Assembly: GCF_023953935.1 (NCBI RefSeq)
Contig: NZ_JAMLIW010000007.1
Span: 82,627 to 146,626 of the forward strand
Length of the DNA: 64,000 nucleotides
Reading direction: 5' to 3'
DNA from: Thermomonas sp.
GTDB taxonomy: Bacteria > Pseudomonadota > Gammaproteobacteria > Xanthomonadales > Xanthomonadaceae
Shown one piece after another: positions 1 through 64,000 of this stretch (positions are counted from its first letter, which is position 1; every line of letters begins with the position of its first letter). The translations under genes and the position numbers were made by a program. The notes below the pieces were generated by a model. The model was not told the DNA's origin and made no database searches. It saw nothing but the letters and a program-made list of their open reading frames with translations.

Positions 1-566
1 GCTTCGCTGGCATAGTCAAGGTTGACCTGCACGGTGCAGGTGCGCGCCATCATGTCCAGGCCCAGCGCGCCGACCTTGGGCATGTACTCGCGCATGATCT
101 GGTAGCGGCCCTTGGGCATCCAAGGCATCTCGTCGCGACGCCACTTCGGCTGGAAACCCATGCCTAGGAAGCCCAGCTGCAATTCGTCGGCCACTTCGCG
201 CACTTCGCGCAGGTGAGTGCCGACCTCGCGGCAGGTGTCGTGGATCGTGGCCAGCGGCGCGCCCGAGAGCTCGAGCTGGCCGGCCGGCTCCAGGCTCACC
301 GACGCACTGTCGCGGCTCAGCGCAATCGTGCGCCCCGCTTCCTGCTGCGGCTGCCAGCCGAAGCGGATCAGGCCGGTCAGCAGGGCTTCGATGCCACGCT
401 CACCGTCGAAGCTCGGTGGTCGCAGGTCGTCCAGCCGAAATCCGAACTTTTCGTGCTCGGTACCGATCCGCCACGCGTCGCGCGGCTTTTCGCCTTTGGC
501 CATCACCCCGGCCAATTGCTGTCGGTCGGTGATCGGCGTGTCGCTGGCGTGGCTGGGGCCGGACAT
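1..566 (-). CDS. gshA: Glutamate-cysteine ligase, N-terminal part (gene runs off the window)
   Basis: First enzyme of glutathione synthesis, joining glutamate and cysteine with ATP in the cytoplasm. The 188 visible N-terminal residues contain GTEHEKFGF near residue 40, typical of the plant/proteobacterial GCS2-like class, and further on the stretch YMPKVGALGLDMM followed by TCTVQVNLDY, which matches the family's substrate-binding region. The start is the ATG at 566-564; no better start lies upstream. The 3' part is beyond position 1. It lies 99 bp downstream of engB on the same strand, so the two may be co-transcribed. Identification rests on motif recognition; class assignment is inference. 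Confidence 0.85.
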   Translation of the reverse strand, partial: MSGPSHASDTPITDRQQLAGVMAKGEKPRDAWRIGTEHEKFGFRLDDLRPPSFDGERGIEALLTGLIRFGWQPQQEAGRTIALSRDSASVSLEPAGQLELSGAPLATIHDTCREVGTHLREVREVADELQLGFLGMGFQPKWRRDEMPWMPKGRYQIMREYMPKVGALGLDMMARTCTVQVNLDYASE

Positions 567-573
567 CGAGGAT

Positions 574-595
574 TCCTGAAATGAACGGTTCAGGA
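574..595. promoter_or_regulatory. Short inverted repeat just upstream of gshA
   Basis: TCCTGAA (574-580) and TTCAGGA (589-595) form a perfect 7-bp inverted repeat with an 8-base spacer, ending 8 bases upstream of the gshA start codon. It could be an operator or a hairpin in the leader. No known regulator site was recognised, so function is only suggested by position. Confidence 0.25.
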
Positions 596-665
596 TACCG
601 GGAACAATGTCAATGCGACGACACGCTGGCACGACCGCAGCGTTCCAACCGTGGGTGTAAAATCG

Positions 666-1283
666 CTACAGTTCCAGCCAGCTCGCCACCACCGCGCGCA
701 GCTCGTCCACGCCCAGTCTGGATTGCGCCGAAAACAGCTGCAGGCTCACCCCCTCCCCGTACACCCGCCACAGCTCCATCCGCACCGCCTGCTTGGTGTT
801 GCCGGCGGCGCCGCGGCTGAGTTTGTCGGCCTTGGTCAGCAGTACGTGGGCCGGCAGGCCGCGGTCGCGGGCGTGGGCCAGCATCATCCGGTCATAGTCC
901 TTGAGCGGATGGCGCACGTCCATTACCACCACCAGCCCGCGCAGCGCGAACCGGTCGCGGAAATAATCGCCAAGGAACGCCTGCCAGTGCGCCTGCAAGT
1001 CCTGCGGCACCTTGGCGTAGCCATAGCCTGGCAGATCCACCAGATAGCGCGCGTCCTTGGGCGGAACGCCGAAATACACCAGTTGCTGGGTCCGGCCCGG
1101 GGTCTTGGAGACCCGCGCCAGCGCATTTTGCTGGCACAGGGCGTTGAGCGCCGAGGATTTCCCGGCGTTGGAGCGGCCCGCAAATGCCACTTCGAAGCCC
1201 CCGTCGGGCGGCAGCTGCTGCGTGGTGTGCGCCGCCAGCAGATAGCGCGCGCCGGTAAACGGGTTCGGGGTAGCCATTGGCAT
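666..1283 (-). CDS. engB: Ribosome biogenesis GTPase EngB/YsxC
   Basis: Essential TRAFAC-class GTPase that helps assemble the large ribosomal subunit. The G1 loop GRSNAGKS lies at residues 36-43, G3 DLPG at 83-86 and G4 TKAD at 150-153, with the family's TPGRTQ switch I segment between them. The ATG at 1283 gives 205 residues, in line with the usual 195-210; the ATG at 1277 is an equally possible start. An upstream in-frame extension to 1358 is not homologous to the family. It is divergent from the cytochrome c4 gene, an arrangement also typical of Xanthomonas-type genomes. Confidence 0.95.
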   Translation of the reverse strand: MPMATPNPFTGARYLLAAHTTQQLPPDGGFEVAFAGRSNAGKSSALNALCQQNALARVSKTPGRTQQLVYFGVPPKDARYLVDLPGYGYAKVPQDLQAHWQAFLGDYFRDRFALRGLVVVMDVRHPLKDYDRMMLAHARDRGLPAHVLLTKADKLSRGAAGNTKQAVRMELWRVYGEGVSLQLFSAQSRLGVDELRAVVASWLEL

Positions 1284-1394
1284 AGCATCGCACGAGCCGG
1301 CACCCTGACCGCACCGGTTTGACCGCAGATGCCCTGCCGACCATAATTTCCGCGTCACGCGGCCACCGGCCGCCCTTACGCTTCGGGGTTACGC

Positions 1395-2138
1395 ATGCGT
1401 CTTGCCCATGCCTTTGCCGGCCTTGCCTGTCTCGCCCTCGCGGCGGTCGCCTATGCCCAGAGCACGGCCATCCCCGCGCCCGACGCGGCGCCGGTCCAAG
1501 CCGCACCGCTGACCGAAGCGCCGGCGCACTGGGGCGATGCCAAGGCCGGCCAGGCCAAGGCCGCCATCTGCGCCGCCTGCCACGGCCTCGACGGCAACGC
1601 GATGCAGCAGAATGCCCCGCGCCTGGCCGGCATGCCCGAACGCTACATCGCCGACCAGCTCCATCTGTTCAAAAGCGGCCAGCGCACCAGCGGCCTGGCG
1701 GCGGTGATGGCCCCCTTTGCCGGCATCCTCAGTGCACAGGACATGCGCAACGTCGGTGCCTGGTACGCCGGCCAGAAATCCGGCGCCGGCATCGCCGATG
1801 ACAGCGTCATCGCCAGCGGCCCGAACAAGGGGATGAAGTTCTACGAAGTGGGTGAACGCCTGTTCCGCGGCGGTGACGCGGCGCGCGGCCTGCCGGCCTG
1901 CATGGCCTGCCACGGCGCGACCGGCGCCGGCAATCCAGGCCCGGCCTATCCGTCGCTGCACGGCCAGGACGCGGCTTATGTGACGCGCCGGCTCGAGGAG
2001 TACCGCACCGGCACGACGAACTATGCCAATCCGGCGCATTTCGCGCTGATGGCCAGCGTCGCCAAAACCCTGACCGACGAAGAGATCCATTCGCTGGCCA
2101 GCTACGTGCAAGGCCTGCACGCACGCACGGCGCAGTGA
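1395..2138 (+). CDS. Diheme cytochrome c4
   Basis: Periplasmic electron carrier with two class I cytochrome domains, probably feeding the terminal oxidase encoded further along the window. A signal peptide ends near AYAQS (residues 19-23). Heme-binding CXXCH motifs are CAACH (59-63) and CMACH (169-173), each followed later by a likely methionine axial ligand (MAPF, MASV). Length of 247 residues fits c4. It starts the group with two dsbA-like genes, which is notable because c-type cytochrome maturation needs thiol redox control; that link is inference. Confidence 0.93.
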   Translation: MRLAHAFAGLACLALAAVAYAQSTAIPAPDAAPVQAAPLTEAPAHWGDAKAGQAKAAICAACHGLDGNAMQQNAPRLAGMPERYIADQLHLFKSGQRTSGLAAVMAPFAGILSAQDMRNVGAWYAGQKSGAGIADDSVIASGPNKGMKFYEVGERLFRGGDAARGLPACMACHGATGAGNPGPAYPSLHGQDAAYVTRRLEEYRTGTTNYANPAHFALMASVAKTLTDEEIHSLASYVQGLHARTAQ

Positions 2139-2214
2139 TTGCCGCGCATTCATCCGCCGTTCGCCGGCAATCGCGCAGGCTGACTTCCCTGACTTGAACC
2201 CGGAGACGGATTCG

Positions 2215-2907
2215 ATGCGTGCGCTACTGTTGTTCATTGCCCTGTTCCTGACCAGCGCACCGTTCGCGGCACAGGCCCAGGCGAAGCTTGCCGGCCTGAC
2301 CGAAGGCGTCGAATACACCCGCATCGAAGGTGGCCAGCCTTACCGGCAATTGCCACCGGGCATGGTGGAAGTGGCCGAGGTGTTTGCCTACACCTGCCCG
2401 CACTGCGCGCACTTCGCGCCGATGATCGAGGCTTGGGCCAAGACGCTGCCGCCGCACGCGCGCGTGGTGTACGTCCCCGGCGTGTTCGGCCGGGACGACG
2501 CCTGGGCGCGGGCCTACTTCGCCGAAGAAGCGACCAAAACCATCCCGCTGCTGCACCGCAGTTTCTTCACCGCGATCCACGAATCCGGCGAACTGCCGCA
2601 GAACGCCGGCACCGCCCAGATCGGTCAGTACGCCGGCCGCGTTCGCGGCGTGAATGCGGCTGCGTTCAACGCCGCGCTGACCAATGACGCCGCGCTGGTG
2701 CCCAAGCTGCGCGCCGCCTACGAGTTCGCGCAGCGCAGTGGCGTCGAAGGCACCCCCTCGATCATCGTTGCCGGCCGCTACATGATCCGCGGCAACAGCT
2801 ACGAAAGCCTGCTGGCCAATGCCCGCAAAGTAGTGAACGCGCTGGCGCCGCGCCGCGCCGCCGCACCGGCCCGCCCCGCCGCCGCACCGGCGGCCAAGCG
2901 CCCCTGA
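2215..2907 (+). CDS. dsbA: Thiol:disulfide interchange protein, DsbA type
   Basis: Periplasmic disulfide-introducing oxidoreductase. A signal peptide of about 22 residues is followed by a thioredoxin fold with active site CPHC at residues 61-64, the classical DsbA sequence, and a cis-proline in GTPSIIV. The C-terminus ends in an Ala/Pro/Arg-rich tail with no obvious function. ATG 2215 is preceded by a GGAG-type ribosome site around 2202; the TTG at 2194 would put a non-signal extension ahead of the hydrophobic core. The gene is followed 20 bp later by a second DsbA-like gene. Confidence 0.92.
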   Translation: MRALLLFIALFLTSAPFAAQAQAKLAGLTEGVEYTRIEGGQPYRQLPPGMVEVAEVFAYTCPHCAHFAPMIEAWAKTLPPHARVVYVPGVFGRDDAWARAYFAEEATKTIPLLHRSFFTAIHESGELPQNAGTAQIGQYAGRVRGVNAAAFNAALTNDAALVPKLRAAYEFAQRSGVEGTPSIIVAGRYMIRGNSYESLLANARKVVNALAPRRAAAPARPAAAPAAKRP

Positions 2908-2927
2908 TCCCGCCCGAGGAAGCTGCC

Positions 2928-3836
2928 ATGATCCGCCTGCGCCACGTCCTGCTCCTGCTCGCCCTGCTGCCGCTGGCAGCCTGCAACCGCGAAACGCCGG
3001 CGCCGGTGACCGGCAGCGGCTCCGCAGCGACGGCCGGCGCCGGCGCAACCGTCGCCGCGGCCAGTGCGGAAGACCCGCAGCGCGCCGCTGCCGCCGCTGC
3101 GGCGATCAAGAAAGCCGAAGAGGAGGCCGCACGCCTGCCGCCGCCGGTCGAGGGCACCGACTATGTGGTGATCCCCAACGGCCAGCCCTATGACACGCCG
3201 CCGGGCAAGGTCGAACTGGCCGAATTCTTCGGCTATGTCTGCCCGTTCTGCGCCGCGGTCGAACCGACGGTGGCCGCGATGCGCGACAAGCTGCCGCCCG
3301 ACGTGCACTTCGTCTCCATCCCGGCGCCATTCGGCGGACCGTGGGAGAACTACGCCAAGGCGTTCTACGCCGCCGATGCGCTGGGCATCGTGCCGCAGAC
3401 CCACGAGGAGATGTTCCGCGCCATCCACATCGACCGCAGCCTCAAGGGCGAGCGCGGCATGGATTCGCCCGAAGACATCGCCGCGTTCTACGCCAACTAC
3501 GGCGCCGACCCGAAGCAGTTCCTCAGCAGCATGCAGAGCTTCGCGATCGCCACCAAGGTCAACCGAGCCCGCCAGTACATGACCGCCGCGTTCGCCAACG
3601 GCGACCAGATGGGCACGCCGGCCTTCGTCATCAACGGCAAGTACCGGGTCAAGGGCCGGACGGTCGACGACATGTTCCGGATCATCAACCAGCTGGTCCA
3701 GATGGAACGCCGCAAGCTGCACGAAACGGGCGCGCCGGCACCGACCGCCGAATCAGCCCCTGCCGCTGCGCCTGCCGCTGCGGCCCCTGCCACCGAAGCG
3801 CCGGCGGCCGCCGCGGCCGGGACCAACGGCGGCTGA
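2928..3836 (+). CDS. DsbA-family lipoprotein with CPFC active site
   Basis: A second periplasmic thiol oxidoreductase, here predicted to be membrane-anchored: the signal peptide ends in the lipobox LAAC with the lipidated cysteine at residue 19. An Ala-rich linker (about 20-70) leads to a DsbA/DsbC-like fold with CPFC at residues 105-108 and cis-proline in GTPAFVING. The C-terminus is an Ala/Pro-rich low-complexity tail. The non-canonical CXXC dipeptide suggests a different redox potential from its CPHC neighbour. Such paired DsbA genes occur in Xanthomonas; division of labour is not shown by sequence. Confidence 0.9.
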   Translation: MIRLRHVLLLLALLPLAACNRETPAPVTGSGSAATAGAGATVAAASAEDPQRAAAAAAAIKKAEEEAARLPPPVEGTDYVVIPNGQPYDTPPGKVELAEFFGYVCPFCAAVEPTVAAMRDKLPPDVHFVSIPAPFGGPWENYAKAFYAADALGIVPQTHEEMFRAIHIDRSLKGERGMDSPEDIAAFYANYGADPKQFLSSMQSFAIATKVNRARQYMTAAFANGDQMGTPAFVINGKYRVKGRTVDDMFRIINQLVQMERRKLHETGAPAPTAESAPAAAPAAAAPATEAPAAAAAGTNGG

Positions 3837-3854
3837 TTCCCGGCTACGCTGATC

Positions 3855-4613
3855 GTGGACAAACGCCGGCTGCGCCTGCTGAGCGCCAACATCCAGGCCG
3901 GCAACAGCACGCGCGGCTACAAGGACTACATCACCCACAGCTGGTCGCACGTCCTGCCCGGTGGCAACAAGCGCAGTGCGCTTGACGCCATCGCCGAGCT
4001 CGCCGGCCAGCACGACATCGTCGGCCTGCAGGAGACCGACCCCGGCAGCCTGCGCTCGGGCTTCACCAACCAGACCCACTACCTCGCCGAGCGCGCGGGT
4101 TTTTCCTGGTGGAGCCATCAGCCCAACCGCACGATCGGCAAGCTGGCCTCGACCGCGAACGGCCTGCTCAGCCGGATCGAACCCAAGTCGATCGAAGAAC
4201 ACCCGCTGCCGGGGCGGATCAGCGGGCGCGGCGTGCTGCTGGCCAATTTCGGCAGCGACAGCAACGCGCTGGCGGTTGCCATCGCCCATCTGTCACTGGG
4301 CAACCAATCGCGCCAGTACCAGCTCGACTTCATCGCCGAGCTGCTCGCGGACAGCCCGAACGCGGTCCTGATGGGCGACTTCAACTGCGATCCCGATTGC
4401 CGGGAGATGCATGCGCTGTTCCGCAAAACGCACCTGCAGCCGCCTTCGCAACGCATTCCGACCTTCCCTTCCTGGCGCCCGCTGCGCGCGATCGACCACC
4501 TGCTGGTGACGCCGGCGCTGTCGATCGCCGAGATGCGCGCGGTCCCGGCGGCGCAGTCGGACCACCTGGCGCTTTCGGTCGATCTGGACGTTCCCGAGGC
4601 CGCGCTGCGCTGA
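3855..4613 (+). CDS. Endonuclease/exonuclease/phosphatase-fold hydrolase
   Basis: EEP-superfamily metal-dependent phosphodiesterase of unknown substrate. Recognisable catalytic blocks in order: SANIQAG (metal/Asn), GLQETD (metal-binding Glu), AIAHLSLG, MGDFNCDPD (catalytic Asp/Asn) and IDHLLVTP plus QSDHLALS (Asp-His pair). There is no signal peptide, so it is likely cytoplasmic. The start used is GTG at 3855, 18 bp after the preceding stop; homology begins immediately after it. It closes the c4-dsbA group and converges on the permease gene at 4629. Confidence 0.85.
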   Translation: MDKRRLRLLSANIQAGNSTRGYKDYITHSWSHVLPGGNKRSALDAIAELAGQHDIVGLQETDPGSLRSGFTNQTHYLAERAGFSWWSHQPNRTIGKLASTANGLLSRIEPKSIEEHPLPGRISGRGVLLANFGSDSNALAVAIAHLSLGNQSRQYQLDFIAELLADSPNAVLMGDFNCDPDCREMHALFRKTHLQPPSQRIPTFPSWRPLRAIDHLLVTPALSIAEMRAVPAAQSDHLALSVDLDVPEAALR

Positions 4614-4628
4614 GCGTCGAACGCAACC

Positions 4629-5432
4629 TCAATCCAGCGCACTGTACGCAAACGCCACGCCCACGCCCAGCAGGAACAGCGCGAACACCCGCCGCAGCAT
4701 CACGCCGTCGATCGCATGCGCGATTCGCGCGCCCAGCGGCGCGAACAATACCGAGGTGCCGGCCACGCCCAGCGCCGCCGGCAGATAGACGAAGCCCACC
4801 GACCACGGCAGCGCCAGGGCACCCGCCGGCGCCTGCAGCGCGTAGCCGAGCGCGCTGCCCAGGCCGATGAAGACGCCGCAGGCCGACGAGGTGCCTACGG
4901 CGCGCACCGGCGTCACTCCGCGCCAGACCAGCAGTGGCACGGTCAGGCTGCCGCCGCCGATGCCGACGATGGCGGACAACCCGCCGATCACCCCACCCGC
5001 CAGCGCGTAGCCGGGCCCGCGCGGCGCCTCCGCGCGTTCAGCGCGCCCGCCCGCCTTCGGCAACAGCATCTGCACCGCGACGATCAGGCAATAGACCGCC
5101 ACGCACCAGCGCAGCACCCGACCGTCCAGGCCAATCGCCAGCCGGCTGCCCAGCCAGCCGCCGATCAGGATGCCAGGCACCATCCACGCCACGGTGGGCC
5201 ACAGCACGCTGCCGCGGCGGTGGTGCGCCCGCGCTGAAGACGCCGCGGTCAGGACGATGCTGGCCAGCGAACTGGCCAGCGCCGCGTGCATCGCCGCGGC
5301 TTCGGGCACGCCCATGTGCGGAAACAGCCACGCCAGCGCGGCCACCAGCAGCAGCCCGCCGCCAATGCCCAGCAGGCCGGCCATCACGCCCACGCAGGCG
5401 CCCAGCAGCAGGTACAGGGCCAATGCGGTCAT
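4629..5432 (-). CDS. TauE/SafE (TSUP) family membrane permease
   Basis: Predicted inner-membrane transporter of 267 residues with about eight hydrophobic segments, built as two similar halves. The glycine-rich repeat GLLGIGGGLLLV (residues 19-30) and its counterpart AIVGIGGGSLTVPLL near residue 160 are diagnostic of the sulfite exporter TauE/SafE family, whose members move sulfite, sulfonates or other organic anions. Substrate cannot be told from sequence. It is divergent from the slt gene with only 49 bp between start codons. Confidence 0.88.
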   Translation of the reverse strand: MTALALYLLLGACVGVMAGLLGIGGGLLLVAALAWLFPHMGVPEAAAMHAALASSLASIVLTAASSARAHHRRGSVLWPTVAWMVPGILIGGWLGSRLAIGLDGRVLRWCVAVYCLIVAVQMLLPKAGGRAERAEAPRGPGYALAGGVIGGLSAIVGIGGGSLTVPLLVWRGVTPVRAVGTSSACGVFIGLGSALGYALQAPAGALALPWSVGFVYLPAALGVAGTSVLFAPLGARIAHAIDGVMLRRVFALFLLGVGVAFAYSALD

Positions 5433-5481
5433 CGGGTGTGGCCGGGGAATGCGTTCATTTCTGCTCGGTTATAGTCCGGTC

Positions 5482-7524
5482 ATGCACAAAACCGCGTCGA
5501 TATTGCTCGCTTTCCTGTTTGGCGTCAGCAGCGCGCCGTCGCTGCCGGCGGCTGCAGCCCCGAATCAGGTCGGCACACTGGCTGCCCGCGCGCCGATCCT
5601 GATCCCGCCACCCGATCCGGCGCTGAAAGCCGCCTTCGACGCCGCTGACCGCAGCGGACTGGGCGATCTGGCGCTGGCCGGTTTCCGCAGCCAACCGCTG
5701 GCAGGCTGGCTGGAATACGCCGCGCTGCGGCGGCGCCTCGATACCTTGCCGGTCGAACGCGGCAGCGCCTTCCTTGCCGCCCATCCGGGGGAACCGGTCG
5801 CCGCGGCCTTCCGCAGCGAATGGCTCGCCGCGCTGGCCAAGCGCAATGCCTGGCAGGCCTTCCTCGCGCAGTGGGACCCTGCGATCGACGACATCACGCT
5901 GCGCTGCCTGCGCCTGCAGGCGCTGATGGCCGTCAACCGCACCGATCCGCAATGGACGCAGGAGGCGCAGGCGCTGTGGCGCAGCAGCGGCAAATCACTG
6001 CCCGCGCAGTGTGACGCGCCGTTCGCCCTGCTGGCCGCACAGGGTGGCCTGACCGATGCGCTGCGCTGGGAACGCTTCGATCTGGCCGCCGACGTGGTGC
6101 AGACCGGCGTCATGCGCGCGATCGCCCGCGACCTGCCTGCGGCGGATGCCGCGCAGGCCAACGCCTGGGCGGCGTATGTCGATGCGCCCAACGGCCAAGT
6201 CGGCGGCTGGCCCAAGACCGCGCGCAGCCGTCTGGTGGCCGCGGCGGCGCTGGAAAAATTCGCCCGCAAGAATCCGGGCGCGGCCGAAGCCCTGCTCCCG
6301 TCGATCGCTTCAACGCTGCAATTCACCGATGCCGATCGCGGCCGGGTGCTGGCCCAGATCGCGCTGCAGTCGGCGGCCTCCTTCACCCCGGATGCCGCCC
6401 GCCGGCTGGCCGCCGTGCCCGCCGTCGGCTATGACGCCACCCTGCACGAATGGCGCGTGCGCGAGGCGATCGCGCGCAGCGACTGGGCCGGCGCACTGGC
6501 CGCAATCAAACGCATGCCCGATGCCCAGCGCAACGATTCCCGCTGGCTGTATTTCGCTGCCCGCACCAGCGCCCTGACGGGAGATGCGGCAGGAGCGAAA
6601 GCCCTCTACGCGCAGGCCGCACGCAGCAGCGACTACTACGGCTTCCTTGCCGCCGACCGGCTGGACCAACCCTATGCCCTGTGCCCGCTGCAATCGCCTG
6701 CGCCGCAGGCAACCAAGCTGACCATCGCCCGCGATCCGGGCCTGGTGCGGGCGCTCCAGCTCCATCAGCTGGGCCGCAAGGCCTGGGCGGTGAAGGAATG
6801 GAACGCCGCGGTGGCGCGGTTCAGCGACCCGCAGCGCTGGCTGGCGGTCGAGGTGGCGCAGGACAACGGCTGGTTCGACCGCGGCGTGTTCGGGCTGATC
6901 AACGTGGCCGGCAAGCGCCACCCGGACGAGCGGCGGCTGTATTCCTTGCGCTTTCCGCTGCACCACGGCGCCACGATCCGGCGCGAGGCGGCGCGCAACG
7001 CGCTCGATCCTTCCTGGATCGCCGCCGAAATCCGCGCCGAATCCATCTTCGATCCGCGCGCGCGCTCACCCGCCGATGCCCGCGGCCTGATGCAGGTGCT
7101 GCCGTCCACCGGCGCCACCCTGGCGCGCCGGCTCGGCGTGGCCTTGCCCAGCGCCGAAGCCCTGTACGACGCCGACACCAGCATCACCCTCGGCACCGCC
7201 TACCTGCGCCAGCTGATGGACCGCTTCAACGGCAAGCCTTATCTGGTGATCGCCGGCTACAACGCCGGCCCCGGCGCCGCCAACCGCTGGCTCACGCAGC
7301 GGCCGAACCTGGAACCGGATTTCTGGATCGAGACCATCGGCTATAAAGAGACCCGCGAATACGTCGCCCGGGTGCTTGGTTTCAGCACCATTTACGACTG
7401 GCGGCTGGACGGCAACGCCCGCCGCGTCAGCGACCGCATGCTCGGGATCATCAACGGACCGCGCAAGGGCTTTGCCTGCCCGGAGGCCACGCCTGCCGCA
7501 GCCCCGCCGCCTGCGCGGCGCTGA
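5482..7524 (+). CDS. slt: Soluble lytic murein transglycosylase
   Basis: Periplasmic enzyme cleaving the MurNAc-GlcNAc bond of peptidoglycan with 1,6-anhydro product formation. The 680-residue product starts with a signal peptide, then a long alpha-superhelical U/L domain, then a C-terminal goose-lysozyme-like domain: catalytic Glu in [13 protein letters not shown], followed by [12 protein letters not shown] and [13 protein letters not shown], all hallmarks of family 1A Slt70. The ATG at 5482 is chosen because it opens the signal peptide; upstream in-frame sequence overlaps the divergent permease. It ends 17 bp before cca. Confidence 0.93.
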
Positions 7525-7541
7525 ACGGCACCGTCGCCGCG

Positions 7542-8795
7542 ATGCTGCCCGCGCCCGTGCAAACCTACCTCGTCGGCGGCGCGGTCCGCGACGCGCTGCT
7601 GGGCCTGCCCCCCGGCGACCGCGATTTCGTGGTGGTAGGCGCAACCGCCCAACAGATGTTGGACGCCGGCTTCAAGCAGGTCGGCCGCGATTTCCCGGTG
7701 TTCCTGCATCCGCAGACCGGCGAGGAATACGCGCTGGCGCGCACCGAACGCAAATCCGGGCGCGGCTACACCGGCTTTGCCGTCCACGCCAACCCTTCGG
7801 TGACGCTGGAAGAAGACCTGCGTCGGCGCGATTTCACCATCAACGCGATCGCGCGGGCCGAAGACGGCACGCTGGTCGATCCGTTCGGCGGTGCGGGCGA
7901 CATCGAGGCGCGGGTGCTGCGGCATGTCGGCGATGCGTTCGTCGAAGACCCGCTGCGGGTGCTGCGGGCGGCGCGCTTCATGGCTCGCTTGGCGCCGCTG
8001 GGCTTCACCGTGGCACCGGAAACAATCGCGCTGATGCGGCAGATGGCGGCCAGCGGCGAGCTCGACGCGCTGGTACCTGAGCGGGTCTGGCAGGAATTGG
8101 GCAAGGCATTGCGCAGCGCAGCGCCCTCCGCCTTCCTGCAATGCCTGCGTGCTGCCGACGCCCTGCGCGTGGTGCTGCCGGAAGTCGATGCCCTGTACGG
8201 GGTCCCGCAGCGCGCCGATTACCACCCGGAGATCGATACCGGCACCCACGTCGAGATGGTCTGCGACATGGCTGCACGGCTGACGCCGGGTGACGAGCTG
8301 ATCGGCTACGGCGCGCTCTGTCATGACCTCGGCAAGGCGCTCACGCCGGCGGCCGAACTGCCGCGCCACGTCATGCACGAACAGCGCGGCGTCGCCGTCG
8401 CCAACGCCATGAGCGAGCGCCTGAAGGCGCCGAGCGAGCACCGCGAGCTGGCGGCATTGTGCAGCCGCGAGCACCTGCTGGTGCACCGCATCGCCGAGCT
8501 GAAGCCGGCCACGATCCACGACCTGATCGCCCGCTGCGACGGCTTCCGCAAACCCATGCGAATCGATCAGCTCGCCACCGTCTGCGAGGCCGACGCGCGC
8601 GGCCGCACCGGGCATGCCGAAACGCCCTACCCCCAGGCCGCCACGCTGCGGCGGCTGTTCGCGGCAGCGCAATCGGTGCGCGGCGATGCGATCGCGGCCA
8701 GCGGCCTCAAGGGCCCGGACTTCGGCGCGGCATTGCGCAAGGCGCGGATCGCCGCCATCGCACAGGCAAGGTCACAGCCGGCGATCGAACCTTAG
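7542..8795 (+). CDS. cca: Multifunctional CCA-adding tRNA nucleotidyltransferase
   Basis: Adds and repairs the CCA 3' end of tRNA; in gammaproteobacteria it also carries phosphodiesterase/phosphatase activity. Class II features: GGAVRD at residues 13-18, the metal-binding DRDF just after, RRDFTINA, and the neck motif [14 protein letters not shown]-terminal HD domain with CHDLGKAL is present, as in the E. coli-type multifunctional form. Length of 417 residues agrees. The last 24 bp overlap the tail of the convergent VanZ-like gene (8772-8795). Confidence 0.95.
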
Positions 8796-9182
8796 CAACA
8801 GGTCGCGCAGCGGCGTGAACGCCGTCGCCAGCCCGATCAACACCCCCACGGTATTGGCCAGTGCATCCATCCGGTCGGCGGCGCGGCCCATTCCCATCGC
8901 GCCTTGCAGGTATTCCAAGCCGATCCCGAGAAACACCAGCACCACGCACACGAACCCCCAGGACAGCCGCCGCTGGAACAATTGCACCGCGCCCGCCGAC
9001 AGCACCGCGTACGCCAGGAAGTGTTCGAACTTGTCGCTGACCCCGACCTCGGGCAGATCCTGCACCGGCAGCAGCGAGCCGAACACCACCACGGCAATGG
9101 CCAGCATCCACAGCCCGGTCCATAGCCAGGGCCGCCGGAACGGCTTGAGCGAACGTCCGAACCGGGGCTTTGGCGCGTTCAC
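8772..9182 (-). CDS. VanZ-like membrane protein
   Basis: Small integral membrane protein (136 residues) with about four hydrophobic segments and the VanZ-like [10 protein letters not shown] signature after the first one. VanZ relatives modulate teicoplanin susceptibility in enterococci, but most bacterial homologues have no known job. The start is chosen as the GTG at 9182-9180, which overlaps the TGA of the upstream methyltransferase gene as GTGA; the ATG at 9251 would add 23 residues unlike the family. It ends the tsaD-folB-led chain and runs into the 3' end of cca. Confidence 0.78.
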
Positions 9183-10366
9183 AGCCGATGGCTCAAGTCG
9201 CCCAAGGCAAATGCGGGCTCGAACTCCACGCCGCGCTGGAAGCCCAGGCACTGGAAGCGCTCGCCCATCTCGCTGGGCAGGGTCAGTCGCTTGACCTGCT
9301 GGCGCAGGGCATGCCGCGCCGCGTCATTCGCGGCACCCGCCTCGGCGGGCGCCAAGCGTTGGGCCAGACCGTTGCCAAGCAGGAAGCTGGCCTGCGTGCA
9401 GTAGCCGGCGAATTCAAACCCGGCGCCGACGCCGGCCTCGGCCAGCGCGGTGAAATCCACCGAAGCGGTGATGTCCTGCAAGCCCGGCCAGGCAAACACG
9501 TCCGCCGTCATCCGGTGCTGCCTGTACGCGCGCAAGGTGCCGTCATCGCGTTCGGGCAGATAGTATTCCGAACGCGGGTGGCCGTAGTCGATGAACAACA
9601 GCGCGCCGCGCTGCAACCCGCCGACCACCGCCTGCACCCAATACGGAAGCTGGACCAGCACTTCGCTGCGGTAGCCGTCGGCGAACGGCGCGTCCAGCTG
9701 TCCTTCGATCCGACGCACCTCCGCGGCCAGCATCGCGTCCGCCGGCTGTTCGCTGCGCACGAAGCGACCCTCGCCATCCAGCGCCACACCCTCTTCCAGC
9801 ACTTGCCCCTGGCGAATGACGAAACGCGAAGCCGGCAGGGCGTCGATCACCTCGTTGGCAAACACCACGCCTTGCCACGGTTCCTGGATCGGCCCGTCCA
9901 ACCATTCCACCCGTGCGAACAGATCCGCATCCAGCGCGGCTTCCAGACGCGCGCGCTGGCGTGTGCGCAGGTCGGCGCTTGGTTCGAGGATCGCGTAGCG
10001 CGCCGGCAGCGCATCAAGATCGCGCAGCGCTTCCAGACAAGCGTGCGCAAACGCGCCGCTGCCGCCGCCCAGTTCGAAAAACACCGCATCGATGCCCAAC
10101 TGCTTGAGCACCGGTGCCAGCGCATCGGTCACGGTTGCCGAAAACAACGGCGAGAGCTCCGGCGCGGTGACGAAGTCCCCGCCCGCCCCGAACTTGTGCG
10201 CGCCGGCGCTGTAGTAGCCCAGGCCCGGCGCGTACAGCGCCAGCTCCATGAACTTCCAGAACGGGATCGCGCCGCCGGCGGCGATGATCTGCTCCTGGAT
10301 CAGCTGGCGCAGGCGCGCACTGTGCGCCTGTGCGTCGGCCTCCGGCTCCGGAATTCCTGGCATCAT
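9179..10366 (-). CDS. MidA/NDUFAF7-like SAM-dependent protein methyltransferase
   Basis: Bacterial relative of the mitochondrial complex I assembly arginine methyltransferase NDUFAF7 (MidA; DUF185/PF02636). Family blocks are visible: an N-terminal segment with FMELALYAPGLGYYSAG, the FVTAPELSPLFS stretch, and the SAM-binding ELGGGSGAFA. ATG 10366-10364 gives 395 residues and overlaps the stop of the QueD-like gene by one base (TAATG); upstream sequence in frame is a shadow of that gene. Substrate protein is unknown here; a role in respiratory complex assembly is only by analogy. Confidence 0.85.
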   Translation of the reverse strand: MMPGIPEPEADAQAHSARLRQLIQEQIIAAGGAIPFWKFMELALYAPGLGYYSAGAHKFGAGGDFVTAPELSPLFSATVTDALAPVLKQLGIDAVFFELGGGSGAFAHACLEALRDLDALPARYAILEPSADLRTRQRARLEAALDADLFARVEWLDGPIQEPWQGVVFANEVIDALPASRFVIRQGQVLEEGVALDGEGRFVRSEQPADAMLAAEVRRIEGQLDAPFADGYRSEVLVQLPYWVQAVVGGLQRGALLFIDYGHPRSEYYLPERDDGTLRAYRQHRMTADVFAWPGLQDITASVDFTALAEAGVGAGFEFAGYCTQASFLLGNGLAQRLAPAEAGAANDAARHALRQQVKRLTLPSEMGERFQCLGFQRGVEFEPAFALGDLSHRL

Positions 10367-10857
10367 TAGTCGAACCGCGCGCGGCGCCCCGCGCTCTGCC
10401 CGGGCGCGGAGGCTACCCGTACCTCGATTTCCTCGATCGCATGCGCGCGCAGCGCAGCGCGATCTTCGCCCAGCCGCGCAAGGAACCAGCCGGCGAACTC
10501 TTCCAGGGTCGCATTCTCGATCGGCAGCAGTTTCACGTCCTCGCGCAGGAACGGAATGCGCTGGCCGGCAAACACCGCGATCACGTGATCGCCGTCCTCT
10601 TCGATCCGCAGGTGCGGCGATCGCGTCGGCAGGATCATCCACTCGTTCAACTCACGGCACAGCGCGACCACCCGATCCTTGTAGATGCCGTAATCGAAGC
10701 AGAGGCCATTGAACTGCATGCGTGCGTGGAGGTCCACTTCGACGAAGAAATTGTGCCCGTGCAGGCGCTCGCGTTCGCTGGCCGAGAAAATCGTGAAATG
10801 GCCAGCAGAGAACTTCATGTTCTGCTTGGCAAGGCGAATGGTGACATTCTCGCTCAT
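10366..10857 (-). CDS. 6-pyruvoyl-tetrahydropterin synthase/QueD-family protein lacking the usual cysteine
   Basis: T-fold protein of the COG0720 family (163 residues against about 120 for E. coli QueD). Zinc-binding histidines are in place: AGHF near residue 20 and LHGHNF near 33-38; FDYG follows. The catalytic Cys four residues before the first His of HGH (CxxxHGH in QueD) is replaced by Arg (RERLHGH), so standard 6-carboxytetrahydropterin synthase chemistry is doubtful. It overlaps both neighbours (ATGA with the SDR gene, TAATG with the methyltransferase) and sits next to folB, hinting at pterin metabolism. Confidence 0.8.
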   Translation of the reverse strand: MSENVTIRLAKQNMKFSAGHFTIFSASERERLHGHNFFVEVDLHARMQFNGLCFDYGIYKDRVVALCRELNEWMILPTRSPHLRIEEDGDHVIAVFAGQRIPFLREDVKLLPIENATLEEFAGWFLARLGEDRAALRAHAIEEIEVRVASAPGQSAGRRARFD

Positions 10858-11558
10858 GCGAAATCCGCCGCACCGATATCACCCAGCTGCGGGCGCATGA
10901 CGATCTCCTCGACCACCGTGCGCGGCGACAGCGACCACGCCGTCCACGCCATTTCCGCCACGTCCTCGGCGGGCATGAAGCGCTCGGGCGGCAGCGCCAC
11001 CCCGGCCCAGGAATCGGTATGGGTCGCGCCGGGGATCAGCGCCACCACGCGCACCCCGTGCGGCTTCATTTCCTCGCGCAGATTGCGGGTGAAGCCCAGC
11101 AGCGCGTGCTTGGCGATGCTGTAGGAGCCGCCGTTGGAATAGGCCGCGATCGAGGCGGTGCTGCACACGTTGAGCACCATCCCGCTTTGCTTCGCCAGCA
11201 TCGCCGGCAGCAGCCGGCGGGTCAGCCGATAGGCGCCGAACAGGTTGGCCTGCAGCATCTCCTGCAGCACGCCATCATCCTCCTCGGCAAGCGCCCCCGG
11301 CTGGAACGCACCGGCGTTGTTGACCAGCAGCTCGACGCCGCCGTGGCGCTCCAGCACCGCCTGCGCCAGCGCATCCACCGCTGCATCATCGCGCATGTCG
11401 CAGGCGAAGCACTCGACCGCCGGCAGGTCTGCCTTGAGCGCATCCAGGCCCGCCTGCCCGCGCGCGCAGGCGATCACCTGCTGCCCTTCGCGGACGAAAC
11501 GCGCGACGATCGCCCGGCCGATCCCGCGCGACGCGCCGGTGACCAGCACCACGCTCAT
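10854..11558 (-). CDS. Short-chain dehydrogenase/reductase
   Basis: Classical SDR of 234 residues with a Rossmann fold: cofactor loop TGASRGIG at residues 7-14, NNAG at about 80-83, catalytic Ser in CSTAS and the YxxxK pair in YSIAK. The Arg following the glycine loop and CARG after the second strand suggest NADP preference. Placement between folB and a QueD-like gene, with ATGA overlaps on both sides, makes a pteridine reductase-like role conceivable, but the characteristic TGxxxRxG of pteridine reductases is not present, so substrate stays open. Confidence 0.85.
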   Translation of the reverse strand: MSVVLVTGASRGIGRAIVARFVREGQQVIACARGQAGLDALKADLPAVECFACDMRDDAAVDALAQAVLERHGGVELLVNNAGAFQPGALAEEDDGVLQEMLQANLFGAYRLTRRLLPAMLAKQSGMVLNVCSTASIAAYSNGGSYSIAKHALLGFTRNLREEMKPHGVRVVALIPGATHTDSWAGVALPPERFMPAEDVAEMAWTAWSLSPRTVVEEIVMRPQLGDIGAADFA

Positions 11559-11914
11559 TCCCCGAAACTCCCGCGCTCGATTTCCACGCCCACCGCTGTC
11601 GCGTTCGGCAGCGCTTCGGGCTTGCTCACTTTCAGGTGCACACCGTGGGCGCCGAATTCGTTGAGGATCAGCTCGGCGCAGGCCTCGGCCAGCGTCTCCA
11701 CCAGCACGTATTCGGTCTGGGTGACGAAATCGGCCAGCCGCTGCGCCACCGCTTCGTAATCCAGGGCGTCGATCAGGGAATCACTGAGCGCGGCGACGCG
11801 GGTCTCGAAGCGGATCCGCACGTCCAGCACCAGCGTTTGCGGGGCGAGACGCTCACGCGCGTGCACCCCGATCAGGGCGGGGATGCGCAGGCCTTCGATG
11901 AAGAGGGTGTCCAC
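11555..11914 (-). CDS. folB: Dihydroneopterin aldolase
   Basis: Folate pathway enzyme converting 7,8-dihydroneopterin to 6-hydroxymethyl-dihydropterin and glycolaldehyde. The N-terminus aligns with E. coli FolB (MDxxFIExLxxxxxIGVxxxE), the catalytic region is seen in IGVHARER, and LDYEAVAQ and VETLAEACAELIL match the family core; 119 residues is normal. Homology fixes the start at GTG 11914-11912. That codon is immediately preceded, on the minus strand, by a heptamer repeat array instead of a recognisable ribosome-binding site. The gene's stop overlaps the SDR start as ATGA. Confidence 0.93.
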   Translation of the reverse strand: MDTLFIEGLRIPALIGVHARERLAPQTLVLDVRIRFETRVAALSDSLIDALDYEAVAQRLADFVTQTEYVLVETLAEACAELILNEFGAHGVHLKVSKPEALPNATAVGVEIERGSFGE

Positions 11915-12007
11915 GTGATTCGTGATTCGTGATTCGTGATTCGTGAAGGCTACCTGCTCTTGAAGCTTTTACCAATCACCAATCACCAATCACGAATCAC
12001 GAATCCC
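11915..12007. repeat. Heptamer repeat array between tsaD and folB
   Basis: Plus strand: four units GTGATTC at 11915-11942, a 26-base spacer, then units CAATCAC/GAATCAC from 11973 to 12000 decaying to GAATCCC and CAATCCC. The two halves are inverted with respect to each other and can pair imperfectly. The array touches the folB GTG on one side and supplies the last codons and stop of tsaD on the other. The same 7-bp unit recurs upstream of gmk. Confidence 0.93.
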
Positions 12008-13030
12008 CAATCCCGGCAACAACGCCATGTCCCAGCGCGGGGTCGCCCGGATCGCGGCACCGTCGCGCTGGCCGGCGGCCAACCGCAGCGCGCCGGCGAA
12101 GGCGATCATCGCGCCGTTGTCGGTGCACAGCGCGGGGCGCGGGAAGCAGGCGCGGCCGCCGCGTTGTTCGCACATCTGTGTCAAGCGCGCCCGCAGCCGC
12201 TTGTTCGCACCGACCCCACCGGCCACGATCAGCACGTCGCAACCGGCTGCATCCAGCGCGCGCTGGCACTTGATCGCCAGGGTATCGACCACTGCATCCT
12301 CGAAGCCGCGGGCGATGTCGACGCGGGTCTGCTCGGATTGGTCGCTGTCGCGCCACGCCAGCAGCACCTGGGTCTTCAAGCCGCTGAAGGAAAAATCCAG
12401 CCCCGGCCGGTCGGTCATCGGGCGGGCGAACTTGAAGCGCCCCGGCGCGCCCTGTTCGGCCAGTCTGGCCAGCTGCGGCCCGCCCGGATAGGGCAGGCCC
12501 ATCATCTTGGCGGTCTTGTCGAAAGCCTCGCCGGCGGCATCGTCCAGGGTTTCGCCCAGCAGCCGGTAGCGGCCGATCGCCTCCACACCGATCAGCTGGG
12601 TGTGGCCGCCGGAGACCAGCAGCGCCACGAACGGCGGTTCCGGCGCAGCGTCCTCCAGCAGCGGCGCCAGCAGGTGGCCCTCCATGTGGTGGACGGCCAG
12701 CGCCGGCACCTCCAGCGCCCACGCCAGCGAGCGGCCGACCGCCGCGCCCACCAGCAGCGCGCCGACCAGGCCGGGGCCGGCCGTGTAGGCCACGCCGTCG
12801 ATGTCGGCCACGCCCAGCCCCGCCTCGCCCAGGGTCTGCCGGATCAGCGGCAGCAGCTTGCGCACGTGGTCACGGCTGGCCAGCTCCGGCACCACCCCGC
12901 CGTATTCCGCGTGCAGCGCGATCTGGCTGTAGACGGCGTGCGCGCGCAGGCCGGCCGCACCGCCCAAGGCGGTGTCGTAGACCGCCACTCCGGTCTCATC
13001 GCAGGAGGTTTCGATACCCAGGACTTTCAT
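11990..13030 (-). CDS. tsaD: tRNA N6-adenosine threonylcarbamoyltransferase TsaD
   Basis: Transfers threonylcarbamoyl to A37 of ANN-decoding tRNAs, with TsaB/TsaE. The 346 residues show ASKHA-fold signatures: GIETSCDET at 5-13, metal-binding HHMEGH near 112, SGGHTQL, and [10 protein letters not shown]. Length is near the usual 340. The final residues GIRDS and the stop codon are encoded by the heptamer array, so the native C-terminus appears rewritten by repeat expansion; these residues lie beyond the conserved fold. It is divergent from rpsU and heads the folB chain. Confidence 0.96.
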
Positions 13031-13039
13031 CCGCCCATC

Positions 13040-13069
13040 TTGCGCTCAAACCCGAGGCACTGCTACCAT
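13040..13069 (+). promoter_or_regulatory. Candidate sigma-70 promoter for rpsU
   Basis: TTGCGC at 13040-13045 and TACCAT at 13064-13069 are separated by 18 bases, each matching four of six consensus positions, and lie 50 bp upstream of the rpsU start in the tsaD/rpsU divergent gap. Reading by eye only. Confidence 0.35.
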
Positions 13070-13119
13070 GTGCAGCTTCCTGCCGCAAAAGGCAGGCCTT
13101 TCGACCACGAGAGTTCCGA

Positions 13120-13335
13120 ATGCCCAGCGTCAAAGTCCGCGAAAACGAGCCGTTCGAGTTTGCCCTGCGTCGCTTCAAGCGCACCTGCGAAAAGGCCGGC
13201 GTGCTCGCCGAAACCCGCAAGCGCGAGTTCTACGAGAAGCCGACCCAGGAGCGCAAGCGCAAGGCGGCGGCCGCGGTGAAGCGTCAGGCCCGTCGCGCCG
13301 GTCGCGACGTCACCAAGCGCCAGCGCCTGTACTGA
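13120..13335 (+). CDS. rpsU: 30S ribosomal protein bS21
   Basis: Small, highly basic ribosomal protein of 71 residues. The N-terminus ([20 protein letters not shown]) and the Arg/Lys-rich C-terminal half are unmistakable for bS21, which contacts 16S rRNA near the anti-Shine-Dalgarno helix. It stands first in the classical macromolecular synthesis cluster with dnaG downstream, and is followed by an intrinsic terminator that should reduce read-through into yqeY-dnaG, as in the E. coli operon. Confidence 0.98.
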
Positions 13336-13355
13336 TCCGGCCGGTTGACGGCAGA

Positions 13356-13386
13356 AGCCGGCACGCACGCGCGTGGCCGGCTTTTT
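13356..13386 (+). terminator. Rho-independent terminator after rpsU
   Basis: An 11-bp stem (13356-13366 with 13371-13382, one bulged G at 13376), tetraloop ACGC and a run of five Ts (13382-13386). It starts 21 bp after the rpsU stop and would uncouple abundant S21 expression from dnaG. Confidence 0.85.
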
Positions 13387-13424
13387 GCGTTTCTGCGCCC
13401 GGCCCTGAACCCAAGGAGATCACC

Positions 13425-13871
13425 ATGACCCTCAAGCAACAGCTCATCGATGACATGAAGACCGCGATGAAGGCCGGCCAAAAAGACCGCCTCGCGGTGA
13501 TCCGCCTGATCAACGCCGCGATCAAGCAGAAGGAAGTCGACGAGCGCGTGGAGATGACCGATCCGCTGGTGCTGGGCGTGATGGAGAAGATGCTCAAGCA
13601 GCGCAAGGATTCGATCACCCAGTACGAGGCCGCCGCGCGCGAGGATCTGGCCGCACAGGAGCGCTACGAAAAGGGCGTGATCGAAGCCTACATGCCTGCC
13701 CAGCTCGACGAGGCCGCCATCCTCGCGGAGATCGACAAAGCCATCGCAGCCACCGGCGCCGCCTCCGCCGCCGACATGGGCAAGCTGATGGGCGTGCTCA
13801 AGCCCCAGCTTGCCGGCAAGGCCGACATGGGCCTGGTCAGCAAGCTGGTGAAGCAGGCGCTCGCGTCCTGA
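13425..13871 (+). CDS. yqeY: GatB/YqeY domain protein
   Basis: 148-residue helical protein related to the tRNA-binding tail domain of GatB, the amidotransferase subunit. Family pattern: LKQQLIDDMKTAMKA at the N-terminus, RLAVIRLINAAIKQKEVD, RKDSITQYEAA, and a C-terminal helical domain ending GKADMGLVSKLVK. Freestanding YqeY proteins are common between rpsU and dnaG; function remains uncertain. ATG 13425 is preceded by AAGGAG at 13413-13418; longer in-frame sequence overlaps the terminator and is not used. Confidence 0.93.
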   Translation: MTLKQQLIDDMKTAMKAGQKDRLAVIRLINAAIKQKEVDERVEMTDPLVLGVMEKMLKQRKDSITQYEAAAREDLAAQERYEKGVIEAYMPAQLDEAAILAEIDKAIAATGAASAADMGKLMGVLKPQLAGKADMGLVSKLVKQALAS

Positions 13872-13939
13872 TTCCTGGCGCAGCGCCGCCATCGCGCCCA
13901 GCGGCGGCCACGCCCAATGCAATTTTCCGAGCCCGCAGC

Positions 13940-14437
13940 ATGAACGACGCCCTCGTCAGCATCCGCCCCGCCACGCCCGACGACGTGCCGCTGATCCGGC
14001 AGCTGATCGCCGAACTGGCCGAATACGAGCGCATGGCCGAAGCCGCGGTGGCCACCGACGCCGGCCTGCGCGCTCAGCTGTTCGGCCCCCAGCCCGCTGC
14101 CGAAGTCCTGATCGGCGAAGTGGATGGCGCCGCCGCCGGTTTCGCCCTGTTCTTCCACAATTTCAGCACCTTCACCGGCAAGCGCGGCTTGTATCTGGAA
14201 GACATCTTCGTGCGCCCCGCCTTCCGCGGCGCGGGCCTGGGCAAGCAGCTGATGGCCGCGCTGGCGCGGATCGCGGTGCAGCGCGACTGCGCCCGCTTCG
14301 AATGGAGCGTGCTGGACTGGAACACCCCGTCGATCGCGTTCTACCGCAGCCTCGGCGCAGTCGGCATGGACAAATGGACGTTGCAGCGGCTGGACGGCAC
14401 CGCCCTGCACGCGCTGGCGGCGCGCGACGAACTCTGA
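13940..14437 (+). CDS. GNAT-family N-acetyltransferase
   Basis: Cytoplasmic acetyl-CoA-dependent acetyltransferase of 165 residues. The acetyl-CoA pyrophosphate loop is seen in LEDIFVRPAFRGAGLGKQL, and NTPSIAFYRSLGAV is the typical GNAT C-terminal motif B. The overall pattern (YERMAE, FHNFSTFTGKRGLYLEDIFV) resembles spermidine/spermine and diamine acetyltransferases, so a polyamine or amino-acid amine substrate is likely but not established. It sits between yqeY and dnaG. Confidence 0.88.
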   Translation: MNDALVSIRPATPDDVPLIRQLIAELAEYERMAEAAVATDAGLRAQLFGPQPAAEVLIGEVDGAAAGFALFFHNFSTFTGKRGLYLEDIFVRPAFRGAGLGKQLMAALARIAVQRDCARFEWSVLDWNTPSIAFYRSLGAVGMDKWTLQRLDGTALHALAARDEL

Positions 14438-14503
14438 TCAATGGTGATCAAGCGGCTCGGCTGAAACCCGCCTGCGCCAGCAGCCCGCGACTACACTAGC
14501 CCT

Positions 14504-16231
14504 ATGGCCCGCATTCCCGACGCCTTCATCGACGACCTGCTGGCGCGCTCCGATATCGTTGAAGTGATCGCCACCCGCGTGCCCCTGAAGAAGCAGGGCC
14601 GCGAATACGCCGCCCGCTGCCCGTTCCACGACGAACGCAGCGCCAGCTTCACGGTCTCGCCGACAAAGCAGTTCTACCACTGCTTCGGCTGCGGCGCGCA
14701 CGGGTCGGCGATCAGCTTCCTGATGCAGTACGACCGGCTGGAATTCCTCGATGCGGTCGAGGAACTGGCTCGGCGGGTGGGCGTGGAAGTGCCGCGCGAT
14801 ACCGCGCAGCGCAATGCCAATCCCGAGACCCGCGACCTGTATGCCGCGATGGACGCGGCCGCCGGTTTCTTCCGGCGCCAGCGCGAGGCCAACGCCAAGG
14901 CGCGCGCCTACATCGAGGCACGCGGCATCGCCACCGAGATCGTCGATCGTTACGACATCGGCTATGCGCCCGGCGGTTTCTCGGCGTTGCGCGACGCGCT
15001 CGGCACCGACCCGCAGCGGCTGCACCTGTTGGAACGCGGCGGGATGTTCTCGAAGAACGACCGCGGCCACGTCTACGACAAGTTCCGCGACCGCCTGATG
15101 TTCCCGATCCACGACCGTCGCGGCCGCGTGATCGCCTTCGGCGGCCGGGTGATCAACCCCGACGATTCGCCGAAGTACCTCAACTCTCCGGAAACCCCGC
15201 TGTTCCACAAGGGCCGCGAGCTGTACGGCCTGTGGCAGGCGCGGCAGGCCAACCAGAAGCTGGAACGCCTGATCGTGGTCGAAGGATACATGGACGTGGT
15301 GGCGCTGGCGCAATTCGGGGTTTCGCAGGCGGTGGCCACGCTGGGCACCGCGACCACGTCCGAGCACGCCGAACTGCTGTTCCGCAGCGCCGCCGACGTG
15401 TACTTCTGCTTCGACGGCGACCGCGCCGGTCGCGCCGCGGCCTGGAAAGCGCTCGAATCGGTGCTGCCGCGCATGAAGGACGGCCGCCAGGCGCTGTTCC
15501 TGTTTTTGCCCGACGCTGAGGACCCGGACAGCCTGATCCGCAAGGAGGGCGTGGATGGTTTCGACGCGCGTCTGCGCGCGGCCACGCCGTTGTCCGAATT
15601 CTTCTTCAACCAGCTGTCAAGCGACGTCAACCTCGCCAGCCTCGACGGCAAGGCGCGACTGGCCGAACGCTGCAAGCCGCTGCTGGCGCTGATCCCGGAT
15701 GGCGCGTTCGGCGATTTGATGCGGCAGCGGTTGGGCGAGCTGACCGGCATCAGCGCGCGCGCCGGCGCGGCGCCAACGGCGGCTCCGGCGCGCAGCAGCC
15801 GCGTCGCCGCAGGGCCGACGCACAAGCCCAGCCTGGTCCGTACCGCGATCACCCACCTGCTGCAACGTCCGGCGCTGGCCCTGGAGCTGGCGCCGCCGTA
15901 CCGCTTCGCCAGCCTGCGCCAGCCCGGCATCGAGCTGCTCTCCGAGCTGGTGCTGCTGATCGGCGAGCGCCCGGACATCAGCACTGGCTCCCTGCTCGAA
16001 CATTTCGAAGGGCGCGACGCGTTGCCCGCGCTGCAACAGCTGGCCGTGCTCGACCTTCCGGGTGAACCGGCCAACCTGCGGGCCGAATTCCTCGACGCCA
16101 TCGCCCAGCTTGACCGCCAGGTCTCGCAGCAGCGCATCGAGGAACTGCAGCAGCGCCAGCGCGGCGAGGGGCTGGACACGGCAGAAACCCAGGAGCTGCT
16201 GGAACTGCTGCGGGCGCGCATTCAGCATTGA
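14504..16231 (+). CDS. dnaG: DNA primase
   Basis: Makes RNA primers for the lagging strand and restarts. Domain order: N-terminal CHC2 zinc ribbon with C39, H42, C60 and C63; catalytic core with the TOPRIM metal motif in VVEGYMDV and DGDRAGRAA; C-terminal helical DnaB-binding region rich in Gln/Glu. At 575 residues it is a normal length. It lies in the rpsU-yqeY-dnaG order, but the gene after it is an outer-membrane type protein instead of rpoD. Confidence 0.97.
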   Translation: MARIPDAFIDDLLARSDIVEVIATRVPLKKQGREYAARCPFHDERSASFTVSPTKQFYHCFGCGAHGSAISFLMQYDRLEFLDAVEELARRVGVEVPRDTAQRNANPETRDLYAAMDAAAGFFRRQREANAKARAYIEARGIATEIVDRYDIGYAPGGFSALRDALGTDPQRLHLLERGGMFSKNDRGHVYDKFRDRLMFPIHDRRGRVIAFGGRVINPDDSPKYLNSPETPLFHKGRELYGLWQARQANQKLERLIVVEGYMDVVALAQFGVSQAVATLGTATTSEHAELLFRSAADVYFCFDGDRAGRAAAWKALESVLPRMKDGRQALFLFLPDAEDPDSLIRKEGVDGFDARLRAATPLSEFFFNQLSSDVNLASLDGKARLAERCKPLLALIPDGAFGDLMRQRLGELTGISARAGAAPTAAPARSSRVAAGPTHKPSLVRTAITHLLQRPALALELAPPYRFASLRQPGIELLSELVLLIGERPDISTGSLLEHFEGRDALPALQQLAVLDLPGEPANLRAEFLDAIAQLDRQVSQQRIEELQQRQRGEGLDTAETQELLELLRARIQH

Positions 16232-16312
16232 TCGGTGTCGGCGCCGGCCCTGTCCTTTCCCGTTCGAATTTTCCGTATTCTCTGCTTGACTCCAACCACT
16301 CAAGGTTTCCCC

Positions 16313-17392
16313 GTGCGCATCCTGTCCCTCCTGGCCGGCGCCCTGCTCGCCCTGGCTTCCGTCACCGCCTTCGCCGACGCCACCGTTCCGACCAAGGACA
16401 TTGCCGGCGCCAGCGACCCGGCCTGGCTCAAGCGCTACGAGGGCAGCTTCATCGTCAGCTACGAGCACCGCCGCTTCGACGCCATCAGTTTTCCGGCCTC
16501 GAAACTGCTGCCCAGCGCGGATCCGGAAGAGCGCGACAGCAACAACAATCGCCCTCGGCGCGCCGCCCGCACGGTCAAGGCCGAAGGCGAATACACGCGC
16601 CTGCTCTACGTCGCCCCGGAAGACCGCTCGACGCTGGAGGTGATGCGCAACTACATCAGCGAAATCAAATCCGCCGGCGGTCGCCTGCTGTACGGCTGCA
16701 CCAACCACGAATGTGGTGGCGAGTTCGAAGGCAACGATCACGGCGGCGGCACCCAGGGCCTGCTTGAACAGATTTATCCCGGCAACCGGGTCAAGGACGC
16801 CAATTTCAGCAACGGCAAGTGCGCCAGCGGCACCGATCCACAGGAGCAGCGCTATCTGCTGGCCCAGTTGCCCGACGGCAACGGTGGTACCCGCACGCTT
16901 GCCGTTTACGTCTACCAGATCGGCGACAAGACCTATTGCTCCGCACTCAAGGATCGCACCGGCGTGCTGGTGGTTGCGGTGTCGCCCAAGCCGATGGACA
17001 ACAAGATGGTGACCGTCACTTCGGACGAGATGAAGCGGGCGCTGGAGACCGCCGGCCACATCGCCCTGTACGGCATCTATTTCGATACCAACAAATCGCA
17101 GGTCAAGCCCGAGTCCAAGCCGACCCTGGAGCAGATCGCCAACTTGCTCAAGCAACTGCCGAACCTGCGTCTGGGCGTGGTCGGGCATACCGATGACGTC
17201 GGCGACGACGCCTCCAACCTGCGGCTGTCGCAGCGCCGGGCGGACGCGGTGGTGGCCGCGCTGGTCGAGGACTACGGCATCGCCGAGTCGCGCCTGGCGC
17301 CCAGCGGCGCCGGCGAGACCAAGCCCGTCGTGCCCAACAGCAACGACGCCGCGCGGGCGAAGAACCGCCGGGTGGAGCTGGTCAAGCTCTGA
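16313..17392 (+). CDS. DUF4892-OmpA fusion, periplasmic/outer-membrane protein
   Basis: 359 residues with a signal peptide ending at AFA-DA. The middle part matches the DUF4892 pattern (EYTRLLYVAPEDRSTLEVM, YISEIKSAGGRLLYGC), with a cysteine pair in GCTNHEC. The C-terminal ~120 residues are an OmpA-like peptidoglycan-binding domain: IYFDTNKSQVKPES, GHTDDVG, LRLSQRRADAV, RAKNRRVEL. GTG 16313 is taken because it begins the signal peptide. Role is probably envelope anchoring; no experimental function is known to me. It occupies the position where rpoD is often found. Confidence 0.88.
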   Translation: MRILSLLAGALLALASVTAFADATVPTKDIAGASDPAWLKRYEGSFIVSYEHRRFDAISFPASKLLPSADPEERDSNNNRPRRAARTVKAEGEYTRLLYVAPEDRSTLEVMRNYISEIKSAGGRLLYGCTNHECGGEFEGNDHGGGTQGLLEQIYPGNRVKDANFSNGKCASGTDPQEQRYLLAQLPDGNGGTRTLAVYVYQIGDKTYCSALKDRTGVLVVAVSPKPMDNKMVTVTSDEMKRALETAGHIALYGIYFDTNKSQVKPESKPTLEQIANLLKQLPNLRLGVVGHTDDVGDDASNLRLSQRRADAVVAALVEDYGIAESRLAPSGAGETKPVVPNSNDAARAKNRRVELVKL

Positions 17393-17432
17393 AACCCGGC
17401 GACGCTGGCGGGCTGGAGTCGTTCGGACGCAA

Positions 17433-18086
17433 CTAGCGCACCTTGCGGAAGGTCAGGTTGAGGCGCTGCTCGCCGAGCAGCGGATGGCGGCCCGGCCGGA
17501 TCGGCAGCACGCCGTGAAAGCGCATGCGGTCGACGCCGCCCCAGACCACCACGTCACCGTGCCGCAGCGGCACCCGCAGCGCCTTGTCGCCACGGGCAAG
17601 GCCACCAAACAGGAACACCGCCGGCAGGCCCAGCGAGACCGAGACGATCGGCGCGATGCGATCGTCCTCGTCACGATCCTGATGCAGGCTCAAGCGCGTG
17701 CCGGGTGCATAGCGATTGATCAGGCAGGCGTCGGGCACATGGTCCGCGAAGCCGGCCTCGGCGGCGGCATCACGCGCCAGTTGCAGTAACGCGTCCGGCA
17801 GCGCCGGCCACGGCTGGCCCGAGTCCGGATCGTTGCGGTCGTAGCGATAGCCACGGCGGTCGCTGCACCAGCCGTAGGTTCCGCAGTTGCTCATCGCCAC
17901 CTGCATCACATGCCCGCCGGGGGTTTGCAGATGACGGAACGGCGCGCGTGTGGTGACCGTGTCGATCCCGGCCAGCAGCGCATCGACATGCGGCAGCACG
18001 TAGCCATGCAGGACCCAGGCCTGCGTTGCCAAGCGCGTGCGCGCTCCCGCCGATGGCGTGGCAAACAGATCCACTTGCTCGCTCAC
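17433..18086 (-). CDS. alkB: AlkB-type alpha-ketoglutarate-dependent dioxygenase
   Basis: Fe(II)/2-oxoglutarate dioxygenase that reverses N-alkyl damage such as 1-methyladenine and 3-methylcytosine in DNA. Key blocks: [17 protein letters not shown]; the iron ligands HQD in LSLHQDRDE and the distal His in RFHGVLPI; oxoglutarate-binding Arg in RLNLTFRKV. The 217-residue length fits E. coli AlkB. The GTG at 18086-18084 overlaps the ctaB stop as GTGA, so it is translated as the last gene of the heme A/oxidase assembly operon, an unexpected partner for a DNA repair enzyme. Confidence 0.92.
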
Positions 18087-19012
18087 GACTGCGGCACGAA
18101 CTCCAGCCCCGGCGGCGGCGCGAACAGCGGCAGCAGCCAGTGGTCGATCAGCAGGAACGCGAACAGCGCCATCAGATACCAGATCGAATACTTGAACGTG
18201 CGCATCGCGAAAAACTCGTCCGGCGGATCCAGCAGCTTCCACGCGTACCACAGGAACACCGCGCCCAGCACCAGCGCGCCGCCGAGGTAGAACAGCCCAC
18301 TCATGTGCACCACCCACGGCAGCACCGAGGCGATCACCAGCAGGATGGTATAGAGCAGGATCTGCCAGCGCGTGTAGACCACGCCGTGGGTGACCGGCAG
18401 CATCGGCACCAGCGCGCGCGAATAGTCCTCGCGGCGGAAGATGGCCAGTGCCCAGAAATGCGGCGGCGTCCACACGAACACGATCAGCACCAGCAGCAGC
18501 GCATAGCCCCAGTCGGTCTCGTTGCCCATGCCGGTCACCGCCGCCCAGCCCAGCAGCGGCGGCACCGCGCCGGCCAGGCCGCCGATCACGATGTTCTGCG
18601 GGGTGGCGCGCTTGAGGAAGCCGGTATAGATGATCGCGTAGCCAATCAGGCCGGCGAACGACAGCAGCGCGCTGATCGGGTTGACCCACAGCAGCAGCAC
18701 CGCCATCGAGGCGACGCCGAGCACGATGGCGAACGTGAGCACCTGCGCCGGCCGCAGCGCGCCGGTCGGCAGCGGGCGGTCGGCGGTGCGTGCCATGACC
18801 TTGTCGATGCGCTGGTCGAGCAGATGGTTGACCGCCGCCGCGCTGGACGCGGACAGCCAGATCCCGATCGTTCCGGCGACGATCCGCAGCCACGGCCAAT
18901 CCTGGCCGGGCTGGATCGCCAGCAGCATGCCGATGACCGCAGTGAACACGATCAGGGCCACGATCCGCGGCTTGGTCAGCCGCCAGTACTGCGCCGCGAT
19001 CGAACCGCTCAT
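18083..19012 (-). CDS. ctaB: Protoheme IX farnesyltransferase (heme O synthase)
   Basis: UbiA-superfamily membrane prenyltransferase that adds a farnesyl group to heme B, giving heme O for heme-copper oxidases. The 309-residue protein has about nine hydrophobic segments and both Asp-rich sites: the first in [20 protein letters not shown], and the second region around [17 protein letters not shown] 19012 overlaps the ctaA stop as ATGA. Longer in-frame sequence upstream is antisense-type shadow of ctaA. Partner: ctaA, which oxidises heme O to heme A. Confidence 0.95.
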
Positions 19013-20163
19013 TCCCAGCCCTCCGGCGGCCGCAGGCGCGCCAGCAGCGCAACCAGCACGAACAGCAGCGCCACCGCGCCGGCATTGTGCAGGATGGCGA
19101 TCGGCAGCGGCAGCGCCAGCAGCACGTTGCTGATGCCCAGCCCGACCTGAAGACAGACCAGCAGCGCCAGCGCCACCCCCCAGCCGCGCAGGCCGGGGAT
19201 CCGCAGCAGTTTGGCCGCCATCCCCAGCAGGTAGACGAACACCACGACGGCCGCCAGCCGATGCGCCATCTGGATGGCCACCCGGGCCGGGTTGTCGAGG
19301 ACGCCGCCTTCGTAATCGACGCCGATGCCGCGCCAGAGCACGAAGCCCTCGCGGAAATCGTGCTGCGGCCACCAGTGGCCGGCGCAGCGCGGGAAATCGG
19401 TGCCGCAGGCCAGCGCCGCGTAGTTGGCGCTGGTCCAGCCGCCCAGCGCGATCTGCACCGCCAGCAGCGCCAGACCGATGCCCAGCAGCAGGCGCAGGCG
19501 GCGCGCGTCGGCGCTGAGGATCGGTGAGTCGGTGGCCCGCCAGGCGATCCACGCCAGCAGGGCGAAGGTGGTCAGGCCACCGAGCAGATGCCCCATCACC
19601 ACGATGGGTTTGAGCAGCCAGGTGACGGTCCACATGCCGAGCAGGGCCTGGAACACGATCACCATCAGGGTCAGTGCGCTGGCCCGCGCCAGATCCACGT
19701 TCGACCAGCGCAGCACGCCGACCAGCAGCAGCAATTCCCCCACCACCGCCAGCAGGGCCGCCGGCGCGTGCGCGCCGCGCATGTACTGCGGAATCGCCAG
19801 CGCCACCAGCCCCGCGGCCAGCGCAATCTGAGCCACGCCGCGGCGGCGGCCGCGCGCGGCCAGCAGCGCCAGCGTCAGCACCAGCACGCCCAGCGCACCG
19901 GCAAGCATGCGGTGGACCTGCTCGCGCCAGGCGCGGGTGGGATCGACCGGGCGAATCGCGGTGGCGGCGTGGTCGACCACCTGCGCGGCCGCCGTGGGCC
20001 AGGTGGCCTTGCCGTAGCAGGTCGGCCAGTCGGGGCAGCTCAGGCCGGCGTTGGACAGACGCACGAAGGCGCCGAACACGATCAACGCCGCGGCCAGCGC
20101 CGTCGCCAGCCAGGCGATGCGGTGGAAGTGGCGGTACAGCTGTGTCCGGGACGTCTGGACCAT
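19009..20163 (-). CDS. ctaA: Heme A synthase (COX15/CtaA)
   Basis: Integral membrane monooxygenase converting heme O to heme A. About eight hydrophobic segments in 384 residues; early conserved block [23 protein letters not shown] holds the cysteine pair of the family, and histidine ligands lie in the EQVHRMLAG and QMAHRLAAV segments. The internal repeat of four-helix halves is visible. It ends in an ATGA overlap with ctaB and follows the SCO-like gene by a few bases. Confidence 0.94.
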
Positions 20164-20167
20164 GGGC

Positions 20168-20749
20168 TCAATTGATTCTCAGCAGCTTGGCAAGATCGGT
20201 GCGCAGATCGCCCGGATCGGCCCCGGGCGCGTAGCGCAGGACCACGAAACCATTCGGGTCCACCAGCCAGACCGGATCGCCGCGGGCGTCGTCGTAGCCC
20301 GCCAGCTCCGCCGACAGCCGCGGATCCGAGCGCAGCAGATGCACTTCTCGCAGGGAGGCAACGTCGCTTGGCGGCGCGCCGATCCACAGGACGTGCACCC
20401 GGTCGGCATTGCGGCCCATCAGGCGCCAGACCTTGTCGAGGTTGGCCAGCAATCTTGCACATTCGGCGCGCCGGGTACTGGCGCAGTCGCGCGGGGCGAC
20501 GACCATGCGCCAGGTGCGCGGGCTGTCGTGCCAGCGGTAGGCGCGGCCATCGGCGCGCGTGGGCGTGAAATCCCGCAGGTCGCCGTAGGGCTGCAACAAC
20601 TGGCCCTTGTTGATCTGCCCGGAAGGGCGCCAACCGGAGAAACGCAGCAGGCCGGCCACCAGCAGCGCACCCAGCGACAGCACCAGGATCAGCAGCAGCG
20701 TGCCGCGATTGCGCCGCCGGATGGCGCTGGCCGTCGTCGCTTCGGTCAT
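20168..20749 (-). CDS. Membrane-anchored SCO-like protein of the oxidase cluster, function unknown
   Basis: 193 residues: a single N-terminal membrane helix (about 20-40) followed by a periplasmic domain that looks thioredoxin/SCO-like, especially the C-terminal DPVWLVDPNGFVVLRYAP and the spacing to DLAKLL. The copper-binding CxxxC of true SCO1 proteins is absent; the only cysteines are C-x7-C in APRDCASTRRAEC. ATG 20749 overlaps the SURF1 stop as ATGA. Position between surf1 and ctaA supports a role in cytochrome oxidase assembly, but the fold call is inference. Confidence 0.75.
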   Translation of the reverse strand: MTEATTASAIRRRNRGTLLLILVLSLGALLVAGLLRFSGWRPSGQINKGQLLQPYGDLRDFTPTRADGRAYRWHDSPRTWRMVVAPRDCASTRRAECARLLANLDKVWRLMGRNADRVHVLWIGAPPSDVASLREVHLLRSDPRLSAELAGYDDARGDPVWLVDPNGFVVLRYAPGADPGDLRTDLAKLLRIN

Positions 20750-21498
20750 TTCCGCAACTGCCTGATCGTCAGCAGCAGGGCCACCACCAGCACCGTCAAC
20801 GCCAGCCCGAACCATTGCACCGCGTAGCCGAGGTGGCGCTCCGGCGGCATCGTATTGGGCAGGATCGCCAGATCGCGTTCGTTCGGCGCCGCCATCACGC
20901 CATCGTCGCCTTCCTGCCGCCGCGAATCCAGGCGCAGCACGCGCGGCGCCAGCGCCATCGGCAGCCTGAGCGTCGAGGCAATCGCGGCCATGTCCATGCG
21001 CGCGGCCAGCCAGCGCCGGTCCCCGGCGGCGGCCAGCGGCGCCCCGTGTTGCAGGCCTTCCGAGGGCGGCGGTGCCAGCAGGCCGCGCACGGTCTGTTCG
21101 CCGCGGGACGGGCAGCCGAACTCCGGCAGCACCCGATCACCGCCCAGCGGCCGCCAGCCGGCATCCACCAGCAGCGCCTGCGCGCCGAAATCCGGCAACA
21201 GGACGCAGTACATGCGCACGCCCACCACCCCTTCGCGCTGCTGACCGTCCAGCCACAGGGTGAGGTTGAGGATGCGTCCCTGGCCCTGCGCCCAGTCGTA
21301 GGCGCGGGCGCGCTTGGGATCGGAGGCCAGCAGCAGCGGTTGCGGAACGGCGCGGGTCAGCGCACGCGCGGCGTCATCGAGGACCGCCTGCTTTTCGTGC
21401 ATCCGCGCCAGCTGCCAGCGCCCGGCCTGGGCGAAGCCGCCGGCCACCAGCAGCGCCAGCAGCCACCACAGCAGCAGTCGCACACCGCGCCCACTCAT
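20746..21498 (-). CDS. SURF1-family oxidase assembly factor
   Basis: Membrane protein of 250 residues with the SURF1 topology: one helix near the N-terminus (residues 6-24), a large periplasmic loop and one near the C-terminus (VQWFGLALTVLVVALLL). Family signs are GRWQLARMHEKQ after the first helix and PERHLGYAVQWFGLA before the last. SURF1 helps insert heme A into subunit I. The ATG at 21498 begins directly at the first helix. It is the first gene of the surf1-(SCO-like)-ctaA-ctaB-alkB run. Confidence 0.9.
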   Translation of the reverse strand: MSGRGVRLLLWWLLALLVAGGFAQAGRWQLARMHEKQAVLDDAARALTRAVPQPLLLASDPKRARAYDWAQGQGRILNLTLWLDGQQREGVVGVRMYCVLLPDFGAQALLVDAGWRPLGGDRVLPEFGCPSRGEQTVRGLLAPPPSEGLQHGAPLAAAGDRRWLAARMDMAAIASTLRLPMALAPRVLRLDSRRQEGDDGVMAAPNERDLAILPNTMPPERHLGYAVQWFGLALTVLVVALLLTIRQLRK

Positions 21499-21564
21499 CG
21501 TGATGCCCCGCGAGGCTGCGATAATGCCGCCATTGCGCCGGCCCGATCCGGCATCGGAGGCGAC

Positions 21565-21795
21565 ATGGGCGGCTCGTTCAAGGCCCTGCTCATCGGTGGA
21601 TTCCTGCTCCTCATCGTCTGGCACCTCGGCGCCGGGCTGTACTACATGCTCGTCGACAAGGGCAGCAGCAAACGCACCGTCAACGCGCTGACCTGGCGCA
21701 TCGGCCTGTCCATCCTGCTGGTCCTGCTCCTGCTGCTGGGGATCCATCTTGGCTGGATCACGCCCCACGGCGTCGGCCAGACGCCGGCAGGCTGA
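21565..21795 (+). CDS. DUF2909 twin-helix membrane protein
   Basis: 76-residue protein with two hydrophobic helices (about 5-28 and 46-66) separated by a short polar loop. This pattern and its position next to surf1 match the DUF2909 'twin transmembrane protein' of proteobacterial oxidase clusters. ATG 21565 follows a GGAGG at 21556-21560. It is transcribed opposite to all its neighbours, divergent from surf1 and convergent with ctaE. Confidence 0.85.
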   Translation: MGGSFKALLIGGFLLLIVWHLGAGLYYMLVDKGSSKRTVNALTWRIGLSILLVLLLLLGIHLGWITPHGVGQTPAG

Positions 21796-21821
21796 TCAGG
21801 CCAGGCGGCCCCGCCAGAACA

Positions 21822-21842
21822 AAGGCCGGCATCGCCGGCCTT
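21822..21842. terminator. Bidirectional hairpin between convergent genes
   Basis: Perfect 9-bp stem (21822-21830 with 21834-21842) and a 3-base loop, placed in the 73-bp gap between the DUF2909 gene and ctaE stops. T-rich sequence follows on both strands, so it probably terminates both transcripts. Confidence 0.7.
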
Positions 21843-21868
21843 GGTTGTCTGGATCGCTGCAGGCCAGC

Positions 21869-22759
21869 TTACAGCACGTAAACGAACACGAACAGGCCAA
21901 GCCACACCACGTCCACGAAGTGCCAGTACCAGGCCACGGCTTCGAAACCGAAGTGGTTGTCGGCGCTGAAATGGCCCTTGGCGCAGCGGAACCAGATCAC
22001 CGCCAGCATGATCGTGCCCAGGGTGACGTGGGCGCCATGGAAGCCGGTCAGCATGAAGAAGGTCGAACCGTAGATCCCCGAGCCCAAGGTCAGGTTGAGC
22101 GCGCCGTAGGCATGCGAATACTCCTCGACCTGGAAAAACAGGAACAGCCAGCCCAGCAGCACGGTGGCCGCGAGGAAGAACAGCAGCAGGCCGCGCTTGC
22201 CGGCCTTGAGGGCATGGTGGGCGATGGTGATGGTCACGCCCGAGGACAGCAGGATCAGGGTATTGAGCAGCGGCACGCCCCAGGCCGGAACGGTCTGGTA
22301 GGCGCCGCCCAGCGCGTTCGGCCCGTTGCTCGGCCAGCCACCGGTGAAGGACGGCCACAGCATGGCGTGGGTTTCCACCCCATGGCCCTGGCCTTCGAGC
22401 CACGGGATCACGAACTGGCGCGCGTAGAACAGGGCGCTGAAGAAGGCGGCGAAAAACATCACTTCGGAGAAAATGAACCAGACCATTCCCATCCGGAACG
22501 AGACGTCCACCTGCTTGTTGTAGCGCCCGCCCACCGATTCGCGGATCACCTCGCCGAACCATCCGAACGCCGTCACGACCAGCAGCGCGATGCCGAGGAA
22601 GAACACCGCGCGGCCCCAGCTCACTTCGTTCAACCAGTTGGCAAACCCGAACATGGTGACGAACAGGGAAATCGAGGCCACCATCGGCCAGCGGCTTTTG
22701 CTGGGGACGAAGTAGACGTCCTGGTCGTGGCTGGCGAGTTCGGCGTGGGCGTTGGCCAT
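21869..22759 (-). CDS. ctaE: Cytochrome c oxidase subunit III
   Basis: Seven-helix inner-membrane subunit of the aa3-type oxidase (296 residues). Diagnostic segments: FRMGMVWFIFSEVMFFAAFF (conserved Glu in helix III), GVTITIAHHALK, GSTFFMLTGFHGAHV and the C-terminal AVAWYWHFVDVVWLGLF. It is the last gene of the ctaC-ctaD-sORF-ctaG-ctaE operon, 27 bp after ctaG. Confidence 0.96.
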   Translation of the reverse strand: MANAHAELASHDQDVYFVPSKSRWPMVASISLFVTMFGFANWLNEVSWGRAVFFLGIALLVVTAFGWFGEVIRESVGGRYNKQVDVSFRMGMVWFIFSEVMFFAAFFSALFYARQFVIPWLEGQGHGVETHAMLWPSFTGGWPSNGPNALGGAYQTVPAWGVPLLNTLILLSSGVTITIAHHALKAGKRGLLLFFLAATVLLGWLFLFFQVEEYSHAYGALNLTLGSGIYGSTFFMLTGFHGAHVTLGTIMLAVIWFRCAKGHFSADNHFGFEAVAWYWHFVDVVWLGLFVFVYVL

Positions 22760-22786
22760 GTTGATGATCCCGAAGCGTGATTGAAA

Positions 22787-23368
22787 TCAGGGAGCGGCGC
22801 GCGCCGCCCCGACCGACCCGCCCCCCGCGGCGAGCGCGGCGGTCTGGGTATCGTTCTTGTAGAAGGTGTAGGACAGCGTCACCGTCTTGATGCCGTGCGG
22901 CAACGCCGGATCGACGATGAAGCGCACCGGCATGTCGCGGGATTCCCCCGGAACCAGCGTTTGCGCGGTGAAGCAGAAACACTCGGTCTTGTTGAAATAG
23001 CGTGAGGCGCGCGACGGCGCGACCGAGGGCACCGCATTGCCGACGATGGCGCGGTCGGAGTCGTTGCGGGCGGCATACACGGCTTCGTACTGGCGGCCGA
23101 CCTGCACCCGCATCTGTTGCTGCCTGGGCGCGAACGTCCAGGGCAGCTTGGAATTGACGCTGCCATCGAACTGCACCGTCACCCAGCGCGCATCGGCGGT
23201 CGTCGCGGACACGGCGGCCACGTTCGGGCCCTTTTCCAGCCGGATGCCGAAGACCTTTTCGCAGGTGATCCGGTACAGCGGCACCATCGAAAACGCAAAG
23301 GCAAAGGCGCCCAGCGCGATGCCGAGCATCTTCCACACCCCCAGTGAACCCAGCGGCGATGCGTTCAT
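22787..23368 (-). CDS. ctaG: Cytochrome c oxidase assembly protein CtaG (COX11 type)
   Basis: Delivers copper to the CuB centre of subunit I. The 193-residue protein has one N-terminal helix followed by a periplasmic immunoglobulin-like domain with the copper-binding CFCF motif in NKTECFCFTAQ and the conserved MVPLYRITCEKVFG after the helix. The C-terminus carries an Ala/Gly-rich tail. ATG 23368 overlaps the stop of the small upstream gene (ATGA). Named CtaG here in the COX11 sense. Confidence 0.94.
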   Translation of the reverse strand: MNASPLGSLGVWKMLGIALGAFAFAFSMVPLYRITCEKVFGIRLEKGPNVAAVSATTADARWVTVQFDGSVNSKLPWTFAPRQQQMRVQVGRQYEAVYAARNDSDRAIVGNAVPSVAPSRASRYFNKTECFCFTAQTLVPGESRDMPVRFIVDPALPHGIKTVTLSYTFYKNDTQTAALAAGGGSVGAARAAP

Positions 23369-23502
23369 TGTCCGGGTGCTCCGCGCAGGAAGACCAGCGC
23401 ATACAGACCAACCGCCACCAGCGCCAGCAGCCATGCCATGCGCCGAGCGCGCTTGCGTGCGGCTTCGGCGTTTGGATCCTGCCCGGCCTGGCGGTTGTCC
23501 AC
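23365..23502 (-). CDS. Small single-helix membrane protein between ctaD and ctaG
   Basis: A 45-codon gene too short for routine calling. It encodes a basic N-terminal half (ARKRARRMAW) and one hydrophobic helix (LLALVAVGLYALVFL). The GTG at 23502 has a GAGG five bases upstream; GTG 23508 is an alternative giving 47 residues. The stop overlaps the ctaG start as ATGA, and the gap to ctaD is 13 bp, so it is held inside the operon. Similar-sized 'oxidase small assembly' proteins sit here in other proteobacteria; that identification is inference. Confidence 0.7.
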   Translation of the reverse strand: MDNRQAGQDPNAEAARKRARRMAWLLALVAVGLYALVFLRGAPGQ

Positions 23503-23515
23503 GATCACCTCGGGC

Positions 23516-25144
23516 TCAGTGCGCCGGATCGCCGTGGGCCAGATCGCCCGGGTGGATCTCCGGCGGCGTCTCGAAGGTGTGGTGCGGCGCCGGCGACGGC
23601 ACCGTCCACTCCAGGCCGCGCGCGCCTTCCCAGGCGCGGGCCTCGGCCTTGGCGCCGGTCTTGAGCGAACGCCACAGGATGAAGGCCATGAAGAACGGCG
23701 TCGGGAACATGCAGAACGCGCCGATCGAGCTCACCAGGTTCCAGTCGGCGAACACCACGTTGTAGTCCGGAATCCGGCGCGGCATGCCGGCCAGGCCGAG
23801 GAAGTGCTGCGGGAAGAACACCATGTTGACGAACACGAAAGTCCACCAGAAATGGATCTTGGCCAGGGTCTCGTTGTACATGCGACCCGACCACTTCGGC
23901 CACCAGTAGTAGATCGCGCCGATGATGGTGAACAGCGAGCCGGTCACCAGCACGTAGTGGAAGTGGGCGACCACGAAATAGGTGTCGTGGTACTGGTAGT
24001 CGGCCGGAACCACCGCCACCATCAGCCCGGAGAAGCCGCCGATCGCGAACAGGACGACGAACGCGATCGCCCACAGCATCGGCGCCTCGAAGGTCATCGA
24101 GCCGCGCCACATGGTCGTCACCCAGTTGAAGATCTTCACCCCGGTCGGGATCGAGATCAGCATGGTGGCGAACATGAAGTAGACCTCGCCGCCCAGCGGC
24201 ATGCCGGCCACGAACATGTGGTGCGCCCAGACGATGAAGGACAGGAACGCGATCGCCACCGTCGCGTACACCATCGCGTTGTAGCCGAACAGCGGCTTGC
24301 GCGAGAAGGTCGGGATGATCTCGGACACGATCCCGAACGCCGGCAGGATCATGATGTAGACCTCGGGGTGGCCGAAGAACCAGAAGATGTGCTGGTACAT
24401 CACCGGGTCGCCGCCGCCGGCGGCATTGAAGAAGCTGGTGTCGAAGAAGCGGTCGGTCAGCAGCATGGTGACCGCGCCGGCCAGCACCGGCATCACCGCC
24501 AGCAGCAGGAACGCGGTGATCAGCCAGGTCCAGCAGAAGATCGGCATCTTCAGCAGGTCCATCTGCGGCGCGCGCATGTTGAGGATGGTGGCGATGATGT
24601 TGATCGCGCCCATCACCGAGCTGACGCCCATCATGTGGATCGCGAAGATCGCGAAGGCGAGGTTGTAACCACCCTGCAGGGACAGCGGCGGGTACATGGT
24701 CCAGCCGCCGGCCGGCGCGCCGCCCGGCAGGAAGAAGGTCAACAGCAGCAGCGCAAAGGCGAACGGCATGATCCAGAACGACCAGTTGTTCATGCGCGGC
24801 AGCGCCATGTCCGGCGCGCCGATCTGCAGCGGCACCATCCAGTTGGCGAGGCCGACGAACGACGGCATGATCGCGCCGAAGATCATCACCAGCGCATGCA
24901 TCGCGGTGAGCTGGTTGAAGAATTCCGGCTTCATGTATTGCAAGCCGGGCTCCGCCAGTTCGGCGCGCAGCCCCACCGACAGCAGCGCGCCCACGATCGC
25001 CATCGTGAAGCTGAACACCAGGTACAAGGTGCCGATGTCCTTGTGGTTGGTGGAGAACAGCCAGCGATCGATGAAGCCCTGGTGATGGGCCGCATGGCCG
25101 TGCTCGTGGGCTTGGCCGATGGCGTCTGGATGGGTTGCGGACAT
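23516..25144 (-). CDS. ctaD: Cytochrome c oxidase subunit I
   Basis: Catalytic subunit holding heme a and the heme a3-CuB centre. The 542-residue, twelve-helix protein has the His-Tyr cross-link site in FGHPEVYIMIL, CuB histidines in VWAHHMF, the heme ligands in HFHYVLVTG and the D-channel NNWSFW/ GAP region (APDMALPRMNNWSFW). The N-terminus is unusually His-rich (HEHGHAAHHQ), preceding the first helix. ctaC lies 32 bp upstream. Confidence 0.97.
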   Translation of the reverse strand: MSATHPDAIGQAHEHGHAAHHQGFIDRWLFSTNHKDIGTLYLVFSFTMAIVGALLSVGLRAELAEPGLQYMKPEFFNQLTAMHALVMIFGAIMPSFVGLANWMVPLQIGAPDMALPRMNNWSFWIMPFAFALLLLTFFLPGGAPAGGWTMYPPLSLQGGYNLAFAIFAIHMMGVSSVMGAINIIATILNMRAPQMDLLKMPIFCWTWLITAFLLLAVMPVLAGAVTMLLTDRFFDTSFFNAAGGGDPVMYQHIFWFFGHPEVYIMILPAFGIVSEIIPTFSRKPLFGYNAMVYATVAIAFLSFIVWAHHMFVAGMPLGGEVYFMFATMLISIPTGVKIFNWVTTMWRGSMTFEAPMLWAIAFVVLFAIGGFSGLMVAVVPADYQYHDTYFVVAHFHYVLVTGSLFTIIGAIYYWWPKWSGRMYNETLAKIHFWWTFVFVNMVFFPQHFLGLAGMPRRIPDYNVVFADWNLVSSIGAFCMFPTPFFMAFILWRSLKTGAKAEARAWEGARGLEWTVPSPAPHHTFETPPEIHPGDLAHGDPAH

Positions 25145-25176
25145 TGTGCTTGCCTTCTTCGAATGCGGGGCGTGGA

Positions 25177-26115
25177 TCAGCCGGCCGTTGCCGGGGCTGC
25201 GGTGGCGTCAACCGAGGCCGTGGCCGGCAGCGCAGGCGCTTCCGCCGGGGCTGCTTCCGGAGCGGCGGCCGGCGGCGGCGCAGGCGGTGCATTCTTCCCC
25301 TTCTGCGCGGCCAGCCACGCGGCAAACTCTTCCTTGCTCACCGCCTTGACCACGATCGGCATGAAGCCGTGGTCCTTGCCGCACAGCTCGGCGCATTGGC
25401 CGCGGTACACCCCGGGAGTTTCGATCCGCGCCCAGGCTTCATTGACGAAACCGGGCACGGCGTCCTGCTTGAAGCCCAGCGCCGGCACCCACCAGGAGTG
25501 GATCACGTCATCGGCGGTCAGCAGGAAACGCACCTTGGTATCGACCGGCAGCACCAGCACGTTGTCCACGTTCAGCAGGTAATGCGGATCGTCCGCCGCG
25601 GTGATGACCCGGCCACTCTGGCGCAGGGCGTCGCTGTTGCGGTCGAGGCGACTGGTGAAGGACACCCCTTCGCCGGCGTATTCGTACTTCCACATCCACT
25701 GGTAGCCGGTCACCTTGACCGCCATCTCCGAATCGCGGGTGTCGTACATGCGCAGCAAGCCGCTGGTGGCCGGGAACGCCAGGCCGATCAGGGTCAGGAT
25801 CGGGATTGCCGTCCAGACGATCTCCAGCTTGGTGTTGTGGATGAAGCCGGTATCCGGCACCGCGCCCCTGGACTTGCGGAAGCGGAAGATCGCCACCGCC
25901 ATCGCGCCGAACACCAGCGCGCCGATCACCACGCAGACCCACAGCACGATCATGTGCGCGTCATAGGCGGCATGCGCCGTGGGCGTGACGCCGCGGACGA
26001 GGTTGAGCTGCCAGGGGTGCGGATCGGCCGGACCGGTCGATGCCGGCTGGGCGTGCAGGACCCATGGAGAGGCGGCCAGCGCCGCCGCAAGCAATTTCAA
26101 ACGACCGGATGTCAT
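25177..26115 (-). CDS. ctaC: Cytochrome c oxidase subunit II
   Basis: Carries the dinuclear CuA centre that accepts electrons from cytochrome c. Signal peptide, two membrane helices, then a cupredoxin domain with VIHSWWVPALGFK and the CuA ligands in GQCAELCGKDHGFM. The C-terminus extends into an Ala/Pro-rich tail of about 45 residues beyond the fold. Start ATG 26115; upstream in-frame sequence lacks a signal peptide. First gene of the oxidase operon, with an FNR-like box about 120 bp upstream. Confidence 0.96.
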   Translation of the reverse strand: MTSGRLKLLAAALAASPWVLHAQPASTGPADPHPWQLNLVRGVTPTAHAAYDAHMIVLWVCVVIGALVFGAMAVAIFRFRKSRGAVPDTGFIHNTKLEIVWTAIPILTLIGLAFPATSGLLRMYDTRDSEMAVKVTGYQWMWKYEYAGEGVSFTSRLDRNSDALRQSGRVITAADDPHYLLNVDNVLVLPVDTKVRFLLTADDVIHSWWVPALGFKQDAVPGFVNEAWARIETPGVYRGQCAELCGKDHGFMPIVVKAVSKEEFAAWLAAQKGKNAPPAPPPAAAPEAAPAEAPALPATASVDATAAPATAG

Positions 26116-26236
26116 CACGTCAGAGCCCTGTATGCAGTCCACCCCGCGAGACGCACGAATGCAGAAGCGCCCGCCGCGCCCGCGGATCCCCGGAAACCTG
26201 TCCTTTCGCCTCAGGCACAAAACGCCGATGCCTGAC

Positions 26237-26250
26237 TTGACCTGAATCAA
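26237..26250. promoter_or_regulatory. FNR/CRP-type palindrome between ctaC and putA
   Basis: TTGAC-CTGA-ATCAA differs at one position from the FNR/Anr consensus TTGAT-N4-ATCAA. It lies 122 bp before the ctaC start and 93 bp before the putA start in the 227-bp divergent gap, a fitting place for an oxygen-responsive or CRP-family regulator of oxidase and/or proline catabolism. No other strong element was seen in this gap. Confidence 0.5.
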
Positions 26251-26342
26251 GATTACTGGCGAAGCCCGCCAACGGCAACAACCGGATGCAAAAACGTGCA
26301 CTCGCTTACACTATGCGGTCCTACCTGCATCCTTCCGCGCGC

Positions 26343-29300
26343 ATGAGCAGCGATTCCGCGCCCCTTCCCGTTTCGGCGATCCTGAGTCCGGAGCTTCCGC
26401 CGCCGCCCGCACCCGCGCGCCTGGCCATCACCGACGGCTGGTCCGTGGACGAGGCACGGCACGTGCGCGAACTGCTGGCCGCCGCCGAACTGCCGGCCGC
26501 CGATCACGCGCTGGCGCAGGAAACCGCCGCGGATCTGGTCCAGCGGGTGCGCGCCCGGGTACGCGAGCAGGGCGTGGTCGAGGCCTTCATGCGCCAGTAC
26601 GACCTGGGCAGCGAGGAAGGCGTGCTGTTGATGTGCGTGGCCGAAGCGCTGCTGCGCATCCCCGACCAGGACACCGCCGACGCGCTGATCCGCGACAAGC
26701 TCGGCGATGCCAACTGGAAGCGCCACCTCGGCCAGTCCGATTCCATGCTGGTCAACGCCTCCACCTGGGGGCTGATGCTGACAGGCAAGCTGGTCGATCT
26801 GGCCGATGACACCAAACGCGACGCCTACGGCGCCTTCCAGCGTCTGATCGGGCGCGCCGGCGAGCCGATGATCCGGCTGGCGGTTCGCCAGGCCATGAAG
26901 ATCATGGGCCACCAGTTCGTGCTCGGCCGCACCATCGGCGAGGCGCTGGCGCGCAGCCGCAAGGGCGACAGCGCCAACTACCGCTATTCCTTCGACATGC
27001 TGGGCGAAGCGGCGCTGACCGCCGCCGACGCGGCCCGCTACCAGAGTGCCTACCGCAGCGCGATCGCGGCGATCGGCGGCACCGGCCCGTTCGCCGACGT
27101 CTTTTCCGCGCCGAGCATTTCGATCAAGCTTTCGGCCCTGCATCCGCGCTACGAGCACGCCAAGCGCGCGCGGGTGATGGCCGAGCTGGCGCCGCGCATC
27201 CTCGAACTGGCGCAGCAGGCCAAGGCGTTCAACATCGGCTTCACCATCGACGCCGAGGAAACCGACCGCCTCGAACTGTCGCTGGATCTGATCGAAGCCA
27301 CCCTCATCGACCCCTCGCTGGACGGCTGGAACGGCTACGGCCTGGCCGTGCAGGCCTACCAGAAGCGCGCGCCGCGGGTGATCGACTATCTGGCCGACCT
27401 GGCCCGCCGCAGCGGCCATCGGATCCCGGTGCGGCTGGTCAAGGGCGCGTACTGGGACGCCGAGATCAAGCGCGCCCAGGTGGAAGGACTGGGCGAGTAT
27501 CCGCTGTTCACCCGCAAGCAGAACACCGACGTGAGCTATCTGGCCAACGCGCGCCGGATGCTCGACGCCGGCAGCGCGCTGTATCCGATGTTCGCCACCC
27601 ACAACGCCCACACCATCGCCAACGTCTACCAGATGGCACGACGGATGGCCGATCGCCGCGATTTCGAATTCCAGAAGCTGCACGGCATGGGCGATGACCT
27701 CTACGCCGAGGTCGTTCCGGCCGACCGCCTCGACGTGCCGTGCCGGATGTACGCCCCGGTCGGCAGCCACGAAGACCTGCTGCCCTATCTGGTCCGGCGC
27801 CTGCTCGAAAACGGCGCCAACTCCAGCTTCGTCAACCGGATCACCGACGAAACCATCCCGGTCGAGGAACTTGTGCGCGACCCGGCCGAATTCGTGTCCG
27901 GGCTGGCCTCCATTCCCCACCCCCGCATTCCGCTGCCGGTCGACCTGTACCGCAGCCAGAACCAGAACCGAGGCAATTCCATGGGCATCAATCTCGCCAA
28001 CGACGACGCGCTGCGCGCGCTGGCCAGCAGCATCAACAGCGCCGGCGCCGGCAGCTGGACCGCCGGCCCGCTGGTGCCGGGCGCCAGCCCGAGCGGAGCG
28101 ATTGCCGACGTCACCAACCCGGCCGACCGCCGCGAGGTGGTGGGCCGCTGGCAGGCCACCGACGCCATCACCCTGGAGCGCGCCCTGGCCAATGCCGCCG
28201 CCGCGCAGCCGGGCTGGGACGCCACCCCGGCGGCGTCGCGCGCCGCGATCCTGGAACACGCCGCCGGCCTGCTGGAAGCGCGCATGCCGGCGTTCATGGC
28301 GATGTGCACCAAGGAAGCCGGCAAGACCCTGGCCGACGGCGTCGCCGAAGTGCGCGAAGCGGTCGATTTCCTGCGCTACTACGCGCTGCAGGCGCGCGAA
28401 CAGTTCGCACCGTTGGCGCTGCCCGGCCCGACCGGCGAAAGCAACCACCTGCAGCTCTCCGGGCGCGGCGTGTTCGTCTGCATCAGCCCCTGGAACTTCC
28501 CGCTGGCCATTTTCCTCGGCCAGATAACGGCGGCGCTGGCCGCCGGCAACGCGGTGATCGCCAAGCCGGCCGAGCAGACCAACCTGATCGGCCACGCCGC
28601 CATCAAGCTGCTGCACGAAGCCGGCATCCCCGCCGACGTGCTGCAGTTCGCGCCCGGCGACGGTGCCACCATCGGCGCCGCGCTGACCTCCGACCCGCGC
28701 GTGGCCGGCGTGTGCTTCACCGGCTCCACCGACACCGCCCGCGCGATCAACCGCGCGCTGGCGGCGCGCGAGCAGGCTCCCATCGGCGTCTTGATTGCCG
28801 AAACCGGCGGCCAGAACGCGATGATCGCCGACAGCTCCTCGCTGCCCGAGCAGGTCATCAAGGACGTGGTCGGCTCGGCCTTCACCTCGGCCGGGCAGCG
28901 CTGCTCGGCGGCGCGGGTGCTGCTGGTGCAAGACGACATCGCCGACAAGGTGATGACCATGCTGGCCGGCGCGATGGCCGAATTGAAGGTCGGCGATCCG
29001 GGTCTGCTGTCGACCGACGTCGGCCCGGTGATCGACAGCGACGCCCAGTGCCAGCTTGCCGAACACGGCGAGGCCATGGACCAGAGCGCACGCCTGATCG
29101 CGCGCGCACCGCTGGGTCCGGACACCGCGCACGGCACCTTCATCGCCCCCAGCGCCTGGGAGCTGCAGTCGATCTCCCAGTTGACCCGGGAAAACTTCGG
29201 CCCGGCCCTGCACGTGATCCGCTGGAAGGCGGACGAACTCGACGCGGTGGTCGATGCGATCAACGCCACCGGCTACGGCCTCACCCTGGGCATCCATTCG

Positions 29301-29540
29301 CGAATCGACGCCACCATCGAACGCATCGTCGCCCGCGCCCGGGTCGGCAACATCTACGTCAACCGCAACCAGATCGGCGCGGTAGTCGGGGTGCAGCCGT
29401 TCGGCGGCCAGGGCCTGTCCGGCACCGGCCCCAAGGCCGGCGGCCCGCACTACCTGCTGCGCTTCGTCACCGAAAAAACCGTCACCATCAACACCACCGC
29501 CTCTGGTGGCAATGCCAGCCTGCTGACGCTGGGGGATTGA
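26343..29540 (+). CDS. putA: Bifunctional proline dehydrogenase / pyrroline-5-carboxylate dehydrogenase
   Basis: Oxidises proline to glutamate, passing electrons from FAD to the quinone pool and then reducing NAD. Of 1065 residues, the first ~530 are the PRODH barrel (FTIDAEETDRLELSLDLIE, RLVKGAYWD, and the FAD region NAHTIANVYQMA); the rest is an aldehyde dehydrogenase with SPWNFPLAIFLGQ, FTGSTDTAR, Glu in ETGGQNAMI and catalytic Cys in SAGQRCSAAR. There is no N-terminal ribbon-helix-helix domain, so this is a non-autoregulating PutA. ATG 26343 is used; ATG 26286 would add 19 atypical residues. Confidence 0.96.
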   Translation: MSSDSAPLPVSAILSPELPPPPAPARLAITDGWSVDEARHVRELLAAAELPAADHALAQETAADLVQRVRARVREQGVVEAFMRQYDLGSEEGVLLMCVAEALLRIPDQDTADALIRDKLGDANWKRHLGQSDSMLVNASTWGLMLTGKLVDLADDTKRDAYGAFQRLIGRAGEPMIRLAVRQAMKIMGHQFVLGRTIGEALARSRKGDSANYRYSFDMLGEAALTAADAARYQSAYRSAIAAIGGTGPFADVFSAPSISIKLSALHPRYEHAKRARVMAELAPRILELAQQAKAFNIGFTIDAEETDRLELSLDLIEATLIDPSLDGWNGYGLAVQAYQKRAPRVIDYLADLARRSGHRIPVRLVKGAYWDAEIKRAQVEGLGEYPLFTRKQNTDVSYLANARRMLDAGSALYPMFATHNAHTIANVYQMARRMADRRDFEFQKLHGMGDDLYAEVVPADRLDVPCRMYAPVGSHEDLLPYLVRRLLENGANSSFVNRITDETIPVEELVRDPAEFVSGLASIPHPRIPLPVDLYRSQNQNRGNSMGINLANDDALRALASSINSAGAGSWTAGPLVPGASPSGAIADVTNPADRREVVGRWQATDAITLERALANAAAAQPGWDATPAASRAAILEHAAGLLEARMPAFMAMCTKEAGKTLADGVAEVREAVDFLRYYALQAREQFAPLALPGPTGESNHLQLSGRGVFVCISPWNFPLAIFLGQITAALAAGNAVIAKPAEQTNLIGHAAIKLLHEAGIPADVLQFAPGDGATIGAALTSDPRVAGVCFTGSTDTARAINRALAAREQAPIGVLIAETGGQNAMIADSSSLPEQVIKDVVGSAFTSAGQRCSAARVLLVQDDIADKVMTMLAGAMAELKVGDPGLLSTDVGPVIDSDAQCQLAEHGEAMDQSARLIARAPLGPDTAHGTFIAPSAWELQSISQLTRENFGPALHVIRWKADELDAVVDAINATGYGLTLGIHSRIDATIERIVARARVGNIYVNRNQIGAVVGVQPFGGQGLSGTGPKAGGPHYLLRFVTEKTVTINTTASGGNASLLTLGD

Positions 29541-29574
29541 AAGCGGCCCGCAATTGAAGAGCGCCCCTCATCCG

Positions 29575-29668
29575 GCCCCCGCCTTCGCGGGGGCAGGCTC
29601 TGCGGCCATCTTCTCCCCGCCGCGCGGGGAGAAGGAAAAGAAAGCAAGCCTCCCCGCTGCGCGGGGAG
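29575..29668. repeat. Three tandem hairpins after putA
   Basis: The 215-bp gap 29541-29755 contains three perfect hairpins: 29575-29594 (8-bp stem, CTTC loop), 29610-29634 (11-bp stem, CGC loop) and 29650-29668 (8-bp stem, TGC loop). The last two share a CTCCCCGC/GCGGGGAG core and adjoining GAAGG, so they are copies of one element. They resemble dispersed extragenic palindromes and may also stop putA transcription, though no T-run follows. Confidence 0.8.
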
Positions 29669-29755
29669 AAGGGAATACGCGCATTGTGGCACACGCATTT
29701 CCCTCGCTCCGATCCGTTAACCTGCACCCGAGGCACTCGGTTCGGGGAGCGGATC

Positions 29756-31483
29756 ATGGATCGCTGGCGTTTGCTGCGCATCGCCGTCACGGTGCTGGTG
29801 CTTGGCCTGCAGCTGGCCTATATCCTGACCGCGGGAAATATCGGACGCTTTCCGCTCCGTTGCGACAACGCTCCGGGACCAGCCGGTCGCTGTGTCGTCC
29901 TGCCTCTGGATGACGTCCCGTTGCCGACCGGCCTGCAACCCGGCGATGTCCTGTACGACTCGGAGCTGCCCTTGCGCCAACGTCTGGCGATAGGCGTGCT
30001 GCCGGCCGGTCATGCGATCACATTCCAACGACATCGCGGCGCGACGCAGGCATCCGTGCGCCTCACCACAATCCCCAGATCGTGGAATGAGACAACGGAA
30101 TTCCGGGCTGGACGAGCCCTGAACCTGATCTACCTCGCGCTCGGATTGCTGCTGCTCTGGCGTGGCCGCGATGCAGTGGCATGGAACCTCGCAGGTGCCT
30201 GCATGGCCTTGGCGGCCAGTCAGCCGGTCTGGAATATCCCGACCACCTGGGGAGCGCTCGACATCCTGTTCGCCCGCCTCGTGCTCATGCCGTTGAGGGA
30301 ATATTTTTTCTTCGCTGCCGCACGCAGTCTCGCCGGCAACATTCCCCGCAGGCTCCTGCGCTGGCTCACCTTCGGCATGGCCGGGGCGATCGCCGTGCCG
30401 ATGCTGGTACGTGCGACCGAATTCGCGGTCGTCGTCCTCGCCGGCCGCCACTTCGATTTCCCCGTCGATGCCATCGGCCGAATCGCCCAGGGCATCACCG
30501 GGGCGCTGCCCGCGCTGCTGCTGCTGATCGGCTACCGCCATGCCGATGCCGTGCAGCGGCTGCGGATCCGCTGGTTTCTGCTGGCGCTGGCGCTCTTGGC
30601 CGGCCTGTCCGTATTCGCGATTTTTGTCGACCTCGAATCCGGGGCCAAGCCCGGCCTGCTCCTGCTGGTCGCACTGCTCACCATCCCCGCCCTGCTGATC
30701 GCCTACGCCGCCCTGCGCAACCGATTGGTAGAAGTCTCCTACGTCGTCAGCCGCACCTTCATCTACAGCACGATGGGCGCGGTGGTGGTGGGCGTGTTCG
30801 TGCTGGTCGAAAACGCGCTGTCGGCGTTCGCCGTCGGCGAGCGGCAGGGCGCGCTGCTGCAACTGGGCATCCCGCTGGCGCTGGGTCTGGCGCTGAACCA
30901 GTTGCACAAACGCATCGAGCGGGTGATCGAGCGCCTGTTCTTTCGCCGCCAGTTCGCCGCCGAACAGGCGCTGCACCGGCTTGCCCACGAAAGTACCTAC
31001 ATCGAACGGCCCGAGCACCTGCTGCAACGCACGCTCGACGAGATCGCGCGCCATCTGCGGCCAGCCCGTGCGGCCATCTATCGGCGCGAGGACGACTACC
31101 GCAAGTCCGGCCAGACCGGCGCGCCGGATTGGCCGGAGCAGGTGGACCCGGACGATCCCCTGTTCGTCGCCCTGCGCGCCGACACCGGCGTGCGCGATCT
31201 GCACGCCAGCTCCGGCGCGCTCGGCAACGGCGGGCTGGCCGCACCGATGCACGTGGCCGGCCGTCTGCACGGCGCCATCGTCCTTGGCGAACGGGCCGAG
31301 GGCTATTCCCCGGACGAACGTGAACTGCTGCGCAAGACCGCGCAGGCGGTGGGATCAGCGCTGTACGCACTGAAGGCGCGCGAGGATGCGACGTTGCTGG
31401 ACGCGCTCGTGCATGGGCGCATCCGGCTGCAGGCATTGAGGCAGCGGGCCGCGCTGACGGAGCCTCCATCGCCTGGAGGCTGA
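29756..31483 (+). CDS. Multi-helix membrane protein with C-terminal GAF domain
   Basis: 575 residues. One N-terminal helix, an extracytoplasmic segment of about 90 residues with a PDZ-like run (LPTGLQPGDVLYDSE), then roughly seven more helices (about 120-350), a linker predicted helical (QLHKRIERVIERLFFRRQF) and a cytoplasmic GAF-like domain (about 400-555). No histidine kinase, GGDEF, EAL or phosphatase domain follows, so it looks like a sensor that signals through a partner or a truncated kinase-like receptor. ATG 29756 starts at the first helix and follows GGGGAG. I do not recognise a named homologue. Confidence 0.75.
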   Translation: MDRWRLLRIAVTVLVLGLQLAYILTAGNIGRFPLRCDNAPGPAGRCVVLPLDDVPLPTGLQPGDVLYDSELPLRQRLAIGVLPAGHAITFQRHRGATQASVRLTTIPRSWNETTEFRAGRALNLIYLALGLLLLWRGRDAVAWNLAGACMALAASQPVWNIPTTWGALDILFARLVLMPLREYFFFAAARSLAGNIPRRLLRWLTFGMAGAIAVPMLVRATEFAVVVLAGRHFDFPVDAIGRIAQGITGALPALLLLIGYRHADAVQRLRIRWFLLALALLAGLSVFAIFVDLESGAKPGLLLLVALLTIPALLIAYAALRNRLVEVSYVVSRTFIYSTMGAVVVGVFVLVENALSAFAVGERQGALLQLGIPLALGLALNQLHKRIERVIERLFFRRQFAAEQALHRLAHESTYIERPEHLLQRTLDEIARHLRPARAAIYRREDDYRKSGQTGAPDWPEQVDPDDPLFVALRADTGVRDLHASSGALGNGGLAAPMHVAGRLHGAIVLGERAEGYSPDERELLRKTAQAVGSALYALKAREDATLLDALVHGRIRLQALRQRAALTEPPSPGG

Positions 31484-31520
31484 AGTCGGTCGCCGCGCTC
31501 GATAGCGAGAAGTTCGGCCT

Positions 31521-31551
31521 AGGGCAATGCTGACTTGATCAGCGTTGCCCT
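31521..31551. other. Strong hairpin downstream of the GAF protein gene
   Basis: A 13-bp stem with a single G-T pair (31521-31533 with 31539-31551) and loop CTTGA. It begins 37 bp after the stop. No T-run follows, so it is either a 3'-end stabilising structure or a weak terminator acting with the hairpin at 31599. Confidence 0.6.
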
Positions 31552-31598
31552 GACTCTGCGCATGGTGCGCCGCCGGAGCGCCTCTTGTCCGGCAACGA

Positions 31599-31624
31599 AA
31601 AAGCCCCGCTTGCGCGGGGCTTTT
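31599..31624. terminator. Bidirectional terminator between GAF gene and fadL
   Basis: AAAAGCCCCGC (31599-31609) and GCGGGGCTTTT (31614-31624) pair perfectly around a TTGC loop, giving a classic A-stem-T terminator readable on both strands. It lies 20 bp beyond the fadL stop. Confidence 0.88.
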
Positions 31625-31644
31625 CTGCCACCGATCCCGAAGGA

Positions 31645-33060
31645 TCAGAAGCGGTACTGCATCGACAGGCCGAACAGGTTGGCGTGGCCGCCGAAGCTGC
31701 CATACAGCGTCGAGGTGTTGCTGTGCGGCAGGTCCACCGGCAGCGCGATCTTCGGGGTCTTGATCTCGATCCGCTGGTAGGCCGCATCCAACGACAGGTT
31801 CTCGGACACGTGCCAGGAGGCGCCCAGCGCGTACACCATGCGGTCGTTGTCGGGCAGACGCGGGGTGCGCGTCACGTCGTTGGTCGGGGTTTCATCGCTG
31901 CCCACGCCGAAGCGCAGGGTGAACGTGTCGCTGAAGTCGTACTCACCGCCGAGCGAAACGAAGGTGCTGCCGCTCCAGGAGAAGTCCTCACTGCCCACCA
32001 CGGTGCCGCTGTTGCGCACGATGGTGACGTCCTGCAGCGAATTCCAGCCGGTGTGCTGGATGTCCAGCATCATCCGGAAGTTGTCGGTGAAGGCGTAGCG
32101 GGCGCTCAGGGTGATCAGCTCGGGGGTCACCAGCTTGGCGCCGCCGGGGCCGTCCACGAAGCGCGGATCGGCGCCGAGGATCGCCGGCACGCCGTTGAAG
32201 TCGAGGGTGCCCTGCAGCTTCTGGTGGATCCGCGAGCGGTAGCTCAGGCCGAGTGCGAACTGCTCATTCGGGGTGATCTGCAAACCGACCAGGAAGCCGA
32301 AATCGGTGTCGCTGCCCTTGACCGTCAGGCTGCCGTCGGCGGACTGCGGGTGGTACAGCGGATACAGCGCCCAGCCCGGGTTGAAGCAGGTCAGCATCAC
32401 GTTGCCGGTGTTGGGCGCCGGCAGACCGGCAGCGGCCTGCGCGCAGATGGCCGTTCCGAAGTCGATCGACTTGCTCAAGGTGGCTTCGGCGCGTTCGTAA
32501 ATCAGGCCAACGCCGATCGAGAACATATCGTTGACCTTGTAAGCGGCGGACAGGGTCAGATCAACGGTTTTCACTTCCGACGTCAGCGCGCGATAGCGGC
32601 CAACCCAGCCCGGCGCGTAGTCGGTCTTCAGGCCGAACGGCGCGCCGACGCTGGCGCCCAGGTACAGGCCATCGATGGAAGCGATCGGGAACACCGCCGA
32701 CATGTTCGGCACCAGGGTCGGATCGCCCGGGTCGCCGCCGTTGCCGCCGGTCAGGGTGGCGTTCGGGAGCACGCCGGGCGCGCCCAGCGCGGTGCCGCCG
32801 CCGGTGAAGCCCGCGGTCAGATCAATGACGGTACCGTCAACCTGGAAGGTGCGCTGGCTGATGTTGACCATGGCCGCCGGGTTGAGCGAAACCACGGCGG
32901 CATCCCGCTGCGCGACCCCGCTGCCGGCACCGGCACGACCAAGATTCTTGACGCTCTGCTCGCGCAACTGGAAACCCGAGGCGGCGGCCTGGCCGACGAA
33001 CAGCGTGCCAAGGACGGCCAGCGCAAGCGCGGAAGCACGAAGATTGCGATTGTTGCTCAT
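31645..33060 (-). CDS. fadL: FadL/TodX-family outer-membrane transporter
   Basis: Predicted 14-strand outer-membrane barrel for long-chain fatty acids or other hydrophobic compounds. A signal peptide ends at QAAA-SGFQL, and the mature N-terminus SGFQLREQSVKNLGRAGAG plus NPAAM is the FadL hatch signature; the chain ends in the typical aromatic YRF. 471 residues. Several cysteines occur in an extracellular loop (ICAQ, LTCFNPG). It is a lone gene with a terminator after it; the substrate is inferred from family only. Confidence 0.92.
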   Translation of the reverse strand: MSNNRNLRASALALAVLGTLFVGQAAASGFQLREQSVKNLGRAGAGSGVAQRDAAVVSLNPAAMVNISQRTFQVDGTVIDLTAGFTGGGTALGAPGVLPNATLTGGNGGDPGDPTLVPNMSAVFPIASIDGLYLGASVGAPFGLKTDYAPGWVGRYRALTSEVKTVDLTLSAAYKVNDMFSIGVGLIYERAEATLSKSIDFGTAICAQAAAGLPAPNTGNVMLTCFNPGWALYPLYHPQSADGSLTVKGSDTDFGFLVGLQITPNEQFALGLSYRSRIHQKLQGTLDFNGVPAILGADPRFVDGPGGAKLVTPELITLSARYAFTDNFRMMLDIQHTGWNSLQDVTIVRNSGTVVGSEDFSWSGSTFVSLGGEYDFSDTFTLRFGVGSDETPTNDVTRTPRLPDNDRMVYALGASWHVSENLSLDAAYQRIEIKTPKIALPVDLPHSNTSTLYGSFGGHANLFGLSMQYRF

Positions 33061-33179
33061 GAGGAAACTCTCCGGTGTAGCTGGGCTGCGTTGGTTGTGA
33101 TTGGGTGTGACCGCGCGGCATGCTGCTGGATCTTCTGTATCTTTGACCCCGGTCGACAATCACCAACCGGACGTACCAT

Positions 33180-33225
33180 GCCGTATGTCCACTATAGCGC
33201 ATTTTTAACCGTCTTATAACAACCG
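33180..33225. promoter_or_regulatory. AT-rich divergent promoter region of fadL and the rhomboid gene
   Basis: An AT-rich island in the 189-bp gap 33061-33249. On the minus strand TATAGT (33196-33191) is a near-consensus -10 for fadL; on the plus strand TATAAC near 33214 could serve the rhomboid gene. No convincing -35 was seen for either. Confidence 0.35.
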
Positions 33226-33249
33226 CTTCTCACCTTCTGAACCTGAATC

Positions 33250-33942
33250 ATGTTCGTCGGCATCCCCCCGCGCCAGCGACCGCGCTTCCTCTGGGCCACC
33301 CCGCTGATCTTTGCCGCCCTGTGGCTGGCCTACGTGATCGCGGCGCTGCGCGCCCCGGCCGGACGCATCGCCACCACCCTGGATTGGGGCGTGCTGACCG
33401 GCGGGCTGGACAGTCTCGACGCCTGGCGCGCGGCGTTCGCCGACGGCAGCGTGCTGCGGCTGTTTTCCGGACTGTTCCTGCACGCCGACTGGATCCACCT
33501 GCTCGGCAACCTCGTGTTCCTGCTGATCTTCGGGCTGCCGGCCGAGCGCAGCATGGGCGGTTGGCGCTTCCTGCTGCTGTTCCTGCTCGGTGGCGCCACC
33601 TCGAACCTGGCCGCCGTGCTCGCCATCGGCACGCCCGACCGGGTGGTGATCGGCGCCAGCGGCGCGGTGTCGGCGGTCATCGGCGCCTACCTCGCGCTGT
33701 TCCCCGGCGCCCGCCTGGGCGTGGTGCTGCCGCTGGGCCTGTACCTGCAGTTCGTGCGCGTGCCGGCGTTCCTGCTGATCGGGCTGTGGGCGCTGCTGCA
33801 GGTGCTGTTCGCCTACAGCGGCCCGGCGCTGGGTGCGGTGGCGTGGCCGGCGCACATCGGCGGCTTCGTGTTCGGCGTTGCCTTCGCGTTGCTGGCCCGC
33901 GCCGCGATCGCCCGCCGCCTGCGCCACAGCCGCGGATTCTGA
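33250..33942 (+). CDS. Rhomboid-family intramembrane serine protease
   Basis: Six-helix membrane protease of 230 residues. The active site Ser is in GASGAVSAV (helix 4) and the catalytic His in AHIGGFVFG (helix 6); the L1-loop/helix-2 HADWIHLLGN motif is also present. All catalytic residues are in place, so it should be active. The N-terminus is short and basic with no extra domain. Natural substrate is unknown. Confidence 0.93.
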   Translation: MFVGIPPRQRPRFLWATPLIFAALWLAYVIAALRAPAGRIATTLDWGVLTGGLDSLDAWRAAFADGSVLRLFSGLFLHADWIHLLGNLVFLLIFGLPAERSMGGWRFLLLFLLGGATSNLAAVLAIGTPDRVVIGASGAVSAVIGAYLALFPGARLGVVLPLGLYLQFVRVPAFLLIGLWALLQVLFAYSGPALGAVAWPAHIGGFVFGVAFALLARAAIARRLRHSRGF

Positions 33943-34006
33943 GCCGGCCGTCGGAATACTGACATTCTCCAGCGTGAATCGGCGCGGCCGGCCGCAGCAG
34001 CCGGAC

Positions 34007-35512
34007 TCAGGGCTTGGCTGGCACCGGCGGCGACGGTGATGCGGCCTTGTCGGCCGGTTTCGCTGGTGCCGGTTTCGCTGGTGCCGGCGCTGGCGCGGCC
34101 GCGTGCGGTGCGGGCTGCGCGACCATCCGCTTCAGCTCCGCCAGCGCCGCGGCGATCGGTGCCTCGCCTGGCAGGACTTCGCCGGCATTGTCGCCTTCCA
34201 GCGCGCCCGCTTCCGAGGCCAGGTGGCCCGGCAGGACCGCCTCGCTGACCGGCGCCGGGCGGCGCGGGCCGCCGTCGGGGTGGAGTTCGACATCCGGCAC
34301 GATGCCCAGCGCCTGGATCGAGTGCCCGCTTGGGGTGAAGTAGCGTGCCGTGGTGAGCTTGACCGAATCGCCGTTGTCCAGCGGCAGCACGGTCTGGACC
34401 GAACCCTTGCCGAAGGTGCGGCTGCCGACCACGCGCGCCCGCTGGTTGTCGTGCAGGGCGCCGGCCAGCACTTCCGATGCGCTGGCCGAACCGGCATCGA
34501 CCAGCACCACGACCGGCGCCCCGTGCAGGCGATCGCCCGGGGTGGCGTCGAAGCGGCTGTTGCCGATCGACTCGCGGCCACGGGTGGTGACGATGGTGCC
34601 GCGGTCGAGCAGCTCATCGGCAATCTGCACGGCCCCGACCAGCAGGCCGCCGGGATTGCTGCGCAAATCCAGCACCAGCCCGCGCAGCGGCCCGTCCTTC
34701 TGCAGGGCTTCGAGACGCTTGACGAATTCGTCCGCGGTCGACGCCTGGAAGCTGGACACCCGGATGTAGCCATAGCCGGGCGCGAGCATCCGCCCGCGCA
34801 CGCTGGCGGTGCGGATGGTGGCGCGGGTCAGGCTGACGTCGAAGGGCGCGGGTTTGCCGGCACGCACGACCTTGACCGTCACCTTGCTGCCGGCCACGCC
34901 GCGCAGCGGCTGCGAGCTGTCGTTCTGGCCGGCGCGCAGCAGTTTGCCGTCGATGGCGATGATGCGGTCACCGCTGCGCAGCCCGGCGCGATCGGCGGGA
35001 CTGTCATCGATCGGTGCCACGATCCGCAAACTGCCGTCCGGAAGCTGCTGCAATTCCAGCCCGACGCCGTCGTAGCTGCCGCGGGTTTGCTCGTTGAACT
35101 GCTCGGCATCGCTCCTTTCCAGGTAGGCGCTGTGCGGGTCAAGGTCGAGCAGCAGCCCGCGGACCGCCGCGCTCATCAGGGCATGGTCATCGACCGGATC
35201 GACGTAGGCCTGCCGGATCGCGTTGTAGACGGTGACGAAGCGGCGGATTTCGCCCAGCGGCACCTTGGCATTGGCGGTTTCGACCGCATCCGGATCCTCG
35301 GCAGCGGCCGACGCGGCAGCGCCCGCCTCGTCAGGCGCCTCGACGGCAGGCGCCTCAATGGCAGGCGCATCTGCGGCAGGCTCCTCGGCGGCGGGTGTTT
35401 CCGTGGCCGCCGGCGCTGCAGGCGTCTCCTTGACCTGCGGCGCTTGCTGGGCAAACGCGACGCCCTGGCCCAGCGCCAGCGCCAGCAAACAGCAGAGCAA
35501 TCCGTTCCGCAT
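34007..35512 (-). CDS. ctpA: Carboxy-terminal processing protease (S41, CtpA type)
   Basis: Periplasmic serine protease that trims or degrades envelope proteins. Signal peptide, then an Ala/Glu/Pro-rich linker (about residues 22-80), an N-terminal helical segment, a PDZ domain (YDGVGLELQQLPDGSLRIV to GSKVTVKVV) and the S41 core with Ser in GSASASEVLAGAL and Lys in TFGKGSVQTV. It ends in an Ala/Pro/Lys-rich tail. ATG 35512 begins the signal peptide. In the gpmI-envC-ctpA gene order, consistent with cell-wall hydrolase control. Confidence 0.93.
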   Translation of the reverse strand: MRNGLLCCLLALALGQGVAFAQQAPQVKETPAAPAATETPAAEEPAADAPAIEAPAVEAPDEAGAAASAAAEDPDAVETANAKVPLGEIRRFVTVYNAIRQAYVDPVDDHALMSAAVRGLLLDLDPHSAYLERSDAEQFNEQTRGSYDGVGLELQQLPDGSLRIVAPIDDSPADRAGLRSGDRIIAIDGKLLRAGQNDSSQPLRGVAGSKVTVKVVRAGKPAPFDVSLTRATIRTASVRGRMLAPGYGYIRVSSFQASTADEFVKRLEALQKDGPLRGLVLDLRSNPGGLLVGAVQIADELLDRGTIVTTRGRESIGNSRFDATPGDRLHGAPVVVLVDAGSASASEVLAGALHDNQRARVVGSRTFGKGSVQTVLPLDNGDSVKLTTARYFTPSGHSIQALGIVPDVELHPDGGPRRPAPVSEAVLPGHLASEAGALEGDNAGEVLPGEAPIAAALAELKRMVAQPAPHAAAPAPAPAKPAPAKPADKAASPSPPVPAKP

Positions 35513-35635
35513 TCGAATCTCCGATGGCCGCGCGGGCGGCGGTGGGTCAGGGCAAACCGCGGCCCCATGGTGGCACGGGAACCGGTACGCGCGCATGCCT
35601 CCCGCGCCGCGCCCGGCCCGCTGGCGGCGACCGGC

Positions 35636-36883
35636 TCACTGTCTGGTCAGCCAGACCGATGGGTTCACCGGCTTGCCGGCCTGCCGCAGTTCGAAATAGA
35701 GCGCCGGCATCGCCTGCCCGCCGGACGATCCGACCGTGGCCACGGCATCTCCCTTGCGCACCACGTCGCCCGCTTCGCGCAGCAGGCCGTCGTTGTGCGC
35801 GTAGAGGCTCATGTAGCCGTTGCCGTGATCGATGATCAGGATCATCCCGTAGCCGGTCATCCAATCGGCGTACACCACGGTGCCGTCGGCCACGGCCTGG
35901 ACCCGGGTGCCCGCCGCCGCCGCAATCAGCACGCCATCGCTGCGGCGACCGTCCGGCATCCGGCCCCCGAAGCCGGCCAGCAGGTTGCCGGACACCGGCC
36001 AGCTCAGGCCGCCGACCCGCGGCGCCGGGGCAGTGGCGACCTGCACGCGCGGCGGCGTGTGCGTGGCCGCGGCACCGGTGTCGGCACGCAGGCGCGCTTG
36101 CTCACGCTCACGCTCACGCGCCCGTGCCTGCTCACGCGCCGCCTTGGCCGCCGCCGCACGCAGCTGCGCCAGCAGGGTCTGCAGTGCCTTGGCGTCCTGG
36201 CCGAGCGCGCGTTCGCGGCTGGCGCGGTCGCGGTATTGGCGATCGATGCCCGCCAGCAGATCCGCACGCCCCTTGCGCGCGGCCTGCGCTTGCGCCATCT
36301 GCGTCGCCTGAGCCTGGCGCGCCTGCTCCAGTGCCGTGCGCTGTCCGGCAATCTGCGCCTCCAGCGTCTGCAAGCGGGCGATGTCCTCGGCCAGCACGCG
36401 GATCCGCGCCACCTGCGCGCGCTGCAGGTAGCCTTGCAGGATCAGCGCGCGCTCCGCACCCTGCACCCGATCCCGCGCCAGCAGCGCCTTCAGCGGTGCC
36501 GCATCGGCGCCCGCCTGCGCGGCACGCAGCAGCCGCAGCAATTCCGCACGCCGTGATTCCAGATCGCCGCTGTGACGGGCGCGCTCGGCTTGCAGCTCCA
36601 GCAGACGCCGGTCGGACTGGGCCAGATCATTGCGGGTGCGCTCCAGCGCTTTCTGGGTCGCGCCCACCGTCTCATCGGCGGCGCGCAGCTGGCGGCTGGC
36701 CGTGCCGCGCTGGCCCTCCAGGCGCCGGCGCTCGGCGGCCACCGCCCGCAGTTCGCTGCGCACGCCCTGCAGGCGCTGCTGCGCGTCCTGCGCCTGCTGG
36801 CCCTGCTGCGCCAAGGCCCCCGGCCCGCCCGCAGCTGCGGCCAGCGTCAGGGCCAAGGCCAGGCTGGCGCTCCGCCGGCGCAT
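35636..36883 (-). CDS. envC: EnvC-like murein hydrolase activator
   Basis: 415 residues: signal peptide, long coiled coil (about 25-250, Gln/Arg/Ala-rich heptads) and a C-terminal LytM (M23) domain. The LytM catalytic set is degenerate: the usual HxxxD is read as RRSDGVLIAA, and the final HFE is YFE in ALYFELRQ, so zinc binding and hydrolysis are unlikely. This is how EnvC works in E. coli, activating AmiA/AmiB amidases at the septum. Its ATG overlaps the gpmI stop by one base (TGATG). Confidence 0.9.
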   Translation of the reverse strand: MRRRSASLALALTLAAAAGGPGALAQQGQQAQDAQQRLQGVRSELRAVAAERRRLEGQRGTASRQLRAADETVGATQKALERTRNDLAQSDRRLLELQAERARHSGDLESRRAELLRLLRAAQAGADAAPLKALLARDRVQGAERALILQGYLQRAQVARIRVLAEDIARLQTLEAQIAGQRTALEQARQAQATQMAQAQAARKGRADLLAGIDRQYRDRASRERALGQDAKALQTLLAQLRAAAAKAAREQARAREREREQARLRADTGAAATHTPPRVQVATAPAPRVGGLSWPVSGNLLAGFGGRMPDGRRSDGVLIAAAAGTRVQAVADGTVVYADWMTGYGMILIIDHGNGYMSLYAHNDGLLREAGDVVRKGDAVATVGSSGGQAMPALYFELRQAGKPVNPSVWLTRQ

Positions 36884-38445
36884 CAGCCCGGCAGCAGCAG
36901 GCTGGCGCCGGTCATCTCCGCCGGCTGGGACAGTCCGAGCAGGTCCAGCAGGGTCGGCGCCACGTCGCGCAGCGCGCCGCCTCCGCGCAGCGTCACCTGG
37001 CGATCGCCCAGATACACCAGCGGCACCGGCCCGACCGTGTGCGCGGTATGCGGCTGGCCGGTGACGGGGTCGCGCATCATCTCGAGGTTGCCGTGGTCGG
37101 CGGTGATGACCAGCGCACCGCCGGCCTGCCGCACCGCGGCCACGATCCGGCCGATCGCCGCATCCACCGCTTCCGCGGCGCGGATGGCGGCCTCCAGGAT
37201 GCCGCTGTGCCCCACCATGTCGGGGTTGGCGAGGTTGCAGATGATGGCGTCGTAGCGTTGCGTGACGATGGCATCGACCAGCCGGGTGGTGACCTCGGCG
37301 CAGCTCATCTCCGGCTGCAGGTCGTAGGTAGCGACCTTGGGGCTGGGGACGAGGATGCGCTGCTCGCCCGCGAACGGCGTCTCCCGCCCGCCGCTGAAGA
37401 AGAAAGTGACGTGGGCGTATTTCTCGGTCTCGGCGATCCGCAGCTGGGTCATGCCTTGTTCGGCCAGCAGTTCACCGAAGGTGTGACGCAGGTCATCCGG
37501 CGCGAACGCCACCGGCGCCGGCAGCTTGGCGTCGTATTCGGTCAGGCAGACGAACCGCGACAGCGCCGGTCGGCGGGCATCGAATCCGTCGAACCCCGGC
37601 GCAACGAACGCAGCGCTGAGCTGGCGCGCGCGGTCGGCGCGGAAGTTCATGAACACCACCGCATCGCCGTCGCGGATCGGCTGGCTGCCGTCGAGCACGG
37701 TCGGGGCGACGAACTCGTCATTCTCGCCGCGTGCGTAGGCGGCTTGCAGCGCGGCGAGTGCATCGTGCGAATAACATTCGGCCTGCGCCTCGACAATGGC
37801 ATCCCAGCCGCGCCGCACGCGCGCCCAGCGGTGGTCGCGGTCCATCGCGAAATAACGTCCGCCGACGCTGGCGATGCGGGCATTGCCCAGCCGTTCGCAC
37901 AACGCCTGCAGCGCGCGCAGGCTGGCTTCGGCCGAGCGCGGCGGGGTGTCGCGGCCGTCCAGCAGGGCATGCACCGCCACCTTCGCCACTTCAAAACGCG
38001 CCGCCAGCTCCAGCATCGCGAAGATGTGGCGCTCGTGGCTGTGCACGCCGCCGGGCGAGAGCAGGCCGATCACGTGCAAGGTGGCGCCGGTTTGCTTGAC
38101 CGCTTCACAGGCGGCAGTCAGCTCCGGGTTGCCGAAGAAACTGCCGTCCTCGATCGCCGCATCGATCCGGGTCAAGTCCTGGTACACGATCCGTCCGGCG
38201 CCGAGGTTCATGTGCCCCACTTCGGAGTTGCCCATCTGACCATCGGGCAGGCCGACGTGCCGGCCTTCGGTGTGGATCAAGGTGTGCGGACAGGTCGCCA
38301 GCAGGCCGCGCCAGTGCGGCAGCTTTGCCAGCGCCAGCGCGTTGTCCGCGGTTTCCTCACGGTGCCCCCAGCCGTCCAGAATCAACAGCACCACGGGTTC
38401 GGGACGGATCGACGGGGGTTGGGGCACGGGAACTCCTGCAGGCAT
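36883..38445 (-). CDS. gpmI: 2,3-bisphosphoglycerate-independent phosphoglycerate mutase
   Basis: Mn-dependent glycolytic mutase of the alkaline phosphatase superfamily, interconverting 3- and 2-phosphoglycerate. The start of the mature core is [11 protein letters not shown]; the phosphoserine nucleophile is in [17 protein letters not shown], and metal ligands are in [18 protein letters not shown] and TADHGNLE. 520 residues is standard. ATG 38445 is chosen, leaving a short Pro-rich N-terminus before the core. Leads the gpmI-envC-ctpA run. Confidence 0.95.
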
Positions 38446-38609
38446 GGTCTGAAACCACCCGGGAGGTGGCGCCCTTGAAATTGTAGCGATGCGCCCGTCC
38501 GGCGTCGGCCCGTGGCTGACTGGCGGCATAACCCGTGGCGCAAAACCTCGCGCCACGGCGGCCCGCCGCATTGCTCTAGAATCGATCCATCACCCACGGG
38601 AGCCGAAGC

Positions 38610-40376
38610 GTGCGCCATGTCTTGCTGCTGTCGATGATCGCGCTTGCGCTGTGCGGCTGCACCCGCCGCGGCGAAGGCGCCTTGATCGGCGCCGACGGAA
38701 CGCGAGACACGCGCGCCGTCACGGCCGTGGCGGGCGATCATGCGTTCTCGCCCGCCATCACCGCCGACGATGTCGCGGCGCAGGTGCAGATTCTGGCGTC
38801 GGATGCTTTCGGCGGCCGCGGACCGGGCAGCGCCGGCGAGGAAAAGACCGTCGATTACATCCGTTCGCAGTTCGCCCGGATCGGACTGCAGCCCGGCAAC
38901 GGCGGCAGCTGGTTCCAGACCGTGCCGATGCTGGAAACCACCGCCAACCCCGACACCGCCCTGCATCTGGCCATCGGAGACGTTCGCCAGGATCTGGCCT
39001 ACGGCCGCGACATGATCGCCTGGACCCGCAGCGGCAAGGCGCAGGTCAGTCTCAAGGACAGCCCGCTGGTGTTCGTCGGCTACGGCGTCGATGCGCCCGA
39101 GCGCGGCTGGAACGACTACGCGGATCTGGACGTGCGCGGCAAGACCGTGGTGATGCTGGTCAACGATCCCGGTTTCCACGTCAATGACCCGACCCTGTTC
39201 GATGGCAAGCGGATGACCCTGTACGGGCGCTGGACCTGGAAGTTCGAGGAAGCCGCCCGCCGCGGCGCGGCCGCCGCGCTGATCATCCACGACGATCGCG
39301 GTGCGGCCTACGGTTGGGACGTGGTAAAGAATTCCTGGTCCGGCCCGCAGTACGACCTGCGCCCCGGGGACGATGCGTCACCGCGTCTGCCGGTGCAAGG
39401 CTGGATCACCCAGGCCGCGGCCGACGCCCTGTTCAAGGCCGCCGGCCTGGATCTGACCACCCTGCGCGCGGCCGCCAGCCGGCCCGGCTTCAAGCCGGTC
39501 CCGCTCAATGCCCAGGCTTCGCTCGACCTGCGCAGCCGCACTGTCGAGAAAACCTCGCGCAACGTGCTCGGCTTGCTGCCGGGAAGCAGCGCGGCCGACG
39601 AGGCGGTCGTGTACATGGCGCACTGGGACCATCTGGGCACCCACTCCGACGCATCCGGCGACAACATCTACAACGGCGCCGTGGACAACGCCACCGGCGT
39701 CGCCGGCCTCCTTGAACTGGCCGAAGCCTTCGCCAACGCCCGCCCGCGGCCGGCGCGCTCGATCCTGTTCCTGGCCGTCACTCTGGAGGAGTCCGGCCTG
39801 CTCGGCTCCAGCTATTACGTCGCCCATCCGGTCTTTCCGCTGGCGCGCACCGTCGGCGTGATCAACATCGATGCCCTCGAACCAATCGGCCGGGCCAGCG
39901 ATCTGGTCGTGGTCGGCAAGGGCGGATCGCAGCTGGAAGACCTGCTGCAGACCGCGCTTGCGCGTCAGGGCCGGCGCATGGTGGACGAAAGCGACGTGAC
40001 GGCGGGCTACTACTTCCGCTCCGATCACTTCAGCTTCGCCAAGGCCGGGGTTCCGGCGCTCTATGTCAACAGCGGAGGCGACCTGCGCGAAGGCGGCACC
40101 GCGGCGGGATTGGTCGCCAGCCAAGACTATGGCGAACACCGCTACCACAAGCCCGGCGACCAGTACGACCCGGCCACCTGGAAGCTCGACGGCATCGTCG
40201 AGGATTTGCAAGCCCTGTACTCGGTGGGTTCCAGCCTGGCAAACGGCGCCCAGTGGCCGAACTGGCGCACCGGCAACCCCTTCAAGGCCGCGCGCGACGC
40301 GATGCGTCCGCCCGCACCTGCTCCGGCCGCAGCGACCGCCAAACCCGGCGCGCCCACGCGACAACCGGCACACTGA
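38610..40376 (+). CDS. M28-family zinc aminopeptidase lipoprotein with PA insert
   Basis: Predicted lipoprotein (lipobox ALCGC, Cys 17) facing the periplasm. The M28 peptidase core has the zinc ligands in HWDHLG, the DNATG metal-bridging Asp, EESGLLGS (general base Glu/ligand) and DALEP, with a final His in the RSDHFSF or YHKPGDQYD segment. Between the halves sits a protease-associated (PA) domain. 588 residues. The start is GTG 38610, eight codons before the hydrophobic core. Substrate peptides are unknown. Confidence 0.9.
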   Translation: MRHVLLLSMIALALCGCTRRGEGALIGADGTRDTRAVTAVAGDHAFSPAITADDVAAQVQILASDAFGGRGPGSAGEEKTVDYIRSQFARIGLQPGNGGSWFQTVPMLETTANPDTALHLAIGDVRQDLAYGRDMIAWTRSGKAQVSLKDSPLVFVGYGVDAPERGWNDYADLDVRGKTVVMLVNDPGFHVNDPTLFDGKRMTLYGRWTWKFEEAARRGAAAALIIHDDRGAAYGWDVVKNSWSGPQYDLRPGDDASPRLPVQGWITQAAADALFKAAGLDLTTLRAAASRPGFKPVPLNAQASLDLRSRTVEKTSRNVLGLLPGSSAADEAVVYMAHWDHLGTHSDASGDNIYNGAVDNATGVAGLLELAEAFANARPRPARSILFLAVTLEESGLLGSSYYVAHPVFPLARTVGVINIDALEPIGRASDLVVVGKGGSQLEDLLQTALARQGRRMVDESDVTAGYYFRSDHFSFAKAGVPALYVNSGGDLREGGTAAGLVASQDYGEHRYHKPGDQYDPATWKLDGIVEDLQALYSVGSSLANGAQWPNWRTGNPFKAARDAMRPPAPAPAAATAKPGAPTRQPAH

Positions 40377-40405
40377 CCCCACCCATCGTCCATCGGAGCC
40401 AAGCC

Positions 40406-40798
40406 ATGGTGATTGCCTACTGGTGCATCCTGATCGCCGCCGCCCTGCCCTACCTGTGGGCGGTCATCGCCAAGATGGCGGTACCGGGCTACAACAACAA
40501 GGACCCGCGCGGCTGGATCGCCAGGCAGGACAGCTATCGGGTGCGCAATGCCTACAGCGCGCATCTGAACGCCTTCGAAGCGTTCCCCGCCTTCGCCGCC
40601 GCCGTGCTGATGGCGCAGTTCACCCAGGTCGATCCGCAGCGGGTCGCCTGGCTGGCGCTGGCCTTCGTCGCCTTCCGGATCCTGCACGGCGTGTTCTACG
40701 TCACCGTCCAGCAGGCGCTGCGCAGCCTGTGCTGGTTCGGCGGTTTCGCCTGCGTGATCGCGCTGATGGCCTCGGCCGCGCTGCGCGTCGGCGGCTGA
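40406..40798 (+). CDS. MAPEG-family membrane protein
   Basis: 130 residues, four hydrophobic helices. The conserved RVRNAYSAHLNAFEAFPAFAAAV is the family's Arg/Asn/Glu-rich signature near helix 2, followed by RILHGVFYV. MAPEG members include glutathione-dependent peroxidases and eicosanoid enzymes; bacterial ones are mostly uncharacterised. ATG 40406 is the first residue matching the family, with CGGAGCC upstream. Confidence 0.87.
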   Translation: MVIAYWCILIAAALPYLWAVIAKMAVPGYNNKDPRGWIARQDSYRVRNAYSAHLNAFEAFPAFAAAVLMAQFTQVDPQRVAWLALAFVAFRILHGVFYVTVQQALRSLCWFGGFACVIALMASAALRVGG

Positions 40799-40854
40799 GG
40801 CAGAATCTCCTCGCAGAACCATCCCATCGTCCCGCCCCTGCCCAGGATCGTCCC

Positions 40855-41340
40855 GTGAGCTACGTCGAATCCGTCATCGTCCCCGGCGAAAAGATCATCG
40901 CGCGGGCCCGCACCCACTGGTTCATCTACCTGCCCTCGCTGTTCTGGCTGGTGCTGGGCGGCGTGCTGTCGCTGCTGCTGCCGCTGCCGTTTGCGGTGCT
41001 GGGCTACGTGGTACTGGCGGGCGCCCTCTTCCTCGTGCTGAAGGCCTGGATCTACGTCCACTCCACCGAGCTGGCCGTCACCAGCAGCCGGGTGATCGCC
41101 AAGTTCGGCTTCATCAGCCGTGAAACCGTGGAGCTCCAGCACAGCAAGGTCGAAAGCCTGCAGGTGAATCAGACCATCCTTGGCCGCCTGTTCGACTACG
41201 GCAGCGTGGTGATCACCGGCTCGGGCGGCACCCACGCGCCGATTCCCTACATCGCCAATCCGCTGAACTTCCGCAGCGCTGCACTGACCGGAATGGAAGC
41301 AGTGGTCCAGGAAGGCGCGGCGGCGCACGATTCCGATTGA
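40855..41340 (+). CDS. Bacterial PH-domain membrane protein
   Basis: 161 residues: two adjacent helices (about 20-60) then a bacterial pleckstrin-homology (bPH2/YdbS-YdbT-like) domain with STELAVTSSRVIAKFGFISR, IEL-like VELQHSKVESLQV and GRLFDYGSVVITGSGG. Such proteins sit in the inner membrane with a cytoplasmic PH fold; function is unclear. GTG 40855 is used as start. It ends overlapping the optional TTG start of the next gene. Confidence 0.85.
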   Translation: MSYVESVIVPGEKIIARARTHWFIYLPSLFWLVLGGVLSLLLPLPFAVLGYVVLAGALFLVLKAWIYVHSTELAVTSSRVIAKFGFISRETVELQHSKVESLQVNQTILGRLFDYGSVVITGSGGTHAPIPYIANPLNFRSAALTGMEAVVQEGAAAHDSD

Positions 41341-41375
41341 GCGGCATCCACGCCGTTCCCGCCGGAGCGCCTGCG

Positions 41376-41879
41376 ATGCTCCAGAAGTTCCTGCTCTGCG
41401 TCCTGCTGGCGTGGTTGCTGCCCGCAGGCGCCACTTCGCCACAGGCGGTCAGGGTGGGCCTGGTGCGGGTGGACAAGGCCGCGCGCACCCTGAGCCTGAT
41501 CGGAAATGGCGTGGTGCTGCACCGGTTTTCGATTCGTCTCGGCGGCGCGCCGATCGGGCACAAGCAGCGCGAGGGCGACCGTCGTACCCCGGAAGGCCGC
41601 TACCTGCTGGATTTCCGCAAGGCCGACAGCGCGTTCTATCGCGCCATCCATGTGTCCTATCCGAACCGCCAGGATCGCGCCAACGCACGCCGACTCGGGG
41701 TGCCCCCGGGTGGCGCGATCATGATCCACGGCCAACCCAATGGACTGCGCTTGGAGGCGGATTCAACCACGACCATCCCGTATGACTGGACCGACGGCTG
41801 CATCGCGTTGTCGAACGCGGACATGACGACGCTGTGGAACCTGGTGCGGGTGCCCACGCCGATCGAGATCGTGCCATGA
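41376..41879 (+). CDS. YkuD-type L,D-transpeptidase
   Basis: 167 residues with a signal peptide ending near PAGA. The catalytic core has the conserved His in MIHGQPN and the Cys in [11 protein letters not shown], the HxN...SxGC(I/V)R-like pattern of L,D-transpeptidases (here with ALSN after the Cys). These enzymes form 3-3 crosslinks in peptidoglycan or attach proteins to it. ATG 41376 starts the signal peptide and has a GGAG upstream; a TTG at 41337 is an alternative. Coupled to the macrodomain gene by ATGA. Confidence 0.87.
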
Positions 41880-42397
41880 GCCCGGGTCAGACCATGCCGC
41901 AGATCGAAGCACTCCTGGGCGACATCACCACCCTCGCCGTCGATGCCATCGTCAATGCCGCCAACCCGTCCCTGCTCGGCGGTGGCGGCGTCGACGGCGC
42001 GATCCACCGCGCCGCCGGCCCGGGGCTGCTGGAGGAATGCCGGCAATTGGGCGGCTGCGCCACCGGCCAGGCCAAGCTGACCGCAGGCCATGGCTTGCCG
42101 GCGCGGCATGTGATCCATACCGTCGGCCCGTATTGGCGTGGCGGGCAAGCAGGTGAGCCGGAACTGCTGGCCGCCTGTTATGCCAATGCACTGGCGCTGG
42201 CCGAGGCGCACGGGTTGCATTCGATCGCGTTTCCTGCGATCAGCACCGGCGTCTACGGCTATCCCAAAGGGGCGGCCACCCGGGTCGCGGTGACCACGGT
42301 GCGCGGCTTTCCTGCACAGTCCCTGCAGCGGGTGGTGTTCTGCTGTTTCAGCGGCACGGACCTGACGCTGTATCGCGAGTGCCTCGCCCGTATCTGA
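41876..42397 (+). CDS. Macrodomain protein (ADP-ribose binding/hydrolysis)
   Basis: 173 residues filled by one macro domain of the MacroD/YmdB type: [39 protein letters not shown] and [13 protein letters not shown], with the catalytic-type Asp in GVDGAIH. Members remove ADP-ribose from proteins or deacetylate O-acetyl-ADP-ribose. ATG 41876 overlaps the stop of the L,D-transpeptidase gene; Met at 41894 is an alternative. The pairing with a periplasmic enzyme is likely only transcriptional. Confidence 0.9.
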
Positions 42398-42409
42398 GCC
42401 GCCACGCTT

Positions 42410-42455
42410 CCTTGGGCAAGTCCGTCATCCTCGCGCAAGCGGTGATGACCCAAGG
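42410..42455. terminator. Two-tier hairpin between convergent macro and murA genes
   Basis: Outer arms CCTTGGG (42410-42416) and CCCAAGG (42449-42455) enclose inner arms GTCATC (42424-42429) and GATGAC (42444-42449), with a CGC/GCG pair near the tip. It fills most of the 77-bp gap. No T-run is seen; it may end both transcripts or be an extragenic palindrome. Confidence 0.5.
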
Positions 42456-42474
42456 ACGGCAACTCCCCGCCGCC

Positions 42475-43964
<1,490 letters not shown>

Positions 43965-44019
43965 GGGGCGTCGAGCAGGCTCGGTTAAACTGGACCGTCA
44001 AGTTTAGCGGAAATGCCCC

Positions 44020-45018
44020 ATGGCCCTCGCCGCACCCGCCCATTCGGACGACTTCGATTTCGCCGCCAGCGGCCGCCGCGTCTTCGCCACCGAGCGCGAG
44101 GCGCTGGCTGCGGTGTGCGCGCGGATCGACGCCCACTTCAACGCCGCCTGCCGGATGATCCTCACCTCGCCGGGCCGGGTGGTGTGCACCGGGATGGGCA
44201 AGTCCGGGCACGTGGCGCGCAAGATCGCCGCCACTCTCGCCTCGACCGGAACACCGGCTTTTTACGTCCATCCCGGCGAAGCCGCGCACGGCGACCTGGG
44301 GATGGTGACCGACGCCGACGTGGTGCTGGCGCTGTCCTATTCGGGCGAAAGTGACGAGATCCTGCTGCTGCTGCCGGCGCTGCGCCGGCAGGGCAACCGG
44401 GTGATCGCGATGACCGGCAATGCCGCTTCGGCGCTGGCGCAGGAGGCCGATGTCCACCTCGACGTCGGGGTGCCGGTGGAGGCCTGCCCGCTGAAGCTGG
44501 CGCCGACCTCCAGCACCACCGCCTCGCTGGCGATGGGCGATGCGCTGGCGGTCGCGCTGCTGGAAGCGCGCGGCTTCACCCGCGACGACTTCGCCCGCTC
44601 GCATCCGGCCGGCGCGCTCGGGCGCCGGCTGCTGCTGCACATCACCGACGTGATGCACGTCGGCGCCGAGGTGCCGCGCGTCCGCCCCGACGCCAGCATC
44701 AGCCAGGCGCTGGTGGAGATGAGCAGCAAGCGGCTGGGCATGACCGCGGTGGTCGATGCCGACGGCAAGCTGCTCGGCCTCTACACCGACGGCGACCTGC
44801 GCCGCAGCCTCGACGACGACCACGTCGATCTGCGCCATACCCGCATCGATGCGGTGATGACCGTCGCCCCCAAGACCATCGACGCCGAGGCGCTGGCGGT
44901 GGAGGCGGCGCAATTGATGGAAGCGCACAAGATCAACGCCCTGCTGGTGACCGACCGCGACGGCCGGGTGGTCGGCGCGCTCAATATCCACGATCTGCTG
45001 CGCGCGCGGGTGGTGTGA
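44020..45018 (+). CDS. kdsD: D-arabinose 5-phosphate isomerase
   Basis: Converts ribulose 5-phosphate to arabinose 5-phosphate, the first step to Kdo. SIS domain (about residues 40-180) with GMGKSGHVARKIAATLASTG, PGEAAHGDLG and LSYSGES; two CBS domains in the C-terminal 130 residues (MTAVVDADGKLLGLYTDGDLRR and NALLVTDRDGRVVGALNIHDLL). 332 residues. First gene of the Kdo-Lpt-rpoN operon, with a 55-bp gap to the divergent ibaG. Confidence 0.96.
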   Translation: MALAAPAHSDDFDFAASGRRVFATEREALAAVCARIDAHFNAACRMILTSPGRVVCTGMGKSGHVARKIAATLASTGTPAFYVHPGEAAHGDLGMVTDADVVLALSYSGESDEILLLLPALRRQGNRVIAMTGNAASALAQEADVHLDVGVPVEACPLKLAPTSSTTASLAMGDALAVALLEARGFTRDDFARSHPAGALGRRLLLHITDVMHVGAEVPRVRPDASISQALVEMSSKRLGMTAVVDADGKLLGLYTDGDLRRSLDDDHVDLRHTRIDAVMTVAPKTIDAEALAVEAAQLMEAHKINALLVTDRDGRVVGALNIHDLLRARVV

Positions 45019-45563
45019 TGGACGCCGCCCACTACCCGGCCGGGATCATCGAGCGCGCTGCTCGCATCCGCCTGCTCGCCTTCGACGTCGATGGCACCCT
45101 GACCGACGGCGGCCTGTCTTTCGACAGCGACGGCCGCGAGTCCAAGCGCTTCCACGTGCAGGACGGCATGGGCATCGTGCTGCTGCGCCACGCCGGGATC
45201 GAAGTAGCTCTGGTCAGCGCACGCCCCAGTGACGTCACCGCCCTGCGTGCGAAAGCGTTGGGGATCGAACGCGTCCACGTCGGCGAGCGCAGCAAGCTGG
45301 TCTGCGTGCAGCGCATGGCCTCGGAAATCGGCATCACACTGGCGCAGATCGCGTTCATGGGCGACGACCTGCCCGACCTCGCCGCGCTGCGCGGCGTCGG
45401 GCTGGCGCTGGCGCCGGCCGATGCCCATCCGTGGGCGCGCCAGGCCGCGCACTGGATCGCGCCGCGCCCGGCGGGATACGGCGCCGCGCGCGACGCCTGC
45501 GACCTGCTGCTGCACGCCCAGGGCAAACTCGAGGCCATCCTCGAGCGCGGTGAGCATCCATGA
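45018..45563 (+). CDS. kdsC: 3-deoxy-D-manno-octulosonate 8-phosphate phosphatase
   Basis: HAD-superfamily phosphatase that releases Kdo from Kdo-8-phosphate. Subclass C0 (no cap) with the nucleophile in DVDGTLTDG, motif II in VSARPS and acidic motif IV in GDDLPDLAA. 181 residues. ATG 45018 overlaps the kdsD stop (TGATG); an in-frame GTG one codon earlier is possible. Confidence 0.95.
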   Translation: MDAAHYPAGIIERAARIRLLAFDVDGTLTDGGLSFDSDGRESKRFHVQDGMGIVLLRHAGIEVALVSARPSDVTALRAKALGIERVHVGERSKLVCVQRMASEIGITLAQIAFMGDDLPDLAALRGVGLALAPADAHPWARQAAHWIAPRPAGYGAARDACDLLLHAQGKLEAILERGEHP

Positions 45564-45597
45564 ATCCGCCCGCGCGTTCGCGCCGGCAGGCCCGCGC

Positions 45598-46152
45598 ATG
45601 AGCTGGCGCGCCACCCTGACCCTGCTGTTGCTGGCGGCGGCGATCGCCAGCGGCTGGTCGGTCTGGCGCAACTCGCGCCCGGTCGATGAAGGCGTACTGC
45701 GCTCGCGGCCCGACTACCTGCTGCGCGATTACGAAATCACCTCGCTGGACAAGCACGGGAAGGAGCAGTTCACCCTGCGCGGGCCGATCCTGCAGCGCGA
45801 TCCAGCCGACCTGGCCATGCACCTGGCCACGCCGCAGTTCCTGGTCCCCGATCCCGAGGGGCACTATTGGGAAGTGCGCGCCGATGAAGGCCTGGTGCCA
45901 GCCGGCGGCGACAGCCTCGAGGTGCGCGGCCGCGTCAGCGCCCAGAGCCCCGCCGACAAGCCCCCCGTCACGCGGATCGAATCCGACCAGCTGACCCTGG
46001 ACCTGGAGCACAACCGCGCCACCTCCGCCGGCAAGGTCACCATCACCCGCCCCGGCCTTACAATGCAGGGCACGGGCCTGCTGGCGGATTTCGAGCGCCG
46101 CCAGATCTCCCTTCTGTCCCAGGTGCACAACCGCTATGACCCGAAGCCCTGA
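45598..46152 (+). CDS. lptC: LPS export protein LptC
   Basis: Inner-membrane anchored bridge between LptBFG and LptA in lipopolysaccharide transport. 184 residues: one N-terminal helix (about 5-22) then a periplasmic beta-jellyroll with YLLRDYEITSLDKHGKEQF and VTRIESDQLTLDLEHNRATS, as expected for the OstA-like fold. ATG 45598 is taken at the helix; a GTG at 45550 in frame is less likely. Overlaps lptA by 17 bp. Confidence 0.92.
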   Translation: MSWRATLTLLLLAAAIASGWSVWRNSRPVDEGVLRSRPDYLLRDYEITSLDKHGKEQFTLRGPILQRDPADLAMHLATPQFLVPDPEGHYWEVRADEGLVPAGGDSLEVRGRVSAQSPADKPPVTRIESDQLTLDLEHNRATSAGKVTITRPGLTMQGTGLLADFERRQISLLSQVHNRYDPKP

Positions 46153-46654
46153 CCTTCCGGCCCGCCTGCTGCTCGTCCTGCTCGCTGCGACCTGCGGACT
46201 CGCCGGCGCACGCAGCTCGGATCGCAGCCAGCCGATGGACATCGAGGCCGGCCGCAGCGACTGCGGGCTGGGCGCCAATGCCACCTGCACCCTGAGCGGC
46301 AACGTGATCATCACCCAGGGCAGCCTGCGGGTGGTTTCTGCCCGCGCGGTCATCTCGCAGAACAACGGCACCCCCAGCCGCGCCCAGCTCAGTGGCGGCG
46401 TCACCCTGCAGCAGGACATGGACGACGGCGACCGGATCCAGGCGGTCGCGGCCAACGTCGATTACGACATGCAAAGCGAGGTCATGGTCCTCACCGGCAA
46501 TGTGACGATCAACCAGCAGCGCGGCAGCCTCAACGGCCAGCGGGTGGTCTACAACCTGAAGACCGGGCAGATCGAAAGCGGCGGCGACGGCGGCGGGCGG
46601 GTGCGCATGCGCATCCTGCCCAAGCCCGCGCCGGCCGGCGGGGGATCGCCCTGA
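46136..46654 (+). CDS. lptA: LPS transport periplasmic protein LptA
   Basis: Periplasmic OstA-like protein forming the bridge for LPS between membranes. 172 residues: signal peptide (through about residue 26), then repeats of the jellyroll seen in [18 protein letters not shown] and [19 protein letters not shown]. The C-terminus is Pro/Gly-rich. Its TGA overlaps the lptB ATG (46652-46656). Confidence 0.93.
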
Positions 46655-47373
46655 TGCTGGTGGCGCAAGGCCTGCGCAAACGCTACGGCAAGCGCGATGT
46701 CGTCCACGCGTTCGACCTGAGCCTCGGTCCCGGCGAGGTGGTCGGCCTGCTCGGGCCCAACGGCGCCGGCAAGACCACCTGCTTCTACATGATCGTCGGC
46801 CTGATCGAGGCCGATGCCGGGCGGATCGTGCTGGATGACGTCGATATCACCGACCGCCCGATGTATGCCCGCGCCCGCCTCGGCCTGGGTTATCTGCCGC
46901 AGGAAGCCTCGGTGTTCCGCAAGCTCAGCGTGTCCGACAACCTGCGGCTGGTGCTGGAGCTGCGCCCGGACCTGGACGACGCCGGCCGCGAACACGAGCT
47001 CAATGTCCTGCTCGACGAACTGCAGATCGGCCACGTCGCCGAGCAGTCCGGCGCCAGCCTGTCCGGCGGTGAGCGCCGCCGGGTCGAAATCGCCCGCGCG
47101 CTGGCGGGCAAGCCGCGCATGATCCTGCTGGATGAGCCCTTCGCCGGCGTCGATCCCATCTCGGTCAACGAAATCCAGCGCATCGTCCGCCACCTGCGCG
47201 AAAAAGGCATCGGCGTGCTGATCACCGACCACAACGTCCGCGAAACCCTGGGCATCTGCGATCGCGCCTATATCCTGGCCGATGGCGCGGTGCTGGCGCA
47301 GGGCGCGCCGGCCGACCTGCTCGACAATCCGGACGTACGGCGGGTCTATCTCGGCGAGGGTTTCCGGCTGTAG
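46654..47373 (+). CDS. lptB: LPS export ABC transporter ATPase LptB
   Basis: Cytoplasmic ATPase powering LPS extraction with LptFG. Walker [10 protein letters not shown] near residue 36, Q-loop in [13 protein letters not shown] signature LSGGERRR and Walker B ILLDEPF followed by the H-loop DHN. 239 residues is standard for the family. Its partners LptF/LptG are not in this window. Confidence 0.97.
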
Positions 47374-47419
47374 CCGCGACGAGGCGGCAAGACAACGCCT
47401 TCGCGGCTATGCTTGGGGC

Positions 47420-48901
47420 GTGAAGCCTCGCCTGTCACCTTCGGTCCAACAGCAGCTCGTCCTGACGCCGCAGTTGCGTCTGGCGATCCGGCTGTTGCAG
47501 CTGTCCAGCGTCGAGCTGGAAGCGGAAATCAGCGAAGCCGTTGCCAGCAACCCGCTGCTAGACTGGACCGAAGCGCCGGGCGAGGACGGCCCGGATGCAG
47601 GCGACCTGCCCGAAGCCGTTCAAACCGCTCCGGAACCGATCCCGGAGAGTGCGCTGGACCCCGGGCCGGAGCCGGAGTTCGATCCCTGGCAGGAGTACGG
47701 ATCGCGCGCTGCCAGCGCCGAGCGCAGCGACGACCTCGGCCAGCCGGCGACCGAGGACAGCCTGCGCGACCACCTGCTGCTGCAGCTGCATCTTGGCCAC
47801 TTCAGCCCGCTGGAAACCCGCATCGGGGTCGCCCTGATCGAATCGATCGACGACGACGGCTACCTGCGCGACGACCTCGATACCCTGGCCGCCAGCCTGC
47901 GTCCGGAGCTCGACGTCCGCCCGGAACAGATGCTGCCGGTCCTGCACCGGATCCAGTGCTTCGACCCGGTCGGCGCCGGCGCCCGCAGCGTGACCGAATG
48001 CCTGCAAGCGCAGCTGCGCGCCCTGGCGGACGCCACGCCCGGCCGCGACCTGGCCCTGCTGATCGTCACCGGCCTGCTCGACCGCCTGCCGCGGCTGGGC
48101 CTGGCCGAACTCGCCTCCCAACTGGATTGCAGCCAGGAAGACGCCAAGGTGGCCGTTGCCTTGGTACAAAGCCTGGATCCGCGCCCCGGCTCGCGTTTCG
48201 GTGCGCTGCCCGAGGGCGCCTACGTCCGCCCGGACTGCGTCATCTGGCGCCATCAGGGCCTGTGGACCGTGGCGCTGGCCCCGGACGCCCAGCCCAGGAT
48301 CGGGCTGCAGCAGGATTATCAGCGCCTGCTCGGACGCACCTCTGGCGCCGATGCCGAGTACCTGCGCGGGCATCTGCAGGAGGCCCGCTGGCTGCTCAAG
48401 GCGCTGGAATCACGTTCCGATACCCTGCTGCGGGTGGTGCGCTGTCTGGTCCGCGAACAGGCCGGCTTCCTCGAATTCGGCCCGCAGGCGCTGCACCCGC
48501 TGACCCTGCGCGAGGTCGCCGCCGAGCTCGAACTGCACGAATCCACCGTCTCGCGCGCGGTGGCCGGGAAATTCGCCCACACCCCGCGCGGCACCTTGCC
48601 GCTGCGCGCATTCTTTGCGTCCGGGATCGAGACCGGGGCCGGCGGCAGCACCTCCAGCACGGCCATTCAGGACATGATCCGCAAACTGGTGGCCAACGAG
48701 AATCCGCTCAGGCCCTTGTCCGATGCCAAGCTTGCCGATACGTTGAAGAAGGAGGGAGTGCCGGTGGCCAGGCGCACCATCGCGAAATATCGCGAAGCCT
48801 TGCAGATTCCGGCCTCCCATGAACGCGTGCGCGTCGCCTCGGCGCTCGCGCCCGCACCGCGGCCACCCGGCTCGCGGCCCACTGCCGAAGGAGGTCCATG
48901 A
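47420..48901 (+). CDS. rpoN: RNA polymerase sigma-54 factor
   Basis: Alternative sigma factor reading -24/-12 promoters with AAA+ activators. The Gln-rich region I (LSPSVQQQLVLTPQLRLAIRLLQLS) is followed by an acidic region II, the core-binding region III, a helix-turn-helix (LREVAAELELHESTVSRAV) and the RpoN box ARRTIAKYRE near the end. 493 residues. GTG 47420 is the start because homology begins at once (KPRLSPS). Ends in ATGA with hpf. Confidence 0.96.
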   Translation: MKPRLSPSVQQQLVLTPQLRLAIRLLQLSSVELEAEISEAVASNPLLDWTEAPGEDGPDAGDLPEAVQTAPEPIPESALDPGPEPEFDPWQEYGSRAASAERSDDLGQPATEDSLRDHLLLQLHLGHFSPLETRIGVALIESIDDDGYLRDDLDTLAASLRPELDVRPEQMLPVLHRIQCFDPVGAGARSVTECLQAQLRALADATPGRDLALLIVTGLLDRLPRLGLAELASQLDCSQEDAKVAVALVQSLDPRPGSRFGALPEGAYVRPDCVIWRHQGLWTVALAPDAQPRIGLQQDYQRLLGRTSGADAEYLRGHLQEARWLLKALESRSDTLLRVVRCLVREQAGFLEFGPQALHPLTLREVAAELELHESTVSRAVAGKFAHTPRGTLPLRAFFASGIETGAGGSTSSTAIQDMIRKLVANENPLRPLSDAKLADTLKKEGVPVARRTIAKYREALQIPASHERVRVASALAPAPRPPGSRPTAEGGP

Positions 48902-49227
48902 TGCAGATCGAAATCTATGGCCAGCAGATCGAGGTGACGCCCGCCCTGCGCAGTTATGTCGAAACCCGCTTCGAGCGCCTTGAGCGCCGGGTCGACAAGG
49001 ATTGCGAAATCCGCGTCCAGCTCGCCCTCGAAAAACCCTCGCACAAGGCCATCGCCACGGTGAACCTGGCCGGCCGCACCCTGCACGGCGACGCCATCGG
49101 GCCAGACATGTACGCGGCGATCGACCTGCTGGTCGACAAGGTCGATCGCCTGCTGGTCAAGCACAAGGAAAAACAGACCGAACAGCGGCGCGGCGAAGGC
49201 CTGTCCCGCAGCGGCGGGGTCGGCTGA
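48898..49227 (+). CDS. hpf: Ribosome hibernation promoting factor
   Basis: Short-form HPF/YfiA-type protein (109 residues) that binds the 30S subunit in stationary phase. Pattern MQIEIYGQQIEVTPALRSYVETR and HGDAIGPDMYAAIDLLVDKVDRLLVKHKEK match the family; the C-terminus is a short Arg/Gly tail without the long-form dimerisation domain. Sits between rpoN and hprK, where ptsN is missing. Confidence 0.94.
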   Translation: MMQIEIYGQQIEVTPALRSYVETRFERLERRVDKDCEIRVQLALEKPSHKAIATVNLAGRTLHGDAIGPDMYAAIDLLVDKVDRLLVKHKEKQTEQRRGEGLSRSGGVG

Positions 49228-49260
49228 GGCCATGCCCGTGACCCCGCGACCGGTGCGCGC

Positions 49261-50217
49261 ATGAGCACGGCGCGCATCACCGCCGAGGAGCTGTTCACCA
49301 GCCAGCAGGAGCGGCTGGCGCTGCGCTGGCTGGCGGGGCAGCGTGGCGCCGCCGACCATGTCCTCGAAGCGGTCGATACGGTCGCTCGGCGGCCCTCGCT
49401 GGCCGGCTACCTCAACGCCATCTACCCCAACAAGGTCCAGATCCTCGGCTCCGAGGAACTCGAATGGCTGGACAGCCTCGACGCCCGCCTGCGCTGGGAG
49501 ACCATCCAGAAGCTGATCGCGTTCCGCCCGCTGGCGCTGGTGATCACCCGCAACCAGACCTGCCCCGAGGATCTGCGGCTGGCGGCCGAGGAATCCGACA
49601 CTCCGCTGTGGGTGTCGCCGCGCCGCGGCCACGAGCTGCTCAACCACATCCAGTACCTGCTGGCGCGGACGCTGGCGCCGCGGATCACCCTGCACGGCGT
49701 GTTCATGGAGATCTACTCGATCGGCGTGCTGATCACCGGCGAATCCGGATCCGGCAAAAGCGAGCTGGCGCTGGAACTGATCACCCGCGGCCACCGGCTG
49801 GTGGCCGACGACGCGCCGGAATTCACCCAGATCGCGCCCGACGTGCTCGACGGCACCTGCCCCGAGCTGCTGCAGGACATGCTGGAACTGCGCGGGCTGG
49901 GCGTGCTCAACATCCGCCAGATGTTCGGTGACACCGCGGTCAAGCGGAACAAGTATCTGCGCATGATCGTCCACCTCAGCAAGCCCACGCCCGGCAGCAG
50001 CGAAAGCGGCTTCGAGCGCCTCACCGGCGACCTCGGCATGCGCCGGGTGCTGGATCTGGACGTGCCGATGATCACGGTGCCGGTGATGGCCGGGCGCAAC
50101 CTCGCGGTGCTGACCGAGGCGGCGACGCGCATGCACATCCTGCGCAGCAAGGGCATCGACCCGGCCGCGGCCTTCCTCGCCCGCCACAGCCACTTCCTCG
50201 AACGCGCCACGCCGTGA
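49261..50217 (+). CDS. hprK: HPr kinase/phosphorylase
   Basis: Bifunctional enzyme that phosphorylates and dephosphorylates a seryl residue of HPr. 318 residues: N-terminal domain with [14 protein letters not shown], then the P-loop [14 protein letters not shown] near residue 160, HRLVADDA and the signature [14 protein letters not shown]. Proteobacterial HprK usually acts with PTS-Ntr components; none of those partners is encoded in this window. GTGA overlap with rapZ. Confidence 0.95.
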
Positions 50218-51083
50218 ACGCACGCCCACTGCCCGACCTGGTCATCGTCAGCGGCATGTCCGGCTCGGGCAAATCCGGCGTGCTGCACGCGCTGGAAGAC
50301 CTCGGCTACTACTGCGTCGACAACCTGCCGGCGCAGCTGTTGCCCGAGTTCGTCCGCCGCATGCGCGACAACGACGCGGCGCCGACCCGGATCGCGGTCG
50401 GCATCGACGCGCGCAACTTCGGCGATCTGTCCGACGTGCCGATTGCCCTGTCCGAAGTCGGCGCGCTGGGCGCCAACCCGCGGCTGCTGTTCCTCGAGGC
50501 CCGCGACGAGGTGCTGCTGCGCCGCTACGCCGATACCCGCCGCCGGCACCCGCTCAGCCACCTCGGGCTGGCGCTGGCCGACGCCATTTCACTGGACCGG
50601 CAGGCGCTGCGGCCGCTGCGTCAGATCGCCGACGTGCTGATCGACACCAGCGAAATGAACGTCCACCAGATGCGTCGCAGCGTGCTCACCGAGTTCGGCC
50701 TGGTCGGCGCCGGGCTGTCGCTGCTGTTCCAGTCCTTCGCCTACCGCCACGGCGTCCCCGGCGACGCCGACTTCGTGTTCGATACCCGGGTCCTGCCGAA
50801 CCCGCACTGGGACGCGCGGCTGCGCCCGCTGTCCGGGCGTGACGACGACGTGCGCGCCTACCTCGACGCCCAACCCGAGGTGGACCTCTACGTCACCCAG
50901 GTCCAGGCCTTCCTCGACGGCTGGCTGCCCAAGCTGCGCTCGGAGACCCGCAGCTACGTGACGACCTGCTTCGGCTGCACCGGCGGCCGCCATCGCTCGG
51001 TCTATCTGGCCGAACGGCTGGCCCGGCACTGTCGCGCAACCGGCTGGGAGGAGGTTGCGGTGCACCACCGCGAGTTGGAATGA
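50214..51083 (+). CDS. rapZ: RNase adapter protein RapZ
   Basis: P-loop nucleotide-binding protein; in E. coli it brings the sRNA GlmZ to RNase E to tune glucosamine-6-phosphate synthase. 289 residues with Walker [10 protein letters not shown] near residue 15, DARNF Walker B-like segment, RRSVLTEFG and the C-terminal [14 protein letters not shown]-binding region. GTG start at 50214 overlaps the hprK stop (GTGA). Last gene of the operon; an intergenic palindrome region follows. Confidence 0.95.
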
Positions 51084-51116
51084 ACGCGGGCGCTGGCCGT
51101 TGCAGGCGATGACCTT

Positions 51117-51137
51117 GTAGGCGCGCTCCGCGCGCGG
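51117..51137 (+). repeat. GTAG-type REP-like palindrome
   Basis: GTAG (51117-51120) followed by GCGCGC-TCC-GCGCGC (51121-51135), the GTAG-plus-stem layout of REP elements described in Stenotrophomonas and pseudomonads. It starts the 375-bp gene-free stretch 51084-51458, which otherwise holds the two inverted repeats listed next. Confidence 0.6.
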
Positions 51138-51194
51138 CGGAAATGTCGCACCACTTGCGACTTCGCTGGACCTCCCTTGCGCTGCTCCCCGCCA

Positions 51195-51300
51195 GTTCGA
51201 CGGATTCCGCAGGCCTTTTGGGCAAATGTCCCCCGGCATCCGCCTGCGGCAGATGCCTCCTCCTTTACTTTGCCCAAAAGGCCTGCGGAATCCGTCGAAC
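51195..51300. repeat. Perfect 32-bp inverted repeat with 42-bp loop
   Basis: Arms 51195-51226 and 51269-51300 are exact reverse complements (starting GTTCGACGGATTCC, ending GGGCAAA). The loop contains a smaller CCGCCTGCGG palindrome. No coding sequence or transposase is present, so it resembles a palindromic mobile or extragenic element; it can form a very strong stem in RNA or cruciform in DNA. Confidence 0.9.
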
Positions 51301-51339
51301 CGGCGCGTGATTTTGAGGCCACGCACTGCGAGTAGCCAA

Positions 51340-51452
51340 CAGGTCGCGGGTTGCCCGCTGGGGTTCGAGCAGGCCATGGATGGCCTGCGCCCGCGAATCG
51401 AAGCTGGAGCGGAGTCCTGAGCGGCGAACCCCAGCGGGCAACCCGCGACCTG
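51340..51452. repeat. Perfect 28-bp inverted repeat enclosing a smaller palindrome
   Basis: Arms 51340-51367 and 51425-51452 (beginning CAGGTCGCGGG) are exact reverse complements. In the 57-bp loop an 18-bp palindrome (CAGGCCAT-GG-ATGGCCTG, 51370-51387) forms a nested hairpin. The right arm ends 7 bp before the pepQ stop, so the structure may also end pepQ transcription. Confidence 0.9.
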
Positions 51453-51458
51453 TGGCCC

Positions 51459-52781
51459 TCAAGCTTCGGCAAACGCCTCGCGGGTGAGATTGATCGGCGC
51501 ACCGTCGGTGCAGACCACGTCGTCCTCGATCCGGATCCCGCCGCAGGGCTTGAAGGCATCGACACGGTTCCAGTCCACCGCATCGGCATTGCCGGCGGCC
51601 TTGAGTTCATCCAGCAGCATGTCGATGAAATAGATGCCAGGTTCGATGGTGACCGTCATCCCCGGCTGCAGCGTGCGGGTCAGGCGCAGGAAGGGGTGAC
51701 CATCGGGCTTGGCGATCGTGCCGCCTTCGGCCGAGGCGGCAAAGCCGGCCACGTCGTGCACCTGCAGGCCGATGCCGTGGCCCAGCCCGTGCGGGAAGAA
51801 CGCGCGCGAGACGCCGCGCGCCACCGCTTCTTCGGCACCCACGCGCAGCACGCCGGCCTCGTGCAGCACCCCGGCCAGCGCCAGATGCGCGTCCAGATGC
51901 AGCTGGCGATAGTCGAGCCCGGGGCGCACCCGCGCCGCCAGCGCCTGCTGGGCCGCGTCCACGGCGGTGATCAGCGCGGCGAAATCGTCCTCGTGTGCCG
52001 AATAGGTGCGGGTGACGTCGGCCGCGTAGCCGCCGTGGTCGGCGCCGGCATCGATCAGGAAGCTGTGCAGCGGCTTCGGCGGCAGCCGATCCTGGGTCAT
52101 GTAGTGCAGGATCGCGGCGTGCTGGTTGAGCGCGATGATGTTGCCGTAGGGCAGGTCATTGGCGTCCTGGCCGGTGGCCTGGCAGTAGGCCAGATGGATG
52201 CCGAACTCGCTGGAGCCGGCGCGGAACGCGCGTTCGGCGGCGCGGTGGCCGCGCGCGGCGGTGCGGTTGGCGGCCGCCATCATCGCGATTTCGTAGGGCG
52301 TCTTGAACGCGCGCTGGTATTCGAGATACGCGACCGCCGCTGGCGGGTTGTCGGGCGTGAACTCGCCCAGCGCGCTTTGCGGTTCACCCAGGATCGCGCA
52401 GCGCGACGCATCGGGTGGAAGCTGCGCCAGCGCGTCTTCGGGAGTGCGGATGATGGTGATGTCGAACTGCTCGGCCCAATAACCGTCAGGTTCACGCGGC
52501 ACCGTGTGCCAGTAGTCGTGCGGCTGCAGGAAGATGAGCCTGGGCCGCTGGCCGGGGGTGATGCCCAGCCAGCTGCCCGGCGCGTTGGTCAACGGCAGCC
52601 AGGCCTTGAACTGGGGATTGACCGCGTAGGGGTAGTCAAGATCGTCGAATGCCCGCAGGTGCAGCGTGCCACTGGGGATCACCAGATGGTCGCGCTGGCA
52701 GCGTCGCAGCGCTTCGGCGGCGCGCTGCTGGAGCACCTGGAGGTGGTCGGCGTAATGCGTGGCGATGGTCTGGGTGCGCAT
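51459..52781 (-). CDS. pepQ: Xaa-Pro dipeptidase
   Basis: M24 'pita-bread' metallopeptidase that hydrolyses X-Pro dipeptides. 440 residues, close to the 443 of E. coli PepQ. Metal ligands: Asp in LIDAGADHGG and ADVTRTY, His in HGLGHGIGL, Glu in TIEPGIYF and GIRIEDD. The N-terminal domain matches PepQ (THYADHLQVLQQRA). ATG 52781 is chosen since earlier in-frame sequence is unrelated. It is a single gene, downstream of the PilZ-DUF1631 genes on the same strand. Confidence 0.94.
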   Translation of the reverse strand: MRTQTIATHYADHLQVLQQRAAEALRRCQRDHLVIPSGTLHLRAFDDLDYPYAVNPQFKAWLPLTNAPGSWLGITPGQRPRLIFLQPHDYWHTVPREPDGYWAEQFDITIIRTPEDALAQLPPDASRCAILGEPQSALGEFTPDNPPAAVAYLEYQRAFKTPYEIAMMAAANRTAARGHRAAERAFRAGSSEFGIHLAYCQATGQDANDLPYGNIIALNQHAAILHYMTQDRLPPKPLHSFLIDAGADHGGYAADVTRTYSAHEDDFAALITAVDAAQQALAARVRPGLDYRQLHLDAHLALAGVLHEAGVLRVGAEEAVARGVSRAFFPHGLGHGIGLQVHDVAGFAASAEGGTIAKPDGHPFLRLTRTLQPGMTVTIEPGIYFIDMLLDELKAAGNADAVDWNRVDAFKPCGGIRIEDDVVCTDGAPINLTREAFAEA

Positions 52782-52837
52782 CGAAGGTGCCTTGCGAAAG
52801 CGGGGAGCTTCATTTTGCCGCAGGTGGGCGTGACCGG

Positions 52838-53179
52838 TCAGCCGTCGCCCGCACCGATCCACTGCTGCAGGCACGCGATGTCCTGCTCCGAGATGGCGAT
52901 GAAGTGAGTGCCCACCCAATACATCCCCGGCGTTTCCGCCGGTTGCTGCCAGACCTGATTCACGCCGACTTCGCAATCAACCTCGTGCGTCCCTCCCTTC
53001 GGGCAGGCGAAGCGAAGCTGGTACAGCGCATTGTCGTTGGTGGGCGTGCGGGTGATCAGGAGCATGCCGGTTGCGGAGATGTTGCTGATACGCCCCATCG
53101 GCTTGTCGGTCATCATGTCGATGACTTGGACATTGATATCGAGGGTGCGCCGCGGCGTCCGGCGGGCTTCTTCGTTCAT
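52838..53179 (-). CDS. PilZ-domain protein (copy 1)
   Basis: 113-residue single-domain PilZ protein, a likely cyclic-di-GMP receptor. Binding motifs: RRTPRR near residue 6 (RxxxR type) and NISATG (N/DxSxxG) near residue 33, followed by the beta-barrel with VGTHFIAIS. Start ATG 53179 overlaps the stop of the adjacent DUF1631 gene as ATGA, so they are translated together. A paralogous PilZ lies in the next pair. Confidence 0.88.
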   Translation of the reverse strand: MNEEARRTPRRTLDINVQVIDMMTDKPMGRISNISATGMLLITRTPTNDNALYQLRFACPKGGTHEVDCEVGVNQVWQQPAETPGMYWVGTHFIAISEQDIACLQQWIGAGDG

Positions 53180-55527
53180 GCGGGATCTCCTGCGGTTGCC
53201 GGGCGCCCGGAGAAGTTGCGCAGGGCGGACAACGTGGCGTCCCATGCGCGGTCGATCAGGCGCGGGCGGGTCATGTCGACGACGCGCACCTGCCCCTTGA
53301 CCATCAGCCTGGCCAGGCTGTCCAGCGACTGCTCGCCCAAGCGCTGCCCGCGCTGGTTCACGAACAGCGCGTTGTCGGTGACGGAGCTGAACCACGCCAG
53401 ACGACGGCGTGCGGTGTCGCCCTGCTGGTTGATGGTGAACTCCAGCCAGGTCCCGAACGGCAGTCGCAGCAGGTAGCGGTGGCGCGCTTCTTCTGCGTCG
53501 GTGCGCGGCACGTGCTCGGGCGTGGCCTCACGCGGCACTTCCTGCGCGAGGCGGGTGTGTGCGACGGGGCTGGCTTCGGGATGCGCATCGGCGGACGATG
53601 GTTCTTCGGTGGCCTCGATGTTGCCGGTCAGGCGTTGGGCAACGGCCGCCGCATCGTCCGCGTGGTAGCCGATCTGCGACAGTGAAGCCTGTACCGTATC
53701 GGCCAGCGCGGCATCGGGGGCGGAGGCGTCCCGTGACTGGAGCCGGGTGACGATGTGCCGAGTTGTCGCAAGTTGCCCGGTCCACTCCGGCGAGGCTTCG
53801 CCATGCCGCAAGAGAGTCAGTGTCAGGGCGTCCAGCCAGACCTGCTGGAACAACGTGGCGGCATCGTGCGGCAGCGGCGTGTTCCCGACGGCAGCGGTAA
53901 TCGTGGCAAGCGCAAGCTGCCTGGCGACCTCGAGTTTTTCTTTGCCGCGCGCCGCATCGACCTGACGGCGCTCGGCCAGTTTGGCCTTGCGTTCCGAGTT
54001 GCGGGCGCGTGCCTGGTACGTCGTGTTGGCCTTGCTGAAGGCGTCCGCGTCGCGCTGGTGGGTCTCGACCACCTGCCTGACGGCCTCGATCAGCGCGGCG
54101 ATGACGTCAGGATCCACGTCGTCTTCATCCAGCCAGCGGGCACCCGCTTCGGCGGCGGCGTTGATCAGCTGCCGGCCGGGATGGTCAGGACGCTCGAGAA
54201 ACGCGCGATCGCGCAGTGCCAGCTTGATCGTGGGCACCTGCAACTGCTTGAGCAGCGTTGCGGCGGTGCTGCTGGGCCGGATTTCGCCCTCGATGTTTCC
54301 ATACAGCAGATCGAGCAGTTCGAAGGTGTCGCTGTCCTCGCTGGCCAGATCGGTCGATTGCCCGTGCTGATGGCGAAGATGGGCAAGGGTGTCCTGCTGG
54401 ATCTGCGCGATGTTCATGGACAGCGGGCGGGCGTCATCCGCGGCAAACGCCGGCAGCGCGCCAAGTAGTTGTTCACGGGTCACGGTGACCAGCGCAGCGG
54501 GTGGCACTGGAGTGCCCGCGGCATGCTGCGACTCGCGCCGATTGGCCAGCAGCTGGCGCAGCGTGTCGAAGGTGAGGTCAATGGCGCTGTCGATGGTGTC
54601 TGCGGCGGCGGCGTCGGCATGGAGCGCTGACCCAGGCAGTTCGACAGGGCTGTCGGGAAAAGCGGAACCGGAACCGGAACCGGGGCTGGCGCCGAAGCCG
54701 GAACCGGGGTGCGGGCTTGGACGGTTCTCCCGCTGCGCAGGCGCGTCAGCGGACTGTTCCGCTGCCTGCTTGCTGGGCACGGGCCGCCTGTCATTCGCCG
54801 CCTGCGGACTGCCTTGAGGTTTCATGCGCAGCCAGGATTGGCGGAGATTGCGCAAGACGCCATGCTCTTCCATCGTGGTGTTGATCAGGTCGACCAGATG
54901 CGCATGCTGCGCCATGAGTTTGCGGTCGAAGCTGCGGTAGAGATGCTGCCGGGTCTCGGCCGACAGGGGCATCCGGCCGGCGACCTCACGCAGCACCGAG
55001 CACAGGGCGTGCGGGCCGTAGGGCACCTGTTCCGCGTCCAGTGCCGGCGATGCAATCAAGACGGCGAAGCGCTGGCCGAGCTGACGCAGGCCGGTGTTCG
55101 CGTGCTTGCTGCCGCGGGTGGCGATGTCGTTGAGCAGGACGGTCTCATCCATGGCGATGTTGCCGACCAGGGACAAGGCTTGGTCGCCGGGCCACGCCGA
55201 AGCCCCGGTGGTGCCGGAGGGCGCGGGCGCTTTGCCGAGGCTGTCCGCGAGGGTGGCGAGAAAATCCGTCACGAACCTGGCGCTGCATCCGCGCACATCG
55301 CGCAGCGCCATCAGGTATTCCGATTGCAGGCTGGTGGTCGGGGCCTGGTCGGCCAGCTTGAACAGCGCGTCTTCCAGGTCCGCAATGACCGCTTGCAGCA
55401 GGGGCGTCAGCGCGGTGGCCGCGGTCCGGGTGACGTGGTCCACGATCTGGGCCACGCGTCGTGGCGAGGTGGCGGATTTGAATGTCGGGGTGATAGCGGG
55501 ACCGATTGAAGACATTACGGGCTCCAT
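53176..55527 (-). CDS. DUF1631 protein (copy 1)
   Basis: 783-residue mostly helical cytoplasmic protein of the DUF1631 family; no catalytic motif recognised. Distinct parts: N-terminal helical region (1-240), an acidic/Gly-Ser-Pro low-complexity linker (about 245-300), a conserved core with HPGRQLINAAAEAGARWLDEDD, a Lys/Arg-rich coiled segment (NSERKAKLAERRQVDAARGKEK) and a C-terminal domain ending WLEFTINQQGDTARRRLAWFS then NQRGQRLGEQSL, which may be PilZ-like. Start ATG 55527 or 55515. Stop overlaps PilZ copy 1 (ATGA). Confidence 0.85.
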   Translation of the reverse strand: MEPVMSSIGPAITPTFKSATSPRRVAQIVDHVTRTAATALTPLLQAVIADLEDALFKLADQAPTTSLQSEYLMALRDVRGCSARFVTDFLATLADSLGKAPAPSGTTGASAWPGDQALSLVGNIAMDETVLLNDIATRGSKHANTGLRQLGQRFAVLIASPALDAEQVPYGPHALCSVLREVAGRMPLSAETRQHLYRSFDRKLMAQHAHLVDLINTTMEEHGVLRNLRQSWLRMKPQGSPQAANDRRPVPSKQAAEQSADAPAQRENRPSPHPGSGFGASPGSGSGSAFPDSPVELPGSALHADAAAADTIDSAIDLTFDTLRQLLANRRESQHAAGTPVPPAALVTVTREQLLGALPAFAADDARPLSMNIAQIQQDTLAHLRHQHGQSTDLASEDSDTFELLDLLYGNIEGEIRPSSTAATLLKQLQVPTIKLALRDRAFLERPDHPGRQLINAAAEAGARWLDEDDVDPDVIAALIEAVRQVVETHQRDADAFSKANTTYQARARNSERKAKLAERRQVDAARGKEKLEVARQLALATITAAVGNTPLPHDAATLFQQVWLDALTLTLLRHGEASPEWTGQLATTRHIVTRLQSRDASAPDAALADTVQASLSQIGYHADDAAAVAQRLTGNIEATEEPSSADAHPEASPVAHTRLAQEVPREATPEHVPRTDAEEARHRYLLRLPFGTWLEFTINQQGDTARRRLAWFSSVTDNALFVNQRGQRLGEQSLDSLARLMVKGQVRVVDMTRPRLIDRAWDATLSALRNFSGRPATAGDPA

Positions 55528-55581
55528 CCGGAATGTTTGTTGGCCGTCAGGCGTCGGCCTGTCGTCATCGGGGGCAGGCCG

Positions 55582-55932
55582 TCATCCAGGCGGCCTGGTG
55601 GGTGCTTCGGACCACTGTCGAAGCAGGAGGGCAGTTTCCGGGGCCAGGCCGATGAAGCGCATGCCCACGTAATGCTGCCCCGGAGCGCCGGCAGGGGCCT
55701 GCCAGAGCACGTGGGCGCCGACCTCGACCGTCGGCAATGGGCGGCCGTCGTCATTCAGGCAGAAACGGAATTGGAACAGCGCGTCATCGGGCAGCGGGGC
55801 GCTGGCGATCAGGAGCAGGCCGCCGGCGGACACGTCACCGAGGATTCCCACCGTCTCCTCGGCGATGGTGTCGAAGACCTCGACGCGCCCGACCACCGCG
55901 CGGCGCGGATGGCGGCGCTGTTCAATGCCCAT
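55582..55932 (-). CDS. PilZ-domain protein (copy 2)
   Basis: 116-residue PilZ protein paralogous to the one at 52838. The cyclic-di-GMP signature is intact: RRHPRR at residues 6-11 and DVSAGG near residue 33, then the barrel with YVGMRFIGLAPE. Its start overlaps the 3' end of DUF1631 copy 2 by 11 bp. Followed by a 54-bp gap to DUF1631 copy 1. Confidence 0.88.
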   Translation of the reverse strand: MGIEQRRHPRRAVVGRVEVFDTIAEETVGILGDVSAGGLLLIASAPLPDDALFQFRFCLNDDGRPLPTVEVGAHVLWQAPAGAPGQHYVGMRFIGLAPETALLLRQWSEAPTRPPG

Positions 55933-58159
55933 CGTCGTCGTTCTTGCCGGCGCCGGACGCCAGTGGCATCAGGCTGTCGAGGGTGGCTTCCCATGCCGAT
56001 CTTGCCGGTGTGGCGTCCGCGCCCAGCAGCTGGGCATTGCCGGCCGCAAGCTTGCGCGCCAGTCCGACCAGGGTTTCTTCCTCCGCGCGCAGGCCGCGAC
56101 GGTTGACCAGCAGGGCCAGCCCCGAAGCTTCGCCCTTCCACGCCAGGCGGCGGCGCAGCGGATGCTCGGGATCGACGTTGAATTCGATCCAGGTGGGAAC
56201 GGGGGTGTTGCGCAGCTGTTCGTAGGCTTCCAGTTCGTCCGGGTGCTGGAGCTCGCGGGGATCCGTACCGGAGCACAGCGCGTCTTCGCCGAGGCGGGCG
56301 CGCGCGCCGAGCTTGTCCAGCAGCTGGTGACGCTCGGCGGCGGGCACGGTGCGCACATCGTTGAGCGCGCTGGCGATCGCAGCCGCATCTTCCCGGTGGT
56401 AGCCCACCTGTTCCAGCGCGTCGTGGATGCGTTCGAGACTGGCTTCCGGGAGCGTGCCGACGACATCCTCCGGCGCGGCGGCAACGATGTGTTGCGTGGT
56501 CTCCACCAGCTGCCGCCAGGCGTCGCTGTCATCGCCGCTGCGCAGGTAGGCCAGCGACAGCACGTCGACCCAGACGTGATGGACGAACACGTCGTGGAAC
56601 TGCGGCAGCGTTTGCCCATCCAGCAGCCGGGTGATTTCCTCGCCGGCGCGCATCCGCGCGATCGCGAGCCGCTCGCGCCCGCGGGCGGCTTCCACCTGCC
56701 GGCGTTCGGCCATCTCGGCCTTGCGCATCAGGGTTTGCAGGCCCGATTGCAGCGTGCGGTTGGCCTCGGCAAAGGCTTCCGGACCGCCGTTGCCGTCGCG
56801 CTGCACCGAATTGACGGCGCGTTGCAGCAGCCCCAGCCACTGCGGGTCGAGGTCGTCTTCACCCAACCAGCGCGCGCCGGCGAGCGAGACCGCGTCGATC
56901 AGCTCACGCGCCGGATGATCGTGGCGGGTGAAGAAATCACTGTCGCGCAGGGCGGACAGCACCATCGGCAGGAACAGTTTGTCGATCAGCGAATGGCCCG
57001 GGCTGGAGCGCCGCAGGGCGCGCTGGAGCTGGGCCAGGAACAGCGCCAGCAGGTCGAAGCTGTCTTCATCGGTTTCCGACAGCGCCATCCCGTGGCCGTG
57101 CTGCTGGCGGGCCTGGGCCAGCAGGATTTGGCGGTATTCCTGCACGCTTTCAGCGCGGGTGTTGTTGGCGCGCAGCCGCTGCAGCGCTTCCAGCAGCTCG
57201 TCGTGGGCGAGCGTTGGCGGCGTTTTCGCGCGCTCGCCGCCGCTGCCGCCGGCCGCCGCCGGGCGCAGCTTGGCGAGCACCGCGCGGCGGCGTTGCAGCA
57301 GCGACTGCAAGGTGGCGAAGCTGGCATCGATCGGTGCCCGCTGCGCCGCACGGATCCGCACGCTGGCCAGGGCTTCGGGCGTTTGCGGGCTGCCCGTGCC
57401 GGCGGAGTCCGGGTCAAAGCCGGCGTCCGCACCGTCGCCGGCGTACGACCCTGGCGCCCGCCGCACCGGCACGAAGCTCAGGTGCGGGAGGATGCCCAGC
57501 CGCGCCAGGCTGGCGTTGCAGGCGTCCAACAACGCCGGATAGGCATCGACCAGCGCCCGTTCGAACTGCTGGAACAATTGCAGTCGGGCCGGACGCGACA
57601 GCTCCAGCACGTCGGAAGCCTTGGCCAGGCCTGCGCACAGCACGTTCGGGCCCAGCGGCAGGGTTTCCGCTTCATACGCCGGCGCGCGCGTCAACACGCC
57701 GAAACGCTGGCCCAGCAGCTGCAGCGCCAGGCTGTTGCGCGCGCTGAGCCGGCTGGCGATGTTGTCGAGCAAGGTGCCGTCGTTGTCCAATTCATCGTCG
57801 ACCACCAGGCTCAGCGTCTGCGGCAGTGGATCGGCGGCAACGGTCAAGGCCGGCGTGGTGTTGCTGTCGGGGGACTTGAAGCTTTCCTCCACGTGCAGAA
57901 GGAAGCGCCGGATGAACAACGGGCTGCCGCTGCCGAGGTTGCGCAGCGAGTCGATGCGGATGGTTTCCAAAGCGGGATTGCCGACCGGCAAGGGTTCGGT
58001 CAGGGCCAGCTCGGTGGCTTCGACCATCCGCGGCAACCGGTGCTCGAATTCCGCGCGGACGTCGGCCAGCACGCGATCGAGCACGCGGCGCGCGCGCGGC
58101 GACACGCTGGCCGGATGCATCCCGCCTTCCCTGGTCCCGGATGTTGCTTCGGCCATCAA
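55922..58159 (-). CDS. DUF1631 protein (copy 2)
   Basis: 745 residues, same architecture as copy 1: N-terminal helical region with ARRVLDRVLADV, Ala/Gly-rich linker, conserved core HPARELIDAVSLAGARWLGEDD, a charged coiled segment (MRKAEMAERRQVEAARGRER) and C-terminal WIEFNVDPEHPLRRRLAW. Core identity with copy 1 shows an old tandem duplication of a PilZ-DUF1631 unit. First gene of the block; start ATG 58159 or the next Met at 58156. Function unknown. Confidence 0.85.
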   Translation of the reverse strand: MMAEATSGTREGGMHPASVSPRARRVLDRVLADVRAEFEHRLPRMVEATELALTEPLPVGNPALETIRIDSLRNLGSGSPLFIRRFLLHVEESFKSPDSNTTPALTVAADPLPQTLSLVVDDELDNDGTLLDNIASRLSARNSLALQLLGQRFGVLTRAPAYEAETLPLGPNVLCAGLAKASDVLELSRPARLQLFQQFERALVDAYPALLDACNASLARLGILPHLSFVPVRRAPGSYAGDGADAGFDPDSAGTGSPQTPEALASVRIRAAQRAPIDASFATLQSLLQRRRAVLAKLRPAAAGGSGGERAKTPPTLAHDELLEALQRLRANNTRAESVQEYRQILLAQARQQHGHGMALSETDEDSFDLLALFLAQLQRALRRSSPGHSLIDKLFLPMVLSALRDSDFFTRHDHPARELIDAVSLAGARWLGEDDLDPQWLGLLQRAVNSVQRDGNGGPEAFAEANRTLQSGLQTLMRKAEMAERRQVEAARGRERLAIARMRAGEEITRLLDGQTLPQFHDVFVHHVWVDVLSLAYLRSGDDSDAWRQLVETTQHIVAAAPEDVVGTLPEASLERIHDALEQVGYHREDAAAIASALNDVRTVPAAERHQLLDKLGARARLGEDALCSGTDPRELQHPDELEAYEQLRNTPVPTWIEFNVDPEHPLRRRLAWKGEASGLALLVNRRGLRAEEETLVGLARKLAAGNAQLLGADATPARSAWEATLDSLMPLASGAGKNDDDGH

Positions 58160-58286
58160 CGCCCCCCTGGCGCCCCGCCCATCAGCGGCATGTTAGCGCG
58201 AAACGGGCGGCCATCAAGCGCATTGGCGGCCACCGTGCAATCGGCTCCGGCGATTGATCGCGGCGATGCCGGCTGCCGGGACTGGC

Positions 58287-59447
58287 TCAGTCCAGGAACA
58301 GCGCGATCGCATCATTGGCAAAACGCAGGCCCAGCGGCGTTGGCCGCAGCCAGTCCGGATCATCGTCCAGCCAGCCGTTGGCGCGGGCGCGATCCAGCTG
58401 CCCGGCGATCGCCTGCCGCGACAGGCCGGTGCGGGCTTCGAACGTGGTCATCGGCACCCCGTCGTTCAGGCGCAGGGCATTGAGCATGAAGTCGAACGGC
58501 AGTCGCTTCGGATCGAGGGTTTCCTCGCCTTCGATGGCGTCAGCGGTCCCGGCGGCCGCCATGTAGGCATTGGGCAGCTTGGTCTTCCAGCGCCGCAGCA
58601 CGCGGTTTTCGGCCGGCAGGGTGAGCTTGCCGTGAGCGCCGGCGCCGATGCCCAGGTAGTCGCCGAAGGTCCAGTAGTTGAGGTTGTGCGCGCAGCGGTG
58701 GCCTGCGCGCGCCCAGGCGCTGACCTCGTACTGCGCGAAACCGGCCTGCGCCAGCCGGGCCAGGCAGGCTTCCTGCATGTCCCAGGCGCTGTCGATGTCG
58801 GGAATGCCCTTGGGCGGGCGGGCGCCGAAGGCGGTGCCGGCTTCGAGGGTGAGCTGGTAGTGGCTGAGGTGGGTCGGGTGCAGGGCGAGGGCCTGCTCGA
58901 CGTCGGCCACGGCGCCCGCCAGCGTCTGCTGCGGCAGCGCGTACATGAGGTCGAGGTTGATGTTGTCGTAGCCGGCATCCTGCGCCGCCTTGACCGCACG
59001 CTCGGCGTCGCCGCTGGAATGGATGCGCCCCAACCGCTGCAGGCTGGCGTCATCGAAACTCTGCACGCCGATGCTCAGTCGGTTGACCCCGGCCTTGCGG
59101 TAGCCCGGAAAGGGTCCGTGTTCCAGCGTGCCGGGATTGGCTTCGAGGGTGATCTCCGCGTTGGGCGCAAACCGCAGCCGTGCGCTGGCCTGCTGCAGGA
59201 AGCGGTCGATCGCCTCCGGCGGAAACAGCGAGGGCGTGCCGCCGCCGAAGAACACGCTGTGCACGATGCGGCCCCAGACCAGCGGCAAGTCGAATTCGAG
59301 ATCGGCGATCAGCGCGTCGACATAGGCCGTGAACGGCAGTGCGCCGCGTTGCTGGTGCGAATTGAAATCGCAGTACGGGCATTTGCGCGCGCACCAGGGA
59401 ATGTGGACATAGAGCGCGAGTGGAGGCGTCGTGAGCATCGATGGCAT
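58287..59447 (-). CDS. hemW: Radical SAM heme chaperone HemW
   Basis: Coproporphyrinogen dehydrogenase-like radical SAM protein now regarded as a heme chaperone for respiratory enzymes. 386 residues; iron-sulfur cysteines in CARKCPYC followed by FNSH, GGGTPSLF, and NLDLMYALPQQT. The extra Cys typical of true HemN is absent from the CxxxCxxC region, as in HemW. Start ATG 59447 (alternative 59438). Conserved neighbour of rdgB. Confidence 0.93.
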   Translation of the reverse strand: MPSMLTTPPLALYVHIPWCARKCPYCDFNSHQQRGALPFTAYVDALIADLEFDLPLVWGRIVHSVFFGGGTPSLFPPEAIDRFLQQASARLRFAPNAEITLEANPGTLEHGPFPGYRKAGVNRLSIGVQSFDDASLQRLGRIHSSGDAERAVKAAQDAGYDNINLDLMYALPQQTLAGAVADVEQALALHPTHLSHYQLTLEAGTAFGARPPKGIPDIDSAWDMQEACLARLAQAGFAQYEVSAWARAGHRCAHNLNYWTFGDYLGIGAGAHGKLTLPAENRVLRRWKTKLPNAYMAAAGTADAIEGEETLDPKRLPFDFMLNALRLNDGVPMTTFEARTGLSRQAIAGQLDRARANGWLDDDPDWLRPTPLGLRFANDAIALFLD

Positions 59448-59497
59448 TGTAGGGAGGCCGAGTGCCGCAGGTGGGTGATCACTCGGAAGCGAATCAC

Positions 59498-60100
59498 TCA
59501 GAAGTGCTCGGCTCCGGGGTTGCCCAGGTGCCTGCGCAACTGTGCCAGCGCCAGCCCGCGGTGACTGTCGCGGCGCTTGATCGCGGCCGCCAGCTCCGCC
59601 GCGCTGCAGCCATGCGCGGGTGAGAAGAACACCGGGTCGTAGCCGAAGCCGCCGGCGCCGGTGCGCTGGTGCAGGATGCGGCCCTCCCAAACGCCTTGGG
59701 CGATCAGCGGCAGCGGGTCGTCGGGCCTGCGCAGCAGCGCCAGCACGCAGACGAAGCGTGCCGTGCGTGCAGCGTCGGGCACCGCGTCCAGTTCGCGCAG
59801 CAGGCGATCGATGTTGGCCGCGCTGTCGCCGTGGCCGCCGGCGTAGCGCGCCGAATGCAGGCCGGGCGCGCCGCCCAGCGCGTCCACGCACAGCCCGGAA
59901 TCGTCGGCCAGCGCCGGCAGCCCGCTGGCGCGGGCGGCGTGGCGGGCCTTGATCAGGGCGTTTTCGACAAAGCTCAGCCCGGTTTCCTCGGCATCGGCAA
60001 TCCCGAATTCGGACTGCGCGTGCAGGGTGAACCCGTCGCCCAGCAGCTCGCGCAATTCGACCAGTTTCCCTTGATTGGAAGAGGCGAGGACCAGCTGCAT
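59498..60100 (-). CDS. rdgB: dITP/XTP pyrophosphatase (Ham1)
   Basis: Removes non-canonical purine nucleotides (ITP, XTP) from the pool. 200 residues beginning [18 protein letters not shown], with the catalytic/metal region [26 protein letters not shown] and GFGYDPVFF, which are the family signatures. 50 bp upstream of hemW; the pair follows rph as in many proteobacteria. Confidence 0.96.
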
Positions 60101-60155
60101 GAAGCGCCCATGTCATGTCGATTGCAGGAGCGTCGCGGGGACGCGATGGCGCTTG

Positions 60156-60189
60156 GCGACCCCCCGGTCGCGCCCTGTGGTGCGCCTAC
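60156..60189 (-). repeat. REP-like palindrome at the 3' end of rph
   Basis: On the minus strand GTAG (60189-60186) overlaps the rph TAG stop and is followed by short GC-rich arms including GCGACC-CCCC-GGTCGC (60156-60171 on the plus strand). The layout resembles the GTAG palindrome at 51117. It may end or stabilise the rph transcript. Confidence 0.4.
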
Positions 60190-60926
60190 AGGGCCAGCGC
60201 GGCCTGCTGCGCGGCGAACAACCGGGCACAGCCTTGCTCGGCCAGCACCAGCAGGGCATCGAGTTCGTCGCGGCGGAACGCGTGGCCTTCGGCGGTGCCC
60301 TGCAATTCGATGAAGCCGCCGCCGTCGTTCATCACCACGTTCATGTCGGTGTCGCAGGCGCTGTCCTCGGCATAATCGAGATCGAGCACCGGCACGCCGG
60401 CGTAGATGCCGACCGAAATCGCCGCGACCGCGCCGATGACCGGCGAGCGGCGCTGCGGTTTCGGACGGATGGCACCGGAAGCGATCAGGCCGTCGATCGC
60501 ATCCACCAGCGCCACATAGGCGCCGGTGATCGCCGCGGTGCGGGTGCCGCCGTCGGCCTGGAGCACGTCGCAGTCGAGAGTGATGGTGCGCTCGCCGAGC
60601 AGCTTGCGGTCGATGCAGGCGCGCAGCGAGCGCCCGATCAGGCGCTGGATTTCGAGCGTGCGCCCGCCCTGCTTGCCGCGCGCGGCCTCGCGGTCGCTGC
60701 GTGTATGGGTGGCGCGCGGCAGCATCCCGTATTCGGCCGTGACCCAGCCTTCCTCCTTGCCGCGCAGGAAAGCGGGGACCTTGTTGTCGACGCTGGCGGT
60801 GCACAGTACCCGGGTGTCGCCGAAGCTCACCAGCACCGAACCTTCGGCATGTCGGGTGTAGCCGCGGACGATCTCCACGGTGCGCAGCTCGCCGGGCTGG
60901 CGGCCGCTGGGACGAAGCGATGTCAT
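60186..60926 (-). CDS. rph: Ribonuclease PH
   Basis: Phosphorolytic 3'-5' exonuclease that trims tRNA precursors. 246 residues; begins [38 protein letters not shown]-like, with the phosphate site in [17 protein letters not shown] (Arg) and [16 protein letters not shown], and [11 protein letters not shown] 60926 starts at family homology; upstream extension overlaps the divergent yicC leader. Full length, not truncated as in some E. coli strains. Confidence 0.97.
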
Positions 60927-60991
60927 CGCTGCAACCGGAAAACGACGGGGCACTAGACTACCATTCACGATTCCCGCAACCTGACCCACCC

Positions 60992-61852
60992 ATGTCGATT
61001 CGCAGCATGACCGCCAGTGCCACCGCCGAGCGCGCAACCGCGTGGGGCGCGCTCGGCTGCGAGCTGCGCGCGGTCAACCATCGATTTCTGGAACTGGGCG
61101 TGCGCCTGCCGGAAGAATTGCGCGGCTGCGAGGCGGCGCTGCGCGAGCGGGTGGCCGCGCGGGTGTCGCGCGGCAAGCTCGACCTCGTCCTGCGCCTGCG
61201 CGCGCCGGCCGGCACCGGCCTGGGGCTGGATGAGGCGGTGGTGGCGCGGCTGGGCGAACTGGCGCGCACGCTGGATGCGCATTTCCCGCAGCTGCACGTC
61301 GAGTTCACCGAGCTGTTGCAGTATCCGGGGGTCTTGCAGGTGGCCGGCGTCGATGTCGAGGCGCTGCAGGCCGAGGCGCTGGCAGTGCTGGAGGCGACCT
61401 TGGCCGCCTTCGTCGCGGCCCGAGAACGTGAGGGTGAAGCGCTGGCGGCGGCGATCCGCGAACGCGCCCGGCGCATCGCGACGATCGTGACCGATGTGCG
61501 CGGCCTGATCCCGGCGATCCGCGCCGGCCAGCGGCAGAAGCTGGAGGCCCGCCTGGCCGAACTGGGAACGGCGGTCGATCCCGGGCGGCTGGAGCAGGAA
61601 CTGGTGCTGTGGCTGCAAAAACTCGACGTCGATGAAGAACTCGACCGTCTGACCAGCCATCTGGACGAACTCCAGCGCGTGCTCACGCAGCCCGGCCCGG
61701 TCGGCCGCCGGCTGGATTTCCTGCTGCAGGAATTCAACCGCGAGGCCAACACCCTGGGCAGCAAGTCGGTTGACGCCCGCACCAGCACTGCCGCAGTGGA
61801 GTTGAAAGTGCTGATCGATCAGATCCGCGAGCAGATACAGAACATCGAGTGA
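60992..61852 (+). CDS. yicC: YicC-family endoribonuclease
   Basis: 286-residue protein beginning [13 protein letters not shown] with the conserved [11 protein letters not shown] and C-terminal [18 protein letters not shown] and [15 protein letters not shown], all near-invariant in the YicC/YloC family, described as an endoribonuclease. ATG 60992 is the family start. Divergent from rph with a 65-bp gap, and followed by gmk as in many proteobacteria, but here with a 183-bp gap taken up by repeats. Confidence 0.94.
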
Positions 61853-61864
61853 TTGGAAAGAACC

Positions 61865-62035
61865 GTGATTGGTGATTCGTGATTCGTGATTGGATAGAGC
61901 AACAGCCCCGCAATGGCAGGTTTACGGCAGATAGAGTTCCCCGCCTTTGCCAATCACGAATCACCAATCACGAATCACCAATCACGAATCACGAATCACC
62001 AATCACCAATCACCAATCACCAATCACCAATCACC
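61865..62035. repeat. Heptamer repeat array ending at the gmk start codon
   Basis: Left arm: four units (GTGATTG, GTGATTC, GTGATTC, GTGATTG) at 61865-61892. Right arm: twelve units of CAATCAC or GAATCAC at 61951-62034, followed by one C and the gmk ATG. Units at 61979-62006 are the exact reverse complement of the left arm, giving a perfect 28-bp stem. Spacer 61893-61950 is non-repetitive. Because the unit is 7 bp it reads open in several frames and gives a false N-terminal extension (NHQSPIT repeats) to gmk. Confidence 0.95.
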
Positions 62036-62653
62036 ATGCAAGGCACCCTCTACATCATCGCGGCGCCCTCCGGTGCAGGAAAATCCAGCATCGTGCGGGC
62101 GCTGCTGGCTCGGGATGCCGGGCTTTCCCTGTCGGTGTCGTACACCTCGCGGGCGGCGCGGCCGGGCGAGGTGGATGGGCGGGATTACCACTTCATCAGC
62201 GCGGACGAATTCGAGGCGATGGTGGCGGCCGGGGATTTCTTCGAATACGCCCGCGTCCACGGCGACTGGAAGGGCACCGGCCGGCAGGCGGTCGAGCCGC
62301 TGCTGGCGGCCGGGCGCGACGTGCTGCTGGAGATCGACTGGCAGGGCGCGCGGCTGGTGCGGCAGAAAGTGCCGGAGGCGGTGGGCATCTTCATCCTGCC
62401 GCCGACCCGTGCCGCGCTGGAAGAGCGCATGCGCAAACGCGCCCAAGATTCCGAGGACGTCATCCGGCGCCGACTGGCCGGTGCGCGTGAAGAGATGCGC
62501 CATTACGACGAGTTCGACTACGTCGTCATCAATGACGTGTTCGAAACCGCGGTCAGCGAGATCTGCTGCATCCTCACCGCCAGCCGCCTGCGCCGGGCGG
62601 TCCAGGCCGCGCATCATGCCGCGCTGGTGGCGGCGCTGCTGGGCGAAGGCTGA
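62036..62653 (+). CDS. gmk: Guanylate kinase
   Basis: Phosphorylates GMP to GDP; essential for GTP, dGTP and (p)ppGpp supply. 205 residues with the P-loop APSGAGKSSIV at 10-20, SYTSRAARPGEVDGRDY (GMP binding) and the C-terminal EEMRHYDEFDYVVIND. ATG 62036 (MQGTLYIIAAPSG) is the family start; an in-frame Met at 61913 would translate the repeat array. No Shine-Dalgarno sequence is visible: the bases preceding the ATG are heptamer repeats. rpoZ and spoT, frequent downstream partners, are absent here. Confidence 0.97.
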   Translation: MQGTLYIIAAPSGAGKSSIVRALLARDAGLSLSVSYTSRAARPGEVDGRDYHFISADEFEAMVAAGDFFEYARVHGDWKGTGRQAVEPLLAAGRDVLLEIDWQGARLVRQKVPEAVGIFILPPTRAALEERMRKRAQDSEDVIRRRLAGAREEMRHYDEFDYVVINDVFETAVSEICCILTASRLRRAVQAAHHAALVAALLGEG

Positions 62654-62654
62654 A

Positions 62655-62676
62655 CGCTGCCGGCCGGCCGGCAGCG
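62655..62676. terminator. 22-bp perfect palindrome after gmk
   Basis: CGCTGCCGGCC-GGCCGGCAGCG, self-complementary without a spacer, begins two bases after the gmk stop. It can form a hairpin and likely ends gmk transcription, though no T-run follows. The rest of the gap 62677-62876 shows no gene or clear element. Confidence 0.45.
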
Positions 62677-62876
62677 GGCGGGGCCGGGCTTGCCTGGTGG
62701 CACCTGCGGCAGGCCGTCACGCAGGCGCCAAGCCACCCCGCGTTCATCCAGCCGGATTCAAAACCGGCCACACTCCCGGCGTGGGCGCGGCTTGCGGTCG
62801 CCCATGCGAGGCGACGTGTGCGCCCGAGCGGTGCCGGCCGGCCCGGTCGGGCGAGTGAATTTTCGGACACCGAGGC

Positions 62877-63188
62877 ATGCGAATGCGACGTTTCCTGCTG
62901 GCGTGCGGATGCCTGATCCTTTCGGGCTGCGCTTTCGTGACCTTGCGCCCGAGCGCGGCACGGGTGCAGGTGCTGGCCAGCGCGCCGTCCGGCTGTGAAA
63001 ACCGCGGCGAGGTGGTGGTGACCATGACCCACCGGGTCGGCTTCTACGAGCGCGACGCGCTGCGGCTGCGCGACGAACTGGAGATCCTGGCGCGCAACCA
63101 GGCCGTCGAGCTGGGCGCCAATCGGATCAGTCCGATACAGGCGCCAGACCACGGCCGTCAGCGCTGGGCGATGTGGCGCTGCCCCTGA
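62877..63188 (+). CDS. Small DUF4156-like lipoprotein
   Basis: 103 residues with a lipoprotein signal (ILSGC, Cys at about 18). The mature part contains RGEVVVTMTHRVGF and ARNQAVELGANRISPI, close to the DUF4156 pattern of small outer-membrane lipoproteins, whose role is unknown. The start is ATG 62877; the ATG at 62883 would also leave the lipobox intact. It is 111 bp upstream of oleA on the same strand. Confidence 0.75.
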   Translation: MRMRRFLLACGCLILSGCAFVTLRPSAARVQVLASAPSGCENRGEVVVTMTHRVGFYERDALRLRDELEILARNQAVELGANRISPIQAPDHGRQRWAMWRCP

Positions 63189-63299
63189 AGGCGAACGGGG
63201 CCCGCCGAACCGAAATTTCCATACGCCTGCGCATGGGGCGCGAATCGCGCTATCCTGCACGGTCCGGGGCGCCGTTTGCGCCAGTCTCGAGTCAAGATC

Positions 63300-64000
63300 A
63301 TGCTGTTTCAACGCGTTGCCATTGCCGGTCTGGCCCATATCGATGCGCCCCGACGCCTGACGTCCGAGGAAATCAATGCGCGGCTGAAGCCGACGCTGGA
63401 CCGGCTGGGCATCCGCACCGACGTGCTCGGCGACATCGCCGGCATCCACGCGCGCCGCCTGTGGGATGACAACGTGCAGGCCTCCGATGCCGCCACCCTG
63501 GCCGGCGTCAAGGCCCTGGCCGACGCCGGCATTGATCCGGACAAGATCGGCCTGCTGGTCAATACGTCGGTCAGCCGCGACTATCTGGAGCCGTCCACCG
63601 CCTCGATCGTCAGCGGCAACCTCGGCCTGCCCGAGACCTGCCAGAACTTCGACATCGCCAACGCCTGTCTGGCTTTCATCAACGGCATGGACATCGCCGG
63701 CCGGATGATCGAGCGCGGCGAGATCGAGTATGCGCTGGTGGTCGATGGTGAAACCGCCAACAAGGCTTACGAGAAAACCCTCGAGCGGATGACCCGCGCC
63801 GACGTCACCGAGGCCGACTTTCGCAATGAACTGGCCACCCTGACCCTGGGTTCCGGAGCCGCCGGAATGGTGCTGGCGCGTGCCGAACTGGCGCCCGGCG
63901 CGCCGCGCTACAAGGGTGGCGTCACCCGCGCCGCCACCCAGTGGAACAAGCTGTGCCGCGGCAACCTCGACGGCATGATCACCGACACCCGCACCCTGCT
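63300..64000 (+). CDS. oleA: OleA, thiolase-like acyl-CoA condensing enzyme (N-terminal part)
   Basis: Catalyses head-to-head Claisen condensation of two acyl-CoAs to a beta-keto acid, first step of long-chain olefin hydrocarbon synthesis. The visible 233 residues match Xanthomonas OleA almost throughout: FQRVAIAGLAHIDAP, INTSVSRDYLEPST-like NTSVSRDYLEPSTAS, the nucleophilic Cys in DIANACLAFINGMD and VVDGETANKAYEKTLERM. ATG 63300 is the family start. The 3' end, and any oleBCD genes, lie beyond the window. Confidence 0.93.
   Translation, partial: MLFQRVAIAGLAHIDAPRRLTSEEINARLKPTLDRLGIRTDVLGDIAGIHARRLWDDNVQASDAATLAGVKALADAGIDPDKIGLLVNTSVSRDYLEPSTASIVSGNLGLPETCQNFDIANACLAFINGMDIAGRMIERGEIEYALVVDGETANKAYEKTLERMTRADVTEADFRNELATLTLGSGAAGMVLARAELAPGAPRYKGGVTRAATQWNKLCRGNLDGMITDTRTL

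Follow-up and report, generated by a model that had tools for sequence, protein, structure and literature searches.

The window that we analyzed, a stretch of 64,000 nt of Thermomonas DNA, carries yicC and gmk on the same strand, and the 183 bp that now separate the two genes hold a pair of heptamer arrays around a loop (Table 1). As the preliminary description of this DNA had reported, twelve units run up to one base, a C, before the gmk ATG, and no Shine-Dalgarno site is visible ahead of the gene: we found no Shine-Dalgarno match of at least 3 nt from 20 to 5 nt upstream of the start codon. The description had further placed an exact 28-bp reverse complement of the array upstream; such a stretch exists and is slightly longer, positions 61865-61893 and 61978-62006 being 100% complementary over 29 nt. 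Unit-like sequence starts already within the 3' end of yicC, where GTGATTGG spans the stop codon. All units of this element are of the GTGATTS type, with no GGGAATC. An Rfam search gave a single match, of positions 61848-62021 on the minus strand to a plant microRNA model; its E value was 1.1e-5, but its score of 34.9 bits is far below the cut-off of 180, and any long hairpin would probably match in this way.

Table 1. Features of the yicC-gmk junction and of a second element in the window, in window positions.
Feature	Position	Strand	Evidence or remark
yicC, endoribonuclease YicC-like	60992..61852	+	Pfam; stop codon TGA 61850-61852 inside unit-like GTGATTGG
Lone outer unit-like GTGATTGG	61849..61856	+	Includes the yicC stop codon
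Left arm, GTGATTS x4	61865..61892	+	Sequence and repeat searches
Left inner box GATAGAGC, consensus GNAARAGC	61893..61900	+	
Variable loop, 42 nt	61901..61942	none	
Longer frame, 246 aa, from ATG 61913 through the array in phase with gmk	61913..62653	+	
Right inner box GCCTTTGC, inverted	61943..61950	-	
Right arm, SAATCAC x12 (usual number four)	61951..62034	-	
gmk, guanylate kinase	62036..62653	+	Pfam; ATG 62036-62038
Second element, left arm, GTGATTC x4	11915..11942	+	Abuts folB GTG start 11912-11914 (minus strand)
Second element, boxes and short loop	11943..11972	none	
Second element, right arm, SAATCAC x4 pattern (S = C/G)	11973..12000	-	Holds tsaD stop codon 11990-11992 (minus strand)

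These arrays are not confined to gmk. A two-unit pattern with at most one mismatch gave 21 hits in the window where 0.14 were expected, and a second element sits between tsaD and folB (identified by Pfam matches to TsaD and FolB). Across the genome (2.59 Mb in 16 contigs) we counted 227 overlapping three-unit matches (116 + 111), and the reversed-pattern control gave none. We took 55 stretches around arrays, two of which are redundant copies (L077 and L079), and count about 50 element sites in the genome; sites were picked by patterns with two or three exact units, a selection that misses decayed copies. L077 repeats the gmk locus with many errors and indels, at 95% identity over 4.2 kb. Its array, judged by eye and allowing for errors, also has twelve units, and a gene search reports L077 as broken additional gmk pieces; L079 duplicates L075. 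Contigs C2 and C7 have regions in common with other contigs of the assembly. Housekeeping genes lie beside some copies, among them folB, tsaD, prs and rplY. Two elements on contig C16 (L117 and L118) flank prs, next to rplY; their right arms have 13 and 4 units, and they have an identical 23-nt loop within unlike outer flanks, a combination that fits copying.

Compared with one another, the copies show one layout: (GTGATTS)x4, a box GNAARAGC, a variable loop, the inverted box and (SAATCAC)x4. When neighboring arms no more than 250 nt apart were paired in 54 stretches (L077 excluded, L079 included), 45 of 55 pairs pointed inward, 1 outward and 9 in the same direction. Arm lengths, counted with one mismatch allowed per unit and both duplicates (L077 and L079) excluded, peaked at four: 55 of 110 arms had four units, 24 had three, 14 had two and 17 had more than four. 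The box follows the arms; its first base is G in 97%, its third to eighth bases agree in 71-91%, and 77 of the 110 arms match it at seven or more of its eight positions, compared with a background rate of 0.0022. Its two copies in an element can pair, AARAGC with GCTYTT. The commonest unit in the arms other than GTGATTS is GGGATTC, and 96 of the 110 arms are without any GGG. The loops differ in both length and sequence. When 45 loops were compared without their boxes, three pairs outscored the best result from 20 shuffled sets: two that include L075, whose loop itself consists of repeats, and one that joins L064 and L069. For the loop at gmk, we found no related loop among the other copies examined except in the redundant L077.

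We then searched relatives. Of 60 genomes, 2 have exact matches to the three-unit pattern, the Thermomonas genome itself and one congener. A looser period-seven pattern, four times GATTSNN, matched in 12 of the 60, in some only once. Four-unit GGGANNN patterns matched in 16 of the 60, a result that we give little weight, as the reversed control also matched in several. One genome of another family in the same order (G047) has 1190 overlapping four-unit GGGANNN matches, in which the NNN triplet takes many different forms, with 247 for its reversed control. The most specific signature was GKGATTSGNAARAGC, where the unit meets the box; this junction is present in 61 of 149 genomes of the family and in 30 of 54 genera, whereas the reversed pattern was found in none of the 149. 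Copy numbers of this junction reach 78 per genome and are as low as one or two in several; none was found in the four further members of the window's genus within this sample.

In stretches taken from another three genera by means of the GKGATTSGNAARAGC pattern, the same anatomy is seen to a varying degree, and replication was uneven. In G088, which has many GTGATT units, every one of the 12 sites is an inward pair, and 15 of the 26 arms are four units long. In G143, inward pairs no more than 150 nt apart occur at 6 of 13 sites; of the others, four have a single arm, one has none, one has a wider inward pair and one (L196) has the outward order. In G070, such close inward pairs occur at 6 of 20 sites, and at ten further sites a plus arm is followed by a minus arm at a greater distance. 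The anatomy, the position and the recurrence of the element, both genome-wide and family-wide, are direct observations. This is a real, ordered, family-wide element, of which the preliminary description had seen one copy. We propose, with a probability of about 0.7, that the gmk array is one copy of a dispersed family of intergenic palindromes of Xanthomonadaceae and is no control device specific to gmk.

The position of the copies was examined using a simple codon-score gene caller, with which gene starts are approximate. Among 46 sites that could be classed, 35 lie between tandem, 7 between convergent and 4 between divergent genes. A stricter first set of 43 of 54 sites (35 tandem, 6 convergent, 2 divergent; P 0.04 and 0.003) had left out six sites overlapping an open reading frame by more than 60 nt, two without a neighbor and three more than 200 bp away from one; restoring these last three, two of which are divergent, gave the 46. 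In the larger set, the divergent sites have P values of 0.18 against gene pairs and 0.02 against the intergenic bases of the window, so that any avoidance of divergent junctions is weak. Arms often touch the genes themselves. Of 39 starts, 22 fall inside an arm or no more than 15 nt from one, two of these by an overlap of about 50 nt, and the corresponding figure for stop codons is 38 of 47, with 18 inside. As tandem gene gaps in the window are short (median 34.5 bp), arms may lie near stops and starts because insertion is tolerated only there.

Under the dispersed-palindrome reading, each copy has two inward arms, basically of four heptamers and an 8-nt box each, around a loop free to vary. 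Single arms would grow by local gain of units, and the right arm at gmk would have reached twelve in this way. Copies sit in short gaps between genes, probably because insertions at other places are not tolerated, and this would bring their arms into contact with stop and start codons. When transcribed, the gmk copy would fold into a stable hairpin that separates the yicC and gmk coding sequences and would leave an A/C-rich leader partly unpaired, from which gmk could start without a Shine-Dalgarno site. Both the spread as an element and this Shine-Dalgarno-independent start are inferred.

The positions at gene ends would also suit a two-way transcription terminator or an mRNA-protecting hairpin, whose boxes would resemble the A-tract and T-tract of terminators. 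The proximity of stop codons to the arms, the long stem predicted for gmk (see below) and the pairing of the boxes all agree with this possibility. However, the loop cores fold no better than simple shuffles of themselves: with boxes removed, which left six of 43 loops too short, the mean z was 0.08 for the remaining 37, and that of flanking segments was -0.15. The T-tracts, judged by eye, are short and interrupted. Furthermore, most copies lie between tandem genes such as yicC and gmk, where termination would harm an essential gene, and the weak avoidance of divergent junctions (significant by one of the two nulls above) also speaks against such a function. We therefore regard a terminator or protective hairpin as a tentative alternative to the dispersed palindrome.

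The preliminary description had called for a comparison of the array among strains and sister genera. In 25 genomes of the genus, the Thermomonas genome of the window included, heptamer arrays are present at the gmk junction in 3, with different units in each (GTGATTS; GGGACCG with GGGACAG; GGGAGAY), but the remaining 22 do without. Their yicC-gmk gaps measure 2 to 92 bp, and a period-seven scan of these 22 gaps found no array; the gap is only 9 bp in G011, whose gmk is the most similar (89% identical). In G006, the junction has a short left arm of the GGGAGA type, and CTCCCRT units make up its long right arm. In G019, two contigs stop within an array. If these are joined, four units of GGGACC/GGGACT type just past the end of yicC would form a left arm, and the right arm would consist of CTGTCCC and then CCGACCC units reaching the gmk ATG. 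The layout thus appears similar at one junction in three species that have unlike heptamers, the G019 part depending on the join. These arrays may represent separate gains, or one old element with unit turnover that was lost in most species. Both G006 and G019 have more multi-unit arrays elsewhere, often with four units per arm, and in some of them the two arms have unlike units. At L156 of G006, the left arm is mostly GGGATTC and the right arm GGGACCG, so arm complementarity is not always kept. Contigs of G019 also end within heptamer arrays at L159, L160, L162, L164 and L167, and assembly gaps may therefore hide more arrays.

To what extent the array could act on gmk was examined by predicted folding. 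The preliminary description had proposed that an mRNA running from yicC forms a long stem close to the start codon. A long stem is indeed predicted for the yicC-gmk RNA (minimum free energy -82.8 kcal/mol, z -8), but its exact part stops 29 nt upstream of the ATG, which is predicted to be mostly unpaired (per base 0.99, 0.97 and 0.67). A shorter outer helix is predicted to pair the yicC stop region with later units, up to about 62020. For a transcript beginning in the loop, the leader is predicted to be open (0.84) and the ATG unpaired at 0.11.

From such folding one can construct a control locus in which slippage changes the unit number, the unit number changes the exposure of the leader, and exposure sets the level of guanylate kinase. 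For the counts tried from two to eleven units, the 20 nt preceding the ATG have a predicted exposure of 0.06-0.33; it rises to 0.55 with twelve units, 0.80 with thirteen and 0.83-0.84 with more, and as it varies with unit number in this way, an effect of unit number on gmk is conceivable. There is also a precedent, in that passages on the Haemophilus influenzae hmw1A and hmw2A promoters (PMC2424069) report generally less mRNA with more 7-bp repeats. However, the ATG itself is predicted to be unpaired at 0.60-0.89 for every unit number tried. The absence of the array from 22 of the 25 gmk genes of the genus also argues against a switch, and these array-free leaders are themselves poor in Shine-Dalgarno sites (a match of at most 4 nt in 21 of the 22, and of 5 nt in one). 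Arms adjacent to starts are no longer than those adjacent to stops (medians 4 and 4, P = 0.90, 38 and 45 arms), and, in the passages available from their paper, Rehm et al. thought phase variation unlikely for related repeats (PMC4692102). The idea of a device specific to gmk was not borne out, as the element is present at about 50 sites in the genome, some of them next to other housekeeping genes. We consider a slippage-driven gmk switch unlikely, and the net effect of the element on gmk is probably small, mild or none.

Two further readings fare less well. Heptamers might be plain satellites, born and extended by polymerase slippage alone and belonging to no element; relatives do have heptamer arrays with many different units (GGGANNN), and an explanation of 7-mers by slippage is quoted in Rehm et al. 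(PMC4692102, as excerpted), but slippage alone gives neither inward pairing nor a common inner box nor a four-unit peak, and we judge this origin improbable. The idea that a longer guanylate kinase, with 41 extra residues, is translated from ATG 61913 through the array in a frame set by unit number is scarcely credible: the frame is open and in phase thanks to the twelve units, yet aligned gmk genes of 24 other genomes begin with MRGTL at a conserved position and by eye no Shine-Dalgarno motif lies upstream of 61913, so that ATG 61913 is probably not the main gmk start.

Several observations count against the dispersed palindrome that we prefer. The loops are mostly unrelated between copies, unlike those of a simply copied element, replication in other genera is uneven, and in the folding predictions the exposure of the leader depends on unit number. 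Target-site duplication is not above chance (1 of 23 elements, 0.66 expected), and Y1 transposases do not separate array-rich from array-poor genomes. Set beside miniature inverted-repeat transposable elements (MITEs), the copies have terminal inverted repeats (arms and box) and lack both the target-site duplication and, with few related loops among the 45, an interior common to copies. REP/BIME palindromes are short, imperfect palindromes with GTAG or CGTC tags that are associated with RAYT transposases. The elements described here are similarly dispersed, intergenic and often paired in opposite orientation, but their arms are tandem heptamers and a Y1 transposase is not linked to them. We rejected a Y1/RAYT transposase as the driver: it is present in all 10 of 10 array-rich genomes (at least 20 GGGANNN matches; ten of the 60 genomes, the window's own included), yet also in 31 of the 50 others. 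The window's genome has one Y1 transposase match (C9:70728-71054), about 10 kb from the nearest array among those listed, which lie near C9:56030 and C9:81248.

Among the matches listed from the open-licence literature, the only direct relatives are those of Rehm et al. 2015 (PMC4692102). The passages of that paper available to us describe GGGAATC heptamers in two Xanthomonas genomes, mostly intergenic and with a four-unit peak, forming 70 and 75 convergent pairs near the ends of open reading frames and rare between divergent genes; they tie the four units to G-quadruplex formation and leave function open. The Thermomonas arrays agree with these passages (PMC4692102) in being tandem heptamers of at least two units, mostly intergenic and from the same family, and in having the four-unit peak, the convergent pairs and the location near the ends of open reading frames. 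Divergent junctions are rare there; any avoidance of them here is weak (4 of 46). The two sets differ in the unit, which at gmk is GTGATTS and not the GGGAATC by which the Xanthomonas repeats are defined in those passages (PMC4692102). As judged against the same text, they also differ in that most Thermomonas arms have no G-tract and cannot form a quadruplex, and in that units here differ between congeneric species at one junction. The inner box GNAARAGC is not mentioned in the portions of Rehm et al. 2015 (PMC4692102) that we could compare, and within the open-licence text searched we found no description of this box, of four units without G-tracts or of a per-species change of unit at one junction.

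MacGregor 2015 (PMC4679880) provides an analogue. As excerpted, it reports TAACTGA repeats in Beggiatoaceae that, in the main genome, run directly for two to six units and are inverted in a single case. These too are heptamers that lie just before starts, over the ribosome-binding region of genes with few Shine-Dalgarno sites, but going by those excerpts (PMC4679880) they are direct and have another unit in distant bacteria, whereas the arrays here are paired. The hmw1A and hmw2A repeats resemble the gmk array in the presence of a variable number of heptamers upstream of a gene; they lie in the promoters of adhesin genes and come with expression data, and the passages concerned (PMC2424069) do not describe them as paired or dispersed.

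The published link between the four-unit preference and quadruplexes stands against the same preference, pairing and gene-end position in Thermomonas with a unit that forms none. As 48 of the 96 arms without GGG still have exactly four units, quadruplexes cannot maintain the number four here. Either another constraint sets this number or it is an ancestral inheritance, in which case it may come from a G-rich ancestor. We also considered, as an unlikely variant, a distinct family that keeps four units per arm, a period of seven and inward-facing arms, but whose heptamer itself is rewritten between species. If true, this would point to a dedicated, possibly templated, enzyme that adds or copies heptamers, rather than to slippage or quadruplex selection; such an activity would be a bacterial counterpart, at joined ends, of the addition of telomere repeats. 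Within the dispersed family of palindromes that we propose for Xanthomonadaceae, the shared inner box provides a sequence handle for finding further copies and the factor that makes or binds them.
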